In this document: piece by piece, positions 1 to 64,000 of the stretch
Layout: every line of letters begins with the position of its first letter
Numbering within the stretch: position 1 is the stretch's first letter
From: Saprospirales bacterium
GTDB taxonomy: Bacteria > Bacteroidota > Bacteroidia > Chitinophagales > Saprospiraceae
Direction of reading: 5' to 3'
NCBI GenBank assembly: GCA_007695035.1
Contig: REEO01000056.1
Coordinates: forward strand, 62,001 to 126,000
Length of the DNA stretch: 64,000 bases
Program-made: the position numbers and the translations under genes
The notes under the pieces: model-generated
Databases searched by the model: none
Told to the model about the DNA's origin: nothing
What the model saw: the letters and a program-made list of their open reading frames with translations, nothing else

Positions 1-386
1 CCGGCCAGTACCAGGGCTGATTTATTCTTGTCAGCTTGCTTTCTCAATTGCAGGATGTTGAGTAATTTGTCCTCAACCTCTGAAAAATGCTTCCCAATAA
101 TCCGGGCGGCTTCCTCGTGAGAGATCACCTTGCCCAAACGGAACAACTTCAGCAATGGAAACGCGACCCACCCTATAAAGGACAGGCCGGCCACTCCGAT
201 AAAGGAGTAGTACATCAACTTCCTGACCCCTGTACCGAAGTAAAAAAAGTGCTCGAGCAATGCGTAAATGAGAAAGAGCGCCAAAACCAGCGCAGAGCTC
301 AACAACAGCCCCTTTATGGTCTGGTTGAGATAGTATTTGCGGATGAAGTCATCCAGCTTGTTTATCAATTGGTCGTAGTTCGACAT
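1..386 (-). CDS. DUF4175-like membrane protein, N-terminal part (cut by window edge)
   Basis: Reading the minus strand from the ATG at 384-386 gives an open frame that runs off the window start, so only about 128 N-terminal residues are visible. They begin MSNYDQLINKLDDFIRKYY and contain two hydrophobic stretches (about residues 24-45 and 58-75) separated by a short loop, then an amphipathic region (EEAARIIGKHF). This order resembles the N-terminus of long Bacteroidota DUF4175-type proteins, which carry a short membrane anchor followed by a large extracytoplasmic coiled region. The family assignment is from memory of that pattern. No function can be read from the fragment. Confidence 0.6.
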   Translation of the reverse strand, partial: MSNYDQLINKLDDFIRKYYLNQTIKGLLLSSALVLALFLIYALLEHFFYFGTGVRKLMYYSFIGVAGLSFIGWVAFPLLKLFRLGKVISHEEAARIIGKHFSEVEDKLLNILQLRKQADKNKSALVLA

Positions 387-840
387 TTTCAAATTGATTT
401 CCGGTTAAAAATCCCATCTTCATTAACTGACTGAACAACAAAAACATTGCAAAAAAGATGGCAATACAAACTGTTAATGTTGAATGAAGATAATTGGTAA
501 GTGCAAAGTGGATCGATTTTGGCAGGTTTATTGCATACGAAATTTTAATCATATTTAACCAGCAAGCTAAAACACAATACCATTTTTTTATCCTAAGTCA
601 AAATAATAGTTGTATTGAGCAAAAGTTAAAATCGGGAACAATAGACAAAATCACCACACTTAACTGTTATTCAAAGTCATTATATATAATTAATATATTT
701 TATTAATAATATTCAACATGTGAAAGAAATTTTTCAAAAAAGTTGCTGCTAAAAGTTTTTTGCTTACTTTTGCAGGTTGAAACACTACAATCAAAACCAT
801 GCAGACGCTTAGACGTATCCTGCTGATAAAAGTAATCCTT
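387..840. other. Divergent intergenic region
   Basis: Gene-free stretch between the divergent DUF4175-like and haloperoxidase-like genes. It is very AT-rich, especially 640-720. The only element I can support is the promoter at 743-772. Short open frames here have no codon character and are taken as noise. Confidence 0.5.
743..772 (+). promoter_or_regulatory. Bacteroidota-type promoter for the haloperoxidase-like gene
   Basis: TTG at 743-745, a 19-nt spacer, and TACTTTTG at 765-772. This matches the Bacteroidota primary sigma consensus (TTG, about 19-23 nt, TAnnTTTG) exactly. It lies 68 nt upstream of the ATG at 841. Confidence 0.7.
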
Positions 841-2211
841 ATGAACAACAGATTGTTACTGGGAATTATGTTGGTTTCGGTGGTGCTGATCTTCAATGCC
901 TGTAGATCGGACGATGAGATACCACAGCCCTTAGATTACGGCCAGCCTCATGAGTTGGGAGCTGAAGTGGTGACCGACTGGTACGAAGTATTTATTAGTG
1001 TGAGCCAATATGCAGATGGTTACAGGCCTCCAATCACATCGAGGAATCTCGGCTACATTGGTTTAATTGGCTATGAATCGATAGTACAGGCTACACCCGG
1101 TCAACAATCGCTGGGTAGTCATTTCCACAATTTGGAAATTCCATCCATCAAGGAGTTTGAAGATTATTACTGGCCGGCAGTGTTAAATTCTGCCTACTCC
1201 TCTGCCTTTAAATATTACTTCCCGCATGTTAGCCAGGAATACGTCCAGATGATGGACCATATGTATGAACATTATTTCAATAAATTTGCTCAAAAACTGG
1301 ACGATGAGGTTTTGAATCGTTCTGAGGCATATGGAAAAAGTGTGGCCTCGGCGGTGATCAATTGGTCGCAACTGGATGAGGAGGGTGATTTTGCCTTTCT
1401 GGATCCTACTCCCCCTTATAACCCGCCTGTGGGACCGGGATTATGGCAACCCACACCTCCTGATTTCACACCGGGATTGACTCCTTACTGGGGCCAGGTA
1501 AGGCAATTTGCTATAAGCGAAGAGGATAAATTATCTCCTCCCCCGATGGAGTGGAGCCAGAGTCCAAACTCGCCCTTCTATGCGCAGGCATTGGAAGTTT
1601 TCAATATTGTCAATAACCTCACCTATGAGCAGCGCTGGATCGGCGAATTTTGGAGCGATGACAATTTCTCACTAACTATGGATCCCGCCTGCCGCTGGAT
1701 TTCAATTGCGCTCCAGGCCATGGAAATACGACCATTGACCATGGCAGATGCCACTAAGTTAATGGCACAACTCGGCATGGCCATGGCAGATGCCGGTATA
1801 GCAGTTTGGCACTCGAAATACTACTACAACCTTCAAAGACCGATTGATTTTCTAAGAGATTTAAAGGATCCGGAATGGGAGACCATATGCTTTAACCCCA
1901 TCACAGGGGATATGGGTAAGTCTCCACACTTCCCGGCTTATCCCAGTGGCCACGCTGGTTTTGGTGCTTCAGCTGCGGAGGTTTTGGAAGAGACTTTTGG
2001 AAGTCATTTCCCCATGGTTGATCGCACGCATGAGGGTAGAACTGAGTTTTTGGGCACTCCAAGAGAGTTTAATTCTTTCAACGATATGGCGGTTGAAAAT
2101 GCCATTTCACGTATCTATTTGGGTGTACACTTCAGGATAGATGCAGATGAAGGATTGAGATTGGGTAGGGTAGCCGGTCGCTCTGTATTGGATCTACCCT
2201 GGCAGGGCTAA
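841..2211 (+). CDS. Vanadium-dependent haloperoxidase-like lipoprotein (PAP2 superfamily)
   Basis: All three vanadate/phosphate-binding motifs of the vanadium haloperoxidase/PAP2 fold are present: K-x6-RP (Lys codon 1816-1818, RP at 1837-1842), PSGH (1942-1953, the His being the acid/base residue), and SR-x5-H (SRIYLGVH, about 2107-2130). Family enzymes oxidise halides with peroxide or hydrolyse phosphate esters, and sequence alone does not separate these. The N-terminus MNNRLLLGIMLVSVVLIFNAC is a lipoprotein signal with a lipobox-like end, so the protein is probably anchored outside the inner membrane. An in-frame ATG at 799 would add 14 residues ahead of this signal; the ATG at 841 places the signal at the terminus and is preferred. 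The gene stands alone behind its own promoter. Confidence 0.82.
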   Translation: MNNRLLLGIMLVSVVLIFNACRSDDEIPQPLDYGQPHELGAEVVTDWYEVFISVSQYADGYRPPITSRNLGYIGLIGYESIVQATPGQQSLGSHFHNLEIPSIKEFEDYYWPAVLNSAYSSAFKYYFPHVSQEYVQMMDHMYEHYFNKFAQKLDDEVLNRSEAYGKSVASAVINWSQLDEEGDFAFLDPTPPYNPPVGPGLWQPTPPDFTPGLTPYWGQVRQFAISEEDKLSPPPMEWSQSPNSPFYAQALEVFNIVNNLTYEQRWIGEFWSDDNFSLTMDPACRWISIALQAMEIRPLTMADATKLMAQLGMAMADAGIAVWHSKYYYNLQRPIDFLRDLKDPEWETICFNPITGDMGKSPHFPAYPSGHAGFGASAAEVLEETFGSHFPMVDRTHEGRTEFLGTPREFNSFNDMAVENAISRIYLGVHFRIDADEGLRLGRVAGRSVLDLPWQG

Positions 2212-2284
2212 TTACCTTATGAATCCACTTGTATTTGACCTTTTGTTATTTTCGTGTTACCGGGTTTAAATTTTCCAATAGGGT

Positions 2285-3022
2285 ATGAAAAGTCTTTTAT
2301 ACGTAGCAATCCCCGCGATTCTAACTCTGGTATTGCTCACCTTAACTTCCTGTGCAACCGATGGGGAGACTGACACCGGAGCTCCCTTCAAAGGACTGTT
2401 GACAATAACCAGTTCGGGAATAACTTATATCGACTGTCAGGACAACACCAGATACCGCATCCTCGATGGACAGCACAAGGTGGGAGATGCTATGGGTGAG
2501 CGGGTCATTACCCTCAACGAACCGGTTTACATTGAAATGGATGGTAGTTTGTCTGAATTCGACAGCAATCTCGAATTTGAGCAACAATTCTCTCAAATGA
2601 TCAACGTGACAGAAGTGACTCATATCGATAATGAGTTGCCCTCATCCTGTGATCATCAGATTAAGCCCATATTGAGTTTTGTAAACCCAATAGAAAGAAT
2701 AACAATTGAATTCAACTACTTTGTACCGGCTGTCATTTTGCAAAAGCCACTCTACGGATGGTTGATGTATTTTCCATTGCAGGATGAGAAGTTTCAAAAA
2801 ATCCACCAGGGTGAATCTCTGGAAGTAATTTCCAGATCTCACGGTGAGGAGATAAAATTGCGCCTTGAGGAAATGATTTGTGCAACAGATGAAGAATCAG
2901 ACCTTTGGTCACACCATCTGGAAATTGTTTTCAGGGGTGAAGCTTACCCGGCATGTGGGGGTAGCAAGGTCGAAGATGGAGATATTGTTGAAGGGGTTTT
3001 ATTGTCCGCTTACTCGCAATAA
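2285..3022 (+). CDS. Hypothetical lipoprotein, possibly NlpE/HslJ-like
   Basis: 245 residues. The N-terminus is a lipoprotein signal (MKSLLYVAIPAILTLVLLTL, then TSCATD with Cys as the likely acylated residue). A segment near residues 37-75 (GLLTITSSGITYIDCQ, then VYIEMDGSL) recalls the small beta-rich domain of NlpE/META-type envelope lipoproteins, where a Cys-containing strand is followed by a YxEMxG-like strand. That similarity is weak. The rest has several cysteines (DCQ, SSCD, ICA, ACGG) that could form disulfides in the periplasm. It follows the haloperoxidase gene by 73 bp on the same strand. Function unknown. Confidence 0.55.
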   Translation: MKSLLYVAIPAILTLVLLTLTSCATDGETDTGAPFKGLLTITSSGITYIDCQDNTRYRILDGQHKVGDAMGERVITLNEPVYIEMDGSLSEFDSNLEFEQQFSQMINVTEVTHIDNELPSSCDHQIKPILSFVNPIERITIEFNYFVPAVILQKPLYGWLMYFPLQDEKFQKIHQGESLEVISRSHGEEIKLRLEEMICATDEESDLWSHHLEIVFRGEAYPACGGSKVEDGDIVEGVLLSAYSQ

Positions 3023-3062
3023 TTTCCTCTGTCCCTTTACTTAAAAATTGACGGGAAAACTA

Positions 3063-3446
3063 CTAAACCAGGTTGTTACTGTAAAAGTGGTTTCTAACGG
3101 TCTCTACTACGTCATAGGTTGCCATATGGCCGGCTACTTTGGTTTGGACTGATGATAATTCAGGGCGTTTTTTCTGGAGGTATTCTCTGAAATCGAACTT
3201 AGTCTCATCAGGTCCCAATATTATGATTTTATGGTCTGTCGGAAGGTAATCCAAAATGCGCTCAAAAAATTGGGAATCCGCAGCAGTGGAATCTACCCCC
3301 TTTCCAGGGCTATGGCCATTGTTTACCCGGTTGAGTCTGATACTTGAGAATATAGGGATAATAAAGGATTTTCCGGAGTCGATCATCACCACTACGGCCT
3401 TACTCCTATCAATCCATATACCCGTATGTGCAAGGTGTTTATTCAT
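3063..3446 (-). CDS. Small release-factor-like (baeRF/host-attachment type) protein
   Basis: 127 residues, cytoplasmic, no signal. The start GIWIDRSKAVVVMID, the middle FFERILDYL followed by KIIILGPDETKFDFREYL, and the C-terminal ATYDVVETVRNHF follow the layout of bacterial eRF1-domain-like proteins: a first strand with 'D+ ... A.v', a central GP-x3-K-x-x-F, and a C-terminal D-x-x-T/E helix. Larger baeRF proteins are near 350-400 residues, so this would be a minimal single-domain version. It sits divergently from the universal stress protein gene (122 bp between starts), which suggests a stress-related role by association only. Confidence 0.5.
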   Translation of the reverse strand: MNKHLAHTGIWIDRSKAVVVMIDSGKSFIIPIFSSIRLNRVNNGHSPGKGVDSTAADSQFFERILDYLPTDHKIIILGPDETKFDFREYLQKKRPELSSVQTKVAGHMATYDVVETVRNHFYSNNLV

Positions 3447-3567
3447 ATCGGCAAAAATCAGGGGTTTTTTTTAAAATAAAACTGACATCAATCAGTAAAG
3501 AGAATGATGCTTGTCATTCGACCGTTAATTATAATGTCCTTACTTTGTAATCACAAAATCCAGAAAA

Positions 3568-4437
3568 ATGCGAAGAGCTGTAGTAGCAATCGATCTTTCA
3601 GCAGTAGATGAAAAACTGCTGACCTACCTTAAGGTGCACAGAGAAAGACTTGGGATTGGCCCCATTGCTTTTGTCCACGTATTACCGGAAAAATTCCACA
3701 TATACCCTGACGACAAAATTTGGTCCCCACTCAACCCAAAGGCCATGGAGGATATTCTCGACAATATCAAGAAGTCTGTCGGCCGGTTTTTTGATCCAAA
3801 AGATAAAAATACTGAGTTTCAACTGTGCAAGGGAGATCCTTTATCAGAATTGGTGGACTATGCCCACTCATGGGAAGCGGACCTGGTCGTGATCGGACAA
3901 AAGTCCGGTGTCAAAAAACACGGTATTTTGGCCAAGAATCTGGTTAGAAATGTAAAGTGCAACGGACTGGTTGTTCCCGATGACCGTCCGGATGATTTAT
4001 CCCATATCCTGGTACCCATTGATTTCTCTCGCTATTCTGCCAAATCACTTAAACAAGCACTGGAACTTAGAGGAGAAAATGAAGCAGTCAAAATAACCGC
4101 ACTGCACGTTTACGAATTGCCAGCCATGGGTTATTACAAGTTGAGCATGACGGAGCGTAAATTCAGGAAGGGCATCAGAGAAAACATAGAGGATAGCCTG
4201 CGAAAGTTCGTTCAATCCCAGATTGGTGAAGATACCGACAATATACAGATAAAAGCAATCTCTCGAGGAGTGCCCGGGGTATCAAATTACCTGACCGAAT
4301 ACGCACTGGCCTCCAATGTTGATTTCATAGTCATGGGTGCCAAAGGACACTCCAAAATCAAACTGATGTTGATGGGAAGTGTGACCGAGGGTGTGCTGGC
4401 CACCGGTAATTTCTTTCCCACATTGATTGTTAAATAA
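3568..4437 (+). CDS. Universal stress protein, tandem UspA domains
   Basis: 289 residues forming two UspA folds (about 1-140 and 147-289). Each begins with a beta strand plus conserved Asp (VVAIDLSA; ILVPIDFSR). The C-terminal domain keeps the complete ATP-binding signature G-x2-G-x9-G-S (GAKGHSKIKLMLMGS, about 4335-4380). The N-terminal domain has a degenerate version (GQKSGVKKHG). The pattern of one intact and one degenerate nucleotide site is common in tandem Usp proteins. A CBS-domain gene follows 15 bp downstream, so both are probably co-transcribed; Usp and CBS proteins both bind adenine nucleotides, suggesting an energy or stress sensing pair. Confidence 0.9.
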   Translation: MRRAVVAIDLSAVDEKLLTYLKVHRERLGIGPIAFVHVLPEKFHIYPDDKIWSPLNPKAMEDILDNIKKSVGRFFDPKDKNTEFQLCKGDPLSELVDYAHSWEADLVVIGQKSGVKKHGILAKNLVRNVKCNGLVVPDDRPDDLSHILVPIDFSRYSAKSLKQALELRGENEAVKITALHVYELPAMGYYKLSMTERKFRKGIRENIEDSLRKFVQSQIGEDTDNIQIKAISRGVPGVSNYLTEYALASNVDFIVMGAKGHSKIKLMLMGSVTEGVLATGNFFPTLIVK

Positions 4438-4452
4438 AATCTTTGAAGAGCT

Positions 4453-4905
4453 ATGACCCCGGGAAAAAATTTAAATGATCTACTGGAAAAAAACCGGATT
4501 GGTGACCATATGACTACCAATATACTGGTGGGCAAGGAGGAGTTTTCCATGAGCCACATCACCCGGTTGTTCAACGAGTTGAAAATACACCATTTACCCA
4601 TAGTCGATGACGATAACCGGGTCACGGGAATAATTTCTGCCAATGACCTATTGAGGAGTTTTTCCATGGTGTTAGAGCTCGGAGAAGTCTCCCTCTCCGA
4701 AGAATTCGAGGCAGGAGGAACGGTACGCGATTACATCACCCGCAACATCGAGATCTGCAGCCCGGGTGACCCTATTATCACCGCCATCGAAAAATTTGAC
4801 AAGGGAAACTTTCACGCCCTGCCCGTGGTGGAGAATGAAGTGCTGGTGGGTATCTTCACCTCGCGGGACCTCATTCGGTTTATTTCCAACCAAAAACAGA
4901 CATAA
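4453..4905 (+). CDS. CBS-domain pair protein
   Basis: 150 residues made almost wholly of two CBS motifs (about 19-72 and 84-145). Each has the typical ending with hydrophobic strand, G-I/F and D-L: HHLPIVDDDNRVTGIISANDLL and ALPVVENEVLVGIFTSRDLI (quoted in part as HHLPIVDDDNRVTGIISAND). A free-standing Bateman module of this size normally binds AMP, ATP or a related nucleotide and acts as a sensor. It begins 15 bp after the universal stress protein stop, which supports a two-gene operon. No catalytic domain is attached. Confidence 0.88.
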   Translation: MTPGKNLNDLLEKNRIGDHMTTNILVGKEEFSMSHITRLFNELKIHHLPIVDDDNRVTGIISANDLLRSFSMVLELGEVSLSEEFEAGGTVRDYITRNIEICSPGDPIITAIEKFDKGNFHALPVVENEVLVGIFTSRDLIRFISNQKQT

Positions 4906-4979
4906 ATTATTTCCGTTGAGCAACTCCAGCGTGATAATAGAGGCACTTTAACTGCATTGAGTGCCAGGCCCTTTGGAGC

Positions 4980-5576
4980 TTACAAATTCTTGGGGTTGAT
5001 AGTCTTGGGATCATCATCAGGTTTGTCGGTTGGCTTTTCAACCTCCTTTTTCTTTATTTTTTTCACGGTTTTCTCTTCATCATCAGGATCCTGAATGACG
5101 ACTTCTTCCACCTCCTTTTTTACCTTAGGATAGACCGCTGTACTTCCTGTCTTTTTCAGCAAATAATACCCTCCTGCCAATGACAAAATTATGGAACTGA
5201 TACCTAATATCTCAATACCGGAATAATAATCGAAGTCCAGAACAATGACCTTCCTGGCTATGGCTATTAAAGCTACAAGGATTACCACCTCCACATGAAT
5301 GACATTTTCCTTAAAATAGACCTTGATCGTGTCGAGGAGCTCTATACCAATGAGCACCAACAGAAATATACCGAATATATTCAACATGTTGTCGAGGTTG
5401 ATCAACAAAGTCTTGTCCTTGTTTTCTAAAAGCGCGAGATAGACTGCATAAAACAACTCTAAGGTTGCAATAAGTAGCAGAAAAGACATAAGTCCGACCA
5501 GGGCGACTATGATAGCCCGCTCGACAAATTTGACTCCTCTTTTTAGTTTTTTCGGTGGACTACCTCTACTAGCCAT
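4980..5576 (-). CDS. PsiE-like four-helix membrane protein with charged tail
   Basis: 198 residues. Four hydrophobic helices (about 20-45, 58-80, 88-112, 120-140) match the size and topology of PsiE (phosphate-starvation-inducible E) family proteins, including acidic and basic residues around the second helix (GIELLDTIKVYF). After residue 145 comes a Lys/Glu/Asp-rich cytoplasmic tail (KKEVEEVVIQDPDDEEKTVK) not expected in E. coli PsiE. The start is preceded by AAAGGAGATATATT directly before ATG, a strong Shine-Dalgarno sequence, which is unusual here. The role of PsiE is not established. It converges on the CBS-domain gene. Confidence 0.68.
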   Translation of the reverse strand: MASRGSPPKKLKRGVKFVERAIIVALVGLMSFLLLIATLELFYAVYLALLENKDKTLLINLDNMLNIFGIFLLVLIGIELLDTIKVYFKENVIHVEVVILVALIAIARKVIVLDFDYYSGIEILGISSIILSLAGGYYLLKKTGSTAVYPKVKKEVEEVVIQDPDDEEKTVKKIKKKEVEKPTDKPDDDPKTINPKNL

Positions 5577-5923
5577 AATATATCTCCTTTCAAATCATAC
5601 AGCATTTCGTAGTAAATTGTTCGAAAAAGCTGACTTATTGTGCCGGGGAGACAAGGCTTATTTGTCGGAAAAAAGACCACGTAAAAAAAGCAGTCAAGGT
5701 TTATCTTGTTCCACTTATCTAAAATTTTACCATGCTATAAATACATTTTTTCGATGTTTTATAATAATTCAGGTAAAATTCGAGAAAATTTGTCTAACAC
5801 GATGTCACAATCTTATCAATTATTACCAAAACCCGGTATTTTGTTTGCAGGATTTGGTTAAAAATTTTTATGCATCGATAAATATTTATCAGCTTCTTTG
5901 ACAGTGCGACAAGAGCCCGGCCG
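5577..5923. other. Divergent intergenic region, no gene recognised
   Basis: About 350 bp between the minus-strand PsiE-like gene and the next plus-strand gene. AT-rich, with no coding signal I trust. The Shine-Dalgarno of the PsiE-like gene lies at its left end (about 5585-5590, minus strand). Confidence 0.45.
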
Positions 5924-5957
5924 TTGAAAAGCCTAAAATTCCCTACCTTTAGGTTTG
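5924..5957 (+). promoter_or_regulatory. Bacteroidota-type promoter
   Basis: TTG at 5924-5926, a 23-nt spacer and TAGGTTTG at 5950-5957 match the Bacteroidota consensus. The ATG at 5985 follows 27 nt later. This position also argues against an upstream TTG start at 5955, which would lie inside the promoter. Confidence 0.6.
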
Positions 5958-5984
5958 CTAAATGAGTTTTTAATAATCCTTTAT

Positions 5985-6812
5985 ATGGTGGGTCTTCGAA
6001 ATCTGCTGTTCCTGGTTTTTTGCATCACCGGCATTTTGCTGAATGGAATCCCCTTGTTTTCCCAAAATATCCACCAAAATTATTTTTTTGATGATCCGCT
6101 GAGTTTCAGAGAAGACCACAATTGGCTTTCCACCCATGAGATGTTGAGAATTTATGAGCTAACCATACAATTCCCGGGCGAAGAAAAAAGTATGACCACC
6201 GTGACTTTGGACCACAACGGACTACCTGTTACAGAGCAAATTGCTCAAAGTGATTATGACTGGGAAAATCGTGAACCGGGAAGCATCACTGAGGAATTTA
6301 ACCACATTTACATAATGGACAATTTGTTTCTCCGACGAAAAACCACTCATATCAAGAATGCTGGGGCAAGGCCTGATACACTGGAGACAGTTGAAATGCT
6401 GGTTAATTTTTTCAACCGGGAACAATACAAATCCTCTGAAGGCCTCATACTGGTTTATGAATTTATAGGCGAAACCCGGCCTGCCTCCATTGAGCTTTTT
6501 TCGAATGAAAATAACGGCAAGCGCATTGAATTAGACTACCGGGATGGATGGCTCTCGAGCGCAGTGGAGTATTCAATGGGAGAAGAGGGCCGCAACCAAA
6601 AAATTCGTTCGGCTACGTATGATTACGATGACCACAACAGACCTCACAAAGCTATCCTTCGAATTGATGGGGAGGAAAAAAGGGTTGAAATAACTTATGA
6701 CCGGATGAATAAACCTTTTAAAATTACCTTTTACTCCAATGGGGAATTGGTTGAAAAGCGGCTATACCAATATGAGAGAAGAGAGAAAATTGAAATACCA
6801 GGCCTTGATTGA
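5985..6812 (+). CDS. Hypothetical exported protein
   Basis: 275 residues from the ATG at 5985. The N-terminus MVGLRNLLFLVFCITGILL and following SQN look like a signal peptide with cleavage after 'LFSQ'. The mature part is rich in charged and aromatic residues and contains a series of 'YDY/RxG.. xRIE / KRVEITYDRMNKPFKITFY' strands resembling the beta-hairpin repeats seen in Bacteroidota periplasmic YD-like proteins. I do not recognise a family. It is a single gene between the PsiE-like gene and the large convergent type IX-secreted protein. Confidence 0.6.
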   Translation: MVGLRNLLFLVFCITGILLNGIPLFSQNIHQNYFFDDPLSFREDHNWLSTHEMLRIYELTIQFPGEEKSMTTVTLDHNGLPVTEQIAQSDYDWENREPGSITEEFNHIYIMDNLFLRRKTTHIKNAGARPDTLETVEMLVNFFNREQYKSSEGLILVYEFIGETRPASIELFSNENNGKRIELDYRDGWLSSAVEYSMGEEGRNQKIRSATYDYDDHNRPHKAILRIDGEEKRVEITYDRMNKPFKITFYSNGELVEKRLYQYERREKIEIPGLD

Positions 6813-6933
6813 TGGCCGAATGCTTTAATCACCCCCCCTAAAAATGCATCCTGTAAAATGAATGTACAGGAAATACTGGTTGCAAGGGTAGATAGTATCC
6901 AATGTGCAGGTCTGAAATAAACCGGTAAAAACC

Positions 6934-9900
6934 TCATCGCATAATAGTTACATCTCCACTTCTTTTGACTGTGGCAGGTTCCTCACAAAGGAAAAATTCG
7001 ATCTCCGCGTACCAGGCAAAAACGGCAGGTTGCATATCCTCACCATCAAAAACTCCATTCCAACCGAATTCTACATCTCTTGTCTCAAACACTTTGTTCC
7101 CCCAACGGTCAAAAACCTTCATCTCAAAGGACAGAATCTCCAAATCCGGTGGAAATTCGGGTTTGAAAATATCGTTGATGCCGTCGTCATTAGGACTGAA
7201 GGCAGTGGGAAAAAACATGGGCAATTCACCAAATTCGAATGGGGATACCTCAAGTCCAACCGTTCCGGTGACTTCCTCACAGACATTGGTCAGTTCAAAA
7301 GTGAGGTTCCTGTTTTCATTAAAGGTGCGGATAAATTCGCCGCTGCCATCAGACCAGCTCAAGTCTGCAAGCTCTTCAAATTCGGTTAGATCCACGCGCA
7401 GTCTACCATCCGCACAAATGAGTGTATCAGAAAAATGAGGCACCGGAGGCAATTGTGGAATAAAGAAGACATCGATTTCATCTTCATCAGTGCACCCCTC
7501 ATCCGATAGGGCAACTACGCTGTAAGTACCGGATTCGGTTACCACCAAATCTATACCTGTCGCACCTACATTCCATTCATACTCCTCAATGGTAATTCCC
7601 TTGGACTCACTGACAGAAAGGGTTACCTCTTCGCCTTCACAGGAAACAGTGTCCCCAATAATTTTTATTTCGGGACTTATGGGAAAGGTGATAAAAGCGG
7701 AGTCTGAAAATTCGCAATTGTTGATACTGTACTCCACGTAGTACTGCCCCGCCTCATCAACTACTGTTGAAAGAGCGTCAGTAAGTCCCGTGCTCCAACT
7801 AATATTCTCTGCACGTGGATCAAGGTTTAACTCCAGAAAAGTCTGATCACAGGCTATGGAGTCCTGAATGAAAACAGAGGGAGAAGAATTGATTATGGTA
7901 AAACTATCCCGGAATATGCAGTTGCTAAGCTCAGCCTCCACTGTGTAAAGACCCGATTCCAGTGCAGCAATACTTTGAGTTGATTGCCCTGTATTCCAGG
8001 TAAAATCAGCATTCTCATTTTCAATTTGAGACTCGAGAATAATGGGTTCCCCATCGCATATTTCAAAGGAATCTACAATACTCTCTGCAGCCTGAATAAC
8101 CTCTATGGTCAGGGTAGCTGTGTCCGGTTCCAGGCATTGATTGGTTGAAAGTGCGAACAGGGAGACTTCGTAAACTCCCGGTTCTTCGTATTGGTGGATT
8201 GGGGCCCGTTCACTGCTGGTGTTACCATCACCAAAATCCCATTCAAAATGTATAGTACCGGTACTAAAATTTCGAAAGTCGGCAGTAAAAGGAGCACAAC
8301 CCTCAGTTCCACGATCTACATCGGCCCTGGCAATAATCTCGTCCAATTCAAAATCGTACTTTATAACTCCCAGGTTACAATTTGGCGAGGGATTGGTAGG
8401 AGAGACGACCCCATCGGTAGTAGGGAAAAAATTGCCACCTCCACATCCGGCGCAAACAGCTTGAAAAATGGTACCATCCCTGCTAAATCTACTGGTACCT
8501 CCGTCCACATGTTCAAATCCTATTCCAGAACCGGGTGGAACCGTCCCGCCAAAAAAAGTAGCAAATATCAATTCGGAAGCATCTTCTTCAAGTACAAAAA
8601 AGTAAAAGTCGTTGCCATCTGTCGTGGTTTGAAATGCATCCGGTGTAACTACGAGGCCAGATGTAGTACTTGTTGGAATATTGTTCCGATTTGCAGCACC
8701 TCCCCATCCCGAGGTGTAAATTCTATTGCAGTCATCCACCATTAGGGCGGTGGGAGAAATATCAATGGAACCACGACCTGTTCCAAATACGGTTCTGAAC
8801 TCCAATTCATTCAGATCACTGTCGAGTCTTTTTATGAATTGTGCGCTGTTGGGATTGCTGTAAACCCCGGGGGTGGGTTGGAGATTACCGGTTGATTGGC
8901 CCAGTAGGTAAACCCTGTCCTCCAAATCCACTTCTACAAAATAAACCTGATCATAACTGTTCGTGCCGACAAAAGTTCCTGCCAGCAGGTCACTTCCACT
9001 GTTGTTTAACTTAGTTACAAAACCATTTGCCGGTCCTCCCTGGTAGGTGGGCTTGTAGGCATCACCTCTAACCGGAAAATCGGAACTCCTTGTGCCACCG
9101 GCTAACAATACATTGCCCTCACTATTTAATTTTATCGAGTATGCGGCATCAGCTGCGCTTCCACCCAAAAAAGTGGACCATCTGAGCTGAGTACAGAAGC
9201 GGTTGAGGCTGAATACCACACCGGCCATTCCACCGGACATACCCACCTGAAAAGCATTTGAGGTAACGGGAAAATCAGAGGATCGCGTTACAGAAGCTAC
9301 ATATATATTGTCAAAATCATCCACAACCACCTCGCCCCTGAATTGGTCTCCGTAGTTTCTGAGGAGATTTCTATCAAGGTCATTTATCCCATCGTTTCTG
9401 CTGCCTCCTAAAAAGGTGGAACCCACCAGCGAAGTACCGTCTTCGCTCAAAACGGTTACAATTATATCGGTACCGCTTATCTCAATACTGTTGTTAAATA
9501 TTCCACCCGTTACTGCGTCTCCTCCCATGTTTTGGTCCTGGACAGAGTTCGGTGTGGTTGGAAAATTACTGGAACTGGTAGTACCAAGGATAACCAACTC
9601 ATTTTGAGAATTCACAATAATACTGTGTGGAATTTCACTGAGATTACCCCCCAGATAAGTGGAATAAATTCGCTCTGATCCATCTTCACTGAATTTGGTG
9701 ATTCCAATATCCACTACTGCATTGGCTCCCCCTGGACCGGAGTAACTGGACATGAACGCACCCATGGTAATCGGATAACCCTCATCAAAGACAATTCCTG
9801 CACCAAACAATTCGCCATTCAGACCCGGTGTGGCAGTCATACCCCAATTGTCCGCTGTCGATCCACTGTAGGAAGAGAAAATCAGGACGGGATCGATAAT

Positions 9901-10668
9901 CAGCTTTGCATTTTTGTCATAAGACTCCGGAAAGCTGAAAGAAACAACGCTGTCTTTTTTGACAAATTCCGATGGCACATAATACTCTGTTCCATCGATA
10001 ATTTGAAAGGTGTAGGGGTTCTGCTCAAATATGCTGGTGAGTGTTGTTATCATGCGAAGGTTGCTGTACACTTTCTCCAACTTTTCCAGTCCCTTGTAAA
10101 CCATTTTTATATCTGCGGGATCCGCTCCAGGATGCACCACGAAGTCGTACTTCAGCACCCCGTCCCTGATATACAACTGATAGTCTATACCATCGTACAG
10201 GTCGGTGTACTCAATTTTCTGATATTGCCTGACTTCCGATGCCCATTTGGAAGGATCATTTCCCTGTATGTAATTAAAATACTCAGAAGAGGGATGGTGC
10301 CCAAAATGACCGTGGTCCGCATTTGAGCCGGCAAACTCCACGGCAAAGGCGTGATTTTTTACTTCAAATTCCATGAACTCACAATCCGGATCAAACTTAC
10401 ATTTGGCTCTTTCTGCAAGGTCAGTTGCATCCTGTTGAACCCATAAAAGTCTCCCCCTTTCTAACCAGATCTGATGAGAACCGAAATCTGCCTTGTATAA
10501 AACCTGATCGGGCCATTGACCCTTATTTTCGCGAAAAACGTGGGGTTCGGTTAAAGGAGGCAAATCCGGGGTGTGTTCCACACCAGCATAGCCCTCAAAG
10601 TTCGGCAGTAGTATCAATACAGCGAAAAGAGAGATAATAATTCGCGGGAAATGTGAATATATAGGCAA
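6934..10668 (-). CDS. Type IX-secreted gliding-motility-type surface protein with SBBP repeats and PKD domain
   Basis: 1244 residues. Order seen: signal peptide (IIISLFAVLILLP), an N-terminal region starting VFRENKGQWPDQVLYKAD typical of Bacteroidota surface proteins, multiple beta-propeller SBBP-like repeats (STFLGGSRND, STFLGGSAAD, TFFGG, each with 'FPTT' or 'FPVT' linkers) over about 270-760, a PKD domain near 800-850 (FEWDFGDGNTSSERAPIHQY), several Ig-like repeats (SWSTG, TWNTG), and a C-terminal gliding-motility sorting domain (FPTAFSPNDDGINDIFKPEF, then VFDRWGNKVFE). The last is the type B T9SS domain, so the protein should be exported and attached to or released from the surface. No ATG is available; TTG at 10666-10668 is the first start after an in-frame stop. 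Likely an adhesin or extracellular matrix component. Confidence 0.9.
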   Translation of the reverse strand: MPIYSHFPRIIISLFAVLILLPNFEGYAGVEHTPDLPPLTEPHVFRENKGQWPDQVLYKADFGSHQIWLERGRLLWVQQDATDLAERAKCKFDPDCEFMEFEVKNHAFAVEFAGSNADHGHFGHHPSSEYFNYIQGNDPSKWASEVRQYQKIEYTDLYDGIDYQLYIRDGVLKYDFVVHPGADPADIKMVYKGLEKLEKVYSNLRMITTLTSIFEQNPYTFQIIDGTEYYVPSEFVKKDSVVSFSFPESYDKNAKLIIDPVLIFSSYSGSTADNWGMTATPGLNGELFGAGIVFDEGYPITMGAFMSSYSGPGGANAVVDIGITKFSEDGSERIYSTYLGGNLSEIPHSIIVNSQNELVILGTTSSSNFPTTPNSVQDQNMGGDAVTGGIFNNSIEISGTDIIVTVLSEDGTSLVGSTFLGGSRNDGINDLDRNLLRNYGDQFRGEVVVDDFDNIYVASVTRSSDFPVTSNAFQVGMSGGMAGVVFSLNRFCTQLRWSTFLGGSAADAAYSIKLNSEGNVLLAGGTRSSDFPVRGDAYKPTYQGGPANGFVTKLNNSGSDLLAGTFVGTNSYDQVYFVEVDLEDRVYLLGQSTGNLQPTPGVYSNPNSAQFIKRLDSDLNELEFRTVFGTGRGSIDISPTALMVDDCNRIYTSGWGGAANRNNIPTSTTSGLVVTPDAFQTTTDGNDFYFFVLEEDASELIFATFFGGTVPPGSGIGFEHVDGGTSRFSRDGTIFQAVCAGCGGGNFFPTTDGVVSPTNPSPNCNLGVIKYDFELDEIIARADVDRGTEGCAPFTADFRNFSTGTIHFEWDFGDGNTSSERAPIHQYEEPGVYEVSLFALSTNQCLEPDTATLTIEVIQAAESIVDSFEICDGEPIILESQIENENADFTWNTGQSTQSIAALESGLYTVEAELSNCIFRDSFTIINSSPSVFIQDSIACDQTFLELNLDPRAENISWSTGLTDALSTVVDEAGQYYVEYSINNCEFSDSAFITFPISPEIKIIGDTVSCEGEEVTLSVSESKGITIEEYEWNVGATGIDLVVTESGTYSVVALSDEGCTDEDEIDVFFIPQLPPVPHFSDTLICADGRLRVDLTEFEELADLSWSDGSGEFIRTFNENRNLTFELTNVCEEVTGTVGLEVSPFEFGELPMFFPTAFSPNDDGINDIFKPEFPPDLEILSFEMKVFDRWGNKVFETRDVEFGWNGVFDGEDMQPAVFAWYAEIEFFLCEEPATVKRSGDVTIMR

Positions 10669-11069
10669 ATTCGGTCGTTTATTCGGATCTATCGGATTTC
10701 AATCTGCCATGCAACCGCATGCTTGTGTTTAACAGGTGCAATCCGTGTTCAGTTTCAAAGATTTACATTTCTTTTAAGCTAAACGGGATTTTGAGGGGTA
10801 AACGTTTAAGAATACCTGAATTAATAGTTCTATAGCAAAATGCCTTTTAAACCAATTGAAATAAACATGGAAGCCAATTATTTTTGAGCATTGGCATGGA
10901 AACTTCTTTGTAAGATTGCAGAAAAAGTGCACAATCTTTGTGAAGGGAACTGTAATTTAATAATCAACTCCGGGTATATCTGTCGCGAATGCCGAGAAAA
11001 CTCACTAAGATATCGTTATTTCCGTTTGACAATGTACTTTAGTTGAAGCAAGCCCCCTATTTTTGCAAG
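10669..11069. other. Divergent intergenic region
   Basis: Gene-free region between the large surface protein and prfA. TATTTTTG at 11058-11065 fits a -7 element for prfA but lies only 4 nt before its ATG, which would make a leaderless mRNA; no well-spaced TTG accompanies it. Nothing else is recognisable. Confidence 0.4.
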
Positions 11070-12131
11070 ATGATTGAAAAACTGGAATCATACAAAGATC
11101 GCTTTAAGGTTCTGGAGGAGCGGTTGTCAGACCCGGAAGTGGTAGCCGACCAAAAAGAGTTTACCAAACTCCACAAGGAATACAAACGCATAACCCCACT
11201 CGTGAAAGGATTGGAAAAATGGGAAAAACTCCGGGAGGAATACCATCAGGCGCACGAGCTCCTGGACGAGTCCGATGAAGCCGTAAAAACAATGGCCCGG
11301 GACGAAATCAATGAGCTGCAAGGCCAAATTGATGAGCTGGAAGCGGAATTGAAAGAGCTTTTAGTGCCTCGTGACCCTGAAGATGCCAGCGATGCCATGG
11401 TCGAAATAAGAGCGGGCACAGGTGGGGACGAAGCAGCTATTTTTGCCGGGGACCTATTCAAAATGTACACTTCGTTTTTCGACCAACTGGATTGGAAGTA
11501 CGAGATCATCAACCTCAACGAAAGTGCCCAGGGTGGTTACTCCCGCATAGTCATCGAAGTGAAGGGAACCGATGTGTACGGCATGTTGAAGTACGAATCG
11601 GGCACCCACCGCGTACAACGCGTTCCCAAAACCGAATCTCAGGGCCGCGTCCACACCTCAGCCGCCACAGTAGCAGTGCTCCCTCAATTGGAAATGGATG
11701 AAATAGACCTCAACAAGGAGGACATCAGGGTGGATACTTTCCGCTCCAGCGGGGCTGGGGGCCAGCACGTCAATAAAACAGAATCCGGTGTGAGAATGAC
11801 ACACATTCCAAGTGGCGTCTCAGTCGTGAGTACCGACAGCAGGTCTCAGTTGAAAAACAGAGAGTTTGCCCTTCAGCGTCTCTATCAAAAAATACTAGAG
11901 TCCCAGCGAGAAAAGGAGGCCTCATCGAGGGCAGAACAGCGTAAATCCCTGGTGGGTACCGGAGACAGGAGTGGGAAAATTAGGACCTACAACTTTCCAC
12001 AAAACCGCGTAACAGACCATCGCATCAATCTCACGCTTTACAATCTCGATCAAGTAATCGGGGGAAAACTTCAGGAGATTATCCAGGCCCTCAAAGTGGC
12101 GGACAGTGCCAGTAAGCAGGAAGCATCCTGA
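11070..12131 (+). CDS. prfA: Peptide chain release factor 1
   Basis: 353 residues from the ATG at 11070; a TTG at 11043 would add nine residues not typical of the family. The protein recognises UAA/UAG in the ribosomal A site and triggers peptide release. Visible hallmarks: an N-terminal coiled domain, the RF1 stop-codon recognition tripeptide P-x-T (PKT, within HRVQRVPKTESQGRVHTSAA), and the catalytic GGQ loop (SSGAGGQHVNKTESGVRMTH) whose Gln is the methylation target. RF1 rather than RF2 is indicated by PxT in place of SPF. Length is normal for RF1. The next gene starts 150 bp later. Confidence 0.97.
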   Translation: MIEKLESYKDRFKVLEERLSDPEVVADQKEFTKLHKEYKRITPLVKGLEKWEKLREEYHQAHELLDESDEAVKTMARDEINELQGQIDELEAELKELLVPRDPEDASDAMVEIRAGTGGDEAAIFAGDLFKMYTSFFDQLDWKYEIINLNESAQGGYSRIVIEVKGTDVYGMLKYESGTHRVQRVPKTESQGRVHTSAATVAVLPQLEMDEIDLNKEDIRVDTFRSSGAGGQHVNKTESGVRMTHIPSGVSVVSTDSRSQLKNREFALQRLYQKILESQREKEASSRAEQRKSLVGTGDRSGKIRTYNFPQNRVTDHRINLTLYNLDQVIGGKLQEIIQALKVADSASKQEAS

Positions 12132-12281
12132 TACAGCTTCCAAAACTATAGAAACCGGCTGGTGTTAGAAAGGTGATTATTGATAAGATGGTTGAGATTC
12201 TTGCCTCCGAAAATATGAATAAGAGAGGTTTTTACAGCAATCTTTTATCTGCCTGGGGTAACCAGATCAAAAATAAACCAG

Positions 12282-12641
12282 ATGAGTCTAAACATGGTAT
12301 TGGGTGCTTCCGAAAAACCCTCGAGATACAGCAACAAGGCAATGGCAGCCCTTCAGGCCCATGGACATAAAGTCGTTGCAGTGGGAAAGCAAAGGGGCGA
12401 AGCGCACGGTATTGATATCCAAACAGATTGGCCCAAATCCAATACCGTTGATACGCTGACCATTTACCTCAATCCCTTCAACCAAAAACCCCTGTACGAT
12501 AAAATTTTGGAGTTGAAACCCCGAAGAATTATCTTTAATCCGGGTTCAGAAAATACTTTTCTCCTGGAAAAAGCCGAAAAGGCAGGAATCCAGTGCACGC
12601 CAGCATGTACCCTGGTCCTTTTATCCAAAGGAGACTATTAG
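12282..12641 (+). CDS. CoA-binding domain protein (YccU-like)
   Basis: 119 residues forming one Rossmann-type CoA-binding domain. It has the early 'VLGASEKPSRYSNKA' loop, the 'GHKVVAVGKQRGEAHGI' strand with Gly, and the terminal 'IIFNPGSENTFLLEKAEKAG' element followed by a C-x3-C-like segment (CTPACTLVLL). The fold is that of the CoA-binding half of succinyl-CoA synthetase alpha, found alone in YccU-type proteins. The substrate is not known. The ATG at 12282 starts just before the first strand; a short frame from 12173 in another register has no support. Confidence 0.85.
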   Translation: MSLNMVLGASEKPSRYSNKAMAALQAHGHKVVAVGKQRGEAHGIDIQTDWPKSNTVDTLTIYLNPFNQKPLYDKILELKPRRIIFNPGSENTFLLEKAEKAGIQCTPACTLVLLSKGDY

Positions 12642-12684
12642 CCCTGTGCGACTTTTGCGAAAACAATCAAAAGAATAATAGGAT

Positions 12685-13572
12685 ATGGAAAAAAGTGATA
12701 GTAAAAACAACATGCTGAGGGAAGGTTCACTGGATGACCAAGTGGTATTGGTAACCGGCGGAGGCACGGGACTGGGTAAATCCATGACTGCGTCCTTTTT
12801 GGAACTCGGAGCTTCGGTAATTATAGCGAGCAGGAAGCTTGAAAACCTTCAAAAAACTGCGGATGAACTCAATGAACAATTCCCCGGCAAGGTCCTGCCA
12901 CTTCAATGCGATATAAGAGATTATGACCAGGTGGAAGAGACCGTTGCTAAAGGGGTGGAATACTTTGGAAAAATAAATGTGCTGGTCAACAATGCTGCGG
13001 GCAACTTTATCAGCCCCACCGAACGACTTTCTCACCGGGCTTTTGACACTGTGGTTGACATCGTACTAAAAGGCTCTTACAACAGCACCCTGGCCATTGG
13101 AAAATACTGGATTGAAAATGGAATCAAGGGCAATGTGCTCAGCATTACCACCACTTACACTTTTACCGGCTCTGCCTACGTCGTACCCTCGGCCTGCGGT
13201 AAAGCCGGTGTTTTGGCACTCACCCAGTCTCTGGCAGTGGAATGGGCCCAATACGGGATCAGACTCAACGCCATTGCCCCGGGACCCTTCCCCACCAAAG
13301 GAGCCTGGACCAGGTTGTTCCCCAATGAAATTTCATCCCTGTTTAGTCCCGACAAAAAGGTTCCGTTGGGCAGGTTTGGTGAACACCGCGAATTGACAAA
13401 TCTCGCCTGCTACATGATTTCAGACTACGCTGCATTTATGACCGGCGAGCAAATTGTACTGGATGGCGGAGAATGGCTGCAGGGAGCCGGCCAGTTTAAT
13501 TTCCTCAGACAGGTTCCCTCCGAAATGTGGGACGAATTAGAGAAAACCGTGCGCAAGGGTAAAAGTGAGTGA
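12685..13572 (+). CDS. SDR oxidoreductase, 2,4-dienoyl-CoA reductase-like
   Basis: 295 residues. Classical short-chain dehydrogenase features: NAD(P)-binding TGGGTGLGKS near residue 24, an NNAAG motif (VLVNNAAGNFISP), and 'APGPFPTKGAW' after the active site. The expected Tyr-x3-Lys is replaced by a SAYVVPSACGKAGV segment, with Ser/Tyr and the Lys of 'CGKAG', the arrangement seen in 2,4-dienoyl-CoA and peroxisomal trans-2-enoyl-CoA reductase-type SDRs. The RNA and context do not define the substrate; fatty acid beta-oxidation accessory activity is an inference. It starts 43 bp after the CoA-binding protein gene on the same strand, so the two may be co-transcribed. Confidence 0.85.
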   Translation: MEKSDSKNNMLREGSLDDQVVLVTGGGTGLGKSMTASFLELGASVIIASRKLENLQKTADELNEQFPGKVLPLQCDIRDYDQVEETVAKGVEYFGKINVLVNNAAGNFISPTERLSHRAFDTVVDIVLKGSYNSTLAIGKYWIENGIKGNVLSITTTYTFTGSAYVVPSACGKAGVLALTQSLAVEWAQYGIRLNAIAPGPFPTKGAWTRLFPNEISSLFSPDKKVPLGRFGEHRELTNLACYMISDYAAFMTGEQIVLDGGEWLQGAGQFNFLRQVPSEMWDELEKTVRKGKSE

Positions 13573-13611
13573 GCCGTCGGGTTTTCTGTGAAAAGATGAT
13601 CGAAAAGGACC

Positions 13612-14640
13612 TCAATACTTCCACCTGTTGGCCAGAGCTACCAGGCTCAACATAACAGGTACCTCTACCAGTACTCCCACCACCGTTACAAGGGCCGCCG
13701 GACTGTGAAGACCAAATAGAGCAATCGCCACTGCCACTGCCAGTTCGAAAAAATTACTGGTTCCTATCATGGCTGCCGGCGAACATACATTGTGAGGCAA
13801 ATTAATCTTTCTCCCCGCATACCAGGCCAGGAAAAAAATAAAGTAGGACTGTATGATAAGCGGGACCGCTATCAGTAAAATGATGTATGGATTGTTGATG
13901 ATATTGGGTCCCTGAAAAGCGAACAAAAGCACCAGGGTCAACAGAAGGGCTGAAATACTTATCGGCCTGAACCTGGGTAGAAACACCTCTTTAAACCACT
14001 TTCTCCCATGCCTTCTAATTAAAATCTGGTTGGTAATAAATGCCGCGATTAGCGGTATAACCACAAATACGAATACCGAGGTCACCAGTGTGTCGTATGG
14101 CACCGTAATATCCGTTATGCCCAGTAAAAGTCCGGTGAGTGGAACAAAGGCTACGAGAAGTACCAGGTCATTTATTGAAACCTGCACCAGGGTGTAATTG
14201 GGGTCCCCGTTTGTCAAATAGGACCAGACAAATACCATGGCCGTACAGGGTGCTACTCCGAGTAATATGGCCCCGGCAATATACTCCCCGGCCAGTTCCG
14301 GCTCTATCCACGCCGAATAAAGATTTCCAAAGAAAATCCAGGCGAAAAAAGCCATGGTGAATGGCTTGATCAGCCAATTTACTACAAGGGTCAGAATTAT
14401 TCCTTTAGGGGCTTTACCTACATTTGCTATGCTGGTGAAATCCACCTGAAGCATCATAGGGTAGATCATCAACCAAATCAAAATAGCGATTGGAATATTC
14501 ACATGATAAACTTCTATGTCGGCCAAAAAGCTCATAAAATCGCTGAAATAGGAACCTGCCAAAATTCCCACTCCTATGCAGAGTATTACCCATATAGTAA
14601 GATTCTTTTCAAAAAAAGGTATTTTTTTTGTTGAGTCCAT
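13612..14640 (-). CDS. ACR3-family arsenite efflux transporter
   Basis: 342 residues from the ATG at 14638-14640; an upstream in-frame ATG at 14715 would overlap the arsenate reductase gene and lacks a hydrophobic start, so it is not preferred. About ten membrane helices. The family signature is clear: LLGVAPCTAMVFVWSYLTNG contains the conserved Cys (residue 132 here) needed for As(III) transport, and an Asn/Asp-containing helix (VQVSINDLVLL) follows. It exports arsenite from the cytoplasm using the membrane potential. Directly downstream of the arsC-like gene, which makes the substrate. Confidence 0.92.
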   Translation of the reverse strand: MDSTKKIPFFEKNLTIWVILCIGVGILAGSYFSDFMSFLADIEVYHVNIPIAILIWLMIYPMMLQVDFTSIANVGKAPKGIILTLVVNWLIKPFTMAFFAWIFFGNLYSAWIEPELAGEYIAGAILLGVAPCTAMVFVWSYLTNGDPNYTLVQVSINDLVLLVAFVPLTGLLLGITDITVPYDTLVTSVFVFVVIPLIAAFITNQILIRRHGRKWFKEVFLPRFRPISISALLLTLVLLFAFQGPNIINNPYIILLIAVPLIIQSYFIFFLAWYAGRKINLPHNVCSPAAMIGTSNFFELAVAVAIALFGLHSPAALVTVVGVLVEVPVMLSLVALANRWKY

Positions 14641-14704
14641 TGAATTTATTTTGTTTGATTCTTTGATTCTGATTACAGTGTTTAGGTCCCCTAAGGAAAA
14701 AGCT

Positions 14705-15334
14705 TCAGTAGGCATTTTTTATCGATGAAAACAAATACTTCATTTCAGTGGCGATAATCTGGCTGCACTCCCGGTACTTTTCAGCTTGTATTTCAGTCGT
14801 ATCGTAGTCTCCGGGGTCTTTATATGGAAGATAGAATCGCCTGTCCGCACCCGGTGCATTAGGACAGTTGGTGTCTGCATCTGAGCAAACCATAACAGCC
14901 GCAAAACCGGATTCAGGATTGTAGAAATTTCCGTGCTCCTTGGAAAAAACCACGGACGGAGGTCTGGTGTGACTGAATTTTACGAAGTAGATTGGATTGT
15001 TTCCAGCGCCCATTTGATTCAGCCTAAATCCACACTGTTTCAACACCTCCGAAACCATGCCGTACAATGCGGTGGCCTCTGTTCCCCCGGAGTAACAATT
15101 GACGCCGGTTAATCCATAGTAGGATGAAATACACGCTGCCCAGATCTGGGTAAACTGACTTCGCCGCGAATTATGCGTACAGATATAGTTGAGATTCATT
15201 GGCCTGCCTTCCCGTAGTTTACTTATACCATAGTCTATTACCGGCTGAAGCATTTCCCTACGCAAATCAACCAGCTCATTTTGATCGAGATCCTCAATAA
15301 ATTCCCTTATTGAAGGATAAATATCACTTTGCAT
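14705..15334 (-). CDS. Arsenate reductase, low-molecular-weight phosphatase type
   Basis: 209 residues. The nucleophile loop C-x5-R is present: Cys52-THNSR-Arg58, followed by SQ, in the sequence NYICTHNSRRSQFTQIWAAC, typical of thioredoxin-type ArsC and related low-Mr phosphatases. Further cysteines (CSDADTNCPNAPG, about 145-155) could be the resolving pair. The first 45 residues form a helical extension absent from E. coli-type or S. aureus ArsC (about 130 residues). It reduces arsenate to arsenite, which the ACR3 pump downstream exports. No ArsR regulator is encoded nearby. Confidence 0.88.
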   Translation of the reverse strand: MQSDIYPSIREFIEDLDQNELVDLRREMLQPVIDYGISKLREGRPMNLNYICTHNSRRSQFTQIWAACISSYYGLTGVNCYSGGTEATALYGMVSEVLKQCGFRLNQMGAGNNPIYFVKFSHTRPPSVVFSKEHGNFYNPESGFAAVMVCSDADTNCPNAPGADRRFYLPYKDPGDYDTTEIQAEKYRECSQIIATEMKYLFSSIKNAY

Positions 15335-15516
15335 TCCCCTGATTTTAAATTTTTAATTATATAATTGAATATTACGATAAATGATGGAAACAAGGTGAGT
15401 TGCCCGGATAAAAAATTTTATGTAACTGTTTCGGTAGAAAAAGTCAGAGGCTGAAATCCATTCGTTGCACATGACCAGGTAAGAATAAAATCCGTCCAAA
15501 AGGAAATGGCAGGACC
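15335..15516. promoter_or_regulatory. Upstream region of arsC with AT palindrome
   Basis: The 182-bp region ahead of the arsC-ACR3 pair contains a perfect 12-bp palindrome AATTATATAATT at 15355-15366, about 21 nt upstream of the arsC start. ArsR-type repressors bind AT-rich inverted repeats, so this is a candidate operator. Perfect AT palindromes also occur by chance. Confidence 0.35.
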
Positions 15517-17568
15517 CTATTTTTCCACCCGGATTCTGGCATCAACGGCAACCACCGAATTCTTTCCGGCGATAAAGGGGTTGATATCGAGTTCAGCTAT
15601 TTCCGGGGCAACATACACCAGAGAGGATATTCTGAAAATAGATTGGGTAAAGAGATCTTCATTGACACCCGGTTTATTCCGATAGCCTTTTATCAATGGA
15701 TAAGCTTTGAGAGATTGGACCATTTTTGTGCTTTCCTCTTTACTGATCGGGGCCAGGTTGTAGCTCAGGTCCCTGATTATTTCAACAAAAATACCTCCAA
15801 GACCGCAGGCAACCAGGTGACCGAACGGATCTTTTTTAACCGCTCCACAAAAGAGCTCCATCCCTTTTTCCATTCGCTGAACAAGACAGGCCCGGACCCC
15901 TTTTATTTTCATCATCCGGTCAAACTCCTTCAATAATTGCTCGCAGGATTGAATATTTAATTTCACACCATCCACCTCTGTCTTGTGTACAGGTCCCACT
16001 ACCTTGACAACTACCGGAAATCCAATTTCTTCGGCAGCTCTTTCAATATCGCCCCTGCTTTTGCATTCCATTTCCGGGACAGTTTGGATGCCTGCGGCTT
16101 GTAACAATTCCCTGACCACTGTGGGACCCAGGAAACCATCCGAAGCTCTTCTCATAATGTCCCGTATCAGGGCTACGTCCATTTCCGCCAGGATCGTTTG
16201 TCCAAAAGTGGGTTTCGGGCAGTAGTAGGTATGTGCCAGGGCTTTCCCCAGGGTGACCTCAAAGGAAAAATTGACATTGCCGCCCTGGAGGAATTCCTCT
16301 ATTTCGCGACCTGCATTAATCAGGGAGGGAAGTACTGGAAAAATGGGTTTTGAGCAGGACTTCATTTTTTGGTCAAGCACATCATACACATCGCCCACTT
16401 TAAACAAACCCGGGCTTCCAAAGACGACCACCATGCCGTCTATTTCGTCCAATTCTTCGCAAAAGTCAATTATTTTTCCCAACTGATCAGCGGTGCCGGT
16501 GGCTAAAAAGTCGATGGGATTGGCTACCGATGAGCCGGGATGCAGGCTTTTCATTAGCTCTTTGGATTGGGATTCCGGAATCGGAGGCACATTCATTCCC
16601 TCCGAGGAGAGGGTGTCCGTGAGCATAACAGCAGAACCACCAGCATGGGTAATCACAGCCAGATTGGGCCCGAGGAGTTCCTTGTTTTGCCAAACACAGG
16701 CTGCACTGATCAACTCCTCCCTGCCACTGCAATAAACAATGCCCGCCTTGCGAAACAGTGACCGGATGACTGTATCGGGGGTAGTAACTGCACCAGTATG
16801 CGATGAAGCTGCACGGCCTCCCGCTTCTGAAAAACCCGATTTAATGGCCGCGATTTTAGCGCCCTTTCGCACCAGTGAAGAAGCGTGTTGCAAAAATTTA
16901 AAGGGGTTTCGAATGTCTTCCAGATAGAGCAATTGGACAGCAGGACTCTGACCGTGGACGTAGTTTTGGTCCATATTTTCCAGTATCTCCTCCACCCCTA
17001 TCTGGGGCGCATTTCCGATTGAGTACACATTGGAAAATCGAAGGCCCGAAAACCAGGCCGCTTCCATAATAAAAACCGCAGTGGCACCTGAACTCGACAC
17101 CAATTCCACCCCATCCGGATGGTATTCCGGTACCGGGCTGGTAAAAACCCCTTTGTAATATTCGTTGATGATGCCGATGCAGTTGGGACCGACCAAGCTG
17201 GCATTGTGTTCGTTCACAATTTCGAGTAATTGCTGCTCCAGCGCTTTTCCCTTTTCACCCGCCTCTCCGAAACCAGCAGAAAAAATAATAAATGCACGAG
17301 TACCAGCTTCCGCCAACTTTTTAACCGCCTTAACGGAGGCCTCAGCGGGAGTGGCCAAAATAGCCAAGTCCACTTCAGGAAGCTCATCGATTTGCCTTTT
17401 CAACTCCACCCCCTCCAGGTGAATATCTCTGGGATTCAATCCGTACAGAGCACCCTTATATCCGCCTTCGATCAGGTTTTGAATGACCTTACCACCGGGC
17501 TTGTTTGTTTTGTCGGATGCGCCAATTACAGCAATAGAGGAAGGTTGGATAAGTCCCTTGTTGATCAT
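15517..17568 (-). CDS. ADP-forming acetate/acyl-CoA ligase (fused alpha-beta)
   Basis: 683 residues. Order: CoA-binding Rossmann domain (IAVIGASDKTNKPGGKVIQN, 10-115), two succinyl-CoA-ligase flavodoxin-like domains (to about 450) with the phosphorylated-His loop SHTGAVTTPDTVIRS, and a C-terminal ATP-grasp domain (475-683; GFPVVVKVVGPVHKTEVDGV). This is the full architecture of ADP-forming acyl-CoA synthetases, which interconvert acyl-CoA + ADP + Pi and acid + CoA + ATP. The length matches single-chain enzymes; there is no C-terminal GNAT domain as in protein acetyltransferases. Substrate (acetate, propionate or other) cannot be read. Adjacent to the ars pair but separated by 182 bp. Confidence 0.9.
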   Translation of the reverse strand: MINKGLIQPSSIAVIGASDKTNKPGGKVIQNLIEGGYKGALYGLNPRDIHLEGVELKRQIDELPEVDLAILATPAEASVKAVKKLAEAGTRAFIIFSAGFGEAGEKGKALEQQLLEIVNEHNASLVGPNCIGIINEYYKGVFTSPVPEYHPDGVELVSSSGATAVFIMEAAWFSGLRFSNVYSIGNAPQIGVEEILENMDQNYVHGQSPAVQLLYLEDIRNPFKFLQHASSLVRKGAKIAAIKSGFSEAGGRAASSHTGAVTTPDTVIRSLFRKAGIVYCSGREELISAACVWQNKELLGPNLAVITHAGGSAVMLTDTLSSEGMNVPPIPESQSKELMKSLHPGSSVANPIDFLATGTADQLGKIIDFCEELDEIDGMVVVFGSPGLFKVGDVYDVLDQKMKSCSKPIFPVLPSLINAGREIEEFLQGGNVNFSFEVTLGKALAHTYYCPKPTFGQTILAEMDVALIRDIMRRASDGFLGPTVVRELLQAAGIQTVPEMECKSRGDIERAAEEIGFPVVVKVVGPVHKTEVDGVKLNIQSCEQLLKEFDRMMKIKGVRACLVQRMEKGMELFCGAVKKDPFGHLVACGLGGIFVEIIRDLSYNLAPISKEESTKMVQSLKAYPLIKGYRNKPGVNEDLFTQSIFRISSLVYVAPEIAELDINPFIAGKNSVVAVDARIRVEK

Positions 17569-17633
17569 TGCCTGGATGCTTTATTGATGCAGGCAAAAGT
17601 AGCAATTAATTTAATAAGGACAAAGAGGTCCGC

Positions 17634-18716
17634 TTATTGAGCAACAGCAAAATCGAGGGATTTTACGATGTGGTTGAGGCGAATCATATAGTTTCGCTTG
17701 TCGTCAGCCGGCGCGTAAGCAAATACATCCACGAAGAGCAGTTTGTTTTCGGCTTCGTTGAGTACGAGAAAAGATTTAAACGGTCCGCCCATAAAGTCTT
17801 CGCGCATGTCCCATATTCCCCGGAGTTCGATGGCAAAATTGCCATTGATGGTCCGTTGAAAATCAAACATGGGAATAAAGCGGTCTTCCACCTCCATGTA
17901 GGTGCCTTTCTTTCCGCTGGAGATGTGCTCTCTGGTGATGGAATCCCTCAATTCCCTGAGATACTCAGGAGTAAGTTGACTGCCGTCTGTGTAGTCAAGT
18001 TGATGAAACATCATACTCAGACTGGCCTTTCGCCTTTCGTCACGCAACCAAACGAAGTTATCTTCTTCAACAGCCAGCATCCAATCGGAGGGAATGTCGA
18101 TCTCAGCTCCGAACTCTCGGCGGATCAGGTTGCTCAATTCGCGATTGGTGCCACCTCCATAAACCTCTGCTTGTACAGTAGTCTCATAAAACTGGTCAAT
18201 ACGGGAGGAAACCTGATCAAACGAACGTGATATTCCAGCGGTTAATGCCTGTACATCCCTTCCGTACAAATAGACCACCATTTGGCCCCTGGCCCATTTA
18301 TCGCGGATTATTTGGACACCAAAGTCATCGTTTTCGAGGCTGTTATTAATGCGTTCGCGGCCGAGGTCATTGATGGCCATTTGTGTGAGCTGGGAGTATT
18401 CGTCCGATAGATTGACCGCAAAAACAAAGAGTTTCAGCTCCCTTCTCACGGGATTTTCCAAAATATCTTCCACGGAAAAAACGCGTAGGTCGAAAATGGG
18501 TTCCGGCTGGGGGAGGATCAGATACGCACCCTGGTAGTAAAAACTAAAGGTGTCAGCAAAAGTAGTCTCCCAAATATCCTCATCGACGATGAGATTGAGC
18601 TGCTGCACTTTACCTATGGCCGTAGGAAGTGCTCTGAAGCGCTCCGTCACTTGGCTATCACCGCAGGACGAAAGCAAGAAAACAACAACCAAAAGGAAAC
18701 TACTCAAGCGGTACAT
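17634..18716 (-). CDS. DUF4837 family lipoprotein
   Basis: 360 residues. Signal MYRLSSFLLVVVFLLSSCGDS ends in a clear lipobox with Cys (LLSSC). The body matches the Bacteroidota DUF4837 family: an early strand with ALPTAIGKVQQLNLIVD, a central SDWMLAVEEDNFVWLRDERR segment, and a C-terminal FVDVFAYAPADDKRNYMIRL. Function unknown; likely inner- or outer-membrane-anchored. A minus-strand -7 element (TATATTTG) is seen at 18736-18743, about 20 nt before the ATG. Confidence 0.85.
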   Translation of the reverse strand: MYRLSSFLLVVVFLLSSCGDSQVTERFRALPTAIGKVQQLNLIVDEDIWETTFADTFSFYYQGAYLILPQPEPIFDLRVFSVEDILENPVRRELKLFVFAVNLSDEYSQLTQMAINDLGRERINNSLENDDFGVQIIRDKWARGQMVVYLYGRDVQALTAGISRSFDQVSSRIDQFYETTVQAEVYGGGTNRELSNLIRREFGAEIDIPSDWMLAVEEDNFVWLRDERRKASLSMMFHQLDYTDGSQLTPEYLRELRDSITREHISSGKKGTYMEVEDRFIPMFDFQRTINGNFAIELRGIWDMREDFMGGPFKSFLVLNEAENKLLFVDVFAYAPADDKRNYMIRLNHIVKSLDFAVAQ

Positions 18717-19038
18717 TTGCAGAAAATTTAATACTCAAATATAGCAATTCCCGGGAAATTGCCGGTTGGTTATTTTGGTGTTATGCCGCATTAGTCTTCT
18801 GCCGGCAAACTACCAATCCGGGAATAGTAAGATGTTGGAGGCTGTTTTTTTGGCGTATAGCATTCCCGATTATCCGCCAAAAGGTTGAGCAAACCAAACT
18901 TTGGAGTTGATTTTCCACTTCATGCAGTTAAATAGAACAATCCGGGAAAATGATACCTAAACTATCTGCAGTATTTCCACAGATTATTAGCCGTCATTAA
19001 TATATGGCCCTGAGTAAATAAATTTACCTCTGCGGGAA
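18717..19038. other. Intergenic region, no gene recognised
   Basis: 322 bp between two minus-strand genes. The right side follows the stop of the MoxR gene, the left side holds the -7 element of the DUF4837 gene (18736-18743). A near-palindrome around CCCGGG at 18750 is seen. No coding frame. Confidence 0.4.
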
Positions 19039-20007
19039 TCAGAGCAACTTATCAATTATTTCATCTTCTGAAATGCCCTCCGCTTCTGCCTTAAAGTTTC
19101 GCACTATACGGTGTCTGAGAACATTTTTTGCCACGGCTTTCACATCTTCAATGTCGGGGGCGTACTTTCCGTGTATGGCAGCGTGACACTTGGCGCCCAG
19201 CACGAGATACTGCGATGCCCTGGGGCCTGCTCCCCACCCAATAAAATCATTGACAATAGGATCTGCATTTTCAGTATTGGGTCTGGTTTTACTGACCAAT
19301 CCCACTGCGTATTCCAGCACATTGTCGGTAATTGGTATTTTTCGAATGAGCTCCTGGAATTCGAGAATCTGCTCGGCAGTAAGCACATGCTTGAGTTCCG
19401 CCTTTTTTTCACCAGTGGTTGATTTCACCACCTGAAGTTCCTCATCATAGGAGGGGTAATCCAAAGGAATATTGAACATAAACCTATCCAACTGAGCTTC
19501 CGGTAGTGGGTAGGTACCCTCCTGCTCAATAGGGTTTTGCGTAGCCAGAACAAAAAATGGTACGGGGAGCTTGAAAAAGCCCCGCCCCGTTGTAACCTGT
19601 CTCTCCTGCATAGCCTCGAGCAGTGCTGCCTGGGTTTTGGGTGGTGTTCTGTTTATCTCATCTGCCAGGACAATGTTTGCGAAAAGGGGACCTTTGTTGA
19701 ATTGGAACTGCCGATTTTCTCCCAGTATCTCCGAACCCGTAATATCAGATGGCATCAGGTCCGGGGTAAATTGTATTCTCTTAAAGTCCAGATCCAGCAC
19801 CTCTGCAATAGTACTCACCAAAAGTGTTTTGGCAAGACCCGGTACTCCCACCAGCAAACTGTGTCCATTAGCGAACAGGGAGATAATCACGCCCTCAACC
19901 ACAGATTCCTGGCCAATGATGACTTTTCCAATTTCTTTTTTCAGGTCGTTGTAGGCTGAAGCCATTGAATCCACAGCCTCTACCTCAGTCTCAAAATTCT
20001 TTGTCAT
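19039..20007 (-). CDS. MoxR-family AAA+ ATPase
   Basis: 322 residues, the usual MoxR size. Walker A GVPGLAKT (about 54-61), Walker B VLADEINRTPPKTQAALLEA, sensor 1 ATQNPIEQEGTYPLPEAQLD with Arg finger region, and the C-terminal lid with RASQYLVLGAKCHAAIHG. MoxR proteins remodel or activate partner proteins, often VWA-domain or DUF58 proteins, in envelope stress or metal insertion. Neither partner is encoded next to it here; the next gene on the same strand is ligA, about 200 bp upstream. Confidence 0.93.
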   Translation of the reverse strand: MTKNFETEVEAVDSMASAYNDLKKEIGKVIIGQESVVEGVIISLFANGHSLLVGVPGLAKTLLVSTIAEVLDLDFKRIQFTPDLMPSDITGSEILGENRQFQFNKGPLFANIVLADEINRTPPKTQAALLEAMQERQVTTGRGFFKLPVPFFVLATQNPIEQEGTYPLPEAQLDRFMFNIPLDYPSYDEELQVVKSTTGEKKAELKHVLTAEQILEFQELIRKIPITDNVLEYAVGLVSKTRPNTENADPIVNDFIGWGAGPRASQYLVLGAKCHAAIHGKYAPDIEDVKAVAKNVLRHRIVRNFKAEAEGISEDEIIDKLL

Positions 20008-20207
20008 ACTTTTCTCACTGTCTTTATTAAAAAAAATAACCCTCGCTCCGGAGGGTAAATTTCCCTTTAGCTGTGCAGAGAAATAATGTCTTTTGAATGC
20101 TACACAGGAAAGAACGATATTTCAAACGAGCGTTTATATGAATTGTTTTTTAGATGCATTTAAAACTGTGTGAATGCTTCAGCGGGACTTTAACATACAT
20201 CCTCCTA

Positions 20208-22346
20208 TTAAGTCGTTTCCACCAGTTCCACAAATTCATCCTCTGTCATAATTTCCACAGTTCCCAGTTCTTTAGCTTTCTTCAACTTGGAGCCGGCCTT
20301 TTCGCCGGCCACGAGAATATCCAATTTGGAGGAGACCGCAGAGATGTTTCTGGCACCGGCTTCCCCGGCCATTTTTTGCGCCTCTTTCCGAGAAAAATTG
20401 CTCAGCGAACCGGTAAACAATATGGACTTGCCGGACAAAGGACCGTCTTTTCTCTCCGTAGGCTTGTCCTCCGATGTGCTTTTAAGGTTGATGCCCAGTT
20501 CTGCCAGCTCACGCAGTAAGTTGAGATTGTGATCGTCGGAAAAGTAACCGACCATGTTTTTTGCAAGTACCGGCCCGATATCTTTCAATCGCAGATAATC
20601 CTCTTCGCCCCAGTTTTTTAAATCCCAAACTTCCTGCACTTCTGCAGCTATAATGGCCGAGGCACGCTTTCCGAGGTGGTGAATTCCCAGGCTGTAAAGG
20701 AGTCTCCTCAAAGGTCGGTTTTTAGCCTCCTCCACCGCTTTTTTAAGATTGGCGGCAGACTTTTCACCAAAGCCCTCCAACCGACTCACCTTTTCATAGT
20801 CCAGGCGGTAAAGATCCGGGATTCTCTTCACCATTTCCAATTTGTAAAAGCGCTCGATCAGACTTTTTCCCAAACCGGCCACATCCATGGCGTCTTTACT
20901 GACGAAAAATATCATCTTTTGCAGGTCCTGTTTTCCGCAGACGCAATGAGGACACCTCCATGCGGCCTCGTCCTCCAGCTTGACAAGTTTGACCTGCTCT
21001 TCGGTATCGTTGACCGGACAGAATTCGGGAAAGTTGATTTTTTCCTGCTCTCCATTTCGGAACTCGGTAAGGGGTTTTACAATGTAGGGGATGACATCTC
21101 CGGCGCGCTCGACCAACACACGGTCACCGATGCGAATATCCTTGGAGCGGATAAACTCTTCATTGTGCAGTGAAACGGATGTAATGGTGACACCGGCCAA
21201 TGGAACAGCTTGAATTTTCGCAACAGGAGTGATGGTCCCGATCTTTCCCACCTGGTAATCCACTTTCAGCAATTTTGATGTGGCTTGCTTTGCCTTGAAT
21301 TTGTAGGCGATGGCCCAGCGTGGATGATGACTGGTGCTTCCGGTTTTCCGCTGTATCTCCAGTTGGTTTACCTTAACTACCATGCCATCAATTTCATAAG
21401 GATAGTCGCTCCTTTTGGCCTCCCATTCCTTCATGTGAGCTGAAAGATCCTTCAAATTGGAATGTACTCTGTGATCTTCGAAAGATGATTTAAAGCCAAT
21501 TTTGTCCAGTAGCTGCAATGTATCGGAGTGCAGCTCGAAGTCTTTGAGCAAGTCATTGTTTTGCGGATCGGTCAAAAATCCCAATTGATAGACGATAACT
21601 TCAATGCCCCTTCGGGAGGCCTCGGCGGGGTCTTTCATTCTCAGACCGCCCGCAGCCGCATTTCGCGGATTGGCAAAAATGGTCAACCCCTGCTTTTCCC
21701 GCTCTTCATTTAATTTTTGAAAATCATCCAGAGGAATGAGCGCCTCTGCCCTGAGTTCTGCCCTTTGAACACCATATTTTGAAAAGGGGACTCTGAGAGG
21801 TACTGTTTTCAGGGTTCTTACATTGTTGGTAATGTCGTCACCTTCAATGCCATTCCCCCTGGTGGCAGCGCGCACCAGCACATCGTTTTCGTAGAGGAGT
21901 GCCAGGCTGCTGCCATCGTATTTTGGTTCACTGACAAAGTCAAAGTCCTGTTGGGACTCATCTTTCAGGAGTCGTTTTATTTGATCCGAGAATTGCTGTA
22001 AATCTTCCTCTGATGAGGCATTGCCAAGAGAGAGCATGGGCACCAGATGTTGGACGGTGGGAAAATCAGCACTGAGATCGCTTCCTACCCGTTGAGTGGG
22101 CGAATCGGCTGTAATCCAATCGGGCTTCTTTTCCTCCCAGGATTTGAGCAATTTAAAGAGGCTGTCGTAATCGGGATCCGGAATAGCCGGCTCGTTTTTG
22201 ACATAGTATTTCCACTCGTGGTATCTGAGTATATCTCTGAGTTTCTCGAGATCATCTCTGTCATCCGGGGCTATTTGGTCGCGTGCAACTGCAACCATTT
22301 GCTCCGTTTTTCTCAAGAGTTCTCTCTCTTCATCCTTCGAATACAT
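20208..22346 (-). CDS. ligA: NAD-dependent DNA ligase
   Basis: 712 residues. Domains: NAD-binding Ia (1-70), adenylation domain with catalytic Lys142 in EPKYDG, OB fold, zinc-finger region (about 425-455), helix-hairpin-helix repeats (IHHLGKRASAIIA and neighbours), and a C-terminal BRCT domain (SGKSILFTGSLSNFSRKEAQ). The enzyme seals nicks in replication and repair using NAD+. The usual four-Cys zinc site is altered: the first pair is CPVND instead of CPxC, while the second half reads RCPHCVC. It is the only DNA ligase in the window. An acyltransferase gene lies 18 bp upstream on the same strand. Confidence 0.97.
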   Translation of the reverse strand: MYSKDEERELLRKTEQMVAVARDQIAPDDRDDLEKLRDILRYHEWKYYVKNEPAIPDPDYDSLFKLLKSWEEKKPDWITADSPTQRVGSDLSADFPTVQHLVPMLSLGNASSEEDLQQFSDQIKRLLKDESQQDFDFVSEPKYDGSSLALLYENDVLVRAATRGNGIEGDDITNNVRTLKTVPLRVPFSKYGVQRAELRAEALIPLDDFQKLNEEREKQGLTIFANPRNAAAGGLRMKDPAEASRRGIEVIVYQLGFLTDPQNNDLLKDFELHSDTLQLLDKIGFKSSFEDHRVHSNLKDLSAHMKEWEAKRSDYPYEIDGMVVKVNQLEIQRKTGSTSHHPRWAIAYKFKAKQATSKLLKVDYQVGKIGTITPVAKIQAVPLAGVTITSVSLHNEEFIRSKDIRIGDRVLVERAGDVIPYIVKPLTEFRNGEQEKINFPEFCPVNDTEEQVKLVKLEDEAAWRCPHCVCGKQDLQKMIFFVSKDAMDVAGLGKSLIERFYKLEMVKRIPDLYRLDYEKVSRLEGFGEKSAANLKKAVEEAKNRPLRRLLYSLGIHHLGKRASAIIAAEVQEVWDLKNWGEEDYLRLKDIGPVLAKNMVGYFSDDHNLNLLRELAELGINLKSTSEDKPTERKDGPLSGKSILFTGSLSNFSRKEAQKMAGEAGARNISAVSSKLDILVAGEKAGSKLKKAKELGTVEIMTEDEFVELVETT

Positions 22347-22364
22347 AATGTTGGTTTTCAGCTA

Positions 22365-22916
22365 TTATCCAAAACCCCTTTCCGGGTGATAAGCGCGCAT
22401 GGTTCCCCAAAATTCGCGTATTTTTTCACACTCTGCCTCCAAAGAATCTCCTGGCAATTCCGGTTTGGTAAAAACCACCGTTTTGGTTCCAAAGTCCATG
22501 CCCGCCAATTGAATCGGCACTTTTGCACCGGTTGCAATGTGATAAAAACCGGATTTCAGCTTTTCGGTTCGCTTTCGGGTGCCCTCCGGGGTGATACAAA
22601 TGGAAAACACCTCACGCTGCTCAAACATTTCAACAATGGCCTGCACCAATCCCTGGTTTTTGGATCGCTCCACAGGATAACCTCCGAGCCATCTCAATAT
22701 CCATCCCAAAGGGGGTTTGAAAAGCGGACTTTTGGCCAGGTACTTAATATCTCTTCCCTGCTGCATTCGCACTGCAAGCCCCACAAAAAAATCCATAAAA
22801 GATGTATGGGGACCAACCACAACCATCAGTTTGGGACATTCCTCCGGAGAAGCAATTGCTCCCTTTATTTTCCAACCGAACAACCAGAGTAAAAACCCAC
22901 CCGCTCTTCGCTTCAT
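22365..22916 (-). CDS. 1-acyl-sn-glycerol-3-phosphate acyltransferase-like protein
   Basis: 183 residues. The PlsC/LPLAT catalytic motif H-x4-D is in VVVGPHTSFMDFFVG, and the second motif with glutamate is in ICITPEGTRKRTEKLKSGFY. Short for PlsC (about 240), with no strong N-terminal membrane helix beyond GFLLWLFGWKIKG. Family members transfer acyl chains to lysophosphatidate or related acceptors at the inner membrane. The shorter form resembles acyltransferases of the glycerol acyltransferase group found widely in Bacteroidota. It precedes ligA by 18 bp; a two-gene transcript is likely. Confidence 0.85.
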   Translation of the reverse strand: MKRRAGGFLLWLFGWKIKGAIASPEECPKLMVVVGPHTSFMDFFVGLAVRMQQGRDIKYLAKSPLFKPPLGWILRWLGGYPVERSKNQGLVQAIVEMFEQREVFSICITPEGTRKRTEKLKSGFYHIATGAKVPIQLAGMDFGTKTVVFTKPELPGDSLEAECEKIREFWGTMRAYHPERGFG

Positions 22917-23069
22917 TTAATCTTCTTTAGTATTGTTATTCCGTTCTTTCTGATGGAAATGCTAATCGCCCACATGGGTGATTTAAAGCGGCAAGTTAGA
23001 AAAAAATGCGTAAATTTCCAGATGGTATTAAACGAACGAATATTGATGTCGTCTAAACAATAAAGGACA

Positions 23070-23627
23070 TTGTCAAATCCGGATGAGGAAATACTGGTGC
23101 AAAAGCTCAAATCTGAAACGGAGAAAAATGAGGGAATTGAGCTTATTATTGACATCCACGGAAAAAGTCTGTTCGGATTCATTAGGACCTATGTGCATGC
23201 AGAACCAGATGCAGAGGATTTGTTTCAAAACACACTGATAAAGATCTCGCAAAAAGCCAGTACATTTAAAGGAAATTGCTCCTTCAAAACCTGGATGTGG
23301 CAAATTGCGCGAAATGAATGCCTGGATTTCCTGAGGAAGCAAAAAAGGACGCAAAAAAATCAGGCGGCCTACGCAGAGAATATTTCTACTCATCCTCTTT
23401 CAGAGGAAAGTGGATTCGACGGGGATAAAACCCTGGCTTTGCTACACCAGGGGGTACAATCATTGCCGGAGGTACAGCGCGATGTCTTTGTACTGAGATA
23501 TTTTGAAGAAATGAGTTATAGAGAAATTGCCCACATGACGGGAAAGTCTGAAGGAAGTTTGAAAGCCTCCTTTTTTCACGCCAGTAAAAAGGTGAGTCAA
23601 TTCCTCACGGAAAATATTGATGGGTGA
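23070..23627 (+). CDS. ECF-type RNA polymerase sigma factor
   Basis: 185 residues. Region 2 is visible in ADAEDLFQNTLIKISQKAST and NCSFKTWMWQIARNECLDFLRK; region 4 in VQRDVFVLRYFEEMSYREIA followed by GKSEGSLKASFFHASKK. No region 1 or 3, so it is an ECF (group IV) factor. An in-frame TAA at 23061 leaves no ATG; TTG at 23070 gives MSNPDEEILVQKLKS, the usual ECF start, though GTG at 23097 is an alternative. It heads a three-gene set with a membrane protein and a Spy-like periplasmic protein, the common layout of sigma, anti-sigma and sensor. The target regulon is unknown. Confidence 0.92.
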   Translation: MSNPDEEILVQKLKSETEKNEGIELIIDIHGKSLFGFIRTYVHAEPDAEDLFQNTLIKISQKASTFKGNCSFKTWMWQIARNECLDFLRKQKRTQKNQAAYAENISTHPLSEESGFDGDKTLALLHQGVQSLPEVQRDVFVLRYFEEMSYREIAHMTGKSEGSLKASFFHASKKVSQFLTENIDG

Positions 23628-23681
23628 AACCAGAGCATCGATTGGGATACATTTTTTATTGAAGTAATGATTTAAGGTTAG

Positions 23682-24119
23682 ATGAAAGAGCAAGTTAATA
23701 ATCTGGGAGATGAGTTAAAAGACCTGCATCCGGCCCTTCAAAAATACCGGGGAAATGCCGGATATGGGGCCTCCAACGAGAAGTTGCACCATCTTGGGGA
23801 TAAGGTGAAAGACAGCTTGCGCAGAGAAAAGCGTCCTGTAGTAAGAAGGTTATTCCATGGACCTATGCAAAAAGCTGCCGCCGTGGCACTTATTCTTATC
23901 GCCTCCGCACTGATTTACCTGGTACCAGGTCACAATATCGACCAAATGAATGGGGAGATGGAGACAGCCGCTATTGTGAACTACCTACTGGAAGATCAGA
24001 GCTATTTTTTCTACCGGGACGAGCTGTTAATGGAATATCTGGGAGAGTGGTATTTGGAGGTAATGGAGGAAGAATGGATGATGTATGAAGAGGAGTTTTA
24101 TTACTACTACAACTATTAA
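23682..24119 (+). CDS. Single-pass membrane protein, probable anti-sigma factor
   Basis: 145 residues with one hydrophobic helix (AAAVALILIASALIYLV, about 67-83). The cytoplasmic N-terminal half carries a K/R-rich segment (RREKRPVVRRLF) and no zinc-binding H-x3-C-x2-C motif, so it is not a ZAS-type anti-sigma. The short periplasmic part is very acidic and aromatic (EEEWMMYEEEFYYYYNY at the C-terminus). Position, 55 bp after the sigma gene, and topology support an anti-sigma role; this is inference. A homology class is not recognised. Confidence 0.55.
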   Translation: MKEQVNNLGDELKDLHPALQKYRGNAGYGASNEKLHHLGDKVKDSLRREKRPVVRRLFHGPMQKAAAVALILIASALIYLVPGHNIDQMNGEMETAAIVNYLLEDQSYFFYRDELLMEYLGEWYLEVMEEEWMMYEEEFYYYYNY

Positions 24120-24169
24120 ATGCGAACACGATACAGTTGAATAATTTTTAATAACTAAATAATAACACC

Positions 24170-24712
24170 ATGAAAATTATGCTTTTGGCAGTTGCTGCCC
24201 TGATTTTAACGAGCATTGCCCCCTTAGAACTCCATTCGCAAAATGAAGGTGCGGGAATGACTGAAGAACAGAGAGAGCGCATAGAGTCAATGAGAGTGGC
24301 CTATGTCACCAGAACCCTTGACCTCAGCAGTGAACAGGCACAGCAATTTTGGCCGCTTTACAACGAAATGCAGAAAGAACTGAGGATCATCCGGGAGAAA
24401 ATGGCAGACACCGAAGATTCGCCCATGGATTTGACCGAAGAAGCGGCTGAAAAAATGCTCGAAAAATGGATGGACCAACTTGAGGCCGAAGTGAATATCC
24501 TGAAAAGTTACCAAAGTCGATTTGCTGATATTTTGGACAATAGACAAGTGCTGGCTCTGTACCAGTCTGAAAATCAGTTCAAACGTCAGATGCTCAGAAG
24601 AGTGAGAAACAGGCAGCACATGCATAGGCCTGAGGATCGCAATCTACACCAATTAGAGAGACGACAGGAGCGGCAGCAATTGCGACAAAATAGACAATAC
24701 AGACAACATTAA
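24170..24712 (+). CDS. Periplasmic Spy/CpxP-like protein
   Basis: 180 residues with a signal peptide (MKIMLLAVAALILTSIAPLE, likely cleaved near HSQ). The mature protein is helical and rich in Glu, Arg, Gln and Met. It has LTxxQ-like segments (LDLSSEQAQQFWPLYNEMQ) as in CpxP/Spy chaperone and sensor proteins, which bind misfolded proteins or metals. The C-terminal RRERQ/QHMHRPEDRN region is repetitive and His-containing. With the ECF sigma and membrane protein upstream, it suggests envelope-stress or metal sensing. A strong terminator follows at 24790-24819. Confidence 0.72.
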   Translation: MKIMLLAVAALILTSIAPLELHSQNEGAGMTEEQRERIESMRVAYVTRTLDLSSEQAQQFWPLYNEMQKELRIIREKMADTEDSPMDLTEEAAEKMLEKWMDQLEAEVNILKSYQSRFADILDNRQVLALYQSENQFKRQMLRRVRNRQHMHRPEDRNLHQLERRQERQQLRQNRQYRQH

Positions 24713-25106
24713 CAACCAGCTAACGGCAGTGAACTGATCCCGGTTTTATATTGGGGATTGCTGAATAATTCATTATCCCTCCATTTCATACACCCGGGCC
24801 AAAAATCCGGGTGTTTTTTGTCTGTAAACGACTTTTTCAAAAAATATTCAACTTTTTACCGCTTTCACATTACATTACAGAAAATATATTGCGTGGTAAT
24901 TCATAGGTGATTAGAATTAAAATGTTTTTTAATTTTAATATTTTTACTTATGTAGCACACTGTTTTTCAGGTCTTTGAATGAAATTAATATAATTCTTAA
25001 TGTTAAAATTACCCACCCCCCATGTCTTTTTAGTTTGAAAAATAAACCTCATCTTTGGGCTTGGTTAAGAAATGATTTTTGGACTAGTTAATCCCATGTA
25101 GATAAC
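24713..25106. other. Intergenic region after the sigma cluster
   Basis: About 390 bp. Contains a terminator (24790-24819) for the sigma cluster. The rest is very AT-rich. CATCTTTG at 25050-25057 is one mismatch from the -7 consensus for the TPR gene, but no TTG is spaced correctly. Confidence 0.45.
24790..24819 (+). terminator. Rho-independent terminator
   Basis: Perfect 8-bp stem ACACCCGG (24790-24797) / CCGGGTGT (24807-24814) with a 9-nt loop, then a T run to 24819. It closes the sigma / membrane protein / Spy-like set. Confidence 0.85.
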
Positions 25107-26510
25107 ATGCGACAAAAGCACAATAGAGATACTGCCCTCCACTCTCTGGCAAATGAGTTTGAGTCCATGAGCAAGCGGGGGAATTCAGCTTATTTCGAGG
25201 ATAGGCATTTATTTCAGTTGATCGGGTATTACGAAGAGGAGTTTTCCCCTGAAAAAGCAATGGAGGTTACAGACTTTGCGCTGAGGCAGTACAAGTACAG
25301 AATAGACTTTTACATCATTAAGATCAGATTGCTTATGCAATTTGGTGAGTATGATACCGCTCTGAATTTGATTGAGTATGCTGAAAATATCTCCCCAATG
25401 GAGTGGGAGCTCAAATTGATGAAGTGCAGGATATACGCCAGTCAAAAAGACTACGCATTGGCTATTGAATACATTTCAAAGCTCAAGGAAGTTAGTATGG
25501 GACAACAGGATTATTTGGATCTATTGATGGAAGAAGCTCATGTTTACGAGCAAATGAAGAAGTTTGATCAAATGTACAAGGTCCTTCGTAACATTTTGCT
25601 CGAAAAGCCGGATCATCCGCAAGCTCTGGAAAATATCTGGATGAGCGTGGAAGTTCAAAAAAATTATGAGGAGAGCATAGTACTCCACAATGTACTAATT
25701 GACAGTAACCCCTATATTTTTCAAGCGTGGTACAACCTTGGGCACGCCTATTCCTGTACAGGCGAATATGACAAAGCCATACAAGCTCTTGAATACTCCT
25801 TTATTATCAACCCCGACTTTGAGTTTGGGTACAAGGACTGTGCAGAACTTTGTTTCCAGGTAAAGAAGCATCAACAAGCCCTTGATGTTTATCTGGAGTA
25901 TCTGGAGCGGTTTGGTAAAGAAGCGGAAATAATGGTCAGTATAGGTCAGTGCTACCTAGAACTTGGTGATAATCTGAAAGCCAGGCAATATCTGAAAAAA
26001 GGCGTGAGATTGGACCCCTACAACGATGAGGTCTATTACTGTCTGGGGATGTGCGATCTCAAACAGTCGAATTATGGCTCGGCGATTCGCAATTTTCAGA
26101 AGGCAATCAGAATTGAGGATAGAAGAGAAGAATACTACGCCTATCTGGCGGAAGCATATGTACAGTCAAAAGATTGGGACAGGGCAGACTTTTACTTCCG
26201 AAAGGCCACCGAGACCGGTCCGGAACAGTCCGAATACTGGTTTAAGCATGTTCGGTTTCTCATCGAAATAGGTGAAACCAGAATGGCGATGGAGGTTTTG
26301 GATGAGGCCGAGTACTATACATGCGGAATGGAGTTGCTCTACTGTCGCGCCATATGCCACCTATTGGAAGGACAAACAGAAGAGGGTTTTCTGGTCTTGC
26401 GGGATGCATGGTCAGACCACCCTGAGGGGCATTTTTTGCTACATGAAATAGCTCCAAAACTATTGGAAGACAGAGAAGTAACAGCCATGCTCAACTATTT
26501 GCACGGCTAA
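25107..26510 (+). CDS. TPR-repeat protein
   Basis: 467 residues, cytoplasmic, no signal. It consists almost entirely of about twelve tetratricopeptide-type helix pairs; clear repeats include AWYNLGHAYSCTGEYDKAIQ, MVSIGQCYLELGDNLKARQY, VYYCLGMCDLKQSNYGSAIR and EYYAYLAEAYVQSKDWDRAD. TPRs bind partner proteins, and no catalytic domain is attached. The N-terminal part contains less regular repeats with more aromatic residues (EFSPEKAMEVTDFALRQYK). Monocistronic, ended by a terminator at 26548. The partner is unknown. Confidence 0.87.
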   Translation: MRQKHNRDTALHSLANEFESMSKRGNSAYFEDRHLFQLIGYYEEEFSPEKAMEVTDFALRQYKYRIDFYIIKIRLLMQFGEYDTALNLIEYAENISPMEWELKLMKCRIYASQKDYALAIEYISKLKEVSMGQQDYLDLLMEEAHVYEQMKKFDQMYKVLRNILLEKPDHPQALENIWMSVEVQKNYEESIVLHNVLIDSNPYIFQAWYNLGHAYSCTGEYDKAIQALEYSFIINPDFEFGYKDCAELCFQVKKHQQALDVYLEYLERFGKEAEIMVSIGQCYLELGDNLKARQYLKKGVRLDPYNDEVYYCLGMCDLKQSNYGSAIRNFQKAIRIEDRREEYYAYLAEAYVQSKDWDRADFYFRKATETGPEQSEYWFKHVRFLIEIGETRMAMEVLDEAEYYTCGMELLYCRAICHLLEGQTEEGFLVLRDAWSDHPEGHFLLHEIAPKLLEDREVTAMLNYLHG

Positions 26511-26547
26511 AAATACACGCGTTTTTTATCTATAACTACTTGGTGTT

Positions 26548-26582
26548 ACTCCCGGATCACGTTTGGGTGTTCCGGGAGTTTT
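26548..26582 (+). terminator. Rho-independent terminator
   Basis: Perfect 9-bp stem ACTCCCGGA (26548-26556) / TCCGGGAGT (26571-26579), 14-nt loop, then TTTT. It terminates the TPR gene on the plus strand and lies 72 bp beyond the end of recA, which converges. Confidence 0.8.
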
Positions 26583-26653
26583 ATGCACCAATATCGACGC
26601 TTTTCAGGGGAACTAAATTTTGAGGGAAATTAACCAGGCTTAATAACCTGTGC

Positions 26654-27658
26654 TTACGCCTGCAATTTTTCCTTGATTTTACCCTCAACTTCCTCCGCCA
26701 CTTCCGGATTATCAACAAAAAACTGTTTGGCAGCATCCCTTCCCTGGGCAATCTTTGAGTCTCCGTAACTGTACCAGGAACCAGATTTTTTGATCAAATC
26801 AAATTGCACGCCAAGATCAACAATCTCTCCGGTCTTACTGATTCCCTCACCGTACATGATGTCAAATTCAGCGATACGGAATGGGGGAGCCAGCTTGTTT
26901 TTCACTACCTTGACTTTAACATGGTTACCCATTACATTACCCTCTTTGTCCTTTATAGCAGATCCGGAACGACGAATATCCAGTCTAATGGAGGCGTAAA
27001 ACTTCAGCGCATTACCACCGGTAGTGGTTTCAGGATTGCCAAACATCACACCGATCTTTTCCCTCAACTGATTGATGAAGATACAGCAACAGCCGGTTTT
27101 CCCAATCGTGGCAGTCAATTTACGCATAGCCTGTGACATGAGTCTGGCCTGCAGACCCATTTTAGAATCACCCATTTCTCCCTCGATCTCTGAGCGGGGA
27201 ACCAGGGCAGCCACGGAATCAATAACTATGATATCAATAGCTCCAGAGCGAATAAGATTTTCAGCAATTTCAAGGGCTTGTTCACCGTGATCGGGCTGGG
27301 AAATTAGAAGGTTCTCAGTATCTACTCCCAATTTTTGAGCGTAAGTACGGTCAAAAGCATGTTCCGCATCAATAAATGCGGCAATTCCACCCTTTTTTTG
27401 ACACTCTGCTATGCCGTGGATGGCCAGTGTAGTCTTACCAGAGGATTCCGGTCCGTATATTTCTATAACCCTTCCCCTCGGAAAACCACCTATCCCCAGT
27501 GCAATATCCAAACCAAGTGAGCCGGTGGAAATAGAATCCACATCAACCACCTGCTGATCACCCATTTTCATTACAGCACCTTTTCCGTATTGGCGGTCAA
27601 GGCGGTCCATGGTCATTTTCAGCGCCTTGAGTTTCTCTGATTTATTGTCTTTACTCAT
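26654..27658 (-). CDS. recA: Recombinase RecA
   Basis: 334 residues from the ATG at 27656-27658 (a TTG two codons upstream is less likely). Walker [10 protein letters not shown], the MAW-region EHAFD, Walker [21 protein letters not shown], and the DNA-binding L2 loop [16 protein letters not shown] are all intact; the C-terminus ends [10 protein letters not shown]. RecA catalyses homologous strand exchange and LexA/phage repressor autocleavage. Length is normal. The serpin gene upstream is separated by 273 bp and a terminator, so recA has its own promoter. No LexA box is evident to me in that gap. Confidence 0.98.
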
Positions 27659-27850
27659 AATCAATGAATTTTATATGAAGCACAATTATATTAATAATTT
27701 TCAAATGCGTTATTCCTTTTAACTGCTTTTCTAAAAAAAAGTTGGCAGGCCTGTCAGGCAGATTTTATTGCATTCTATCACATAGGGGTGTTACCGGCCG
27801 GAAAAATGTACCCAGCTCATGATAAAATTTTTTTCATAAACTGTACAGAC

Positions 27851-27895
27851 AAAAAAAGCGACTGCATATGGGGTGCGGCAGTATGCAGTCGCTTT
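27851..27895 (-). terminator. Rho-independent terminator for the serpin gene
   Basis: 14-bp stem formed by 27855-27868 (AAAGCGACTGCATA) and 27882-27895 (TATGCAGTCGCTTT), 13-nt loop; on the minus strand it is followed by seven Ts (27857-27851). One of the strongest hairpins in the window. It lies 37 bp after the serpin stop. Confidence 0.88.
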
Positions 27896-27931
27896 GGAAA
27901 TAATAAAAAGGTTGGGTATAGGATTTTTGAT

Positions 27932-29155
27932 CTACTCAGGGTTATTAACAATGCCTTTAAACACCAGTGTATTTGTCGGGATATGCCGCAATTGAATGAC
28001 GAAGGGCCGGTTAAAAACAATTGCAGGCGGCAAGGAAGTAGTACCAAATCCTATAGAGGTGACTGCAGCACCTTCTGCGCCTTTCTCATCAACTTCCAGT
28101 ACTGATTTATGTTTGAGTTGATTGATATATATAACCGGGCCAATCAATGGCTCACCCAGTTTGTCAAAATTGGCGTTGTATTCAGAAAATGCATCGACCA
28201 TGCCGAGGTTTTCAAAGGTCTCTACCATGTCGGCCTCCCACTCCAGATTCAGTTTAGGGAAGCGAACCATAGCTCGTTGCTGGCTAAGGTTTTGGTAAAG
28301 ACCATCCTGGTGAAAAAGGTCCATTTGCTGCAGCCATTCGCCCATGGGTTGTGGTTCTTCACTCTTAACAAGTGACAGACTAAATGTGGAATCCCGAAAG
28401 GGAAGGTCCACCATCACAGAACCCCCACTGCGCGAGACCATAAAGTCCCGGTCTCCGGTCACAAAGGGCACCATAACATCTCTGTCTCCCTCAACGCTAA
28501 ATAAATCATCGCTGGTGAGATTGGGATCAAATCCCTGAGACCAGTCTGCCTGAAAATGCAGTGCATTAATCAGTAAGGCAAGGTCGTAGTCATCAATTTC
28601 CTCAATGATTTCGTCAATTTTTTCACTCGTATGGTCATATACCCAACTGTTAATCATATCCACTGTGGCCTCATCATGGAAATTATAGATTACTGAAGGA
28701 GCTTCAAAATAATCCTTCAACATGCGGGAAAAATCCTCTTCCAGCCTCAGTCTCTTATCATCGTAAAAGAATATATTGGCAAGTGTGAGGTTGGGTTTTC
28801 CACTTTTGGCAGTCATCCAGTTAATGAGGCTTTTCATGTCCCTGTTAAGTTTTCCAGGGCTACAATTGGTGCAATGTAAGACATTCAGCATCTCATCCAG
28901 GGTGTTCCCTTCAGCTACGTTTAGCGCCATTTGAAGGGCAATCTGAATGCTAAGGGGTGAAATTAAGATGTTTTCTCCGGGTTTTTCTCCTTCCAGATCT
29001 ATAATCAGGTCAGCAGCCAAAGCGCGATTCATTTCAGGAATGTCACCGGCATCTCCTATATGATGAACAGGACGTGAGTCCATGGTATCCGAACTTTCAC
29101 ATCCAACCATAAAAGTCAGTCCGGTTATCAATAAGGCAGTTATAAAGAATTTCAT
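27932..29155 (-). CDS. Serpin family serine protease inhibitor, lipoprotein
   Basis: 407 residues. The N-terminus MKFFITALLITGLTFMVGCE is a lipoprotein signal. The serpin core is complete: NALHFQADWSQGFDP, a mobile hinge (EVDEKGAEGAAVTS), the reactive loop, and the C-terminal FNRPFVIQLRHIPTNTLVFKG. The hinge has small residues at P15-P9, the mark of inhibitory serpins. Counting from the hinge Glu (357), the P1 residue would be Thr373 and P1' Ser374, exactly the spacing seen in alpha-1-antitrypsin. It likely protects the cell from extracellular proteases. Single gene with its own terminator. Confidence 0.92.
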   Translation of the reverse strand: MKFFITALLITGLTFMVGCESSDTMDSRPVHHIGDAGDIPEMNRALAADLIIDLEGEKPGENILISPLSIQIALQMALNVAEGNTLDEMLNVLHCTNCSPGKLNRDMKSLINWMTAKSGKPNLTLANIFFYDDKRLRLEEDFSRMLKDYFEAPSVIYNFHDEATVDMINSWVYDHTSEKIDEIIEEIDDYDLALLINALHFQADWSQGFDPNLTSDDLFSVEGDRDVMVPFVTGDRDFMVSRSGGSVMVDLPFRDSTFSLSLVKSEEPQPMGEWLQQMDLFHQDGLYQNLSQQRAMVRFPKLNLEWEADMVETFENLGMVDAFSEYNANFDKLGEPLIGPVIYINQLKHKSVLEVDEKGAEGAAVTSIGFGTTSLPPAIVFNRPFVIQLRHIPTNTLVFKGIVNNPE

Positions 29156-29239
29156 AGTTAGATAGTTTAGTTGAATACTATTTCAATACAACATCTAAAT
29201 ACAGACGCTATGAGTGAAAAAATCGTTTGAAAAATGCAT

Positions 29240-29271
29240 AAAAAAAAGCGTGCTGAAGTAAATCAACACGC
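29240..29271 (-). terminator. Rho-independent terminator for the DUF4168 genes
   Basis: On the minus strand, a 9-bp stem (with one G-T pair) spans 29271 to 29248 with a 6-nt loop, followed by a run of at least seven Ts. It lies 32 bp after the second DUF4168 gene stop. Confidence 0.82.
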
Positions 29272-29302
29272 CCAATTTTTTATGGATGATGTTGTTCCAT
29301 CA

Positions 29303-29761
29303 TCACTGCATCATTTCCATCATTTGCTGCTGCAATTCAGGGTCTCTTTGAACCATCATATTGATTTCATTGTAGCGCTGCATATCCATGCCCATATCTT
29401 CAATGTTTTCGGCAATTTGATCATTGGCCTCCTGCTGAAGGTCCATTATAGATTCTTTCACCTGCTCGTAACGCTGAATTTCTTCCTCATCGGCATCCAT
29501 TTCCTGACCCATTTCGTCGGCCTGATTTAGTTCGATATACCGCTGAGGTTCAAATCCATTGTCCTGGATGGCTTCTAACATCTTTGGTTGGACTTCCTGA
29601 TTCATTTCCTGAATCATCATTTGCACGTCCACAAACATCTGAAGTTCTTCCTCAGAGATATCCTGCGTCTCCTGTTGTGGTGGTTGTTGAGCAAATAAAC
29701 TTCCTGTAAGTGCTGCAAATACGAATAAGCTGAAAAATAATTTAACACCAGTGTTAAGCAT
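29303..29761 (-). CDS. DUF4168-domain exported protein (second copy)
   Basis: 152 residues from the ATG at 29759-29761, giving the signal MLNTGVKLFFSLFVFAALTG with cleavage near SLFAQ. An upstream start at 29827 would extend it 22 residues without a signal function. The mature part has two related helical halves: an ISEEELQMFVDVQMMIQEMN block ending EAIQDNGFEPQRY, and EEEIQRYEQVKESIMDLQQE ending NIEDMGMDMQRY, each followed by a Gln/Met-rich tail (ELQQQMMEMM). This matches the DUF4168 pattern (helix, 'i..nGl....Y/F'). Adjacent to a paralogue on the same strand. Confidence 0.72.
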   Translation of the reverse strand: MLNTGVKLFFSLFVFAALTGSLFAQQPPQQETQDISEEELQMFVDVQMMIQEMNQEVQPKMLEAIQDNGFEPQRYIELNQADEMGQEMDADEEEIQRYEQVKESIMDLQQEANDQIAENIEDMGMDMQRYNEINMMVQRDPELQQQMMEMMQ

Positions 29762-29827
29762 AATAATAAGAATTGGTTTGTTTAGATAATAAATTCCTTG
29801 AAATTTTCTCATTGATAAATACGGCAA

Positions 29828-30364
29828 TTATTGCTGCATTTCCATCATACGCTGCTGATAATCAGGATTCTGATTGACTACCATTGCCATTTGTTCGTAC
29901 TCTTCAACAGACATTCCTCGATCTTCAATCATAGTTTCCATGGATTGAATCATTAATTCTTGAATATTCTGCATTTCATCGTTAATGTCTGTAATAGCAT
30001 TTACATCATCTTCCGGGATTTGATCGGTCATGCCCTGCTGTTGCATTTGTGAGTGTTGTTGAAACTCATCCAAAGTCATGCCGTGATTTTCGATAACTTC
30101 AATCATTTGACTTCGGGCATCTTCCTGCATCATTCTCAATTCGGAATCAATTTCTGCGAATGCTTTCAAATCTTCATCTGAAATATCGATGTCAGCACCA
30201 GGTTGTTGTTGCATCTGGGGTGCTTGTTGATTCTGGGGAGGGGGAGCTTGTTCGTGCTGGGTCATACCATCAGCTTCGTGTTCAACAGTTTCGCCCTCTG
30301 ATTGACAGGCACTAAAAAAAAACAGCCCCATGAAGGCCATTGCAATTGAAATAACTCTAAGCAT
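29828..30364 (-). CDS. DUF4168-domain lipoprotein (first copy)
   Basis: 178 residues. Signal MLRVISIAMAFMGLFFFSAC ends in a lipobox-like FSAC. A Gln/Pro-rich linker (about 30-55) precedes two DUF4168-like helical halves: DISDEDLKAFAEIDSELRMM with VIENHGMTLDEFQQH, and NAITDINDEMQNIQELMIQS with MIEDRGMSVEEYEQM. Both halves resemble those of the neighbouring paralogue, and both proteins end in QQ(R/Q)MMEM. Function of DUF4168 is unknown. A minus-strand -7 element TAATTTTG is present at 30398-30405, about 34 nt upstream. Confidence 0.72.
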   Translation of the reverse strand: MLRVISIAMAFMGLFFFSACQSEGETVEHEADGMTQHEQAPPPQNQQAPQMQQQPGADIDISDEDLKAFAEIDSELRMMQEDARSQMIEVIENHGMTLDEFQQHSQMQQQGMTDQIPEDDVNAITDINDEMQNIQELMIQSMETMIEDRGMSVEEYEQMAMVVNQNPDYQQRMMEMQQ

Positions 30365-30582
30365 TTTAATAATTCGGTTTGTTTAAGATAATTTATGCAA
30401 AATTAATAGTCTAACGGGGCTTATGAAAATATATTCTATTCATTTTCAAATAATTAATATAATGATGGTCACAATACAATATCTAGTCGATTGACTGTAT
30501 TACAATTAACCAATAGCGGGGAAAGGTTTTGAAACAACCATAAGATTGACAACAATGACTCTTTTTTAACGCCGGGGAGGCT

Positions 30583-31482
30583 TCATTGTTCACCATCTGA
30601 GGAATTTCCCCTCCTTTTACTAATAAGTCCTCCGCGAACTTCTTTCACAGAATGCACATAGACGAAGGCCTGGGAATCTATTTGTTGAACGGATTCCTCC
30701 AGACGGTATAACTCAAGTCTCGTTACCAAGACCATTAGTATATCGCAATCGACAGGCACAGACATATCATCCGGCAAGTGACCGCGCTCTCCTCGAAATA
30801 CAGTCATACCTTTTCTGAAATCATCTCGTATGAGTATCTTGATTTTATCGGACTTTCGCGATACCACATACATGGCAGTAAATTCTTCAAAACCATCAAC
30901 TACATAATTGGTGGTCTTCATGGCAGTGAAGTAAACCAAAATAGAATACATGGCAGTTTCTATGCCAAATCGGAATGCTGCTCCAAGAATAATCAGGGTA
31001 TTGAGAGCCAAGATAATTTCTCCACTGGTGAAGGCGGATTTTCTCTCAGTGTACTGTCCCACCACTTCCAGTCCATCTATGACACCTCCACCGCGTATCA
31101 CCAGACCTATTCCCAGGCCAATAAACAGACCTCCGAATACAGCAATAAGAACCTTATCTTCAGTAAATGCTGGTATGTCAATCCAATACATCCCTATAGA
31201 GAGAAGGCAAACAGCAATCACAGACCTAAGGCCAAAAGTGTATCCGAGTTTTTGAAATCCAATTACCAGAAAAGGGATATTAAAAATTATCAGAAGCAGG
31301 CTTATGTGAATGTCGGATAGACCCATTACCAAAATAGAAATGCCTGTTACGCCACCGTCCAAAAAGTGATTGGGCACCATAAATCCCTGCAATCCAATCA
31401 CTGCGGCTAATACACCCAATATAGTAAAGGCAATTGATTTAGCAGAGGTAATTGTTCTCCAATTAATTTTCCGTCCGGGCAT
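30583..31482 (-). CDS. YitT family membrane protein
   Basis: 299 residues from the ATG at 31480-31482; a TTG at 31530 would add 16 hydrophilic residues and is less likely. Five to six N-terminal helices (YitT/DUF161; GGVTGISILVMGLSDIHISL contains the conserved G-G-x-x-G) and a C-terminal DUF2179 domain (FRKGMTVFRGERG...LVTRLELYRLEESV). Related to transporter-like proteins of unknown substrate. The conserved acidic and Gly residues 'RGGGVIDGLEVVGQYTERKS' form the family centre. Single gene. Confidence 0.87.
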   Translation of the reverse strand: MPGRKINWRTITSAKSIAFTILGVLAAVIGLQGFMVPNHFLDGGVTGISILVMGLSDIHISLLLIIFNIPFLVIGFQKLGYTFGLRSVIAVCLLSIGMYWIDIPAFTEDKVLIAVFGGLFIGLGIGLVIRGGGVIDGLEVVGQYTERKSAFTSGEIILALNTLIILGAAFRFGIETAMYSILVYFTAMKTTNYVVDGFEEFTAMYVVSRKSDKIKILIRDDFRKGMTVFRGERGHLPDDMSVPVDCDILMVLVTRLELYRLEESVQQIDSQAFVYVHSVKEVRGGLISKRRGNSSDGEQ

Positions 31483-31846
31483 TTTTCGGTAATTGAAATG
31501 ATTCTTATTCCAATAATTCCCATAAGCCAAAGTAGTCGATTGGAATCATCGCCAACGTTCGCCTTATAGCCCCACAAATTATGATTGATGGCAAAAAACC
31601 ACTTGCCTCATTGATCAATCCACAGGAACTCCAAAGGTACATACAAAATCTTGAAATCGCCGCTTTATGCATTAATCAAAGAAAAGCAACAAGTAAGGTG
31701 TGAATGAAAGACAAGAAGTAGATTTACCTGTAAATTGGTTTTTTTAGGAAACAAAGGAGTTCAAAATCAAGATCTAATATACTAAATTATTATCTTTGGG
31801 GTGATTGCCTAAATTTCGGCTGAGACAAAAAAAAAGATGAGATAAT
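31483..31846. other. Divergent intergenic region
   Basis: About 360 bp. TATCTTTG at 31791-31798 is an exact -7 element for the SDR gene at 31847, but no well-spaced TTG accompanies it. A 40-codon frame from 31581 to 31703 is open but has no support as a gene. Confidence 0.45.
31791..31798 (+). promoter_or_regulatory. -7 element for the SDR gene
   Basis: TATCTTTG matches TAnnTTTG exactly and lies 48 nt upstream of the ATG at 31847. No clear -33 element. Confidence 0.45.
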
Positions 31847-32665
31847 ATGAAAACCGGACAAACCGGCAAAGTGATGTGGATAACAGGAGCTTCTTCAGGT
31901 ATTGGGGAGGCTTTGGCAAGGTGGTACAACAACCGGGGCTGGCGGCTCGTATTGACAGCCAGGCGAAAAGACGCACTGGAGGATGTGGTAAATGGGCTGG
32001 AACATCCGGAAAATACCATTATACTTCCCATGGATGTAAGTGAATTTGAGCGCTTTCCAGAAAGTGTAGATACGGTTCTCAAACACTTTGGTCGCATAGA
32101 CTGCTGTATTTTAAACGCGGGTATAAGTCACCGGTCTTTCATACGCGAAACGCGTTTTGAGGTCTTCAAAAAGCTGGTTGATGTAAACTACCTCGGTACA
32201 GTAGCCCACGCCCTTGCTGTACTGCCGAAATTCCGCAGGGCTGGAGGTGGTCATTTTGTGGTGATTTCATCGATGATGGGAAAATTTTCATCCCCCGGTC
32301 GGGCAGGCTACTGTGGCTCTAAACATGCATTACACGGCTTTTTTGATGGACTGAGAATGGAGGAATACCCCAATATTAAAGTCACGCTGGTTTGCCCCGG
32401 TTTTGTGAGTACGTCTGTTTCTGCCAATGCACTCACAGGAGATGGAAAACCAAGGGGAACGGTCGATAGGGCTACGGAAAAAGGGGTACCTGTGGACAAA
32501 GCAGCGGAAATAATTGCACATGCAGTAAGTAAAGGCAAGCGGGAAATTGCCTTCGGTGGCATAGAAAAAACAGGATTGTGGCTGAAGCGGTTTTTTCCTT
32601 CTATGCTAGACAAAGTGGTACTCAGCAGCAAAAAAAACTGGGAATTTGACCGGGAAGAGAAATAG
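31847..32665 (+). CDS. SDR family oxidoreductase
   Basis: 272 residues. Cofactor loop TGASSGIGEALARW (about 10-23), NAG in LNAGISHRSF, catalytic Ser in VVISSMMGKFSSPGRAGYCG with Tyr-Cys-Gly-Ser-Lys (YCGSK) as the Y-x3-K motif, and PGFVSTSVSA after it. Classical SDR; the ending 'LWLKRFFPSMLDKVV' resembles the DHRS7-like group, which often sits at the membrane. NADP(H) or NAD(H) preference and substrate cannot be read. Monocistronic, convergent with aat. Confidence 0.88.
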   Translation: MKTGQTGKVMWITGASSGIGEALARWYNNRGWRLVLTARRKDALEDVVNGLEHPENTIILPMDVSEFERFPESVDTVLKHFGRIDCCILNAGISHRSFIRETRFEVFKKLVDVNYLGTVAHALAVLPKFRRAGGGHFVVISSMMGKFSSPGRAGYCGSKHALHGFFDGLRMEEYPNIKVTLVCPGFVSTSVSANALTGDGKPRGTVDRATEKGVPVDKAAEIIAHAVSKGKREIAFGGIEKTGLWLKRFFPSMLDKVVLSSKKNWEFDREEK

Positions 32666-32693
32666 TTTATTTTATAACCACCTATTTGACCAT

Positions 32694-33392
32694 CTAACTC
32701 AATTGATAAACCACGTTCCTCTCTTGCTCAGCCCATTCTGACCATTTGTATTGATGATTATCCAGAAATCTGAGATTGTCTCGAATTTTTTCAAAAAAAT
32801 CTGCGGCACGGATGGTTTTTGCACCCATACTTCGCAGGTGGTCAGTCTCCTCCTGACAGTCTATTAGCCAAAATCCTTTTTTTTCGAGGATGCGACACAG
32901 GGCGATAAGCGCGAATTTTGAAGCATTGGGTCTAAAGGTAAACATGGACTCCCCGTAGAATATCCGTCCTCTGCAAACACCGTACAATCCACCCACCAAT
33001 TCCCTATCCTCCCAAACTTCCAGAGAGTGTGCCATACCCTTTTGGTGCAAATCACAGAAAGAATTAATAAGCCCATCCCCAATCCAGGATGATGCCATAC
33101 CATCCCTATCTACATTTTTACAGTTCATCATTACTTCTTCAAACCGCTGATCGAGGGTAAAGCTAAATTTCCTTTGATTGAATATGGATCTCATACTTTT
33201 AGAAACCTTCACCTCCTGGGGCAATAGGATCATACGAGGATTGGGGAACCACCAAAGGGGAACGTCTCCAGGATTAAACCACGGGAAAATTCCATAGGTA
33301 TAGGCCAATTCCAGTATATCGGGATGCAGGTATCCACCTATTGCAACTATCCCATCGGGGTCGGCAGTTAGTGGATGAGGAAATGTAATCAA
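32694..33392 (-). CDS. aat: Leucyl/phenylalanyl-tRNA-protein transferase
   Basis: 232 residues. Strong family motifs: FPHPLTADPDGIVAIGG, LAYTYGIFPWFNPGDVPLWW, FPNPRMILLPQEVKVSKSMR, GGLYGVCRGRIFYGESMF and LIDCQEETDHLRSMGA. The enzyme adds Leu or Phe to the N-terminus of proteins with Arg or Lys, making them N-degrons. Its gene begins inside the stop of clpS (ATGA overlap, 33389-33392), so translation is probably coupled. Complete and of normal length. Confidence 0.96.
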   Translation of the reverse strand: MITFPHPLTADPDGIVAIGGYLHPDILELAYTYGIFPWFNPGDVPLWWFPNPRMILLPQEVKVSKSMRSIFNQRKFSFTLDQRFEEVMMNCKNVDRDGMASSWIGDGLINSFCDLHQKGMAHSLEVWEDRELVGGLYGVCRGRIFYGESMFTFRPNASKFALIALCRILEKKGFWLIDCQEETDHLRSMGAKTIRAADFFEKIRDNLRFLDNHQYKWSEWAEQERNVVYQLS

Positions 33393-33697
33393 TCGTCATT
33401 TTTTTCAATCACCGCAGATAGTCCCCTGTCAACGAGGGCTGTTTTGAGTGGTCTCAAAACTTCCATGGTGGCTGATTTTACGGTCGCCTTGCCCTTGTAG
33501 TGGATAATCAGAGAAAGTTGCTCTGCTTGCTCGGAGGTGTGGCCTAGAATATCAATAAAGCACTCTATCACCCAATCGAATGTGTTGTGATCGTCATTGT
33601 AAACAATCAAATCCGCGCGGTGACCTGAATCAACCGCATCTTCGACCAATACCTCCTCTAATTCCCCTGGAAACTCGTCTTTTAAAATCTTTTCCAT
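33389..33697 (-). CDS. clpS: ATP-dependent Clp protease adaptor ClpS
   Basis: 102 residues from the ATG at 33695-33697 (a GTG at 33724 would add nine). Adaptor that recognises N-degrons and delivers them to ClpAP. The N-degron-binding residues are visible: the Asn/Asp pair in LIVYNDDHNTFDWVIECF, and the His in IIHYKGKATVKS. The conserved Met ('M' of the hydrophobic pocket) is not obvious in the quoted stretch. Followed with a 4-bp overlap by aat. Together they mark an N-end rule operon. Confidence 0.94.
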   Translation of the reverse strand: MEKILKDEFPGELEEVLVEDAVDSGHRADLIVYNDDHNTFDWVIECFIDILGHTSEQAEQLSLIIHYKGKATVKSATMEVLRPLKTALVDRGLSAVIEKNDD

Positions 33698-34200
33698 ATT
33701 GATTGCCTTCACAGATTTTTTCACTATTCAAAAGTAAGTAATTTTATCGATCCAAACAAATACATTGTCGTGGTCAATTTGTCAGGTCCTTTGAATCTTC
33801 ACAGTCCGGGAAGGAAAACAAAATTGGGTACTTATATAATGTCGGTTTTCATTCCTCTGTTGCAAAATACTCGCCTGAATAGATGGTGAAAAACTTAACG
33901 CAAGCCGTTCTCTTTCCTTGTGTAATCAGGGCTATTATTAAAGGTTTCAACCGACATTATAATGACTTTAACATCAACCAAAAATTTTATATCTTGTAAC
34001 CCTTGCAGAATAAATTCATGAATAGTTGGGCAAATTATTAGCTTTTCATCGTAAATAACAGGCATGACAACTTACCAAACTACCCAGCTTTTTTTTGATA
34101 ACCAGATAATGCCAGTTTTTCTTAACTTTGCGGTCCATTATATGTTATGTAGTGGACGTACCACGACGGTGCGTTATGTTTCAAGTTATTAAACTGTTTT
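33698..34200. other. Divergent intergenic region with a 13-bp inverted repeat
   Basis: About 500 bp with no gene. TATAATGTCGGTT (33835-33847) and AACCGACATTATA (33949-33961) form a perfect 13-bp inverted repeat with 101 nt between arms. TAACTTTG at 34123-34130 is an exact -7 element for the desaturase gene; the nearest TTG (34095-34097) is 25 nt upstream. Confidence 0.5.
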
Positions 34201-34935
34201 ATGGTTATACTGGCTTTTTTTGTTGCTCACTGGTACTTATCACTCTTCACACAAACCTTTTTCCACCATCGTTACTCTGCTCACAAGCAATTCACCATGT
34301 CTCGTTTTTGGGAAAAGACCTTTTTTGTTCTATCCTTTATTTTCCAGGGTTCTTCGTATCTCAGTCCGTATGCATACGGGATTATGCATCGCATGCATCA
34401 CGCCTATGCTGACACAGAGAAGGATGTGCACTCACCCAAGTACGACTCAAATTTCTTTTCAATGATGTGGCGTACCAAGCTCATTTACGAGGATATATTT
34501 ACTGGAAAGTTTCCAGTAGAGGAAAAGTTTAAAAAAGATGTGCCTGAATGGCACGCATTTGATAAAATAGCTTCTCACAACCTTACCCGCGCCATGTGGG
34601 TCGGTGTTTATATAGCTTTTTATGCCGTATTTGCCACTCAGTGGTGGATGTTCCTTTTGGTACCCATTCACGCTGTAATGGGACCTTTTCACGGAGTTAT
34701 CATCAACTGGTTTGCGCACAAGTACGGATACACCAACTTCAAGGTGAAAGATACTTCTAAAAACCTGTTGCCGATAGATATCCTGATGTTGGGGGAGGGT
34801 TTTCACAACAATCACCACAAACACGCCTCAAGACCCAATTTTGGTGTTAAGTGGTTTGAGTTTGATCCCATCTATCCGATCATTCTCTTTTTCAACAAAG
34901 TGAATATCATTCGCCTCAATAAGGCTCATGCGTGA
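34201..34935 (+). CDS. Acyl-CoA/fatty acid desaturase
   Basis: 244 residues. The three His boxes of membrane desaturases are intact: HHRYSAH (HxxxxH), HRMHH (HxxHH) and HNNHH in GEGFHNNHHKHA. These bind the di-iron centre. Hydrophobic pairs before and after the first boxes give four membrane segments. The enzyme introduces a double bond (probably delta-9) into acyl chains with O2 and an electron donor. Size and motif order match bacterial stearoyl-CoA-type desaturases, though slightly short at the N-terminus. Own promoter; next gene starts 51 bp later on the same strand. Confidence 0.93.
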   Translation: MVILAFFVAHWYLSLFTQTFFHHRYSAHKQFTMSRFWEKTFFVLSFIFQGSSYLSPYAYGIMHRMHHAYADTEKDVHSPKYDSNFFSMMWRTKLIYEDIFTGKFPVEEKFKKDVPEWHAFDKIASHNLTRAMWVGVYIAFYAVFATQWWMFLLVPIHAVMGPFHGVIINWFAHKYGYTNFKVKDTSKNLLPIDILMLGEGFHNNHHKHASRPNFGVKWFEFDPIYPIILFFNKVNIIRLNKAHA

Positions 34936-34986
34936 TTTTGACCTCACGATGAGAGAAGTCGAAGATCCGATTAATTTCTTTGCGTC

Positions 34987-35724
34987 ATGTCAACAATTCG
35001 TACTTGGAGAATCAACAATGCGGATGTTCCGGTTAAAATTGTTTACGAAAACAGGCGCAATGCACGATTTTCTCTGACTTCGAGTTCTTTCGTAATTCGC
35101 ATACCCCGTTTTGCAACTGCGCAAACCAAATCTGAAATGAAAGAATCCGGAAAAAGGTGGATCGAATCCACTATTTCCCGGAAACCTGACCTCCTGAATT
35201 TATTCGCACAAAGAATCTACAGGGACGGAGATTGCATTTGTACTTTTGATCGAGAAATTGAGGTTACTGTCAACAGGGGGGCCAGCCAGAATGGCCTTTC
35301 ACTCTCACTCAAATCAAATATTCTCGCCATCAACACTGGCCAACCGGATGTTAAAGAATTGGAAGGTGAAGGGGTTTCAAAGACCGTCCAAAAGGCCTTT
35401 GCGAAGATTTACAATATGCTGGTAACGAAAAGAGCGCAAGACCTGGCTGAGGAAAAAGAGCTTCCTACCTTTGAGAAATTGCGGCTGACATACATGAGTT
35501 CGCGTTGGGGTTCTTGCTCATCGAAAAAGGGAAATCTGAGCATCAACACGAAATTGTTACTCGCACCTGCTGAGGTATTGGATTCAGTAATTATTCACGA
35601 GCTGGGCCATTTGGTTTACGCGGATCACAGCAAAAATTTTTGGAAATTGATCGATGAAAAGGACCCGTATCATCGTCGGCACAGCAATTGGCTGAAAACA
35701 AATGGGACTAGACTTCAGTTATGA
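34987..35724 (+). CDS. YgjP-type (DUF45) metallopeptidase
   Basis: 245 residues. Zinc motif HELGH (IIHELGHLVYADHSKNFW), with a third ligand His (ADHS), preceded by the typical SSRWGSCSSKKGNLSINTKL segment. This is the M48-like DUF45/YgjP family, soluble with no membrane helix. Probably a metal-dependent hydrolase; natural substrate not established. It follows the desaturase gene by 51 bp, so may be co-transcribed. Full length for the family. Confidence 0.92.
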   Translation: MSTIRTWRINNADVPVKIVYENRRNARFSLTSSSFVIRIPRFATAQTKSEMKESGKRWIESTISRKPDLLNLFAQRIYRDGDCICTFDREIEVTVNRGASQNGLSLSLKSNILAINTGQPDVKELEGEGVSKTVQKAFAKIYNMLVTKRAQDLAEEKELPTFEKLRLTYMSSRWGSCSSKKGNLSINTKLLLAPAEVLDSVIIHELGHLVYADHSKNFWKLIDEKDPYHRRHSNWLKTNGTRLQL

Positions 35725-35864
35725 TTGCCATCGTTTGCTCTATAGGAAAGTGTGGAATGTGGCGCATTTTTTGCCCCTCCGCACTAAAACGGGATTGGGT
35801 AACCAATAAATCACCATATTTGTGGTTCGAAGAAAATAATATCACCACGCAGGACTGAAAAACT

Positions 35865-36677
35865 ATGAATCAGGTCGATAGAAAACTACTTTACAACAAA
35901 ACCTACTACAAGGGTGAAGAATATCCCTGGGTGGTTCTGGTACATGGTGCCGGAGGAAGTTCTGCAATTTGGTTTAAGCAGTTGCGGGCCTACCGCGACA
36001 ATTTTAATATTTTGATGGTGGATCTCAGGGGACACGGTAAATCCGCCGACGTTTTTACGGAGTGGACCAACAAAAAACGCTACACTTTCCGCGAGGTTAG
36101 CCAGGATGTGATCGATGTACTGGACCACCACGGAATTAAAAAAGCCCACTTCGTAGGGATATCACTGGGAACGATTATTATCCGCGTCATTGGTGAATTG
36201 TACCCCGATCGGGTAAATTCAATGGTGATGGGTGGTGCCATTATTCGATTCAATACCAGGTCCCGTTTTTTGCTTTGGATTGCACGTCAAATTAAGCACT
36301 TTGTTCCTTTCATTTGGATATACCGAATATACGCCTGGATTCTTTTGCCGAAAAAGCGCCACTCAGAGTCCAGGAACCTGTTTGTTCGAGAAGCCAAAAA
36401 ACTCTACCAAAAGGAATTTCTGCGGTGGATTCGCATTACCACCAACATCAATCCCATTATGAAATATTTCAGGGAGCGAGAATTGAGAATTCCCGCACTA
36501 TACCTTATGGGCGATGAAGATTATATGTTTTTACCCTCCGTAAAAACGCTAGTCCAAAAACACAATCACTCTATTTTGAGTGTGATCACCGACAGTGGTC
36601 ACGTCTGCAATGTTGATCAGCCGGCTGAATTCAACCGGATCTCAATTGATTTTATCCAACAGCACTCCAGAGGCTGA
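35865..36677 (+). CDS. Alpha/beta hydrolase
   Basis: 270 residues. Oxyanion region LVHGAGGSSAIW, nucleophile elbow VGISLGTII (Ser as nucleophile), acid in LYLMGDEDYMFLP, and His in TDSGHVCNVDQPAEF. Complete triad. No signal peptide. Within the large family of esterases, lactonases and peroxidases the substrate cannot be assigned. A cap region between strands 6 and 7 (FLLWIARQIKHFVPFIWIYR) is hydrophobic and may bind a lipid-like substrate or the membrane. Confidence 0.9.
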   Translation: MNQVDRKLLYNKTYYKGEEYPWVVLVHGAGGSSAIWFKQLRAYRDNFNILMVDLRGHGKSADVFTEWTNKKRYTFREVSQDVIDVLDHHGIKKAHFVGISLGTIIIRVIGELYPDRVNSMVMGGAIIRFNTRSRFLLWIARQIKHFVPFIWIYRIYAWILLPKKRHSESRNLFVREAKKLYQKEFLRWIRITTNINPIMKYFRERELRIPALYLMGDEDYMFLPSVKTLVQKHNHSILSVITDSGHVCNVDQPAEFNRISIDFIQQHSRG

Positions 36678-36701
36678 AAATCTAAACACTGATCGGTTTT
36701 A

Positions 36702-38018
36702 TTACCGCTGTATCATAAGTTTTTCAACTCCGAGCAATTCTCCTGTTTTGCGATTGGATATTCTGAATAAATACATCCCCCTGCTTTGATTGGCCAGGTC
36801 GATGGACTGCATTTCAGAAAGATCGGAACTATCCTTTATCAAGCGGCCCATGCTATCAAAAACCTGAAGTCGAAGATGTTGGTGTGAGGATCCACCGATA
36901 GCGAGATTTACCTCGTTGGAGCTAACCGGGTTAGGAAATAGCCTGAAGTTGGGGCTCGCGGTTCTTATTTCTTCGGTACTTGTCGGTTCTTCAATCAAAC
37001 CCCTGCGTGGACCTTCAATTACCGCGCGCATTATGGCTATTTGCCCAAGGGTAAAGCTGTTCATACAGCGTTCATCTGAGTAGTCCATGTAATTTTCAAT
37101 CATGTCCGGCAGGTCTTCGATCGGATCGATGCAGGTGTTTCTGGTGGTATCGCATGCCCATTCAGAAGAACTCGATTGATTGGGAGTATCTTCCACTCCA
37201 TCGTCTTCCAAACACCCATCTCCAAAAAGAGCATCTCCCCAAATATGGCGAAGGCCGAGATAGTGACCAACTTCATGGGTAGCAGTTCGACCGTATCCAC
37301 TGACAGGCTCACCAATTCCGGGATCAATCGTAAGCTCATTGTTTCTTCCAAAAATCCGGTAATCCACCACCACCCCATCGAAAGCTGGATTGGGTGCAGA
37401 AGATCCTTCTGGCCAGTGGTCCAAACCAGCCGGAGGATAGGCATAACCCAAAACCTGACCTAAGGGAATTCCAAATACAGTAAGTGGTTGCAACTTGCAA
37501 ACCCAAATATTGAGATACTGCTCAGTGTCCCAGCCTACACTACCCTGGATAGAATCTTTTACCTGATCGGGCAAACCCGTCAGAGTAGGGGTGAACTCTG
37601 CGTTGGTCTGTACACGCTCTATGGCAACCAACTCAAATTCAATTCCTGGGTCGCCAACTCTGTCGGCAAAAATGGTGCGAATATTGTCCGCATCAGCGTT
37701 CATGCGTCGAAAATCTTCATTAAGGGTTTCTATCTGGTTGAAAACAATAGAATCATGAAGATTCTCCTCTTCCTCTTTCCACACAATGTGTACAACAACC
37801 GGGATGGTATAGATTTCCTGGCCGCGATAGGGTTGAATTGCGTGCGATCTTGCCTCTTCAAAAGTTTTTTGTACCACATCGAGGTATCCGGGATAATTCC
37901 TCTCCATTTGCGACTTGAGAATTCCGTCACCACAGATCATCATCTGTGAGTCAGCCGAATTATACAAGCCAAAAGACATCATAAAAGTAAGGGCGGAAAT
38001 CAGTAAACTTTTTTTCAT
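36702..38018 (-). CDS. M43 (pappalysin-like) zinc metalloprotease with type A T9SS sorting domain
   Basis: 438 residues from the ATG at 38016-38018, which starts the signal MKKSLLISALTFMMSFGLYN; a start at 38108 would bury it. The zinc motif HEVGHYLGLRH (HExxHxxGxxH) and Met-turn ENYMDYSDERCMNSFT define the metzincin family M43. The C-terminal 80 residues (FRLFPNPVSSNEVNLAIGG ... GMYLFRI...LMIQR) form a Por/T9SS type A sorting domain. So this is a secreted, surface-attached protease. A substrate cannot be predicted. Confidence 0.92.
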   Translation of the reverse strand: MKKSLLISALTFMMSFGLYNSADSQMMICGDGILKSQMERNYPGYLDVVQKTFEEARSHAIQPYRGQEIYTIPVVVHIVWKEEEENLHDSIVFNQIETLNEDFRRMNADADNIRTIFADRVGDPGIEFELVAIERVQTNAEFTPTLTGLPDQVKDSIQGSVGWDTEQYLNIWVCKLQPLTVFGIPLGQVLGYAYPPAGLDHWPEGSSAPNPAFDGVVVDYRIFGRNNELTIDPGIGEPVSGYGRTATHEVGHYLGLRHIWGDALFGDGCLEDDGVEDTPNQSSSSEWACDTTRNTCIDPIEDLPDMIENYMDYSDERCMNSFTLGQIAIMRAVIEGPRRGLIEEPTSTEEIRTASPNFRLFPNPVSSNEVNLAIGGSSHQHLRLQVFDSMGRLIKDSSDLSEMQSIDLANQSRGMYLFRISNRKTGELLGVEKLMIQR

Positions 38019-38312
38019 GAATCCTATTTTTTGATAGTTGATAAGATATAGTCGCTGCAAATTAATGATTTTAATGCTTATTGTAAGCCGAATCAGTGGA
38101 TATTCCATAAAATCTACTTTTTTTTAGACAAAGTCTCCTATTGCCTCGACATAATATGGGGCTGGTCTTATTGCTTTGTCTAACTTTGGTTCACGGTACA
38201 TTTTTTCCTTAAAGGATTAAGTTATCTCTATTTGAAAGTTGATGTTAGCATTGTAGAATAGCCGGTCATGGTATTGAAATTGAGCGAGAGGCTGAAACAC
38301 TAAATTTTTTCA

Positions 38313-39434
38313 ATGACAAGGACTTGTTTATTATTGGTGATGTTGGTATTTTTTCTGACGGAGAGTTGGGAGCTGAAAGGCCAATCATCAGACCCTGTAT
38401 TTACAGATAAGCAAGAATGGGCTTTGGGTTTGCGAGCAGGTACAGGATTACTAATCGCCCACAAGGAAGAACTCAAATACCTCAATACCGGCATGTACCA
38501 CTCCCTGGAACTCAATTATGAAAAGAGGGTTGACGGCAGTCATCGGTGGCACAATATCTACAATTATCCATCCTATGGGTTTTCTGCTATTTTTTCATAC
38601 CACGGGGACAGAGAAAAAGTGGGTAACTCATTATCGCTATCCACTTTTTTAAGCCTCCCATTGGTGAGAGCTTCAAAGGATCACAATATCAATTTGAAAT
38701 TGGCAGGAGGTGGTGTTTATGTGCAAAACCCCTTTGACCCTTTAGAAAATCACCGAAACCTTGCCATTAGCACGCATTTGAATATTTTTGTTCAGTTGAT
38801 GATTGAATATGGTTATCGACTCAATGAAGATTGGGACGCCTCACTGGGTGTACAGTTTAATCACTTCTCGAATGGATCCTACCTCAAACCCAATACGGGT
38901 ATTAATTACGCCATGGTTTCAGCTGGCTTAAGCCGGGTGTTCAACAGAGATCAAAGAGCGTCGGAAATCAGAGACAGATACATACCCAAGACAGAATGGA
39001 ATGTCATGGCTAGTGGCTCGCTCAGGTCCCCACACATCAATTCCAGTTCCCAATTTGCGGTAGGCACGCTCAACTTCCATTTCAACCGCCGGTTCAGCCG
39101 AAAGTTTTTTGCAACGGTAGGCACCGACCTGGTGTACAATGCTGCCAACAGGAGAGATCTGGAGATCAGATACTCAAAAAGTCCCTCGCGGACGGATGAT
39201 TTCCAACTGGGTGTTTTTGGCGGTGTGGGGATGCGTTTTGGAAAGTCCAGTATTGTGTTGACAAAGGGTTACACTGCTGTGAGTTATTCTGGTCCCACTG
39301 CAGGGATTTATCACCGCTTTGCCTTTAGGCGACAATTTAGACCAGATTTTTTCTACCACATAGGGATTTTTTCAAACTACTTCAAGGCCAACTTCCTGGA
39401 TGTTGGTTTGGGATACACAATTAACGCAAAATGA
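38313..39434 (+). CDS. PagL-like acyloxyacyl hydrolase / lipid A deacylase, outer membrane
   Basis: 373 residues. Signal MTRTCLLLVMLVFFLTESWE, then an outer-membrane beta-barrel with alternating aromatic strands and a closing GLGYTINAK. The stretch QFNHFSNGSYLKPNTGIN carries the His-x-Ser-Asn catalytic signature of PagL-type lipid A 3-O-deacylases. A second half (FGGVGMRFGKSSIVLTKGYT, HRFAFRRQFRPDFF) extends it past the usual 150-200 residues of PagL. It overlaps the next gene by 4 bp (ATGA). TAACTTTG at 38181-38188 may be its -7 element. Confidence 0.8.
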   Translation: MTRTCLLLVMLVFFLTESWELKGQSSDPVFTDKQEWALGLRAGTGLLIAHKEELKYLNTGMYHSLELNYEKRVDGSHRWHNIYNYPSYGFSAIFSYHGDREKVGNSLSLSTFLSLPLVRASKDHNINLKLAGGGVYVQNPFDPLENHRNLAISTHLNIFVQLMIEYGYRLNEDWDASLGVQFNHFSNGSYLKPNTGINYAMVSAGLSRVFNRDQRASEIRDRYIPKTEWNVMASGSLRSPHINSSSQFAVGTLNFHFNRRFSRKFFATVGTDLVYNAANRRDLEIRYSKSPSRTDDFQLGVFGGVGMRFGKSSIVLTKGYTAVSYSGPTAGIYHRFAFRRQFRPDFFYHIGIFSNYFKANFLDVGLGYTINAK

Positions 39435-40180
39435 GATTCTGGATAAATGCAAAGATTTTGGGGACTCTATTGATGACTGCCCTGGTTTTTTTCTCCTGCA
39501 ATGCAGACAAGTGTTTTAATTCCACTGGTCCTATCGATGAGATGGAGATTGAAATTGGACCCATCGATAAAATAACTGTTTCGGATTATATTGACTTGCG
39601 AGTGGTGCAGTCCGATGAAGAAAAGGCCATTTTGCGCGCGGGTGCCAATGTAATTGAGCATATTTCAGTGGATTATCAAAGTGAGGGAGCGGGTCATATC
39701 ACCATAAGCGATTTGAATAAATGCCGGTGGTTGCGCAACATGGAAAAAAGGCCAGAGGTGGAAATCCACACACCTCATCTCAGCAAAATCAATTTTTTTA
39801 GCCACGGAGATCTTGTAGCTGAAGATTGGAATCTATCACATTTGGAAGTGGAGAGTCTCAGATCGGGCAGAGATTTTTACATCGGGGGTGAAATTGACAC
39901 TTTGAGATTTTTACTGGAAAAAGGCTCGCCGGACCTTTATTTGACTGGAAATAGTGACTTTGTCTTCATCTATCACTTTGGTTCCGGTTTTGTCTATGCC
40001 GAAGAACTCATCGCAAACAGAATCCACTTACACCACAATAGCACCGGAGATTTTCACATATTTCCCATTGAGGAGTTATTCGCTGAAATACATGGCAGGG
40101 GCAACGTATATTACTACAATGAACCGAATGAAATGGGTGGACCAATCATAGGAAGCGGTCGTATTTTGCCAGGTAATTAA
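39431..40180 (+). CDS. DUF2807 (head GIN-domain) lipoprotein
   Basis: 249 residues. Signal MRFWINAKILGTLLMTALVF and FFSC lipobox. Mature region is a beta-helix-like series of strands typical of DUF2807: SDYIDLRVVQSDEEKAILRA, SVDYQSEGAGHITISDLNKC, PEVEIHTPHLSKINFFSHGD. Function unknown in this family. Translationally coupled to the PagL-like gene (ATGA overlap), so the two may act together at the outer membrane, perhaps in lipid A or envelope remodelling; that is inference. Confidence 0.82.
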   Translation: MRFWINAKILGTLLMTALVFFSCNADKCFNSTGPIDEMEIEIGPIDKITVSDYIDLRVVQSDEEKAILRAGANVIEHISVDYQSEGAGHITISDLNKCRWLRNMEKRPEVEIHTPHLSKINFFSHGDLVAEDWNLSHLEVESLRSGRDFYIGGEIDTLRFLLEKGSPDLYLTGNSDFVFIYHFGSGFVYAEELIANRIHLHHNSTGDFHIFPIEELFAEIHGRGNVYYYNEPNEMGGPIIGSGRILPGN

Positions 40181-40216
40181 AGATGGGTGGTAAGTCAATC
40201 AACTAGCTCGAATGCG

Positions 40217-42658
40217 TCAAAAAACAGCATCCTGACCACCATTCATGTCAGGCTCCCTTCTTTCCGACCTGTCCTGGTATCCCCTGAAACGCCAGGTAAA
40301 TGATAGATTCAATACCCGGCTCTCCCTCTCAAAATAACGACGCTGGTCGAAATTAGCACTTTGTGTATTGAGCGTGAAATTTTGTGTTTGAAAAACATCC
40401 GATAAACTCAGACTTACAGTGGCATTGCGATTGAGGACCTCTCTCCTCATTCCAATGTTGACTGAAAACCTGGAGTCAATGGACCCCTGTGGAAGTACAA
40501 TGGGTCCGCGGTAGTTGGCGATCAACTGGAAAGAAAACCAGTCCCGCACTCTGGTGTTTCCCATCAAGTTAAGGGTCCAGGAGAATCTCGAATTGGAGTA
40601 ACTACCCTCACTATCCTCCCCGGTTATCCTGCTGTAAAATGCACTACTTGTCAGCGAAATATCGGTATTTGAATCGAGGAATAACTGCTTGACGACCTCC
40701 ATACCCGAGTTCCTGCGGGTATCTGCATTGGTCCAGGTTACCACCGACGATCTCTCTTGAAAAAGCTCGTAAACCCGGGTAAAAGTATTTTCTGCATGGC
40801 GGTGAAAAACTGAAGCGGTCAGGAAAAAATCATCCCACATTTTATCAAAGGAAAGTTCGTAATTATCGGTGTACTGCGGTTGCAAATAGGGGTTTCCCAA
40901 TCTCAGATTGAGCAAGTCCTGCGCATTGAGAAATGGCATCAACCTCCACATATTTGGTCTGCTAATTCTACGGCTGTAACTTGCCTGTAAAATGGTGTTT
41001 TCGGCCAGCTCATAAGTGAGAAAAAAGGAGGGAAACAAATCGAAGTAATTGTTAACATGTACAGAATCAATCCGTGGTTGAAAAGACTCTGTGGTGGTGT
41101 ATTCTGCCCTAAGTCCTGCCTGATAACCCCAGGGTCCGGTATTACCACTCAGGATGAGATACCCTGCGTGAACGTCCTCATCAAAGTAAAACTGATTGGT
41201 GAGAAGGTCGTTACGCTTAAATTCTTCATTGTCAAAATCGAAATCCTCGAAAATTTGCTCTCTGAACTCGCTGGATAAAGTAGATTTCCAACCTGCCTCA
41301 AAATTAAAGTCCCACAAGGGCATGGAAAAGTCTGCTTGTAAAAGTGTCAAATCTCTTTCGACGGGACGCTCATAGGTCTGCAGTTCACGCTTGGAGGGGA
41401 CCGGTAAGTCGCTTTCATCCCTGAATTCCTGGTCAAAATACTCTATGCGGTCCTGATCGGAATAGGAATGCGTGGCCATCAAACTAAGTTCGTAACCCTC
41501 TCTTCCTAAGTTGGTTTGAAAAGCCAGACCGCCTTCCAAACTGATTCTGGACTGATCTTCTTCTAAAAAGCGGATGTAGGCACTGTCCTGTTACTCAGAT
41601 GCGTCCAAACTCCTAATCTGGTAAAGTCGCTCTCTATCTCTTGATCGATGGTTTATGGAGGAAAAGAAGGTTAGACTGGTGTTCTCATTGAATTGATACT
41701 CAATGGCGGGTCTAACAAGATGTGTGCGGTCCCAATTTTCCGTGTCGTATTCCTGGTCTAGTATGGGAGATACATCCCCTCTGAAACTTTCTCGCCAACT
41801 TTCACTATACTCCCATCGCTCGCGGTACTGAAAATTGTAACCAAGGCTAAAGTTCCAACCATTGCTCCTGTAGTTGAGATTGAGACCAGTATTGAGTTTA
41901 TTTCCCGTTCCTGCGCCTACATTTATTTGTCCGTTCAGTCCGTAGAGTTCTGATTCATTGAGAATAATGTTGATGATTCCCCCCACACCCTCGGCGTCAA
42001 ATCTGGCTGCAGGATTGGTAATAACTTCCACGCTTTTAATTGCATTAGCCGGGTATTGCTCCAGTATAGATTCCGTGTCGTCCGAAGTTAAATTGGTGGG
42101 TCTTCCATTGATATAAATGAGGAGGTTTGAACTGCCTCTAAGGTTTATTTGGCCCTCTTCATCCACTTGAATGGAAGGAAGGGTTTGCAACAATTGAATG
42201 GCCGTACCTCCGTCGGCTGCAATGGTGTTTTCCACATCGTAAGTTCGTTTGTCTATTTCAGACCGAAACATCAAAGCCGCTGCTTCAACCGATATTTCAG
42301 CAAGGTTTTCAGCCGCTTCTACAAGTTCAATTTCCCCTAAATCCACCCCTTCCGGTGCAGCAGTGACAGTTAAATAAAGTGTTTGATAACCCAGATAAGA
42401 TATCCTTAGCAAATAGTCTTCATTGGCAGAAATAGAGAGATCAAATTTTCCCTCCAAATCTGTGGTAACACCTGTTATTAAGCTGCTGTCCGTTTTTAGA
42501 AGTACGGCAACGCTGCTAAAATCGACCGGTTCACCGGAATTTACATCGATTACCTGTCCGGTAATCTCACTTGCACTTTGGGAAAAAAGAGCCTGACCTA
42601 TTCCGAGGATGGAAATCAGAAATAGTAATCGAGGAAACTGAAGTAATCGTCCAATCAT
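40217..42658 (-). pseudogene. TonB-dependent receptor (outer membrane beta-barrel family) with one in-frame stop
   Basis: One continuous reading frame of 814 codons apart from a single TAA at 41591-41593 (codon 356). N-terminal part (42658-41594): signal peptide, carboxypeptidase-regulatory-like domain (ITGQVIDVNSGEPVDFSSVA), then plug (RGSSNLLIYINGRPTNLTSD, SVEVITNPAARFDAEGVGGI). After the stop the same frame continues without shift (QDSAYIRFLEEDQSRISLEG) into the barrel, ending RGYQDRSERREPDMNGG. Both halves keep normal codon and protein character. The break may be a recent nonsense mutation, a sequencing error or phase variation. Ligand unknown. Confidence 0.85.
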
Positions 42659-42948
42659 TTTTACTTATTCAATACAATATTCTAAAGTCCTTTAACCACA
42701 GAAACAAGTATTTTATTAAAGAATTGAGTACCCTTTTGTTTATGTATAAAGGTCATTTGTGCCATATTGATGGAGGTTTAACACAATTTAACACTGAGGT
42801 TCGCCTTTTCCACAGGTCTCCAGTAAGTTTACACAGTCCACTTTCAGTGGATTTTTATAATTTAGCATTTTTTCATGCGACGATGCATAATTAATGGAAG
42901 ATTCGGCGCTGAACTGCATGGATTGAAACAAGTAAACGGACCAGATTT
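42659..42948. other. Divergent intergenic region
   Basis: 290 bp between the receptor and the AbgT gene. A hairpin TCCACT (42837-42842) / AGTGGA (42846-42851) followed by five Ts precedes the AbgT gene by about 100 bp and could be an attenuator. A lone TTTTCCACA at 42806-42814 is probably chance. Confidence 0.35.
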
Positions 42949-44718
42949 ATGGAAGAGAAGGAAAAGGAACAGCAACCGGTTGTAGGTGAACCAAAGAAAA
43001 CCACCTTATTTACGCGGTTTCTGGATTTTGTAGAGTGGTTGGGTAATTTACTGCCACATCCGGTGACTTTATTTGCGCTTTTTGCCCTTGGTGTCATCCT
43101 GATAAGTGGATTGGCAGAGTGGTTGGACTGGAACGCTGAAGACCCCAGACCTGAGGGTGCTCCTGGCAGGGCAGAAGACGGAATAATTGAAGCTGTGAGT
43201 CTTCTAAACGCAGAGGGTTTTCGGATGATAGTGGAAAACCTAGTCCCCAATTTTACCGGATTTGCTCCACTTGGGGTAGTTTTGGTAGCATTGCTTGGAG
43301 TAGGGGTTTCGGAACGGTCCGGTCTGATTTCAGCCTGCATAAGGGGATTGGTGTTGAAAGCAGCTTCATTTAAGCCTAGTATTAAGGAGTATGAGTTTAG
43401 CTTTTACCCGTTTGAGGAAAAAAATACATTGTTGGTTTTTGTGAATTACATTCTGCTTCCATTGCGGTACGGATGGTATTTGATTAGAAAGACGTTTAAC
43501 CGGGTTTCTAGATTTGTAATGACTCCCAAAAACCTGGTGACCATTGCCATTTGCTTCGCAGCCGTGGTTTCCAACACGGCCTCAGAAATGGGTTATGTCG
43601 TATTGGTTCCCCTTGCAGCTGTAATTTTCTACTCCATGGGAAGACATCCGCTCGCTGGTTTGGCTTGTGGATTTGCTTGTGTATCAGGGGGTTACAGTGC
43701 CAATATTTTGATCGGGACCATCGATCCGCTTTTGGCCGGTCTCACCCAGGAAGCTGCCAACATTATAGACCCAGATTACGAAGTGCACGCAGCGGTCAAC
43801 TACTACTTTATGTTGATTAGTACTTTCATGATAACCCTTGTGGGAACTTTTGTAACGCTTTATATTGTAGAGCCAAAGTTGGGAAAATACGACCCATCGA
43901 TTGCCATGGAAGACCTCTCAGACCAATCGATCATGAACCCATTGACCAAAAAGGAAATAAGAGCACTTATAATTACCGGTATTACATTGGTAATCATGCT
44001 GGGGCTTTTGGCACTCACCATACTGCCTGAAAATGGAGTGCTGCGAAATCCGGAGACGGGCGAAACTTTGAATTCACCTTTTTTCAGGGGGATAGTGACC
44101 TTTATTTTCATCTTCTTTCTGATTCCCGGTTTTGTGTATGGTCGTTTTGCGGGAACCATGAAGAATGACCGGGATATCATTGATGGCATGGCCAATGCAA
44201 TGTCCACACTGGGTCTTTACATTGTGATCGTTTTCTTTGCTGCACAGTTTGTAGCATTTTTTGGATGGAGTAACCTCGGGCAAATTTTCGCTGTGAAAGG
44301 TGCAGAGTTCTTAACGGATATTGGACTTACAGGACCGGAGGTATTTATAGGTTTTATCCTTATTTCCGGTTCGGTTAATTTGATGTTGGGTTCAGCATCT
44401 GCGCAGTGGGCTGTTACGGCTCCTATTTTTGTGCCAATGCTTATGCTGATTGGATACAGCCCGGAAGTAATTCAGGCGGCATATCGGATAGGGGATTCGG
44501 TGACAAACATCATCACCCCCATGATGAGTTATTTCGGGCTGATTCTAGCCTTTGCCAATAAGTACGACAAAGACCTGGGAATTGGTACCATTATCAGTAT
44601 GATGCTACCTTATTCCATATTCTTTTTCGTGGGCTGGATGATTTTGTTCTTCGTCTGGGTATTTGGTTTGGGAATGCCCGTTGGACCGGATGCACCAACT
44701 TATTACATCATTGATTGA
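42949..44718 (+). CDS. AbgT family transporter with an extra internal segment
   Basis: 589 residues; AbgT/YdaH proteins are usually near 510. Conserved signatures: LLPHPVTLFALFALGVI, FAPLGVVLVALLGVGVSERS, NTASEMGYVVLVPLAAVIF, GRHPLAGLACGFACVSGGYS, IGTIDPLLAG, and the second half AQWAVTAPIFVPMLMLIGYS. AbgT proteins export p-aminobenzoyl-glutamate or sulfonamides using the proton gradient. Between 'RSGLISACIRGLVLK' and 'MTPKNLVTIAICF' there are about 55 residues (138-193) that standard family members lack, containing an amphipathic aromatic helix (LLVFVNYILLPLRYGWYLIR). Confidence 0.9.
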   Translation: MEEKEKEQQPVVGEPKKTTLFTRFLDFVEWLGNLLPHPVTLFALFALGVILISGLAEWLDWNAEDPRPEGAPGRAEDGIIEAVSLLNAEGFRMIVENLVPNFTGFAPLGVVLVALLGVGVSERSGLISACIRGLVLKAASFKPSIKEYEFSFYPFEEKNTLLVFVNYILLPLRYGWYLIRKTFNRVSRFVMTPKNLVTIAICFAAVVSNTASEMGYVVLVPLAAVIFYSMGRHPLAGLACGFACVSGGYSANILIGTIDPLLAGLTQEAANIIDPDYEVHAAVNYYFMLISTFMITLVGTFVTLYIVEPKLGKYDPSIAMEDLSDQSIMNPLTKKEIRALIITGITLVIMLGLLALTILPENGVLRNPETGETLNSPFFRGIVTFIFIFFLIPGFVYGRFAGTMKNDRDIIDGMANAMSTLGLYIVIVFFAAQFVAFFGWSNLGQIFAVKGAEFLTDIGLTGPEVFIGFILISGSVNLMLGSASAQWAVTAPIFVPMLMLIGYSPEVIQAAYRIGDSVTNIITPMMSYFGLILAFANKYDKDLGIGTIISMMLPYSIFFFVGWMILFFVWVFGLGMPVGPDAPTYYIID

Positions 44719-44732
44719 TCAAGCCAGGACTT

Positions 44733-45053
44733 ATGCACTTCTACGATAAGGTGTATGCTGTGGTAGAAAGAATTCCACCGGGCAGGGTAACGACCTATGG
44801 ACTGATAGCTGACTTTCTGGCTTTAGGTTCAGCCAGGATGGTGGGATGGGCATTGAATCAGAGTCACAAATCAGGGCTCGATATTCCCGCGCATCGGGTA
44901 GTTAATCGTAAGGGAGAACTCAGTGGCAGAGCACATTTTCCGGGAGAAGGAGTTATGCAACAGCGACTGGAAGCTGAAAATATTGAAATTACTGACCACA
45001 GGGTAAAAGATTTTAATAATCTGCTTTGGAATCCCTCGGAACACCTGCTTTGA
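44733..45053 (+). CDS. Alkyltransferase-like (ATL) DNA-binding protein
   Basis: 106 residues from the ATG at 44733 (a TTG overlapping the AbgT stop would add six). The O6-alkylguanine-DNA alkyltransferase winged-helix fold is visible: IPPGRVTTYGLIADFLALG, ARMVGWALNQ with Arg finger, and the active-site stretch DIPAHRVVN. The catalytic Cys of the PCHR motif is replaced by Ala (PAHR). Such ATL proteins bind alkylated bases but do not repair them; they hand them to nucleotide excision repair. The loss of Cys is direct from the sequence; the pathway is from the known family. Immediately downstream of AbgT. Confidence 0.88.
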   Translation: MHFYDKVYAVVERIPPGRVTTYGLIADFLALGSARMVGWALNQSHKSGLDIPAHRVVNRKGELSGRAHFPGEGVMQQRLEAENIEITDHRVKDFNNLLWNPSEHLL

Positions 45054-45130
45054 TTATTACAAAAGACCTTGTATCAATTTAGCCATTTGTAAATGAGATA
45101 ATTACGCCAAGAACATTTTTGAAAGAAAGT

Positions 45131-45358
45131 ATGTTAATAAAGCAAAATTACACTATGGGCCTGACTGGAAAAGTAATGTTGGTTTCTTCCTTACTCTTCT
45201 TCCTGATGTTCTTACCTGGAATGTTCAGTTTTCATACAGTGATTCTGCTGTCAATGTTGCTCATTCCGGTTGGGTTGATCTGGATGGTGTGGATGGTATT
45301 GACAGATAAACGGGATGTAAATGCAGATAGTGGCGATAACATCCCTATTCCGAGGTAA
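45131..45358 (+). CDS. Small membrane protein
   Basis: 75 residues from the ATG at 45131 (an upstream TTG at 45119 is possible). Two hydrophobic helices: GKVMLVSSLLFFLMFLPGMF and HTVILLSMLLIPVGLIWMVW, then a hydrophilic tail (DKRDVNADSGDNIPIPR). Codon character matches the neighbours. No family recognised. It ends 3 bp before the convergent minus-strand gene. Confidence 0.5.
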   Translation: MLIKQNYTMGLTGKVMLVSSLLFFLMFLPGMFSFHTVILLSMLLIPVGLIWMVWMVLTDKRDVNADSGDNIPIPR

Positions 45359-45361
45359 TGA

Positions 45362-46096
45362 TTAAAATCCCTCTGCATCTCTGTCACCTCTGGATCTTAC
45401 TTGCCTTTGAATAAGGTCCCTGATTGGTACCAATTCTTCATGAAGTTCTCTTCCCAGAAAATAATATAGATGTATGTTGTCTCTCAGCAATCTGTTTAAC
45501 TGATCGATGGCGGCACTTTCATTTCCTGCTGAAATAAGCGCTAGAATGTAATACCACTCTGCATCCTCTCTATAAATATTTGATCTGTCCCACATCATAG
45601 GCCGCAACAATGCCATTGCCTGGCTGTGGTCTCCATTTTTTAAATGAGTTCTTACCTGTTGCAATTCCTTTACCACATGTTCATACTGCCTGCGTATATC
45701 TTCGGAAGTTTCGGTTCTGGACTCAAAAGTCAGGGGAATTGATCGCTCCAACCAATATTTGATATCAATTTCGGCTTGTCTGGCAGGAGGTGATGCTGCC
45801 TTTTCAGCATCAGCTGAATCATCGGTTTTTTGGGATTCAGCTTCAGACTGATTCCGAATAGAATTTTTCTCTTGTTTTTGCCCGATTTGTCTTTTTTCAT
45901 CCAGGGTTCTGTCAGCGGAATCATTTACTTCTTCTAACTCCCCGGTTATATACTCTTCATAATTATCTGTTTCGGTCTTTTCAACGGAAGTCATTATGTG
46001 TCGGTCCTTTTGGAGGAGGAAATAAATATTGGCAACTCCCACCAGGATGAGGATGGACACTAGAAAAATAAGTATATTTATAGATTGCTTATTCAT
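45362..46096 (-). CDS. Membrane-anchored hypothetical protein
   Basis: 244 residues. One N-terminal helix (INILIFLVSILILVGVANIY) anchors it; then a long charged, low-complexity linker (about 35-105, Glu/Asp/Lys/Gln-rich) and a C-terminal TPR-like helical domain (EHVVKELQQVRTHLKNGDHS ... EDAEWYYILALISAGNESAA). The last part recalls tetratricopeptide packing near residues 180-215. No catalytic residues recognised. Probably a scaffold facing the periplasm or cytoplasm; topology cannot be settled. Confidence 0.62.
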   Translation of the reverse strand: MNKQSINILIFLVSILILVGVANIYFLLQKDRHIMTSVEKTETDNYEEYITGELEEVNDSADRTLDEKRQIGQKQEKNSIRNQSEAESQKTDDSADAEKAASPPARQAEIDIKYWLERSIPLTFESRTETSEDIRRQYEHVVKELQQVRTHLKNGDHSQAMALLRPMMWDRSNIYREDAEWYYILALISAGNESAAIDQLNRLLRDNIHLYYFLGRELHEELVPIRDLIQRQVRSRGDRDAEGF

Positions 46097-46225
46097 GGAT
46101 TAATTTTTCTTAGCAGTCAGCTTAACGTACTAATGATTTAGCACTCAGCTATTAAGAACGAATATTGGATTAAAATAATTGCAGTGGAGTAAAACCGGCT
46201 GGGATTGAATGATGGGCTGAAAAGG

Positions 46226-46993
46226 TTAGGACACCTTTAATTTTTCGAGGAAATGCTCCAGTATTTCATTGAATTTTTCAGGGTGCTCCATCATGGGCGC
46301 ATGGCCACATTTATCTATGAAATGAAGTTCTGAATTGACTATAAGTTCGTGAAATTTTTCTCCGACAAAAGGTGGTGTGATGGTATCCTGTTTTCCCCAA
46401 ATAAGGCAAGTTGGAGCCTTAATATGGTGGAGCTTATCTCCAAGGTTATTTCTAACAGCAGATTTTGCGATAGCAATGATGCGAATGGCCTTGTTGCGGC
46501 TGTTTACAATCTCAAAAACTTCATCTACCAACTCTTTAGTGGCTACTTTTGGATCGTAAAAAGTAGCCTCTGTTTTCTTCTTGATAAACTCATAGTTGCC
46601 CCGCTTGGGAAAAGTGGATCCCATGGCACTTTCAAACAAACCTGAACTTCCAGTTAGAACTATGGAATTGGTCTTATCCGGTGATTCAAGTCCGTACAAC
46701 AGGGCAATATGGCCTCCGAGAGAATTACCCAGCACATTGACTTTTTCAAAACCCATATCCCTTACAAAACCATCGACATGCTTTACAAGGCCCTTAAGTC
46801 CCAGTTGCCTTAGTGGCATTTCGTAAATGGGCAACATAGGAACCACCACGTTATAGCTTTGACCATACTTGGTTAAAATGCCCTCAAAATTACTGAGCGC
46901 TCCAAATAGTCCATGCAGCAAGAGAAGTACGTCCTCCCCACCACCGGTTTCTATGTAGCTGTACTTGCCTTTTTTCTTGAGTTCGTAATCCAT
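46226..46993 (-). CDS. Alpha/beta hydrolase
   Basis: 255 residues from the ATG at 46991-46993 (a TTG three codons upstream is possible). Triad: nucleophile Ser in VLGNSLGGHIALLYG, acid in LIWGKQDTITPP, His in DKCGHAPMMEHPEKF. Oxyanion loop LLLLHGLFGALSNF. Cytoplasmic, no signal. Typical of small-molecule esterases or C-C hydrolases; the substrate is not readable. The gene stands alone between the TPR-like protein and heme A synthase, on the same strand as both. Confidence 0.9.
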   Translation of the reverse strand: MDYELKKKGKYSYIETGGGEDVLLLLHGLFGALSNFEGILTKYGQSYNVVVPMLPIYEMPLRQLGLKGLVKHVDGFVRDMGFEKVNVLGNSLGGHIALLYGLESPDKTNSIVLTGSSGLFESAMGSTFPKRGNYEFIKKKTEATFYDPKVATKELVDEVFEIVNSRNKAIRIIAIAKSAVRNNLGDKLHHIKAPTCLIWGKQDTITPPFVGEKFHELIVNSELHFIDKCGHAPMMEHPEKFNEILEHFLEKLKVS

Positions 46994-47137
46994 CTTTCTC
47001 AAACATTCAAGCCGCTAAATTATACAATTTTTGACACACGGAACGACTATGCTAAAAATTATGCACAGGTATTTTGTTCAAAAGCCATTTTCAGGAGTTG
47101 AAATACGACGGATTAAAACAGATTAGAATAAGATATT

Positions 47138-48178
47138 TCAAGGTGTTTTAGCGATGTAGTAATTGTAGAAAACGGACAGCAACAAAAGTGAAGCAACTGC
47201 CTGATGCATTACTCCCCAAAAAACGGGTATTTGGCCAGTGGACATCAATACAGTTACTATTCCGATGACAAGCTGAACAAAGAGAAGTCCGCCAAAGGTA
47301 AACAAGGCGTTTTTCTCCAGCGAATTTTGAGCAGTTTTCCACTGTCGCCAAATCATTATAGCGCCAAGCACCAACAGCAGGTAGGCTACCATGCGATGTA
47401 AAAACTGAACAAGCGCAGTCATGAATAAGCTCCTGTCATAATAGGTGAAATTTTCAGCATTCCAATTTTGACCATCCAGAATAACGCCTGGTATAAACTC
47501 ACCTTGAAGATCGGGCCAGGTAGGGTAAAAGAGTGCAGCCCGGGTACCGGACATCATACCTCCTAGAAATATTTGTATGATCAATATCAATAAAAATATT
47601 AGCCAGGGTTTGCGAGGTAAATTGCTACCACTCCATTTTGTACCATTTACTTTGATGGCCACCCAAAATAAGTAGGTGAATAGCGTTAGACCCAACATGA
47701 GGTGTATGGAGAGCTTGTAGGCGTTGACCCAGGGCCTGTCAATAAGCCCGCTGGCAACCATAATCCAGCCTATGGATGCTACCACTGCAGCCATTCCCAC
47801 CGCACCAAGTAATTTTAGATTGAGTGAGCGGCCTATTTTTCCCTTGATCACAAAGAATATGTAGGGAATTAAGAAGACAAAAAAGAGCAGTCGAGCCCAC
47901 AACCTGTGCACATACTCCCAAAAGTATATGAACTTGAACTCACTCATACTCATTCCGAGGTTAATCTGCTCGTACTGAGGTGTCTGACGGTACAATTCAA
48001 ATGCCTCTTCCCATTGCTGCTCACTGAGTGGTGGAAGAGTACCGGTGACAATTTCCCATCGCGTAATGGACAATCCACTACCGGTTAGCCTTGTAATTCC
48101 CCCAATTACAATCTGGAAAAATACCATTATAACACCTGCCCAAATCCAAATCCGCACCGCGCGGGAATATTTACTCAT
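47138..48178 (-). CDS. ctaA: Heme A synthase (COX15/CtaA family)
   Basis: 346 residues, eight membrane helices. Family signatures: GGITRLTGSGLSITRWEIVT, FWEYVHRLWARLLF with the heme-binding His, VNAYKLSIHLMLGLTLFTYL, FLHRMVAYLLLVLGAIM, and the last His in WGVMHQAVASLLLLS. The enzyme oxidises heme O to heme A for cytochrome c oxidase, at the inner membrane. The COX15 (type 2) form with internal repeat is indicated by the longer loops. It is the last gene before the AT-rich 48.2-48.7 kb region. Confidence 0.94.
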   Translation of the reverse strand: MSKYSRAVRIWIWAGVIMVFFQIVIGGITRLTGSGLSITRWEIVTGTLPPLSEQQWEEAFELYRQTPQYEQINLGMSMSEFKFIYFWEYVHRLWARLLFFVFLIPYIFFVIKGKIGRSLNLKLLGAVGMAAVVASIGWIMVASGLIDRPWVNAYKLSIHLMLGLTLFTYLFWVAIKVNGTKWSGSNLPRKPWLIFLLILIIQIFLGGMMSGTRAALFYPTWPDLQGEFIPGVILDGQNWNAENFTYYDRSLFMTALVQFLHRMVAYLLLVLGAIMIWRQWKTAQNSLEKNALFTFGGLLFVQLVIGIVTVLMSTGQIPVFWGVMHQAVASLLLLSVFYNYYIAKTP

Positions 48179-48723
48179 AATGCGCTAAAGTTTTCACCCA
48201 CAAAAAACATTATCCACCAGATTACAATCCATTCATACCAGTTAGGACTCCTATAAGCCTTTTTTGGATCCACAAATTTATGCTTTTCCACAATCACCCA
48301 TTTTTGATAATAGTAATTTTTTCTTCTGTAAATAAAATAAACCGTTATTATTAGTTGTGTGGATATGTGACTAACTTTTTTTAGAATGATTAGGATTAAT
48401 CGCCTTTATCATTTTTAAGCCATTTTTCCACATAACATTCTCCTGTAATGCGTGGATTTTAGTTGGTTTTACACATGGTGTGGAAAAATAGGTGTTGGAT
48501 AAGTTTTTTAATGTGCTTAAGTGAATAAGATTCCTCTTTGGTTGATCTAATCCGCAAATGTATTGATAAATTTTTTATATAAATAAAATAGTTATATGTT
48601 CTGCCCGCCTTTCAGAGTTTTCCACATATTCTTTTATGCTTTTCCACCTTTAGTTTTCTATGGGCTGGTTATGGCTAAATAGTTTGTCATATTGCTGATA
48701 TTATTAACTTAGCCAAAAAAATT
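48179..48723. other. Candidate replication origin (oriC): AT-rich region with DnaA-box cluster
   Basis: 545 bp without a gene. Four copies of TTTTCCACA (48284-48292, 48424-48432, 48618-48626 plus strand; 48479-48487 minus strand) fit the DnaA box form TTWTNCACA. Three further sites are one base from TTATCCACA: 48210-48218 (TTATCCACC), 48358-48366 (minus, ATATCCACA) and one base from the TTTTCCACA form: 48640-48648 (TTTTCCACC). Very AT-rich tracts at 48301-48350 and 48570-48600 could be the unwinding element. A run of eight co-oriented genes starts right after it, and parS-like sites lie 6-7 kb away. The base change in coding strand composition after 48.7 kb (more G and T) also fits. Confidence 0.62.
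48683..48712 (+). promoter_or_regulatory. Promoter for the gene run starting with dtd
   Basis: TTTG at 48683-48686, an 18-nt spacer and TAACTTAG at 48705-48712 (one mismatch from TAnnTTTG). The GTG of dtd is 11 nt further. A very similar TAACTTAG lies at 49634-49641 ahead of the phosphatase gene. Confidence 0.5.
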
Positions 48724-49188
48724 GTGAGAGCTGTTATTCAGAGAGCTGAAGATGTGCGGGTTAAAGTTTTGAAAGAGGGTGTCTTAGAAAGCAGGGGTGA
48801 ATTCTCAGCTGGTTTGGTTGTTCTTGTTGGGTTTGAAAAGGAAGATGGTGAAGAGGATATGGACTATCTCTTGCGGAAAATTCCCGCTATGCGTATATTT
48901 AACGATGAAGATGGCAAAATGAACCTTTCTGTTGAGGATATCAGGGGAGGTATAGCAGTGGTTAGCCAGTTTACCCTTTATGCTTGCACCAAAAAGGGGA
49001 ACAGGCCTTCTTTTATTCGAGCCTGTGAACCAAATAAAGCCAAGGCATTGTACGATGAATTTGTCATGCTTATTAGAACGAAGGTAGATAAAGTGGTTAC
49101 CGGTGAATTTGGTGCTTATATGAAGATTGATTTTGTGAATGAAGGTCCGGTAACGATTATTATTGACAGTAAAAACAGGGAATTTTGA
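48724..49188 (+). CDS. dtd: D-aminoacyl-tRNA deacylase
   Basis: 154 residues starting at GTG 48724 with MRAVIQRAEDVRV, the standard dtd opening, which decides the start. Catalytic motifs SQFTLYACTKKGNRPSF and the terminal NEGPVTIIIDS (family NxGPVT) are intact. The enzyme removes D-amino acids and Gly wrongly attached to tRNA. It overlaps the next gene (its stop TGA shares bases with a TTG start). First gene downstream of the candidate origin. Confidence 0.95.
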   Translation: MRAVIQRAEDVRVKVLKEGVLESRGEFSAGLVVLVGFEKEDGEEDMDYLLRKIPAMRIFNDEDGKMNLSVEDIRGGIAVVSQFTLYACTKKGNRPSFIRACEPNKAKALYDEFVMLIRTKVDKVVTGEFGAYMKIDFVNEGPVTIIIDSKNREF

Positions 49189-49523
49189 CGATTAGAGAAT
49201 TTCAAGAGAGGACGGATGATTGGATCAAGGACTACGGTGTACGGTATTTTGATGAGAAAACCAATATGCTTGTATTGATGGAAGAAGTGGGCGAATTATC
49301 GAGGTTAATGGCCAGGGTATATGGTGAGCAATCATTTAAGAAGCCTGGAGATGCCCTGAATGCAAGGGATAAAATAGGCGAAGAGCTTGCCGATATTATA
49401 TTCGTGATAGGATGTCTTTCCAACCAAATGAATATTGATCTTGAAAGCCAGCTTGAGCGCAATTTCGAGAAAAAAACAATACGGGATAGAGATCGGCACA
49501 AGAATAATCCCGATTTGATGTAA
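49185..49523 (+). CDS. MazG-like nucleotide pyrophosphohydrolase
   Basis: 112 residues. Starts at TTG 49185, overlapping the dtd TGA; MTIREFQERTDDWIKDYGVR matches the family N-terminus so the overlap is credible. The metal-binding EExxE (LMEEVGELSRLMAR) and second ExxD (GEELADIIFVIG) are present. It should hydrolyse a nucleoside triphosphate to the monophosphate and PPi, cleaning nucleotide pools. Single-domain dimeric type. Translationally coupled to dtd, so both may form one quality-control transcript. Confidence 0.9.
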   Translation: MTIREFQERTDDWIKDYGVRYFDEKTNMLVLMEEVGELSRLMARVYGEQSFKKPGDALNARDKIGEELADIIFVIGCLSNQMNIDLESQLERNFEKKTIRDRDRHKNNPDLM

Positions 49524-49665
49524 TTGGTGGTAAATAATGGATGATTGGTCTAAATTGAGTAGTGAATAGTTGTAAGTAGTCCGTTTTTCCGCGATCATTC
49601 CTTGAATTGGGTGTTCAATATTGGATATAATATTAACTTAGCGATGGTTTGTATAAAAAAGTGTT

Positions 49666-50955
49666 ATGTACGACAACCTTTCAAAGTATGATAGACTCGA
49701 GAACGAATTGAAGCTCAAGCAGCTTCAAATCAAGAGTTTATTGACCATTACTCAAGCTATAAATGAGAACGTCAGTGCGAGTGGGTTGTTTAGTATGTAC
49801 CGTACCTTCTTGAACTGGGACATGGGTGTTGGTAAAATGGCTCTTTTTACTGCCGAAGAAAAGGATTGGGCCTGTGTTGCACAAATTGGTATCGATTATC
49901 AATTGGATGAAAGGGATTTGTTGGAACGAATATTACAGTATAAAAGAACAAGCCCTGTGAAACCCGATGACCTCGACTACCTGCGAGAGTTTGAAGTGGT
50001 TATTCCTGTGTATCACAAAGAAGTTCCCATTGCTTTTGCGCTTATAGGTGAAATCAAAGAGGAGGGTGTGGATATCTATGATCAAATTCAGTTTATCAAT
50101 ACCATCACCAACATTGTTGCTGTTGCCATTGAAAATAAAAGACTCTTTAAGCAGCAGATAGAACAGGAGCGTTTAAAAAAATCTCTGCAGCTAGCAGCCG
50201 AAATGCAGCGGATGCTTATTCCTGACAATATACCCGAGACGGATGAATTACAATTTGATTTCTACTATAAGCCGCATTTCAATGTTGGCGGTGATTACAT
50301 TGATGTCATTGGCCTGGGGGAGGATAAATATATCGTCTGTATTGCCGATGTATCCGGTAAAGGGGTCGCTGCTGCACTTTTAATGGCCAATTTCCAGGCT
50401 CTTCTCCGGAGTATGGTTGATAAGTTCAGAAACCTGGATGTACTTGTTCAAAATCTAAATGAAGGAGTTTTTAGAATCACCAAGGGAGATAAGTTTATAA
50501 GTTTTTTTATTGGGTGTCTGGATATGAAAAGCGGTACGCTTGAATACGTTAATGCGGGTCACAATCCTCCTGTATTTGTTGGTAGTGATGGGATTGAGTG
50601 GTTGACCGGTGGATGTCCTGTGCTTGGAGTTGTGGAGAACCTGCAGGTGGTTGAAAAAGGTGTTAAAATTATTGGGGGGGAGTGTACCATGTTTTGCTAT
50701 ACCGATGGGATATCTGAGTACGAAGATGAGCGTGGTGGATTTCTGGGAAGGGAATTTATAGAAAAATTTACCCTGAATAATATGGACCTGGATCCTGTTA
50801 GATTCAACAAAAGGTTTTTAAATGAAGTGAAGGAAATAGGCGGTCAGGAGAACTTTAAAGACGATATTGCTTTTGTTACCTGTGTGTATGACAAAACCGG
50901 GAATCGAATAAGGGGTAAGAAAAAAGGGAAGAAATTGGATGAGAAGGTAAGGTAA
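49666..50955 (+). CDS. SpoIIE-type PP2C protein phosphatase with N-terminal GAF-like domain
   Basis: 429 residues. N-terminal 1-165: a GAF-like sensor (SVNENVSAS region, then QFINTITNIVAVAIENKRLF). A coiled linker (FKQQIEQERLKKSLQLAAEM) leads into the PP2C/SpoIIE catalytic domain (200-415): FNVGGDYIDVI, IADVSGKGVAAALLMANF, VNAGHNPP, and FCYTDGISEYEDE with the metal-binding Asp residues. It probably dephosphorylates an anti-sigma antagonist or similar partner in response to a small ligand. TAACTTAG at 49634-49641 resembles its promoter. Confidence 0.9.
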   Translation: MYDNLSKYDRLENELKLKQLQIKSLLTITQAINENVSASGLFSMYRTFLNWDMGVGKMALFTAEEKDWACVAQIGIDYQLDERDLLERILQYKRTSPVKPDDLDYLREFEVVIPVYHKEVPIAFALIGEIKEEGVDIYDQIQFINTITNIVAVAIENKRLFKQQIEQERLKKSLQLAAEMQRMLIPDNIPETDELQFDFYYKPHFNVGGDYIDVIGLGEDKYIVCIADVSGKGVAAALLMANFQALLRSMVDKFRNLDVLVQNLNEGVFRITKGDKFISFFIGCLDMKSGTLEYVNAGHNPPVFVGSDGIEWLTGGCPVLGVVENLQVVEKGVKIIGGECTMFCYTDGISEYEDERGGFLGREFIEKFTLNNMDLDPVRFNKRFLNEVKEIGGQENFKDDIAFVTCVYDKTGNRIRGKKKGKKLDEKVR

Positions 50956-50993
50956 TGATTTTTATAGATTGCTTATTGGTCGGAATGTAAATT

Positions 50994-51806
50994 ATGAAAA
51001 ATAAAAATACTGCTACCCTTTTAGCTTTTTTCCTTGGCTGGGTCGGTGCACACCGTTTCTATTTGGGGCAATATGTACTTGGTTTTCTGTATATTCTGCT
51101 TTTCTTTACTTTCGGCATTTCCTTTATTATTGCCCTTATTGACTTTTTTGGTTTTCTCACAATGAGGAGAGAGCGATTTGATTATTTGTATAATAGGATG
51201 TACTTTGATAATGATTATAAAGAGTTTCTGAGCCGGAGAAAGAGTTTTCAGAAGGGCGGACCACCAAAAATGGTGAAGAAAGAGGCAAGAAAGCGTGCAA
51301 GAAAGGCAAAATCAACCAGAGATGTTGTTTTGGAACTTAAAAAAGAGGGAAAAAGTCATTATGAAAATTACGAGTACGAACAAGCAGTTGAGCTGTTTGA
51401 AAAAGTACTGGAAATTAACAGTCGGGATGCCGCCATTCATTTCAACCTCGCTTGTTGTTTCAGCCTTTTGGAGAATAAAGGCAGAGCATTTCGCCATTTG
51501 AAACTGGCCGTTGAAAATGGTTTTGACGATTTTGGAAGATTTAAAGAACATCGGGGTCTGGCTTGGCTGCGCGTACAGGACGAATGGGATGATTTGATGA
51601 AAACAAACTTTAAGCGCATTAAATTACTTGAAGCTGAGGGCGAAGATTTGTTGAATTCTAAAGATACATCTGAAGATGTGAACAGGGATGCCGGTACTGA
51701 AAAAGATGATAAGATTCTTGTACAGTTAAGGAAACTTAAAGATCTACGCGATAGGGGTCTGATAAGTGATTTGGAGTTCAGTAAACGAAAAGAGGCGCTT
51801 CTGTAA
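50994..51806 (+). CDS. TM2-domain protein with TPR and SHOCT-like tail
   Basis: 270 residues. N-terminal TM2 domain (LAFFLGWVGAHRFYLGQYVL, then GISFIIALIDFFGFL) with the conserved G-x-H-R-F-Y-L-G. A basic linker (KEARKRARKAKS) is followed by TPR helices (AVELFEKVLEINSRDAAIHF). The C-terminus ILVQLRKLKDLRDRGLISDL, then EFSKRKEALL, is a SHOCT-like motif. Unknown function; the fusion of these three modules on one chain is uncommon. Confidence 0.8.
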   Translation: MKNKNTATLLAFFLGWVGAHRFYLGQYVLGFLYILLFFTFGISFIIALIDFFGFLTMRRERFDYLYNRMYFDNDYKEFLSRRKSFQKGGPPKMVKKEARKRARKAKSTRDVVLELKKEGKSHYENYEYEQAVELFEKVLEINSRDAAIHFNLACCFSLLENKGRAFRHLKLAVENGFDDFGRFKEHRGLAWLRVQDEWDDLMKTNFKRIKLLEAEGEDLLNSKDTSEDVNRDAGTEKDDKILVQLRKLKDLRDRGLISDLEFSKRKEALL

Positions 51807-51879
51807 TGGAAGTTATATAGTAGGACCATACAACCATTGGTGCTGTGAATGTGTCTTATAAGTACATAACGATAGAAAA

Positions 51880-52542
51880 ATGTTTGGTAAGGATATAATT
51901 TCCGAAGTTGATTATACTGTAGAATCGTGTCATAAGGTTGGTGATGCCGTCAAGTTGATGGAGAATCTTGAAGTGAGTGAATTGGCCGTAGTAAAGGAGG
52001 ATATTTACCTGGGTTTGGTGAGCATGGATGTTATTATAGACCTGGATGCTGGTCTGCAACTTAGTGATATTCCAAATCTTGAATTGAGACGTGATTCTAT
52101 TGATCATGGTGATCATGTATTACACATCTATCAGAAATTTATTGCCTCTGGTCTCTCCCTTATACCGGTTCTAGATGGAAACCTTCAGTTGAAGGGGGGT
52201 ATTAGCAGAAGTGAGTTGTTTATTCATCTGGGAAAGTTGTTCAACCTGATAGATCCGGGTTCTCTTATTGTCCTTAAATTAGATAGACGCGATTACAGTC
52301 TGGGAGAAATTGGAAGAATTGTAGAGCAGGAGAATACTTCAATACTATCGTCTCTAATTAGTGGTGTTCCTGACAGTCAGCAAATTTACGTAAGTTTGAA
52401 GTTAAATTCCTTTGATATACAGGGAGTTATACAAGCCTTTGAAAGGTTTGATTATGAGGTGGTTGCTTATTTTACAGAGGAGAGCTACGAGGATTTTCTC
52501 GCCGACAGGTACAACGAATTCATCAATTTCCTTGAGATCTGA
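51880..52542 (+). CDS. CBS-domain protein
   Basis: 220 residues. Two CBS-like motifs in the first 120 residues (YTVESCHKVGDAVKLMENLE ... LVSMDVIIDLD; HGDHVLHIYQKFIASGLSLI ... GISRSELF), then an ACT-like C-terminal part (LIVLKLDRRDYSLGEIGRIV, QIYVSLKLNSFDIQGVIQAF). CBS plus ACT-type modules usually sense a small ligand. Lies between the TM2 gene and NAD kinase on the same strand, 24 bp from nadK. Confidence 0.82.
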   Translation: MFGKDIISEVDYTVESCHKVGDAVKLMENLEVSELAVVKEDIYLGLVSMDVIIDLDAGLQLSDIPNLELRRDSIDHGDHVLHIYQKFIASGLSLIPVLDGNLQLKGGISRSELFIHLGKLFNLIDPGSLIVLKLDRRDYSLGEIGRIVEQENTSILSSLISGVPDSQQIYVSLKLNSFDIQGVIQAFERFDYEVVAYFTEESYEDFLADRYNEFINFLEI

Positions 52543-52565
52543 CTTCAAAGATAGCAATTTTTTTT

Positions 52566-53453
52566 ATGCGTATAGGAATATATGGAAATCGACTGGGAAA
52601 AGATGAAAGAGCCTGGGTGGTTGATTTTCTAAAATATTTAATCAAAACCGGTTATAAGCTCAGCGTTTATAATGTCCTGCTTGATCTTCTTCCCTTTGAA
52701 ATTCGGAAAAATCAAGATACGGTTACTTTGCAGCTATCTTCTGAGATAGAGGATCACCAACTGGACTTTATGATAAGTCTTGGGGGCGATGGCACCATGT
52801 TGCGCGCCGTTTTGTTCAGCTACAAAAACAAATTACCTGTACTTGGTGTAAATCTGGGTCGATTGGGGTTTTTAGCAAGTATTGAAAAAGAGCACGCCCG
52901 GAGAGCTGTAAAAGATATCATAAACGATAGGTTTTACATAGAAGACCGGACTATGCTTCATCTTGAATCCACTCCTGTGTTATTTGGAGATTCACCGGTT
53001 GCGCTTAATGATTTCACCGTATTTAAGCGCGATACAAGCTCTATGATTGCGATCCACGCATACATAAATGGCGAATTTCTAAATACCTACTGGTCCGACG
53101 GAATTATCGTTTCCACTCCCACCGGTTCTACAGGATACTCATTGAGTTGTGGGGGTCCCATTGTTTTCCCTGGTAGTGGTAATTTTGTATTGACTCCCGT
53201 AGCCACTCATAATTTGAATGTGCGTCCACTGGTTCTTAAAGATGATTGTGTGATTAGTCTTGAACTGGAAGGAAGGACCGATTCCTTTCTGTGCAGTATG
53301 GATAGCCGCTTTGAGCGTATTAAGGGGAATTATGAGATCGCTTTGAGGAAGAGCGAATATCTCGCAAGGATTATCCACCTGCACGATTATTCTTTCGCTG
53401 AAACATTGAGAAAGAAACTCACTTGGGGTGTTGATAAAAGGAGTTTGAAATGA
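52566..53453 (+). CDS. nadK: NAD kinase
   Basis: 295 residues. The NAD kinase signature GGDGT (MISLGGDGTMLRAV) and the second motif TPTGSTGYSLSCGGPIV with catalytic Asp/Gly residues are intact. The enzyme phosphorylates NAD to NADP using ATP. Length is normal. It overlaps the cyclase gene by 4 bp (ATGA), so the two are translationally coupled. The window also has pncB-pncA (61.2-63.2 kb) for NAD salvage. Confidence 0.96.
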   Translation: MRIGIYGNRLGKDERAWVVDFLKYLIKTGYKLSVYNVLLDLLPFEIRKNQDTVTLQLSSEIEDHQLDFMISLGGDGTMLRAVLFSYKNKLPVLGVNLGRLGFLASIEKEHARRAVKDIINDRFYIEDRTMLHLESTPVLFGDSPVALNDFTVFKRDTSSMIAIHAYINGEFLNTYWSDGIIVSTPTGSTGYSLSCGGPIVFPGSGNFVLTPVATHNLNVRPLVLKDDCVISLELEGRTDSFLCSMDSRFERIKGNYEIALRKSEYLARIIHLHDYSFAETLRKKLTWGVDKRSLK

Positions 53454-54193
53454 TTGCGAAGATTTTAATTGAACTTGGTGGACATTCTTTTGAATCCGAT
53501 TTAAATCAACCTATTGAAATTGGCATAACCCTTAAAGACGGAAAAGGCAACCCTAATTGCTTTTTCGCTCCCTTCCCTGCCTTCGAACCCTTTCAAGCAG
53601 GAGAATTTGTTGGTAGTATAGAGGAAGGTAGTCCGGTTAACTTTTATGATGTTAAGTTTAATCCGCACGGTAACGGGACACATACTGAATGCTCTGGGCA
53701 TGTTTTTAATAATGGGCTTGTGATGGCTGGATTGTTAGATATTTATTTTTTTCCAGCTGTATTGGTAAGTATTAGTCCTTCCCCTGAAGGTATTGTATCG
53801 AAAAAGGATTTCGGAGAAATTCCGGAATGGGTTGAGGCTGTCATTATTAGGACACTACCTAATGGTAAGGATAAGCTAGATAAGTTTTACTCCGGTAAAG
53901 ATCCGCTGTATTTGGAGGCCGCCTTGTTGGATTATTTTGCAAAGAAAGGGGTTAAACATTTATTGGTTGATCTTCCCTCTGTTGATCCAGAAAATGATGG
54001 CGGTTTGCTAGCTGGTCACAAAGCTTTTTGGAATTCTCTGCATGGCGACAGAACAAGATGTACCATTACCGAGTTGGTGTATGTAGGTAATGAGGTTGAA
54101 GATGGATTCTATGTGGTTAACTTGCAGTTTCCCTCTATGGCACTGGATGCTGTTCCATCCAATCCCATTCTATACAAGCTCAATAAGCTTTGA
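53450..54193 (+). CDS. Cyclase family protein (kynurenine formamidase-like)
   Basis: 247 residues. The metal-binding motif HGNGTHTECSGH (family HxGTHxD-like; here HxNGTHxE) is at about 70-81, and later AVIIRTLPNGKDKL and KHLLVDLPSVDPENDGG fit the cyclase fold. Related enzymes hydrolyse N-formylkynurenine or similar amides with a divalent metal. The substrate is unknown. Start overlaps nadK by 4 bp; the following membrane protein gene overlaps its stop. Confidence 0.85.
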   Translation: MIAKILIELGGHSFESDLNQPIEIGITLKDGKGNPNCFFAPFPAFEPFQAGEFVGSIEEGSPVNFYDVKFNPHGNGTHTECSGHVFNNGLVMAGLLDIYFFPAVLVSISPSPEGIVSKKDFGEIPEWVEAVIIRTLPNGKDKLDKFYSGKDPLYLEAALLDYFAKKGVKHLLVDLPSVDPENDGGLLAGHKAFWNSLHGDRTRCTITELVYVGNEVEDGFYVVNLQFPSMALDAVPSNPILYKLNKL

Positions 54194-54852
54194 TGGTTAT
54201 GAACAAAGGAGGTAGGGATTATTTGATAAAACGATTTCGTGAAGAGGGGCTTGAGTCCTACCGTTCCATTGTACGCTTTTTTGAAAGGAATGAAGGTGAG
54301 CTTGGCGAGCTTGAGTTTGAAGACTATTTCAGTGTTCTTTTGGAATATGTGGATGCGCTTTATGAAATTGGGGCCCATTACAAATTTCTCCGGTTTGCCG
54401 ATCAGGTTATTGAAATGAGTATTGAGCGTAATATTGTTTATTTCGAGGGGAAAGATATTTTCGAGTATTTTGTGTATCGTAAAGGTCTTGCGCTATTGAA
54501 TTTGGGGCTGTTAAATAAAAGCGAGGGAATTGCCTTGGAATTGCTTAAGATGGATCCAGATAACCGGGATTACAAAAGATTGCTCTGCAAGATTTATTAC
54601 AGACGCAGAACTGTTGATCGGATTAACATGAGGATGTACGGCGTTGTATTTCTACTTTTCAGTGCTTTTGCCGTATTTTTGGAATTGGCTTTTTTCCCCG
54701 TAATTGGTTTCGAAGTTAGCGGTTTCGACCTCTTGAGACTTGGTTTATTCTCTATCGGTCTCGCCTTAATTGCCGTCACAGAGTTGATTTCCAGTTATTA
54801 CAGTAGAACAGAGATGTTATCCCAGGTAAAAATAATTAAGCAAAAACGGTAA
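54193..54852 (+). CDS. Membrane protein with TPR-like N-terminal region
   Basis: 219 residues from the ATG at 54193, which overlaps the cyclase stop (TGATG). The soluble N-terminal part is helical and TPR-like (LLEYVDALYEIGAHYKFLRF, YRKGLALLNLGLLNKSEGIA). Two C-terminal membrane helices follow (VVFLLFSAFAVFLELAFFPV and LLRLGLFSIGLALIAVTELI). No family recognised. It is the last of the eight co-oriented genes and ends exactly where the first parS-like palindrome begins. Confidence 0.7.
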   Translation: MVMNKGGRDYLIKRFREEGLESYRSIVRFFERNEGELGELEFEDYFSVLLEYVDALYEIGAHYKFLRFADQVIEMSIERNIVYFEGKDIFEYFVYRKGLALLNLGLLNKSEGIALELLKMDPDNRDYKRLLCKIYYRRRTVDRINMRMYGVVFLLFSAFAVFLELAFFPVIGFEVSGFDLLRLGLFSIGLALIAVTELISSYYSRTEMLSQVKIIKQKR

Positions 54853-54869
54853 TGTTCCACGTGGAACAT
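54852..54869. promoter_or_regulatory. parS-like centromere site 1
   Basis: Perfect 18-bp palindrome ATGTTCCACGTGGAACAT. Its core TGTTCCACGTGGAACA is the same as chromosomal parS sites recognised by ParB in Pseudomonas and differs from the B. subtilis consensus only symmetrically. It sits in the 16-bp gap between a plus-strand and a minus-strand gene that both end here. Confidence 0.82.
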
Positions 54870-55735
54870 CAGAGAACTCTGACCCCTTCAATTGCTAAAT
54901 TGGCCATCGTGATTTTATTCACTAATCTATTTGTCTCATTTATTTTTTTTAAGTCCTTTATGAAATCATCTGCCTCTGTAGAGTTTTTAAATATGGTATA
55001 ATTTATAATATTTTCATCGCTGGAACTTGCTAAGTTCTTGCAATCTCGTCCATATGAGATTACATTAAAGGGTGTTTGAACGATAGATCCCGACAGTGCA
55101 AATTTTATTCTGGATATGTCCGCGTATAAGCAGCCGGTTGCTAAGGCAGCCGTCAAAACTCTTGTGTCCGGTCTAAATGCATGTAGATTTTGCGGTGCTG
55201 TAGGCTTTAATGGAATTCTTAATTTTCTAGGGAATAGTACGATCCTGAATCCCTTCGGGAGATTTAGCCTGAATCCGTTTTCTTGAAAAGGAAATTGTGA
55301 TATGCGCATACCTCCCGCAATAGATGTGTAAAAAAGTTGTTTATCCCAATGGTTTAATTTCCATTGCTCGGTAAGCAGCTTTGCTTCTACTTCTTTCTCG
55401 ATTGTATCTGGCCTTGCTATTTTCCACATTCCCTCAAAAAGTGCTGCCAGTATTTCTGGCTCTGATGGGTGGTAATTTGTTTTTACTTCGATGGTATATT
55501 GATCTGTGATATTGAGGTTGTCGAAAATATTTGCTGTTTTCACTTTTAAGCAAGCTAGTGATTTGTCCAACTTCCTGGCATTTTTCCCAATTAATTTGAA
55601 GGATGTTGTATTGTTAGAAGGTGATATCTTCAAATCAGTACCTACTTCTTCGACCGGCAGTGTGATCAATTTATCAAATGGTTTGTCAAGGCCAATTACC
55701 TTTGGACCTACCACTCTTATTCCCGGTTGTTTCAT
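54869..55735 (-). CDS. Degenerate GHMP-kinase-like protein between two parS-like sites
   Basis: 288 residues. The second half resembles homoserine kinase-type GHMP proteins: EVEAKLLTEQWKLNHWDKQL, FYTSIAGGMRISQFPF with the Gly-Gly pair (141-142), then PKGFRIVLFPRKLRIP, VLTAALATGCLYADISRIKF and SGSIVQTPF. The ATP-binding GLGSSAA loop expected near residues 85-105 is replaced by YHPSEPEILAALFEG, so kinase activity is doubtful. Relation is inferred from motif order only. The gene lies between the two parS-like palindromes and converges on the plus-strand run. Confidence 0.5.
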   Translation of the reverse strand: MKQPGIRVVGPKVIGLDKPFDKLITLPVEEVGTDLKISPSNNTTSFKLIGKNARKLDKSLACLKVKTANIFDNLNITDQYTIEVKTNYHPSEPEILAALFEGMWKIARPDTIEKEVEAKLLTEQWKLNHWDKQLFYTSIAGGMRISQFPFQENGFRLNLPKGFRIVLFPRKLRIPLKPTAPQNLHAFRPDTRVLTAALATGCLYADISRIKFALSGSIVQTPFNVISYGRDCKNLASSSDENIINYTIFKNSTEADDFIKDLKKINETNRLVNKITMANLAIEGVRVL

Positions 55736-55800
55736 CTTTTTGGCAAAAATAATAAATCCTTGCTCTATAAAGAATGAACTCCGCTAATTTCAAAGCACCA

Positions 55801-55828
55801 TTAAAATGTTTCACGTGGAACATTTTAA
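55801..55828. promoter_or_regulatory. parS-like centromere site 2
   Basis: 28-bp palindrome with one mismatched pair: arms TTAAAATGTT and AACATTTTAA around TCACGTGG. Core TGTTTCACGTGGAACA differs from parS site 1 at one base. It lies between the GHMP-like gene and the pseudogene. Confidence 0.78.
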
Positions 55829-55961
55829 GGTTAGCTTATGGAATTTGGTTCACAATGCCAATCCTGGTGGAGAGGTAAAACAGGAAGGCTGTTATTCATA
55901 TTGCAAAATATGCGTTCTCCCGTATTTTATATCTTTAGCAAATTTTTTCATTAATAATAAT

Positions 55962-57470
55962 ATGATGAAAAACTACTTTGCTTTAGTTCGATTCTGTTTA
56001 TGCTGCCTATAGCAATTTCTCAGGAAACTAACTTTAAAGAGGTGGATTGTTTTTTGATCGAATGTAGTAAATGGGTCGATAATGAAAATGTAGTATTTGG
56101 AAAGCTATATGTTCCAGAAAACAGAGAGCTTGATGGGAGTCCCATTTTATTATTAGCTGCAGTAATATTGAGGTCCGAATCTCCAAATCCTGAAAGTGAC
56201 TTCATAATTTATTTCGATGGAGGACCAGGAGATAACACCTTAATAATGATCCATCTTTTTTTCAATCATTACCTGAGAGAAAACTGGGATATAATCCTGA
56301 TGAATTCTAGTGGTCTGGGCTATTGTCAACCGGATTTTTGTAAGTGGTTGGAGGCTGAAGTATTTGATTTGATTGCTTCTAATAATTCAGCGGAGGAAAT
56401 GTCTCAAATAAAGACAGAACTGACTACCCGGTGTTTTGAATAGTTGCTCTAGCTGGGAGTGGATCTCAACCACTACAACAACCGTACAATTGTGCAAGAT
56501 TTGGAGGATTTGAGAAAGTCTCTTGGAGTTGAGGAATGGAATTTATTAGGCATCTCTTACGGAACACGACTCGCTCAGACGTATATGCGGGATTATCCCG
56601 AAGGGCTTCGTTCTGTTGTGTTGGATTGACCCGTTCCGGTTAGCTTTCCTCTACCGGGTTCTGAAATTCGTGCCTACCGCTGAACCCTCGAGAATTTCTT
56701 AGCCAATTGTCCAAACGATCAGCAATGCAATGCTCAATTTCCTGATTTTGAAAGTGATTTCTACCGGTCGATACAATCCCTGAAAAAAGTGCCATTTAAA
56801 ATACCCTTTAAACGGGCTGCGCAAAAGAAATTACTGCTGCATTTTATGATGATCCAATGGAAAAAATGGACCATTCCTGTATTGAAAAACTGACAACCAA
56901 TCCTCTAAATTGGGTAACTAAATTATATTACAATCCCTCGGTTGGTCTTTTTACCTTTCTTCTTTTGCAAAAATCCAATACACTTATCATCAGTGCACTG
57001 TCACGAGTTGTGCTATTCTTTTTGGCCAGTATTGTGTGGGGCTTGAGTGCTCGATTGTCCGATCGCATTAACCCATCTGTAAATGTGCGTAATCGTAACT
57101 TATTTTTCAGACTTACCGGCTTAATTTTTATTATATATACTGCATTGCTGGCCTGGGCTATTTACTCTACTATACCATTAGTGTTCATCCCGTACTTTTT
57201 ATAGTTGGCCTTCTGCCCTGGGCAATATGGGTCTTTTTCCTATCTTATTTCTACCTGTTGGGTATGGCCCTCTTCTTTACTGGTATCTTCAGGCATTTTA
57301 CGAATCCAACAGGGCCGGTAGGATATTTTACGACCTGGGTTTATTGGATCTAATTGGCTGGAGTTTGATTCTGATGAAATTTGGGGTGTTTCCCTGATAT
57401 TGCAGATTTTGAAATACCAAACCTGCAAATTTTTTTGAAACGAAATCCGGATGGCATTTCTCGATTTCTA
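55962..57470 (+). pseudogene. Decayed alpha/beta hydrolase with C-terminal membrane region
   Basis: The remnant begins with a signal-like MMKNYFALVRF, broken by a frameshift near 55980. Then come IYFDGGPGDNTLIMIHLFFN and RENWDIILMNSSGLGYCQPD (oxyanion loop). A stop near 56443, a frame change, and the nucleophile elbow LLGISYGTRLAQTYMRDYPE (about 56546-56605) follow; VVLD is then cut by a stop. Downstream FLANCPNDQQCNAQFPDFES matches the cap of tripeptidyl-aminopeptidase-type hydrolases. From 56900 a hydrophobic part with several membrane helices in more than one frame ends the copy. At least four frame breaks are seen. Confidence 0.78.
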
Positions 57471-57479
57471 AAATAACAT

Positions 57480-58766
57480 TTAGTTTTCGCCTACACTCAG
57501 TATTTTGATTTCTACCCGTTGGTTCATTCTTCTACCAACAGCTGTTTTGTTCGTGGCAACGGGTTTACTTTTACCATAGCCTTTATAGGTGAGCCGGTTG
57601 TCATCTACTCCCCTGTCAATCAAAAAGTTAGTTACTGATTTAGCCCTGGCAGTCGAAAGATTATAGCAGTATTCTTCAGAGGGGAGGTCGTTGGTGTGGC
57701 CTCCAATTTCTACCACCACTTCCGGGTTATCTATCAGAAAGTAGGCGATCTTGGTCAGGTCTTCAAAAGACTCTTCCTTTATTTCTGCTTCATCGGCATC
57801 GAAGTAGAGTCTGTTGATTCTAATCAACTGCCCCTCTTCTAATTGGCTTCTATGGAAACCACCGAGAGAGCGGACCGGGTTTTCTCTGCGGTCTAAAGCC
57901 AATTCATCACTTTTATCCTCATCTGAAGAATCTTCGGCTGACAGGGCATCCCTGTCTTCCTCTATATTAGATTGTCTCAGTTCATCACTTGCGAGATCGG
58001 CAGATTCTACTGCAACTCTCTCAGTTTCTTGCTCCTCTTTTTCTGATGGCACTTCTCTTTTTGCCAAAATCTCTTCCATTTCTTCCGTTTCGCTTTCATT
58101 GCATGGTATCCTGGAAATATGGGAAGCGTTATCCAAAAGAAGATTTCCGTTGTATGGGAAAAGAGTGGGAGTTTCGTAAAATGCCTCTAGCATGATGTGG
58201 CTAAAATCACTATCCGGATTGAACTGGAAGTAGTATTTTTCCCAGGTAGTATTGCTCACTGCGCTTGATTCACCAAGCAGAAAACGCCTGTCGCATGCAT
58301 CGTTTCCACCCCAAATTCTCAAAACAACGGGTGTGGTATAATTGGTGATTTGGCGGGTTATGTGGCTGGGCGAAACGTAAACCGGCGAGCGTGCCAACCA
58401 TATTGTAAAACCGTAGCATTTCCCTCTTTCCAAGGTACCTTTTAATTGCTGTGAAACCCGCTCCCAAGTGTCATTGTCTCGGACTACCATTCCCATGTAG
58501 GTATCTCCGTGTTGCGGCTCCATGGTTACATGCCATCCCTGACTGGGTGGGTCAATCGGGTGAACGTCCGGTGGAGTTTCATTTCGGAATCCACAATCTG
58601 TCCAACCCTTAGGTGGTACTGAGTTTTGTGGTTGGTCTTCAAAAGAGGGATTGGTCAGCTTTATGGTATCTAAACTGAATTGGCCGGACACCTGTCCTAC
58701 GCTAGCAAACAGGAGAATTGCAGTAGCGATTATAACTTTTAAAATCTGTCTAAAAATTGGGGCCAT
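57480..58766 (-). CDS. OmpA-family envelope protein with N-terminal carbohydrate-binding-like domain
   Basis: 428 residues from the ATG at 58764-58766 (alternatives at 58793 and a GTG at 58805). Signal FRQILKVIIATAILLFASVG, cleavage near VSGQ. Residues 20-210 form a beta-rich domain (NPSFEDQPQNSVPPKGWTDC, TYMGMVVRDNDTWERVSQQL) like galactose-binding/CBM-type modules. A Glu/Asp-rich linker (about 225-305) leads to the peptidoglycan-binding OmpA domain (IRINRLYFDADEAEIKEESF, GHTNDLPSEEYCYNLSTARA, GKSKPVATN, RRMNQRVEI). It should link the outer membrane or an extracellular glycan to peptidoglycan. Confidence 0.88.
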   Translation of the reverse strand: MAPIFRQILKVIIATAILLFASVGQVSGQFSLDTIKLTNPSFEDQPQNSVPPKGWTDCGFRNETPPDVHPIDPPSQGWHVTMEPQHGDTYMGMVVRDNDTWERVSQQLKGTLERGKCYGFTIWLARSPVYVSPSHITRQITNYTTPVVLRIWGGNDACDRRFLLGESSAVSNTTWEKYYFQFNPDSDFSHIMLEAFYETPTLFPYNGNLLLDNASHISRIPCNESETEEMEEILAKREVPSEKEEQETERVAVESADLASDELRQSNIEEDRDALSAEDSSDEDKSDELALDRRENPVRSLGGFHRSQLEEGQLIRINRLYFDADEAEIKEESFEDLTKIAYFLIDNPEVVVEIGGHTNDLPSEEYCYNLSTARAKSVTNFLIDRGVDDNRLTYKGYGKSKPVATNKTAVGRRMNQRVEIKILSVGEN

Positions 58767-58854
58767 AATATGCTTCAATCTTTTCAGAACCATAAACGCT
58801 TTCACAGATAATTTCTTATGTGGCAGACAAGTATACGTCTTCTATTGAATACGA

Positions 58855-60039
58855 TTACTTGAAGGCGTTTAATCCCGTGACATCGTATCCTGTAATGAGC
58901 AGGTGGATATCGTGTGTCCCTTCATAAGTTAAAACAGTTTCCAAATTCATCATATGTCTCATTACCGGATATTCGTTGGTAATTCCCATTCCTCCGTGGA
59001 TTTGCCGGGCTTCTCGCGCAATGTCAAGCGCCATGGCCACATTGTTTCTCTTCGCCATGGAAATCTGAGCTGGACTGACCTTGCCCGAATTGGCGAGCGT
59101 CCCCAGTCTCCAATTTAGCAACTGGGCTTTAGTGATTTCCGTAATCATTTCAGCCAGTTTCTTTTGAGTGAGTTGAAATTGGCCTATTGGTCTGTCGAAT
59201 TGTATCCGCTCCTGTGAATACCTCAAAGCACTGTCGTAACAATCGAGTGCTGCACCCACAGCACCCCAGGCAATACCGTAACGCGCTTTTGAAAGACAGG
59301 ACAACGGACCCTTCAATCCCTTGACCACCAGCACATTGCTTTTAGGGACGCGGACATCCTCGAAGACCAACTCACCGGTGATCGAAGCCCTTAGTGACCA
59401 CTTCCCTTTTATTTCCGGGGCAGAAACCCCTTCGAGGTCCATATCCACGATGAATCCCCTCACTTTTCCATCCTCGTCCCTAGCCCAAACAATAGCAATG
59501 TCAGCTACCGGAGAGTTAGTGATCCACATTTTGGAACCGTTGAGAATGTAGCTGTCTCCATCGTCTTTGACATTGCTCAACATACCGGCCGGGTTAGAGC
59601 CAAAATCCGGTTCGGTGAGACCAAAACATCCGATAAGTTCGCCACTGGCCAGTTTCGGTAAGTACTTCTGCTTTTGCTCTTCGGTGCCAAAACGGAAAAT
59701 GGGATACATAACCAGAGAGCCCTGAACCGAAGCCATGGAGCGAATACCCGAATCGCCTCTTTCCAGCTCCTGCATAATCACTCCGTAGGCGATCTCATCC
59801 ATTCCGCCACAGCCATACTTTTCCGGAAGGCTGGGACCATAGGCTCCTATTTCTGCAAGACCCTTAAAAAGATGGTTCGGGCATTCTGAACGCTCTGCAT
59901 ATTCTTCTATAATAGGACTGACCTCCTGCTTAACCCAATCCCTGACGGATTGGCGGGCCAGTAAGTGGTTTTCGTCTAACAATTCGTCCACGTTGTAGTA
60001 GTCGTGGTATTGAAATCTGTCTGTTTTTCCTGAACTCAT
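58855..60039 (-). CDS. Acyl-CoA dehydrogenase, glutaryl-CoA dehydrogenase-like
   Basis: 394 residues from the ATG at 60037-60039. A longer start at 60150 lies upstream of the -7 element. Motifs: LERGDSGIRSMASVQGSLVM, CFGLTEPDFGSNPAGM (FAD-binding), GIAWGAVGAALDCYDSALRY, ARQIHGGMGITNEYPVMRHM, and TYEGTHDIHLLITGYDVTGL with the catalytic Glu. The Tyr-Glu-Gly-Thr-His-Asp box and 'LIxGxxxTG' are typical of glutaryl-CoA dehydrogenases, which act in lysine/tryptophan breakdown. Family assignment is good; substrate is inferred. Confidence 0.9.
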   Translation of the reverse strand: MSSGKTDRFQYHDYYNVDELLDENHLLARQSVRDWVKQEVSPIIEEYAERSECPNHLFKGLAEIGAYGPSLPEKYGCGGMDEIAYGVIMQELERGDSGIRSMASVQGSLVMYPIFRFGTEEQKQKYLPKLASGELIGCFGLTEPDFGSNPAGMLSNVKDDGDSYILNGSKMWITNSPVADIAIVWARDEDGKVRGFIVDMDLEGVSAPEIKGKWSLRASITGELVFEDVRVPKSNVLVVKGLKGPLSCLSKARYGIAWGAVGAALDCYDSALRYSQERIQFDRPIGQFQLTQKKLAEMITEITKAQLLNWRLGTLANSGKVSPAQISMAKRNNVAMALDIAREARQIHGGMGITNEYPVMRHMMNLETVLTYEGTHDIHLLITGYDVTGLNAFK

Positions 60040-60057
60040 AATTCTAAATGGTTTGCG

Positions 60058-60065
60058 CAAAAGTA
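60058..60065 (-). promoter_or_regulatory. -7 element for the acyl-CoA dehydrogenase gene
   Basis: TACTTTTG on the minus strand, matching TAnnTTTG exactly, 18 nt upstream of the ATG at 60039. A TTG (minus; 60090-60092) lies 24 nt further up. It supports the shorter start. Confidence 0.55.
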
Positions 60066-60150
60066 AGGATTTAGCGGATATTTTTTCCGCAATTCTTTCT
60101 ATCATAACCGGTTTGCAAAGGAAGGGTTTATTGATATAGGATTTATACAA

Positions 60151-60399
60151 TCACAGAAGTTTCACATTTGACAGTAGAAAGTACAAAGTTGATAATGACC
60201 CACTCCCCACCTCCCTATGCATTAGGGGGTGGCAGGCTAATTGACAGTTGAAAATTGCGGATGGGATTTGAACGAATTCCTTTGTAGGGACGCAATGCAT
60301 TGCGTCCCTAATACCCAAATCCAGACCAGGAATCACAATCTGTAGATTCACAGTGCTTAATGAAATTTCAGCACCCTAAATTTAGGTGTTGGAGCGCTT
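60151..60399. repeat. Intergenic palindromic repeat region
   Basis: Holds a perfect 26-bp palindrome at 60285-60310 (arms TAGGGACGCA and TGCGTCCCTA around ATGCAT) and a second, imperfect hairpin at 60207-60232 centred on TGCA with CCCTA / TAGGG arms. Adjacent hairpins of this kind resemble REP/MITE elements. No gene is seen. Confidence 0.6.
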
Positions 60400-61104
60400 C
60401 TAATATGACCTAATGCTAAATAGCTTGTTTTTTGAGTGCCCTGATTTCAGTTTGTTATACCGGCGGCTAAGCCGGTTGTTTCGCATAAATTCCACCACGT
60501 CTTCAGGATTCTTGACCGATTGAAAAACGATGGCCGAATTTTTTTGACCGGTTTTTAAATCCCTGGTTGTGAAAGGAGGTGGAGAGACCCTTGTCTGTAT
60601 AACAATATCCCCGCGCTTTGCAACTGCCCTGCCAGTCTGAGGGTTATTCCAGTAAATGGTTGAAATATCCTCGTAATCCATATAGTGAAAAACCTTTTCC
60701 CCCTTCTGCCAGTCCTGGAAACACAAACCTCTTTCGGTAGCGGCGTAGGCGGTATTCCATATTTTAGTGTAGCGATTCAGTGGTAAGATTAACCAACTTA
60801 ACACCAGACCGAGCCAGGTAATTGGTTGCCCCCAGTCCGAGACTTCAGTAAACCAGAAATAAATCCCAATAAAAACCATGGTACCGGCCATGGCCATTCC
60901 TATTGGCCTGATAAGTGGTATTTTGCTAATAAGACCATAAAATTTACTCCTGAAACTATTGTCAACAGGTTTACCAATCCATACTTTATCTTGCTCCCCA
61001 TGTGTTTGCCGATGAATAAAATCCCAAAATTCTTTCAACTCGACCGGGATGTTTAACCGATCTGGAGAATTACCTGGGTGCACAATGGAAATTTTTGTAT
61101 TCAT
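60400..61104 (-). CDS. Membrane protein with PH-like domain
   Basis: 234 residues. Two adjacent hydrophobic helices (IGMAMAGTMVFIGIYFWF and WLGLVLSWLILPLN, about 65-115) separate a charged N-terminal part from a C-terminal beta-rich region (TERGLCFQDWQKGEKVFHYM ... FQSVKNPEDVVEFMRNNRL) like bacterial PH domains. No family is recognised with confidence. It begins 119 bp from the pncA gene's end on the same strand. Confidence 0.6.
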   Translation of the reverse strand: MNTKISIVHPGNSPDRLNIPVELKEFWDFIHRQTHGEQDKVWIGKPVDNSFRSKFYGLISKIPLIRPIGMAMAGTMVFIGIYFWFTEVSDWGQPITWLGLVLSWLILPLNRYTKIWNTAYAATERGLCFQDWQKGEKVFHYMDYEDISTIYWNNPQTGRAVAKRGDIVIQTRVSPPPFTTRDLKTGQKNSAIVFQSVKNPEDVVEFMRNNRLSRRYNKLKSGHSKNKLFSIRSY

Positions 61105-61222
61105 AAAAAGACCACGCCTTTCCTACTTGAGCTTAAAGTTAGTCATTTTATCGAAAATCATGGACAAATATGGAAATTAGATTTATCAATTACCTTCATT
61201 TGTCGTATAGTTAGCTCATTCA

Positions 61223-61771
61223 TTATTGGTTCAAAATATCATGCACGGAGATCAACTCACAGCCGTTCCTTTGCATGGCTTTTAGGGCTTTTTCACCATC
61301 TCCGGGCCCGGCATTCACCGCTTTTATTGCATCTCGGACAACTTTGGTTTTAAAGCCGTTTTTTGCGCAGTCAATGGCGGTTTCTTTTACACAGTAATCG
61401 GTCGTCAGCCCCACTATGAAAATGGTATCTACACCGCGCTTTCGCAGGTATTGAGCCAGGTCTTTATTTGTGGCTTCAAAAGCGGAGTACCCATCGTCCT
61501 TGTCTTCAGTACCTTTTAGAAAAACCTCCTCAATGGCTTCCGTAGTAAGCGAGGGATGAAATTCAGCCCCGGGAGTGTTTCTAACGCAGTGGACCGGCCA
61601 CTTTTCAAAGTGAATACTTTTTGGAGGGTGCCAGTCTTTAGAGGCTACCACCAGTTCAAATTTTTCAGCAAGTTGGTTGATGGTGGGCACAATGGTATCT
61701 GCATTTTCCACCTCCAGCGCCCCACCCGGGCAAAAATCATTCTGCAAATCGACAATTAGTAATGCTTCCAT
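61223..61771 (-). CDS. pncA: Nicotinamidase
   Basis: 182 residues. Catalytic triad Asp8 (LLIVDLQNDFCPGG), Lys86 (VFLKGTED) and Cys127 (GLTTDYCVKETA). Metal ligands Asp46, His48 and His54 (SKDWHPPKSIHFEKWP). It converts nicotinamide to nicotinate plus ammonia. It ends the pncB-pncA pair, which lies 8 bp upstream on the same strand, so salvage of nicotinamide to NaMN is encoded as an operon. Confidence 0.95.
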   Translation of the reverse strand: MEALLIVDLQNDFCPGGALEVENADTIVPTINQLAEKFELVVASKDWHPPKSIHFEKWPVHCVRNTPGAEFHPSLTTEAIEEVFLKGTEDKDDGYSAFEATNKDLAQYLRKRGVDTIFIVGLTTDYCVKETAIDCAKNGFKTKVVRDAIKAVNAGPGDGEKALKAMQRNGCELISVHDILNQ

Positions 61772-61779
61772 AGGTCAAC

Positions 61780-63186
61780 TTATTTTTCCTGATCAAATTT
61801 TTTGATGGCCTCCTCCACGAGGTGTTTCCTAAGATTTAGCAAGCCCTCAGATATTCCGACCCTATATATATGCGGGAATTCAAATCTCCTGACTTCCGGT
61901 GGTAGTTTATTTAACCGGGAGATGGCAAACTCTTTCACTTCATGAAGTTCTTGAGTTTTCGATACGCGTTTGCCATTCCGAAGTACCGGCGAAATGATTT
62001 CCTCCTTTTTAAGCTCTAAGACAGCAGTGTTTTTCTCGGGAAAATGCGGGTGGTACATGGCATAGCACAGATTTTCATCTCTCAGTAAAACTCCGTCCAG
62101 AAGAAACTGACCCTGTTCATCGGTAAACCTCCAAACTTTTTTCAAGCCGGGCAGATTCACCTTTTCCACGTTCTCACTTATTTTCAGAGCGGGTTTGTCA
62201 TTCACCCCGGACAATTTGTAAACTCCATCAAGGGCTGAATCCGGTTGACCCGTAGTCAGTTTTGTACCCACTCCGTATCCATCGATTTGGGCGCCCTGTT
62301 CATTGAGGCTGCGAATTACGTATTCATCTAGTTGGTTGGAGGCGAAAATTTTTAACTCTTTCAGACCTGCTTCATCCAGCATGGCTCTCGCTTTTTTACT
62401 GAGGTAGGCCAGGTCTCCACTGTCGAGTCTTATTCCCGCCAGATTGCGACCCTGTTCCTTTAATTCTAGAGCCAATTCTATTGCATTTGGCACACCTGAT
62501 TTAAGGGTGTTGTAGGTATCCACGAGCAGGATTATGTCACCCTTGAACGTAGATGCGAAAGTCCTGAATGCTTCCTTCTCACTGTCAAAACTCTGGATCC
62601 AGGAATGGGCCATGGTTCCGCTGACCGGTATTCCACAGTGGTGGCCAGCCATGACATTGGAAGTGCCGTCCGCCCCTCCCACATATGCCGCCCGCGCTGC
62701 CTGAAAGCCACCCGGTCCGTGAGATCTCCTCAAACCAAAATCCAGCAGCGTGTTGTCTCCTGCAACCTGTCGAAGTCGCGATGCTTTGGTGGCGATAAGG
62801 GATTGAAAATTTAGGTAGTTTAGTAGAAGGGTTTCGATCAATTGGCACTCTATCAGTGTTCCACTCACAATTACGATGGGTTCATTGGCAAAAACAATCT
62901 CTCCCTCGCGCACCGAATCCAGGTTTCCCTCAAAGCTAAAATCCTTCAGATAGGCCAAAAAATCCGGGTCAAATCCCTCCTCGCGCATGTATTCGATTTG
63001 CGCTTCATCAAAGTAATAGTTGTCGATTGCATCCAGCAGGTCTCCCAATCCGGCAAAAACCACATAACCCCCTCCAAAGGGATTTTTTCTAAAAAAGTAA
63101 TCAAATGTGGCTCGCTCGTCTTTTCGACCTGAAAGAAAATAGCCCTGAGCCATGGTGAGTTGATATAGGTCGGTGTACAATCCCAT
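61780..63186 (-). CDS. pncB: Nicotinate phosphoribosyltransferase
   Basis: 468 residues from the ATG at 63184-63186 giving MGLYTDLYQLTMAQGYFLSG; a start at 63273 adds 29 unlikely residues. Catalytic His in RRSHGPGGFQAARAAY, PRPP-binding residues in GIRLDSGDLAYLSKKAR, SNQLDEYVI, and GYGVGTKLTTGQPDSALDGV. The reaction turns nicotinate and PRPP (ATP-linked) into nicotinate mononucleotide. Pairs with pncA 8 bp downstream. Length is normal. Confidence 0.94.
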   Translation of the reverse strand: MGLYTDLYQLTMAQGYFLSGRKDERATFDYFFRKNPFGGGYVVFAGLGDLLDAIDNYYFDEAQIEYMREEGFDPDFLAYLKDFSFEGNLDSVREGEIVFANEPIVIVSGTLIECQLIETLLLNYLNFQSLIATKASRLRQVAGDNTLLDFGLRRSHGPGGFQAARAAYVGGADGTSNVMAGHHCGIPVSGTMAHSWIQSFDSEKEAFRTFASTFKGDIILLVDTYNTLKSGVPNAIELALELKEQGRNLAGIRLDSGDLAYLSKKARAMLDEAGLKELKIFASNQLDEYVIRSLNEQGAQIDGYGVGTKLTTGQPDSALDGVYKLSGVNDKPALKISENVEKVNLPGLKKVWRFTDEQGQFLLDGVLLRDENLCYAMYHPHFPEKNTAVLELKKEEIISPVLRNGKRVSKTQELHEVKEFAISRLNKLPPEVRRFEFPHIYRVGISEGLLNLRKHLVEEAIKKFDQEK

Positions 63187-63346
63187 TGCCCTGTTGTGGG
63201 GAAAACTTTCGATGATTACTGTATTTCTGTGGTCGTTCACGGCAATTTTTTTCTTTATTAACCCTCTCTCCAAGGTTAAGGTCCCGGAGGTGATTTTTGT
63301 TCGAATAAAAGCATGTGATGTAAATCAGCTCAGCAAATGGGTCCAA

Positions 63347-63913
63347 TTACCGCACTTTCCGGATGTTTTCCGAGGTCACCCAGCGGCCCCATCTCGCATT
63401 GTAAACGTGGAGCTTTTTGGTGGGTTGATCGAGAGGATCTACCAGAGGAAAGTCTCTGTTTGCCCATTCAAAAACACTGCCGTAGAGGTTGTAAACATTC
63501 TCATATCCGGCGTCCAACAATTTCTCCCCCGCTTTTTCGCTTCGGTATCCGATGGAGCAAAACAGCACAATGGGCTTATCTGCCGTCCAACCTTCAGGAA
63601 GTTCCAGTTCTTCAATCCGCCCACCACTCCAGTGGATGGCTCCGGGAATTGTGCTCACCAAAAACTCCTCCTGTGCCCTGGTGTCTATCAGAAGGTATTC
63701 CCTTTTTTCAGCTTTTACCTTTTCTACTGAAATTATGGTTACCGTAAAGCTGAGTGTTCTTTCAAGCAACTTTTCAAACTGGTTGTTCAGAATGTAATCC
63801 TGTCCGAATGCGCTAATGGGATTGAAAAAACCCACGAACAGAACTGAGGCAACTACAATGCTGTAGAATTTTAAGCTAGTGCCTGGATTTTGTGTATTCT
63901 GCATCATTTTCAT
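63347..63913 (-). CDS. Rhodanese-domain exported protein
   Basis: 188 residues. Signal-like MKMMQNTQNPGTSLKFYSIV and VVASVLFVGFF, cleavage near AFGQ. Rhodanese domain with active loop FCSIGYRSEKAG (Cys nucleophile), preceded by LLIDTRAQEEFLVSTIPGAI. It probably carries sulfane sulfur or works in a thiol relay in the periplasm. Three start codons (63913, 63907, 63904) give the same signal, so the exact start is open. The gene lies close to the window end, on the same strand as pncB. Confidence 0.85.
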   Translation of the reverse strand: MKMMQNTQNPGTSLKFYSIVVASVLFVGFFNPISAFGQDYILNNQFEKLLERTLSFTVTIISVEKVKAEKREYLLIDTRAQEEFLVSTIPGAIHWSGGRIEELELPEGWTADKPIVLFCSIGYRSEKAGEKLLDAGYENVYNLYGSVFEWANRDFPLVDPLDQPTKKLHVYNARWGRWVTSENIRKVR

Positions 63914-64000
63914 TGCGTAATGCCGGAGCGTAATGATTCTTTCAAAATGTGTTGTTCCGATAACAATGGGAAATAATTTATTGCATCAATCAAAGTTTCC

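Follow-up and report, generated by a model that had tools for sequence, protein, structure and literature searches.

The gene-free, AT-rich block at positions 48179-48723 of the window (the 64,000-nucleotide stretch of DNA analyzed in this study, C28:62001-126000 of a draft Saprospirales genome of 3.35 Mb in 107 contigs, 96.6% complete) is very probably the chromosomal oriC of this uncultured bacterium, and would be an origin of the ordinary kind that is not adjacent to dnaA. This reading, first proposed in an earlier note, is supported by the location of the only parS matches nearby, by a DnaA-box/DnaA-trio module, by conservation within the genus in which one DnaA box is substituted for another, and by the GC-skew minimum of a family member, G017, which falls at the orthologous position. 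The block is flanked by the divergent genes ctaA (heme A synthase; 47138-48178, minus strand) and dtd (D-aminoacyl-tRNA deacylase; 48724-49188, plus strand), the closest relatives of this dtd being found in the MAGs L003 (Saprospiraceae) and L004 (Saprospirales) at 81% identity. The GC content of the block is 0.305 compared to 0.431 across the window, and Rfam and tRNA scans across the window found nothing.

The presence of a dense cluster of DnaA boxes in this block was confirmed. Four exact copies of TTTTCCACA fall within a span of 343 bp and occur on both strands (48284-48292, 48424-48432 and 48618-48626 on the plus strand, 48479-48487 on the minus strand), and near matches, which had likewise been claimed, were noted at four places: TTTTCCACC at 48640-48648, TTTTACACA at 48467-48475 and TTATCCACC at 48210-48218, all on the plus strand, and ATATCCACA at 48358 on the minus strand. 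The same 9-mer, TTTTCCACA, is reportedly the main DnaA box in an origin study of Cyanothece ATCC 51142, an organism that differs from the Saprospirales genome in phylum and gene context. In the portion of the Cyanothece oriC paper that was available, it occurs nine times (PMC4674748).

Across the whole genome there are 103 copies of TTTTCCACA compared to 63 of the reversed control, and among the 100 of these 103 copies that were listed there is no second site with more than two in 600 bp. The assertion that four boxes lie far above the base rate was borne out: the number of TTTTCCACA sites expected genome-wide to have three more inside 334 bp is 1.8e-5, and when the block was simulated 20,000 times under a first-order Markov model, four boxes were never reached (mean of 0.016). 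The 54 genomic copies of TTATCCACA include none in the block and form no group larger than two. With one-mismatch boxes included, which were counted on C28 and four other stretches only, the best 500-bp box weight of the block is 12, and with 100 of the 103 TTTTCCACA copies listed no denser cluster was seen in the genome, the runner-up (on C26) reaching 8. The 9-mer at 42806 had been described as lone, which is incorrect, as exact companions occur in the window at 42228 and 55420. Matches with at most one mismatch number 53 in the window compared to 33 expected, an excess that would fit a chance clustering of an AT-rich 9-mer; however, the expected number of such clusters, the outcome of the simulations and the conservation in relatives all count against chance, which is an extremely unlikely explanation given this conservation together with the co-location with parS.

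A different explanation is that the boxes serve DnaA titration or regulation (as a cluster of the datA/DARS type, or one controlling ctaA/dtd), with the origin located elsewhere, for example before dnaB on C26. The position of the block between divergent genes, whose promoters it may hold, would suit such a role, and the boxes on C26 show that either non-origin groups or a second candidate origin exist. At C26:3227-3273 (L222), two copies of TTATCCACA and one of TTTTCCACA are found within 47 bp at a GC content of 0.31, upstream of a gene identified by its NCBIfam name as the replicative helicase DnaB. However, with a best 500-bp weight of 8 against 12 for the block (one-mismatch boxes counted), the C26 stretch also has no parS and no match at E up to 1 to R2, a sequence model of the module described below; this box group possibly reflects DnaA control of dnaB. 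As the location of parS, the trio-bearing module, and the skew at the G017 orthologous site and around the G020 match all argue against titration or regulation, we consider this explanation quite improbable and an origin in the block the better reading. Two exact boxes each are present on C93 and C52, which were rejected as origins (best 500-bp weight of 5 each compared to 12). An origin adjacent to dnaA was also rejected: dnaA is on C32 and the block on C28, and the 16 kb around dnaA contains no comparable cluster (best weight of 5), which agrees with the earlier argument that the absence of dnaA from the neighborhood does not count against oriC.

The candidate origin contains a module on the minus strand (48325-48374) composed of TTAGTCACATATCCACA, a 3-nt spacer and CTAATAATA, followed by AT-rich DNA. 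The module includes a tandem pair of boxes that overlap by 1 bp, with a weak DnaA box, TTAGTCACA, as the outer member (48366-48374) and a box with one mismatch, ATATCCACA, as the inner member (48358-48366), and a DnaA-trio-like run, CTA ATA ATA (48346-48354), which corresponds to 3'-NAN-5' when the opposite strand is considered. According to the accessible part of PMC8287927, a basal unwinding system (BUS) is recognized by a DnaA box no more than 16 bp from at least three trios of the form 3'-NAN-5', and here ATATCCACA is followed, after the 3-nt spacer, by CTA ATA ATA. Across 25 aligned sequences the middle base of the trios is constant, with T22 and T25 invariant and T28 present in at least 90%, a test that is partly circular given that these sequences were picked with a pattern or model favoring a constant middle base. 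The conservation of T22, T25 and T28 favors reading the trios as NTN on the box strand over NAN in another register, which also fits when the window is considered alone; the NTN reading draws on the 3'-GAT-5' notation and on what we take to be the layout in B. subtilis. A putative DNA unwinding element of 65 bp (48293-48357; GC of 0.215) lies between inward-facing groups of boxes, and the module is probably a DnaA-box/DnaA-trio basal unwinding system, at which strand opening is predicted. In the parts of PMC6669920 and PMC8287927 that could be consulted, the B. subtilis incC/BUS likewise comprises DnaA boxes, a short spacer, at least three trinucleotides with a constant middle base and an AT-rich element, and tandem boxes, a feature shared by the module here, are the commonest BUS arrangement (57%). 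Unlike incC, the candidate origin is not next to dnaA, its tandem boxes overlap, and in 7 of 30 loci they are faced, at a constant distance, by a second box that has a trio-like run of its own (see below).

At up to two mismatches, the whole genome contains two parS sites only (none for the reversed control): a perfect palindrome, TGTTCCACGTGGAACA, at 54853-54868, and a second site with one mismatch at 55807-55822, about 6.5 and 7.5 kb from the module, respectively. The block is accompanied by parS in the manner of origin-proximal ParABS systems, with a perfect 16-bp palindrome and a second site 1 kb beyond it, but the sites here are restricted to two, and parB, which shares the contig, lies at a distance of about 81 kb. 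Among the genus relatives, parS with at most one mismatch is found in 2 of 7, in both cases 6-8 kb from the module, and is absent from the other 5, one of which is 98% complete. The perfect parS also constitutes the whole 16-bp gap between two converging ORFs (54190-54852 and 54869-55735) that have no Pfam family match.

The GC skew of the block's own contig was rejected as proof of oriC. Skew is weak in this contig of the draft genome, and the cumulative minimum, which had been predicted to fall at 48-49 kb of the window, is located at C28:99980, which puts it some 10 kb left of the block. The hand count of bases that had suggested a switch in skew holds as a local G excess (+0.15 to +0.29 between 48 and 55 kb), but this excess is gone at fourfold sites after correction for gene strand; with gene strand modelled, the side term for the contig is -0.016 and the origin position performs no better than a median split. 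In G017, a member of the same family, skew is -0.11 to the left and +0.11 to the right of the module, and the cumulative minimum of the 60 kb read (120854) lies within about 160 bp of the module (120694-120742). In G020, which belongs to another family, skew has opposite signs in the samples taken at 1290-1310 kb and at 1370-1390 kb, with the module in between at 1330411; within the 40 kb that were read there, the local minimum falls 15 kb away from the module. The sampled skew minimum of G047 (one contig, 5.08 Mb) is at 2.83-3.06 Mb, a discrepancy of 0.65-0.88 Mb from the module match at 3.71 Mb (L105, C1:3710858), and an inversion or a relocated origin are possible causes of this disagreement. 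A weak skew change was found in G034 (P of 0.08), with the best split about 0.1 Mb from the module; G044 showed no skew change, and in neither G031 nor G057 did the local minimum of the 40 kb read coincide with the module. The weak skew of the contig and the incompleteness of an assembly in 107 contigs, where a gap could hide a box cluster, would be compatible with the block being an ancestral origin that is inactive in this lineage, a newer origin lying in a contig gap. We regard such a loss as very improbable, as the block holds the strongest box cluster seen, the module is intact, boxes are common to two genus relatives, and both parS are in the window; an active oriC in the block is preferred.

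A search with positions 48100-48800 produced a match in 6 of the 8 genomes of the genus (own genome counted) and none in the same-genus G062 and G066. The block aligns with G060 and G061, where most boxes are kept and some are swapped for other box variants. The exact box at 48424 is kept in both relatives, while TTTTACACA at 48467 corresponds to TTATTCACA, TTTTCCACC at 48640 to TTATCCACC, and the minus-strand TTTTCCACA at 48479 to a one-mismatch box, TAATCCACA; the TTTTCCACA at 48618 is TTATCCACC in G061, and the near match at 48210, absent from both, is not conserved. In G063, G064 and G065 the match corresponds to the start of ctaA, and the adjoining box cluster contains 4, 3 and 1 exact boxes, respectively. 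Spacings from the first box in G063/G064 are about 140, 182, 331 and 352 bp, compared to 140, 183, 334 and 356 bp in the window, and within the genus TTATCCACA may occupy positions that hold TTTTCCACA here. In the four other genomes of the family, no dense cluster of TTTTCCACA-type boxes was seen around either the module or parS, the best weight being 4 in each.

Every one of the 10 loci read in the genus and family (the window itself, five genus relatives, and the family members G057, G031, G017 and G044) carries the module 5' of ctaA, making ctaA a flank common to every family genome read. In G057, G031, G017 and G044 the module was located within 40-kb stretches chosen around parS; in these four genomes, its closeness to parS therefore carries no independent weight, whereas the ctaA flank does. 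The other neighbor, dtd, was rejected as conserved across the order: in the 30 loci fetched (own included) from 55 genomes with a dtd match, none of the 29 non-own loci has more than one exact TTWTCCACA, and ctaA is the constant flank of the family. Bacteroidetes bacterium HLUCCA01 has 3 exact and 8 near copies of TTWTCCACA in 600 bp around the start of dtd (L020:5625-6001), with a purM-like gene, named by eye, in place of ctaA; this box cluster precedes dtd, but the locus was rejected as a carrier of the module, given that the trio run does not fit. Overall, the module is conserved more widely than either the gene neighborhood or the dense box array.

The distribution of the module was followed with two sequence models, R1 and R2, each scored on no more than 100 (R1) or 60 (R2) candidates per genome under stricter filters, by which weak true matches may be lost. 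R1 was built from 10 module sequences of the genus and family and searched against 60 genomes of the order; in the own genome, whose sequence is part of the model, the best match has an E-value of 1.3e-9, compared to 0.12 for the next. Among the 33 genomes outside the family that contain parS at no more than one mismatch, the top R1 match is within 20 kb of parS in 12 (G007, G009, G015, G020, G021, G024, G030, G034, G035, G039, G040 and G053), compared to a chance expectation of 0.4-1.7 under assumed rates; the corresponding P is 4e-15 to 3e-8 when the chance for each genome is assumed to be 0.0126 to 0.05. The places in G020, G024 and G034 were known before the R1 test, and the near-parS match of G030 resembles a terminator hairpin. 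Top matches with E below 0.005 are near parS in 6 of 7 cases within the 33 genomes. In the remaining 21 of 33, the top match is not near parS (G003, whose top match was unlisted, is scored as a miss, and the match in G029 is 27 kb away). R2, built from 25 sequences and scored on 99 genomes of the phylum, gave E below 1e-4 in all 7 genomes of the order (6 in the alignment, with G152 new), in 2 (G103 and G137) of the 17 further genomes from the class, and in none of the 75 genomes outside the class, and the module was rejected as a phylum-wide mark. Alignment A4 omits, by eye, L109-L112, L114-L118, L120 and L121 (coding or without box context), as well as top matches without a fetched locus (e.g., G015, G029 and G039) and G063, which is in A3. 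At L210 (G137) and L213 (G111), in another family of the class, tandem boxes close to the consensus likewise precede trio-like repeats. At L097 (G041:C45:100064), six exact boxes are found within 400 bp of the module in a genome with no parS at up to one mismatch; this locus is likely the origin of G041.

It is conceivable, though on balance doubtful, that the origin consists of two unwinding modules placed head to head across a single AT-rich element of 65 bp. The exact plus-strand box at 48284 faces the unwinding element, its inner edge 65 bp from that of the module (GC of 21.5% between them), and its distance to the opposed doublet is equal in 7 genomes. In 375 bp scanned at each of 30 loci, all 7 exact forward boxes beyond the module begin 89-91 bp from its outer end, in five genus members, G041 (f12) and G020 (f20). 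When one mismatch is allowed, 14 of 21 forward boxes on the opposed side are located at -91 to -79, in 13 loci, and the other 17 of the 30 loci have no such box at these positions. The putative second module would include a trio-like run, TTG ATA ATA GTA ATT TTT (48304-48321, plus strand), beginning 11 nt after the box at 48284. At least three NTN follow the opposed box at a spacer of 11 in 6 loci and of 12 in 1 locus; as the DNA is T-rich, support for an opposed trio-like run is weak. R2, which represents the minus-strand side only, found a sole other match in 115 kb, at the facing positions 48286-48331 on the plus strand (E of 0.29). In 28 further loci, with E-values of up to 3 allowed, it gave 6 secondary matches; those in G061 and G065 face the module, and as the other 4 do not, R2 lends the opposed half weak support. 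A similar opposed doublet is present in G137, from another family of the class. In a limited search of the open literature, including the accessible parts of PMC13220808, PMC10201434 and PMC10225481, neither opposed modules nor a Saprospira origin was found in print. The second helicase-loading step is called unclear in the part of PMC10201434 that was available, where DnaD is proposed for this step in B. subtilis.

Judged from sequence alone, DnaA would bind the box array, load from the minus-strand tandem boxes (48358-48374) onto the trinucleotide repeats (48346-48354) and, by analogy with the published B. subtilis-type BUS, open the 65-bp AT-rich stretch (48293-48357). Replication would then exit bidirectionally, and ParB on the two nearby parS may help segregate the new origins. 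If the head-to-head reading is true, DnaA could load one helicase on each strand by the same DNA-encoded route, which would be a DNA-encoded answer to second-helicase loading as opposed to the DnaD proposed for B. subtilis in the consulted part of PMC10201434. The candidate oriC would locate the origin of a Saprospirales genome in which the position of dnaA is of no help, and it provides a short sequence model of the putative unwinding core that could be tried on draft genomes of the order.
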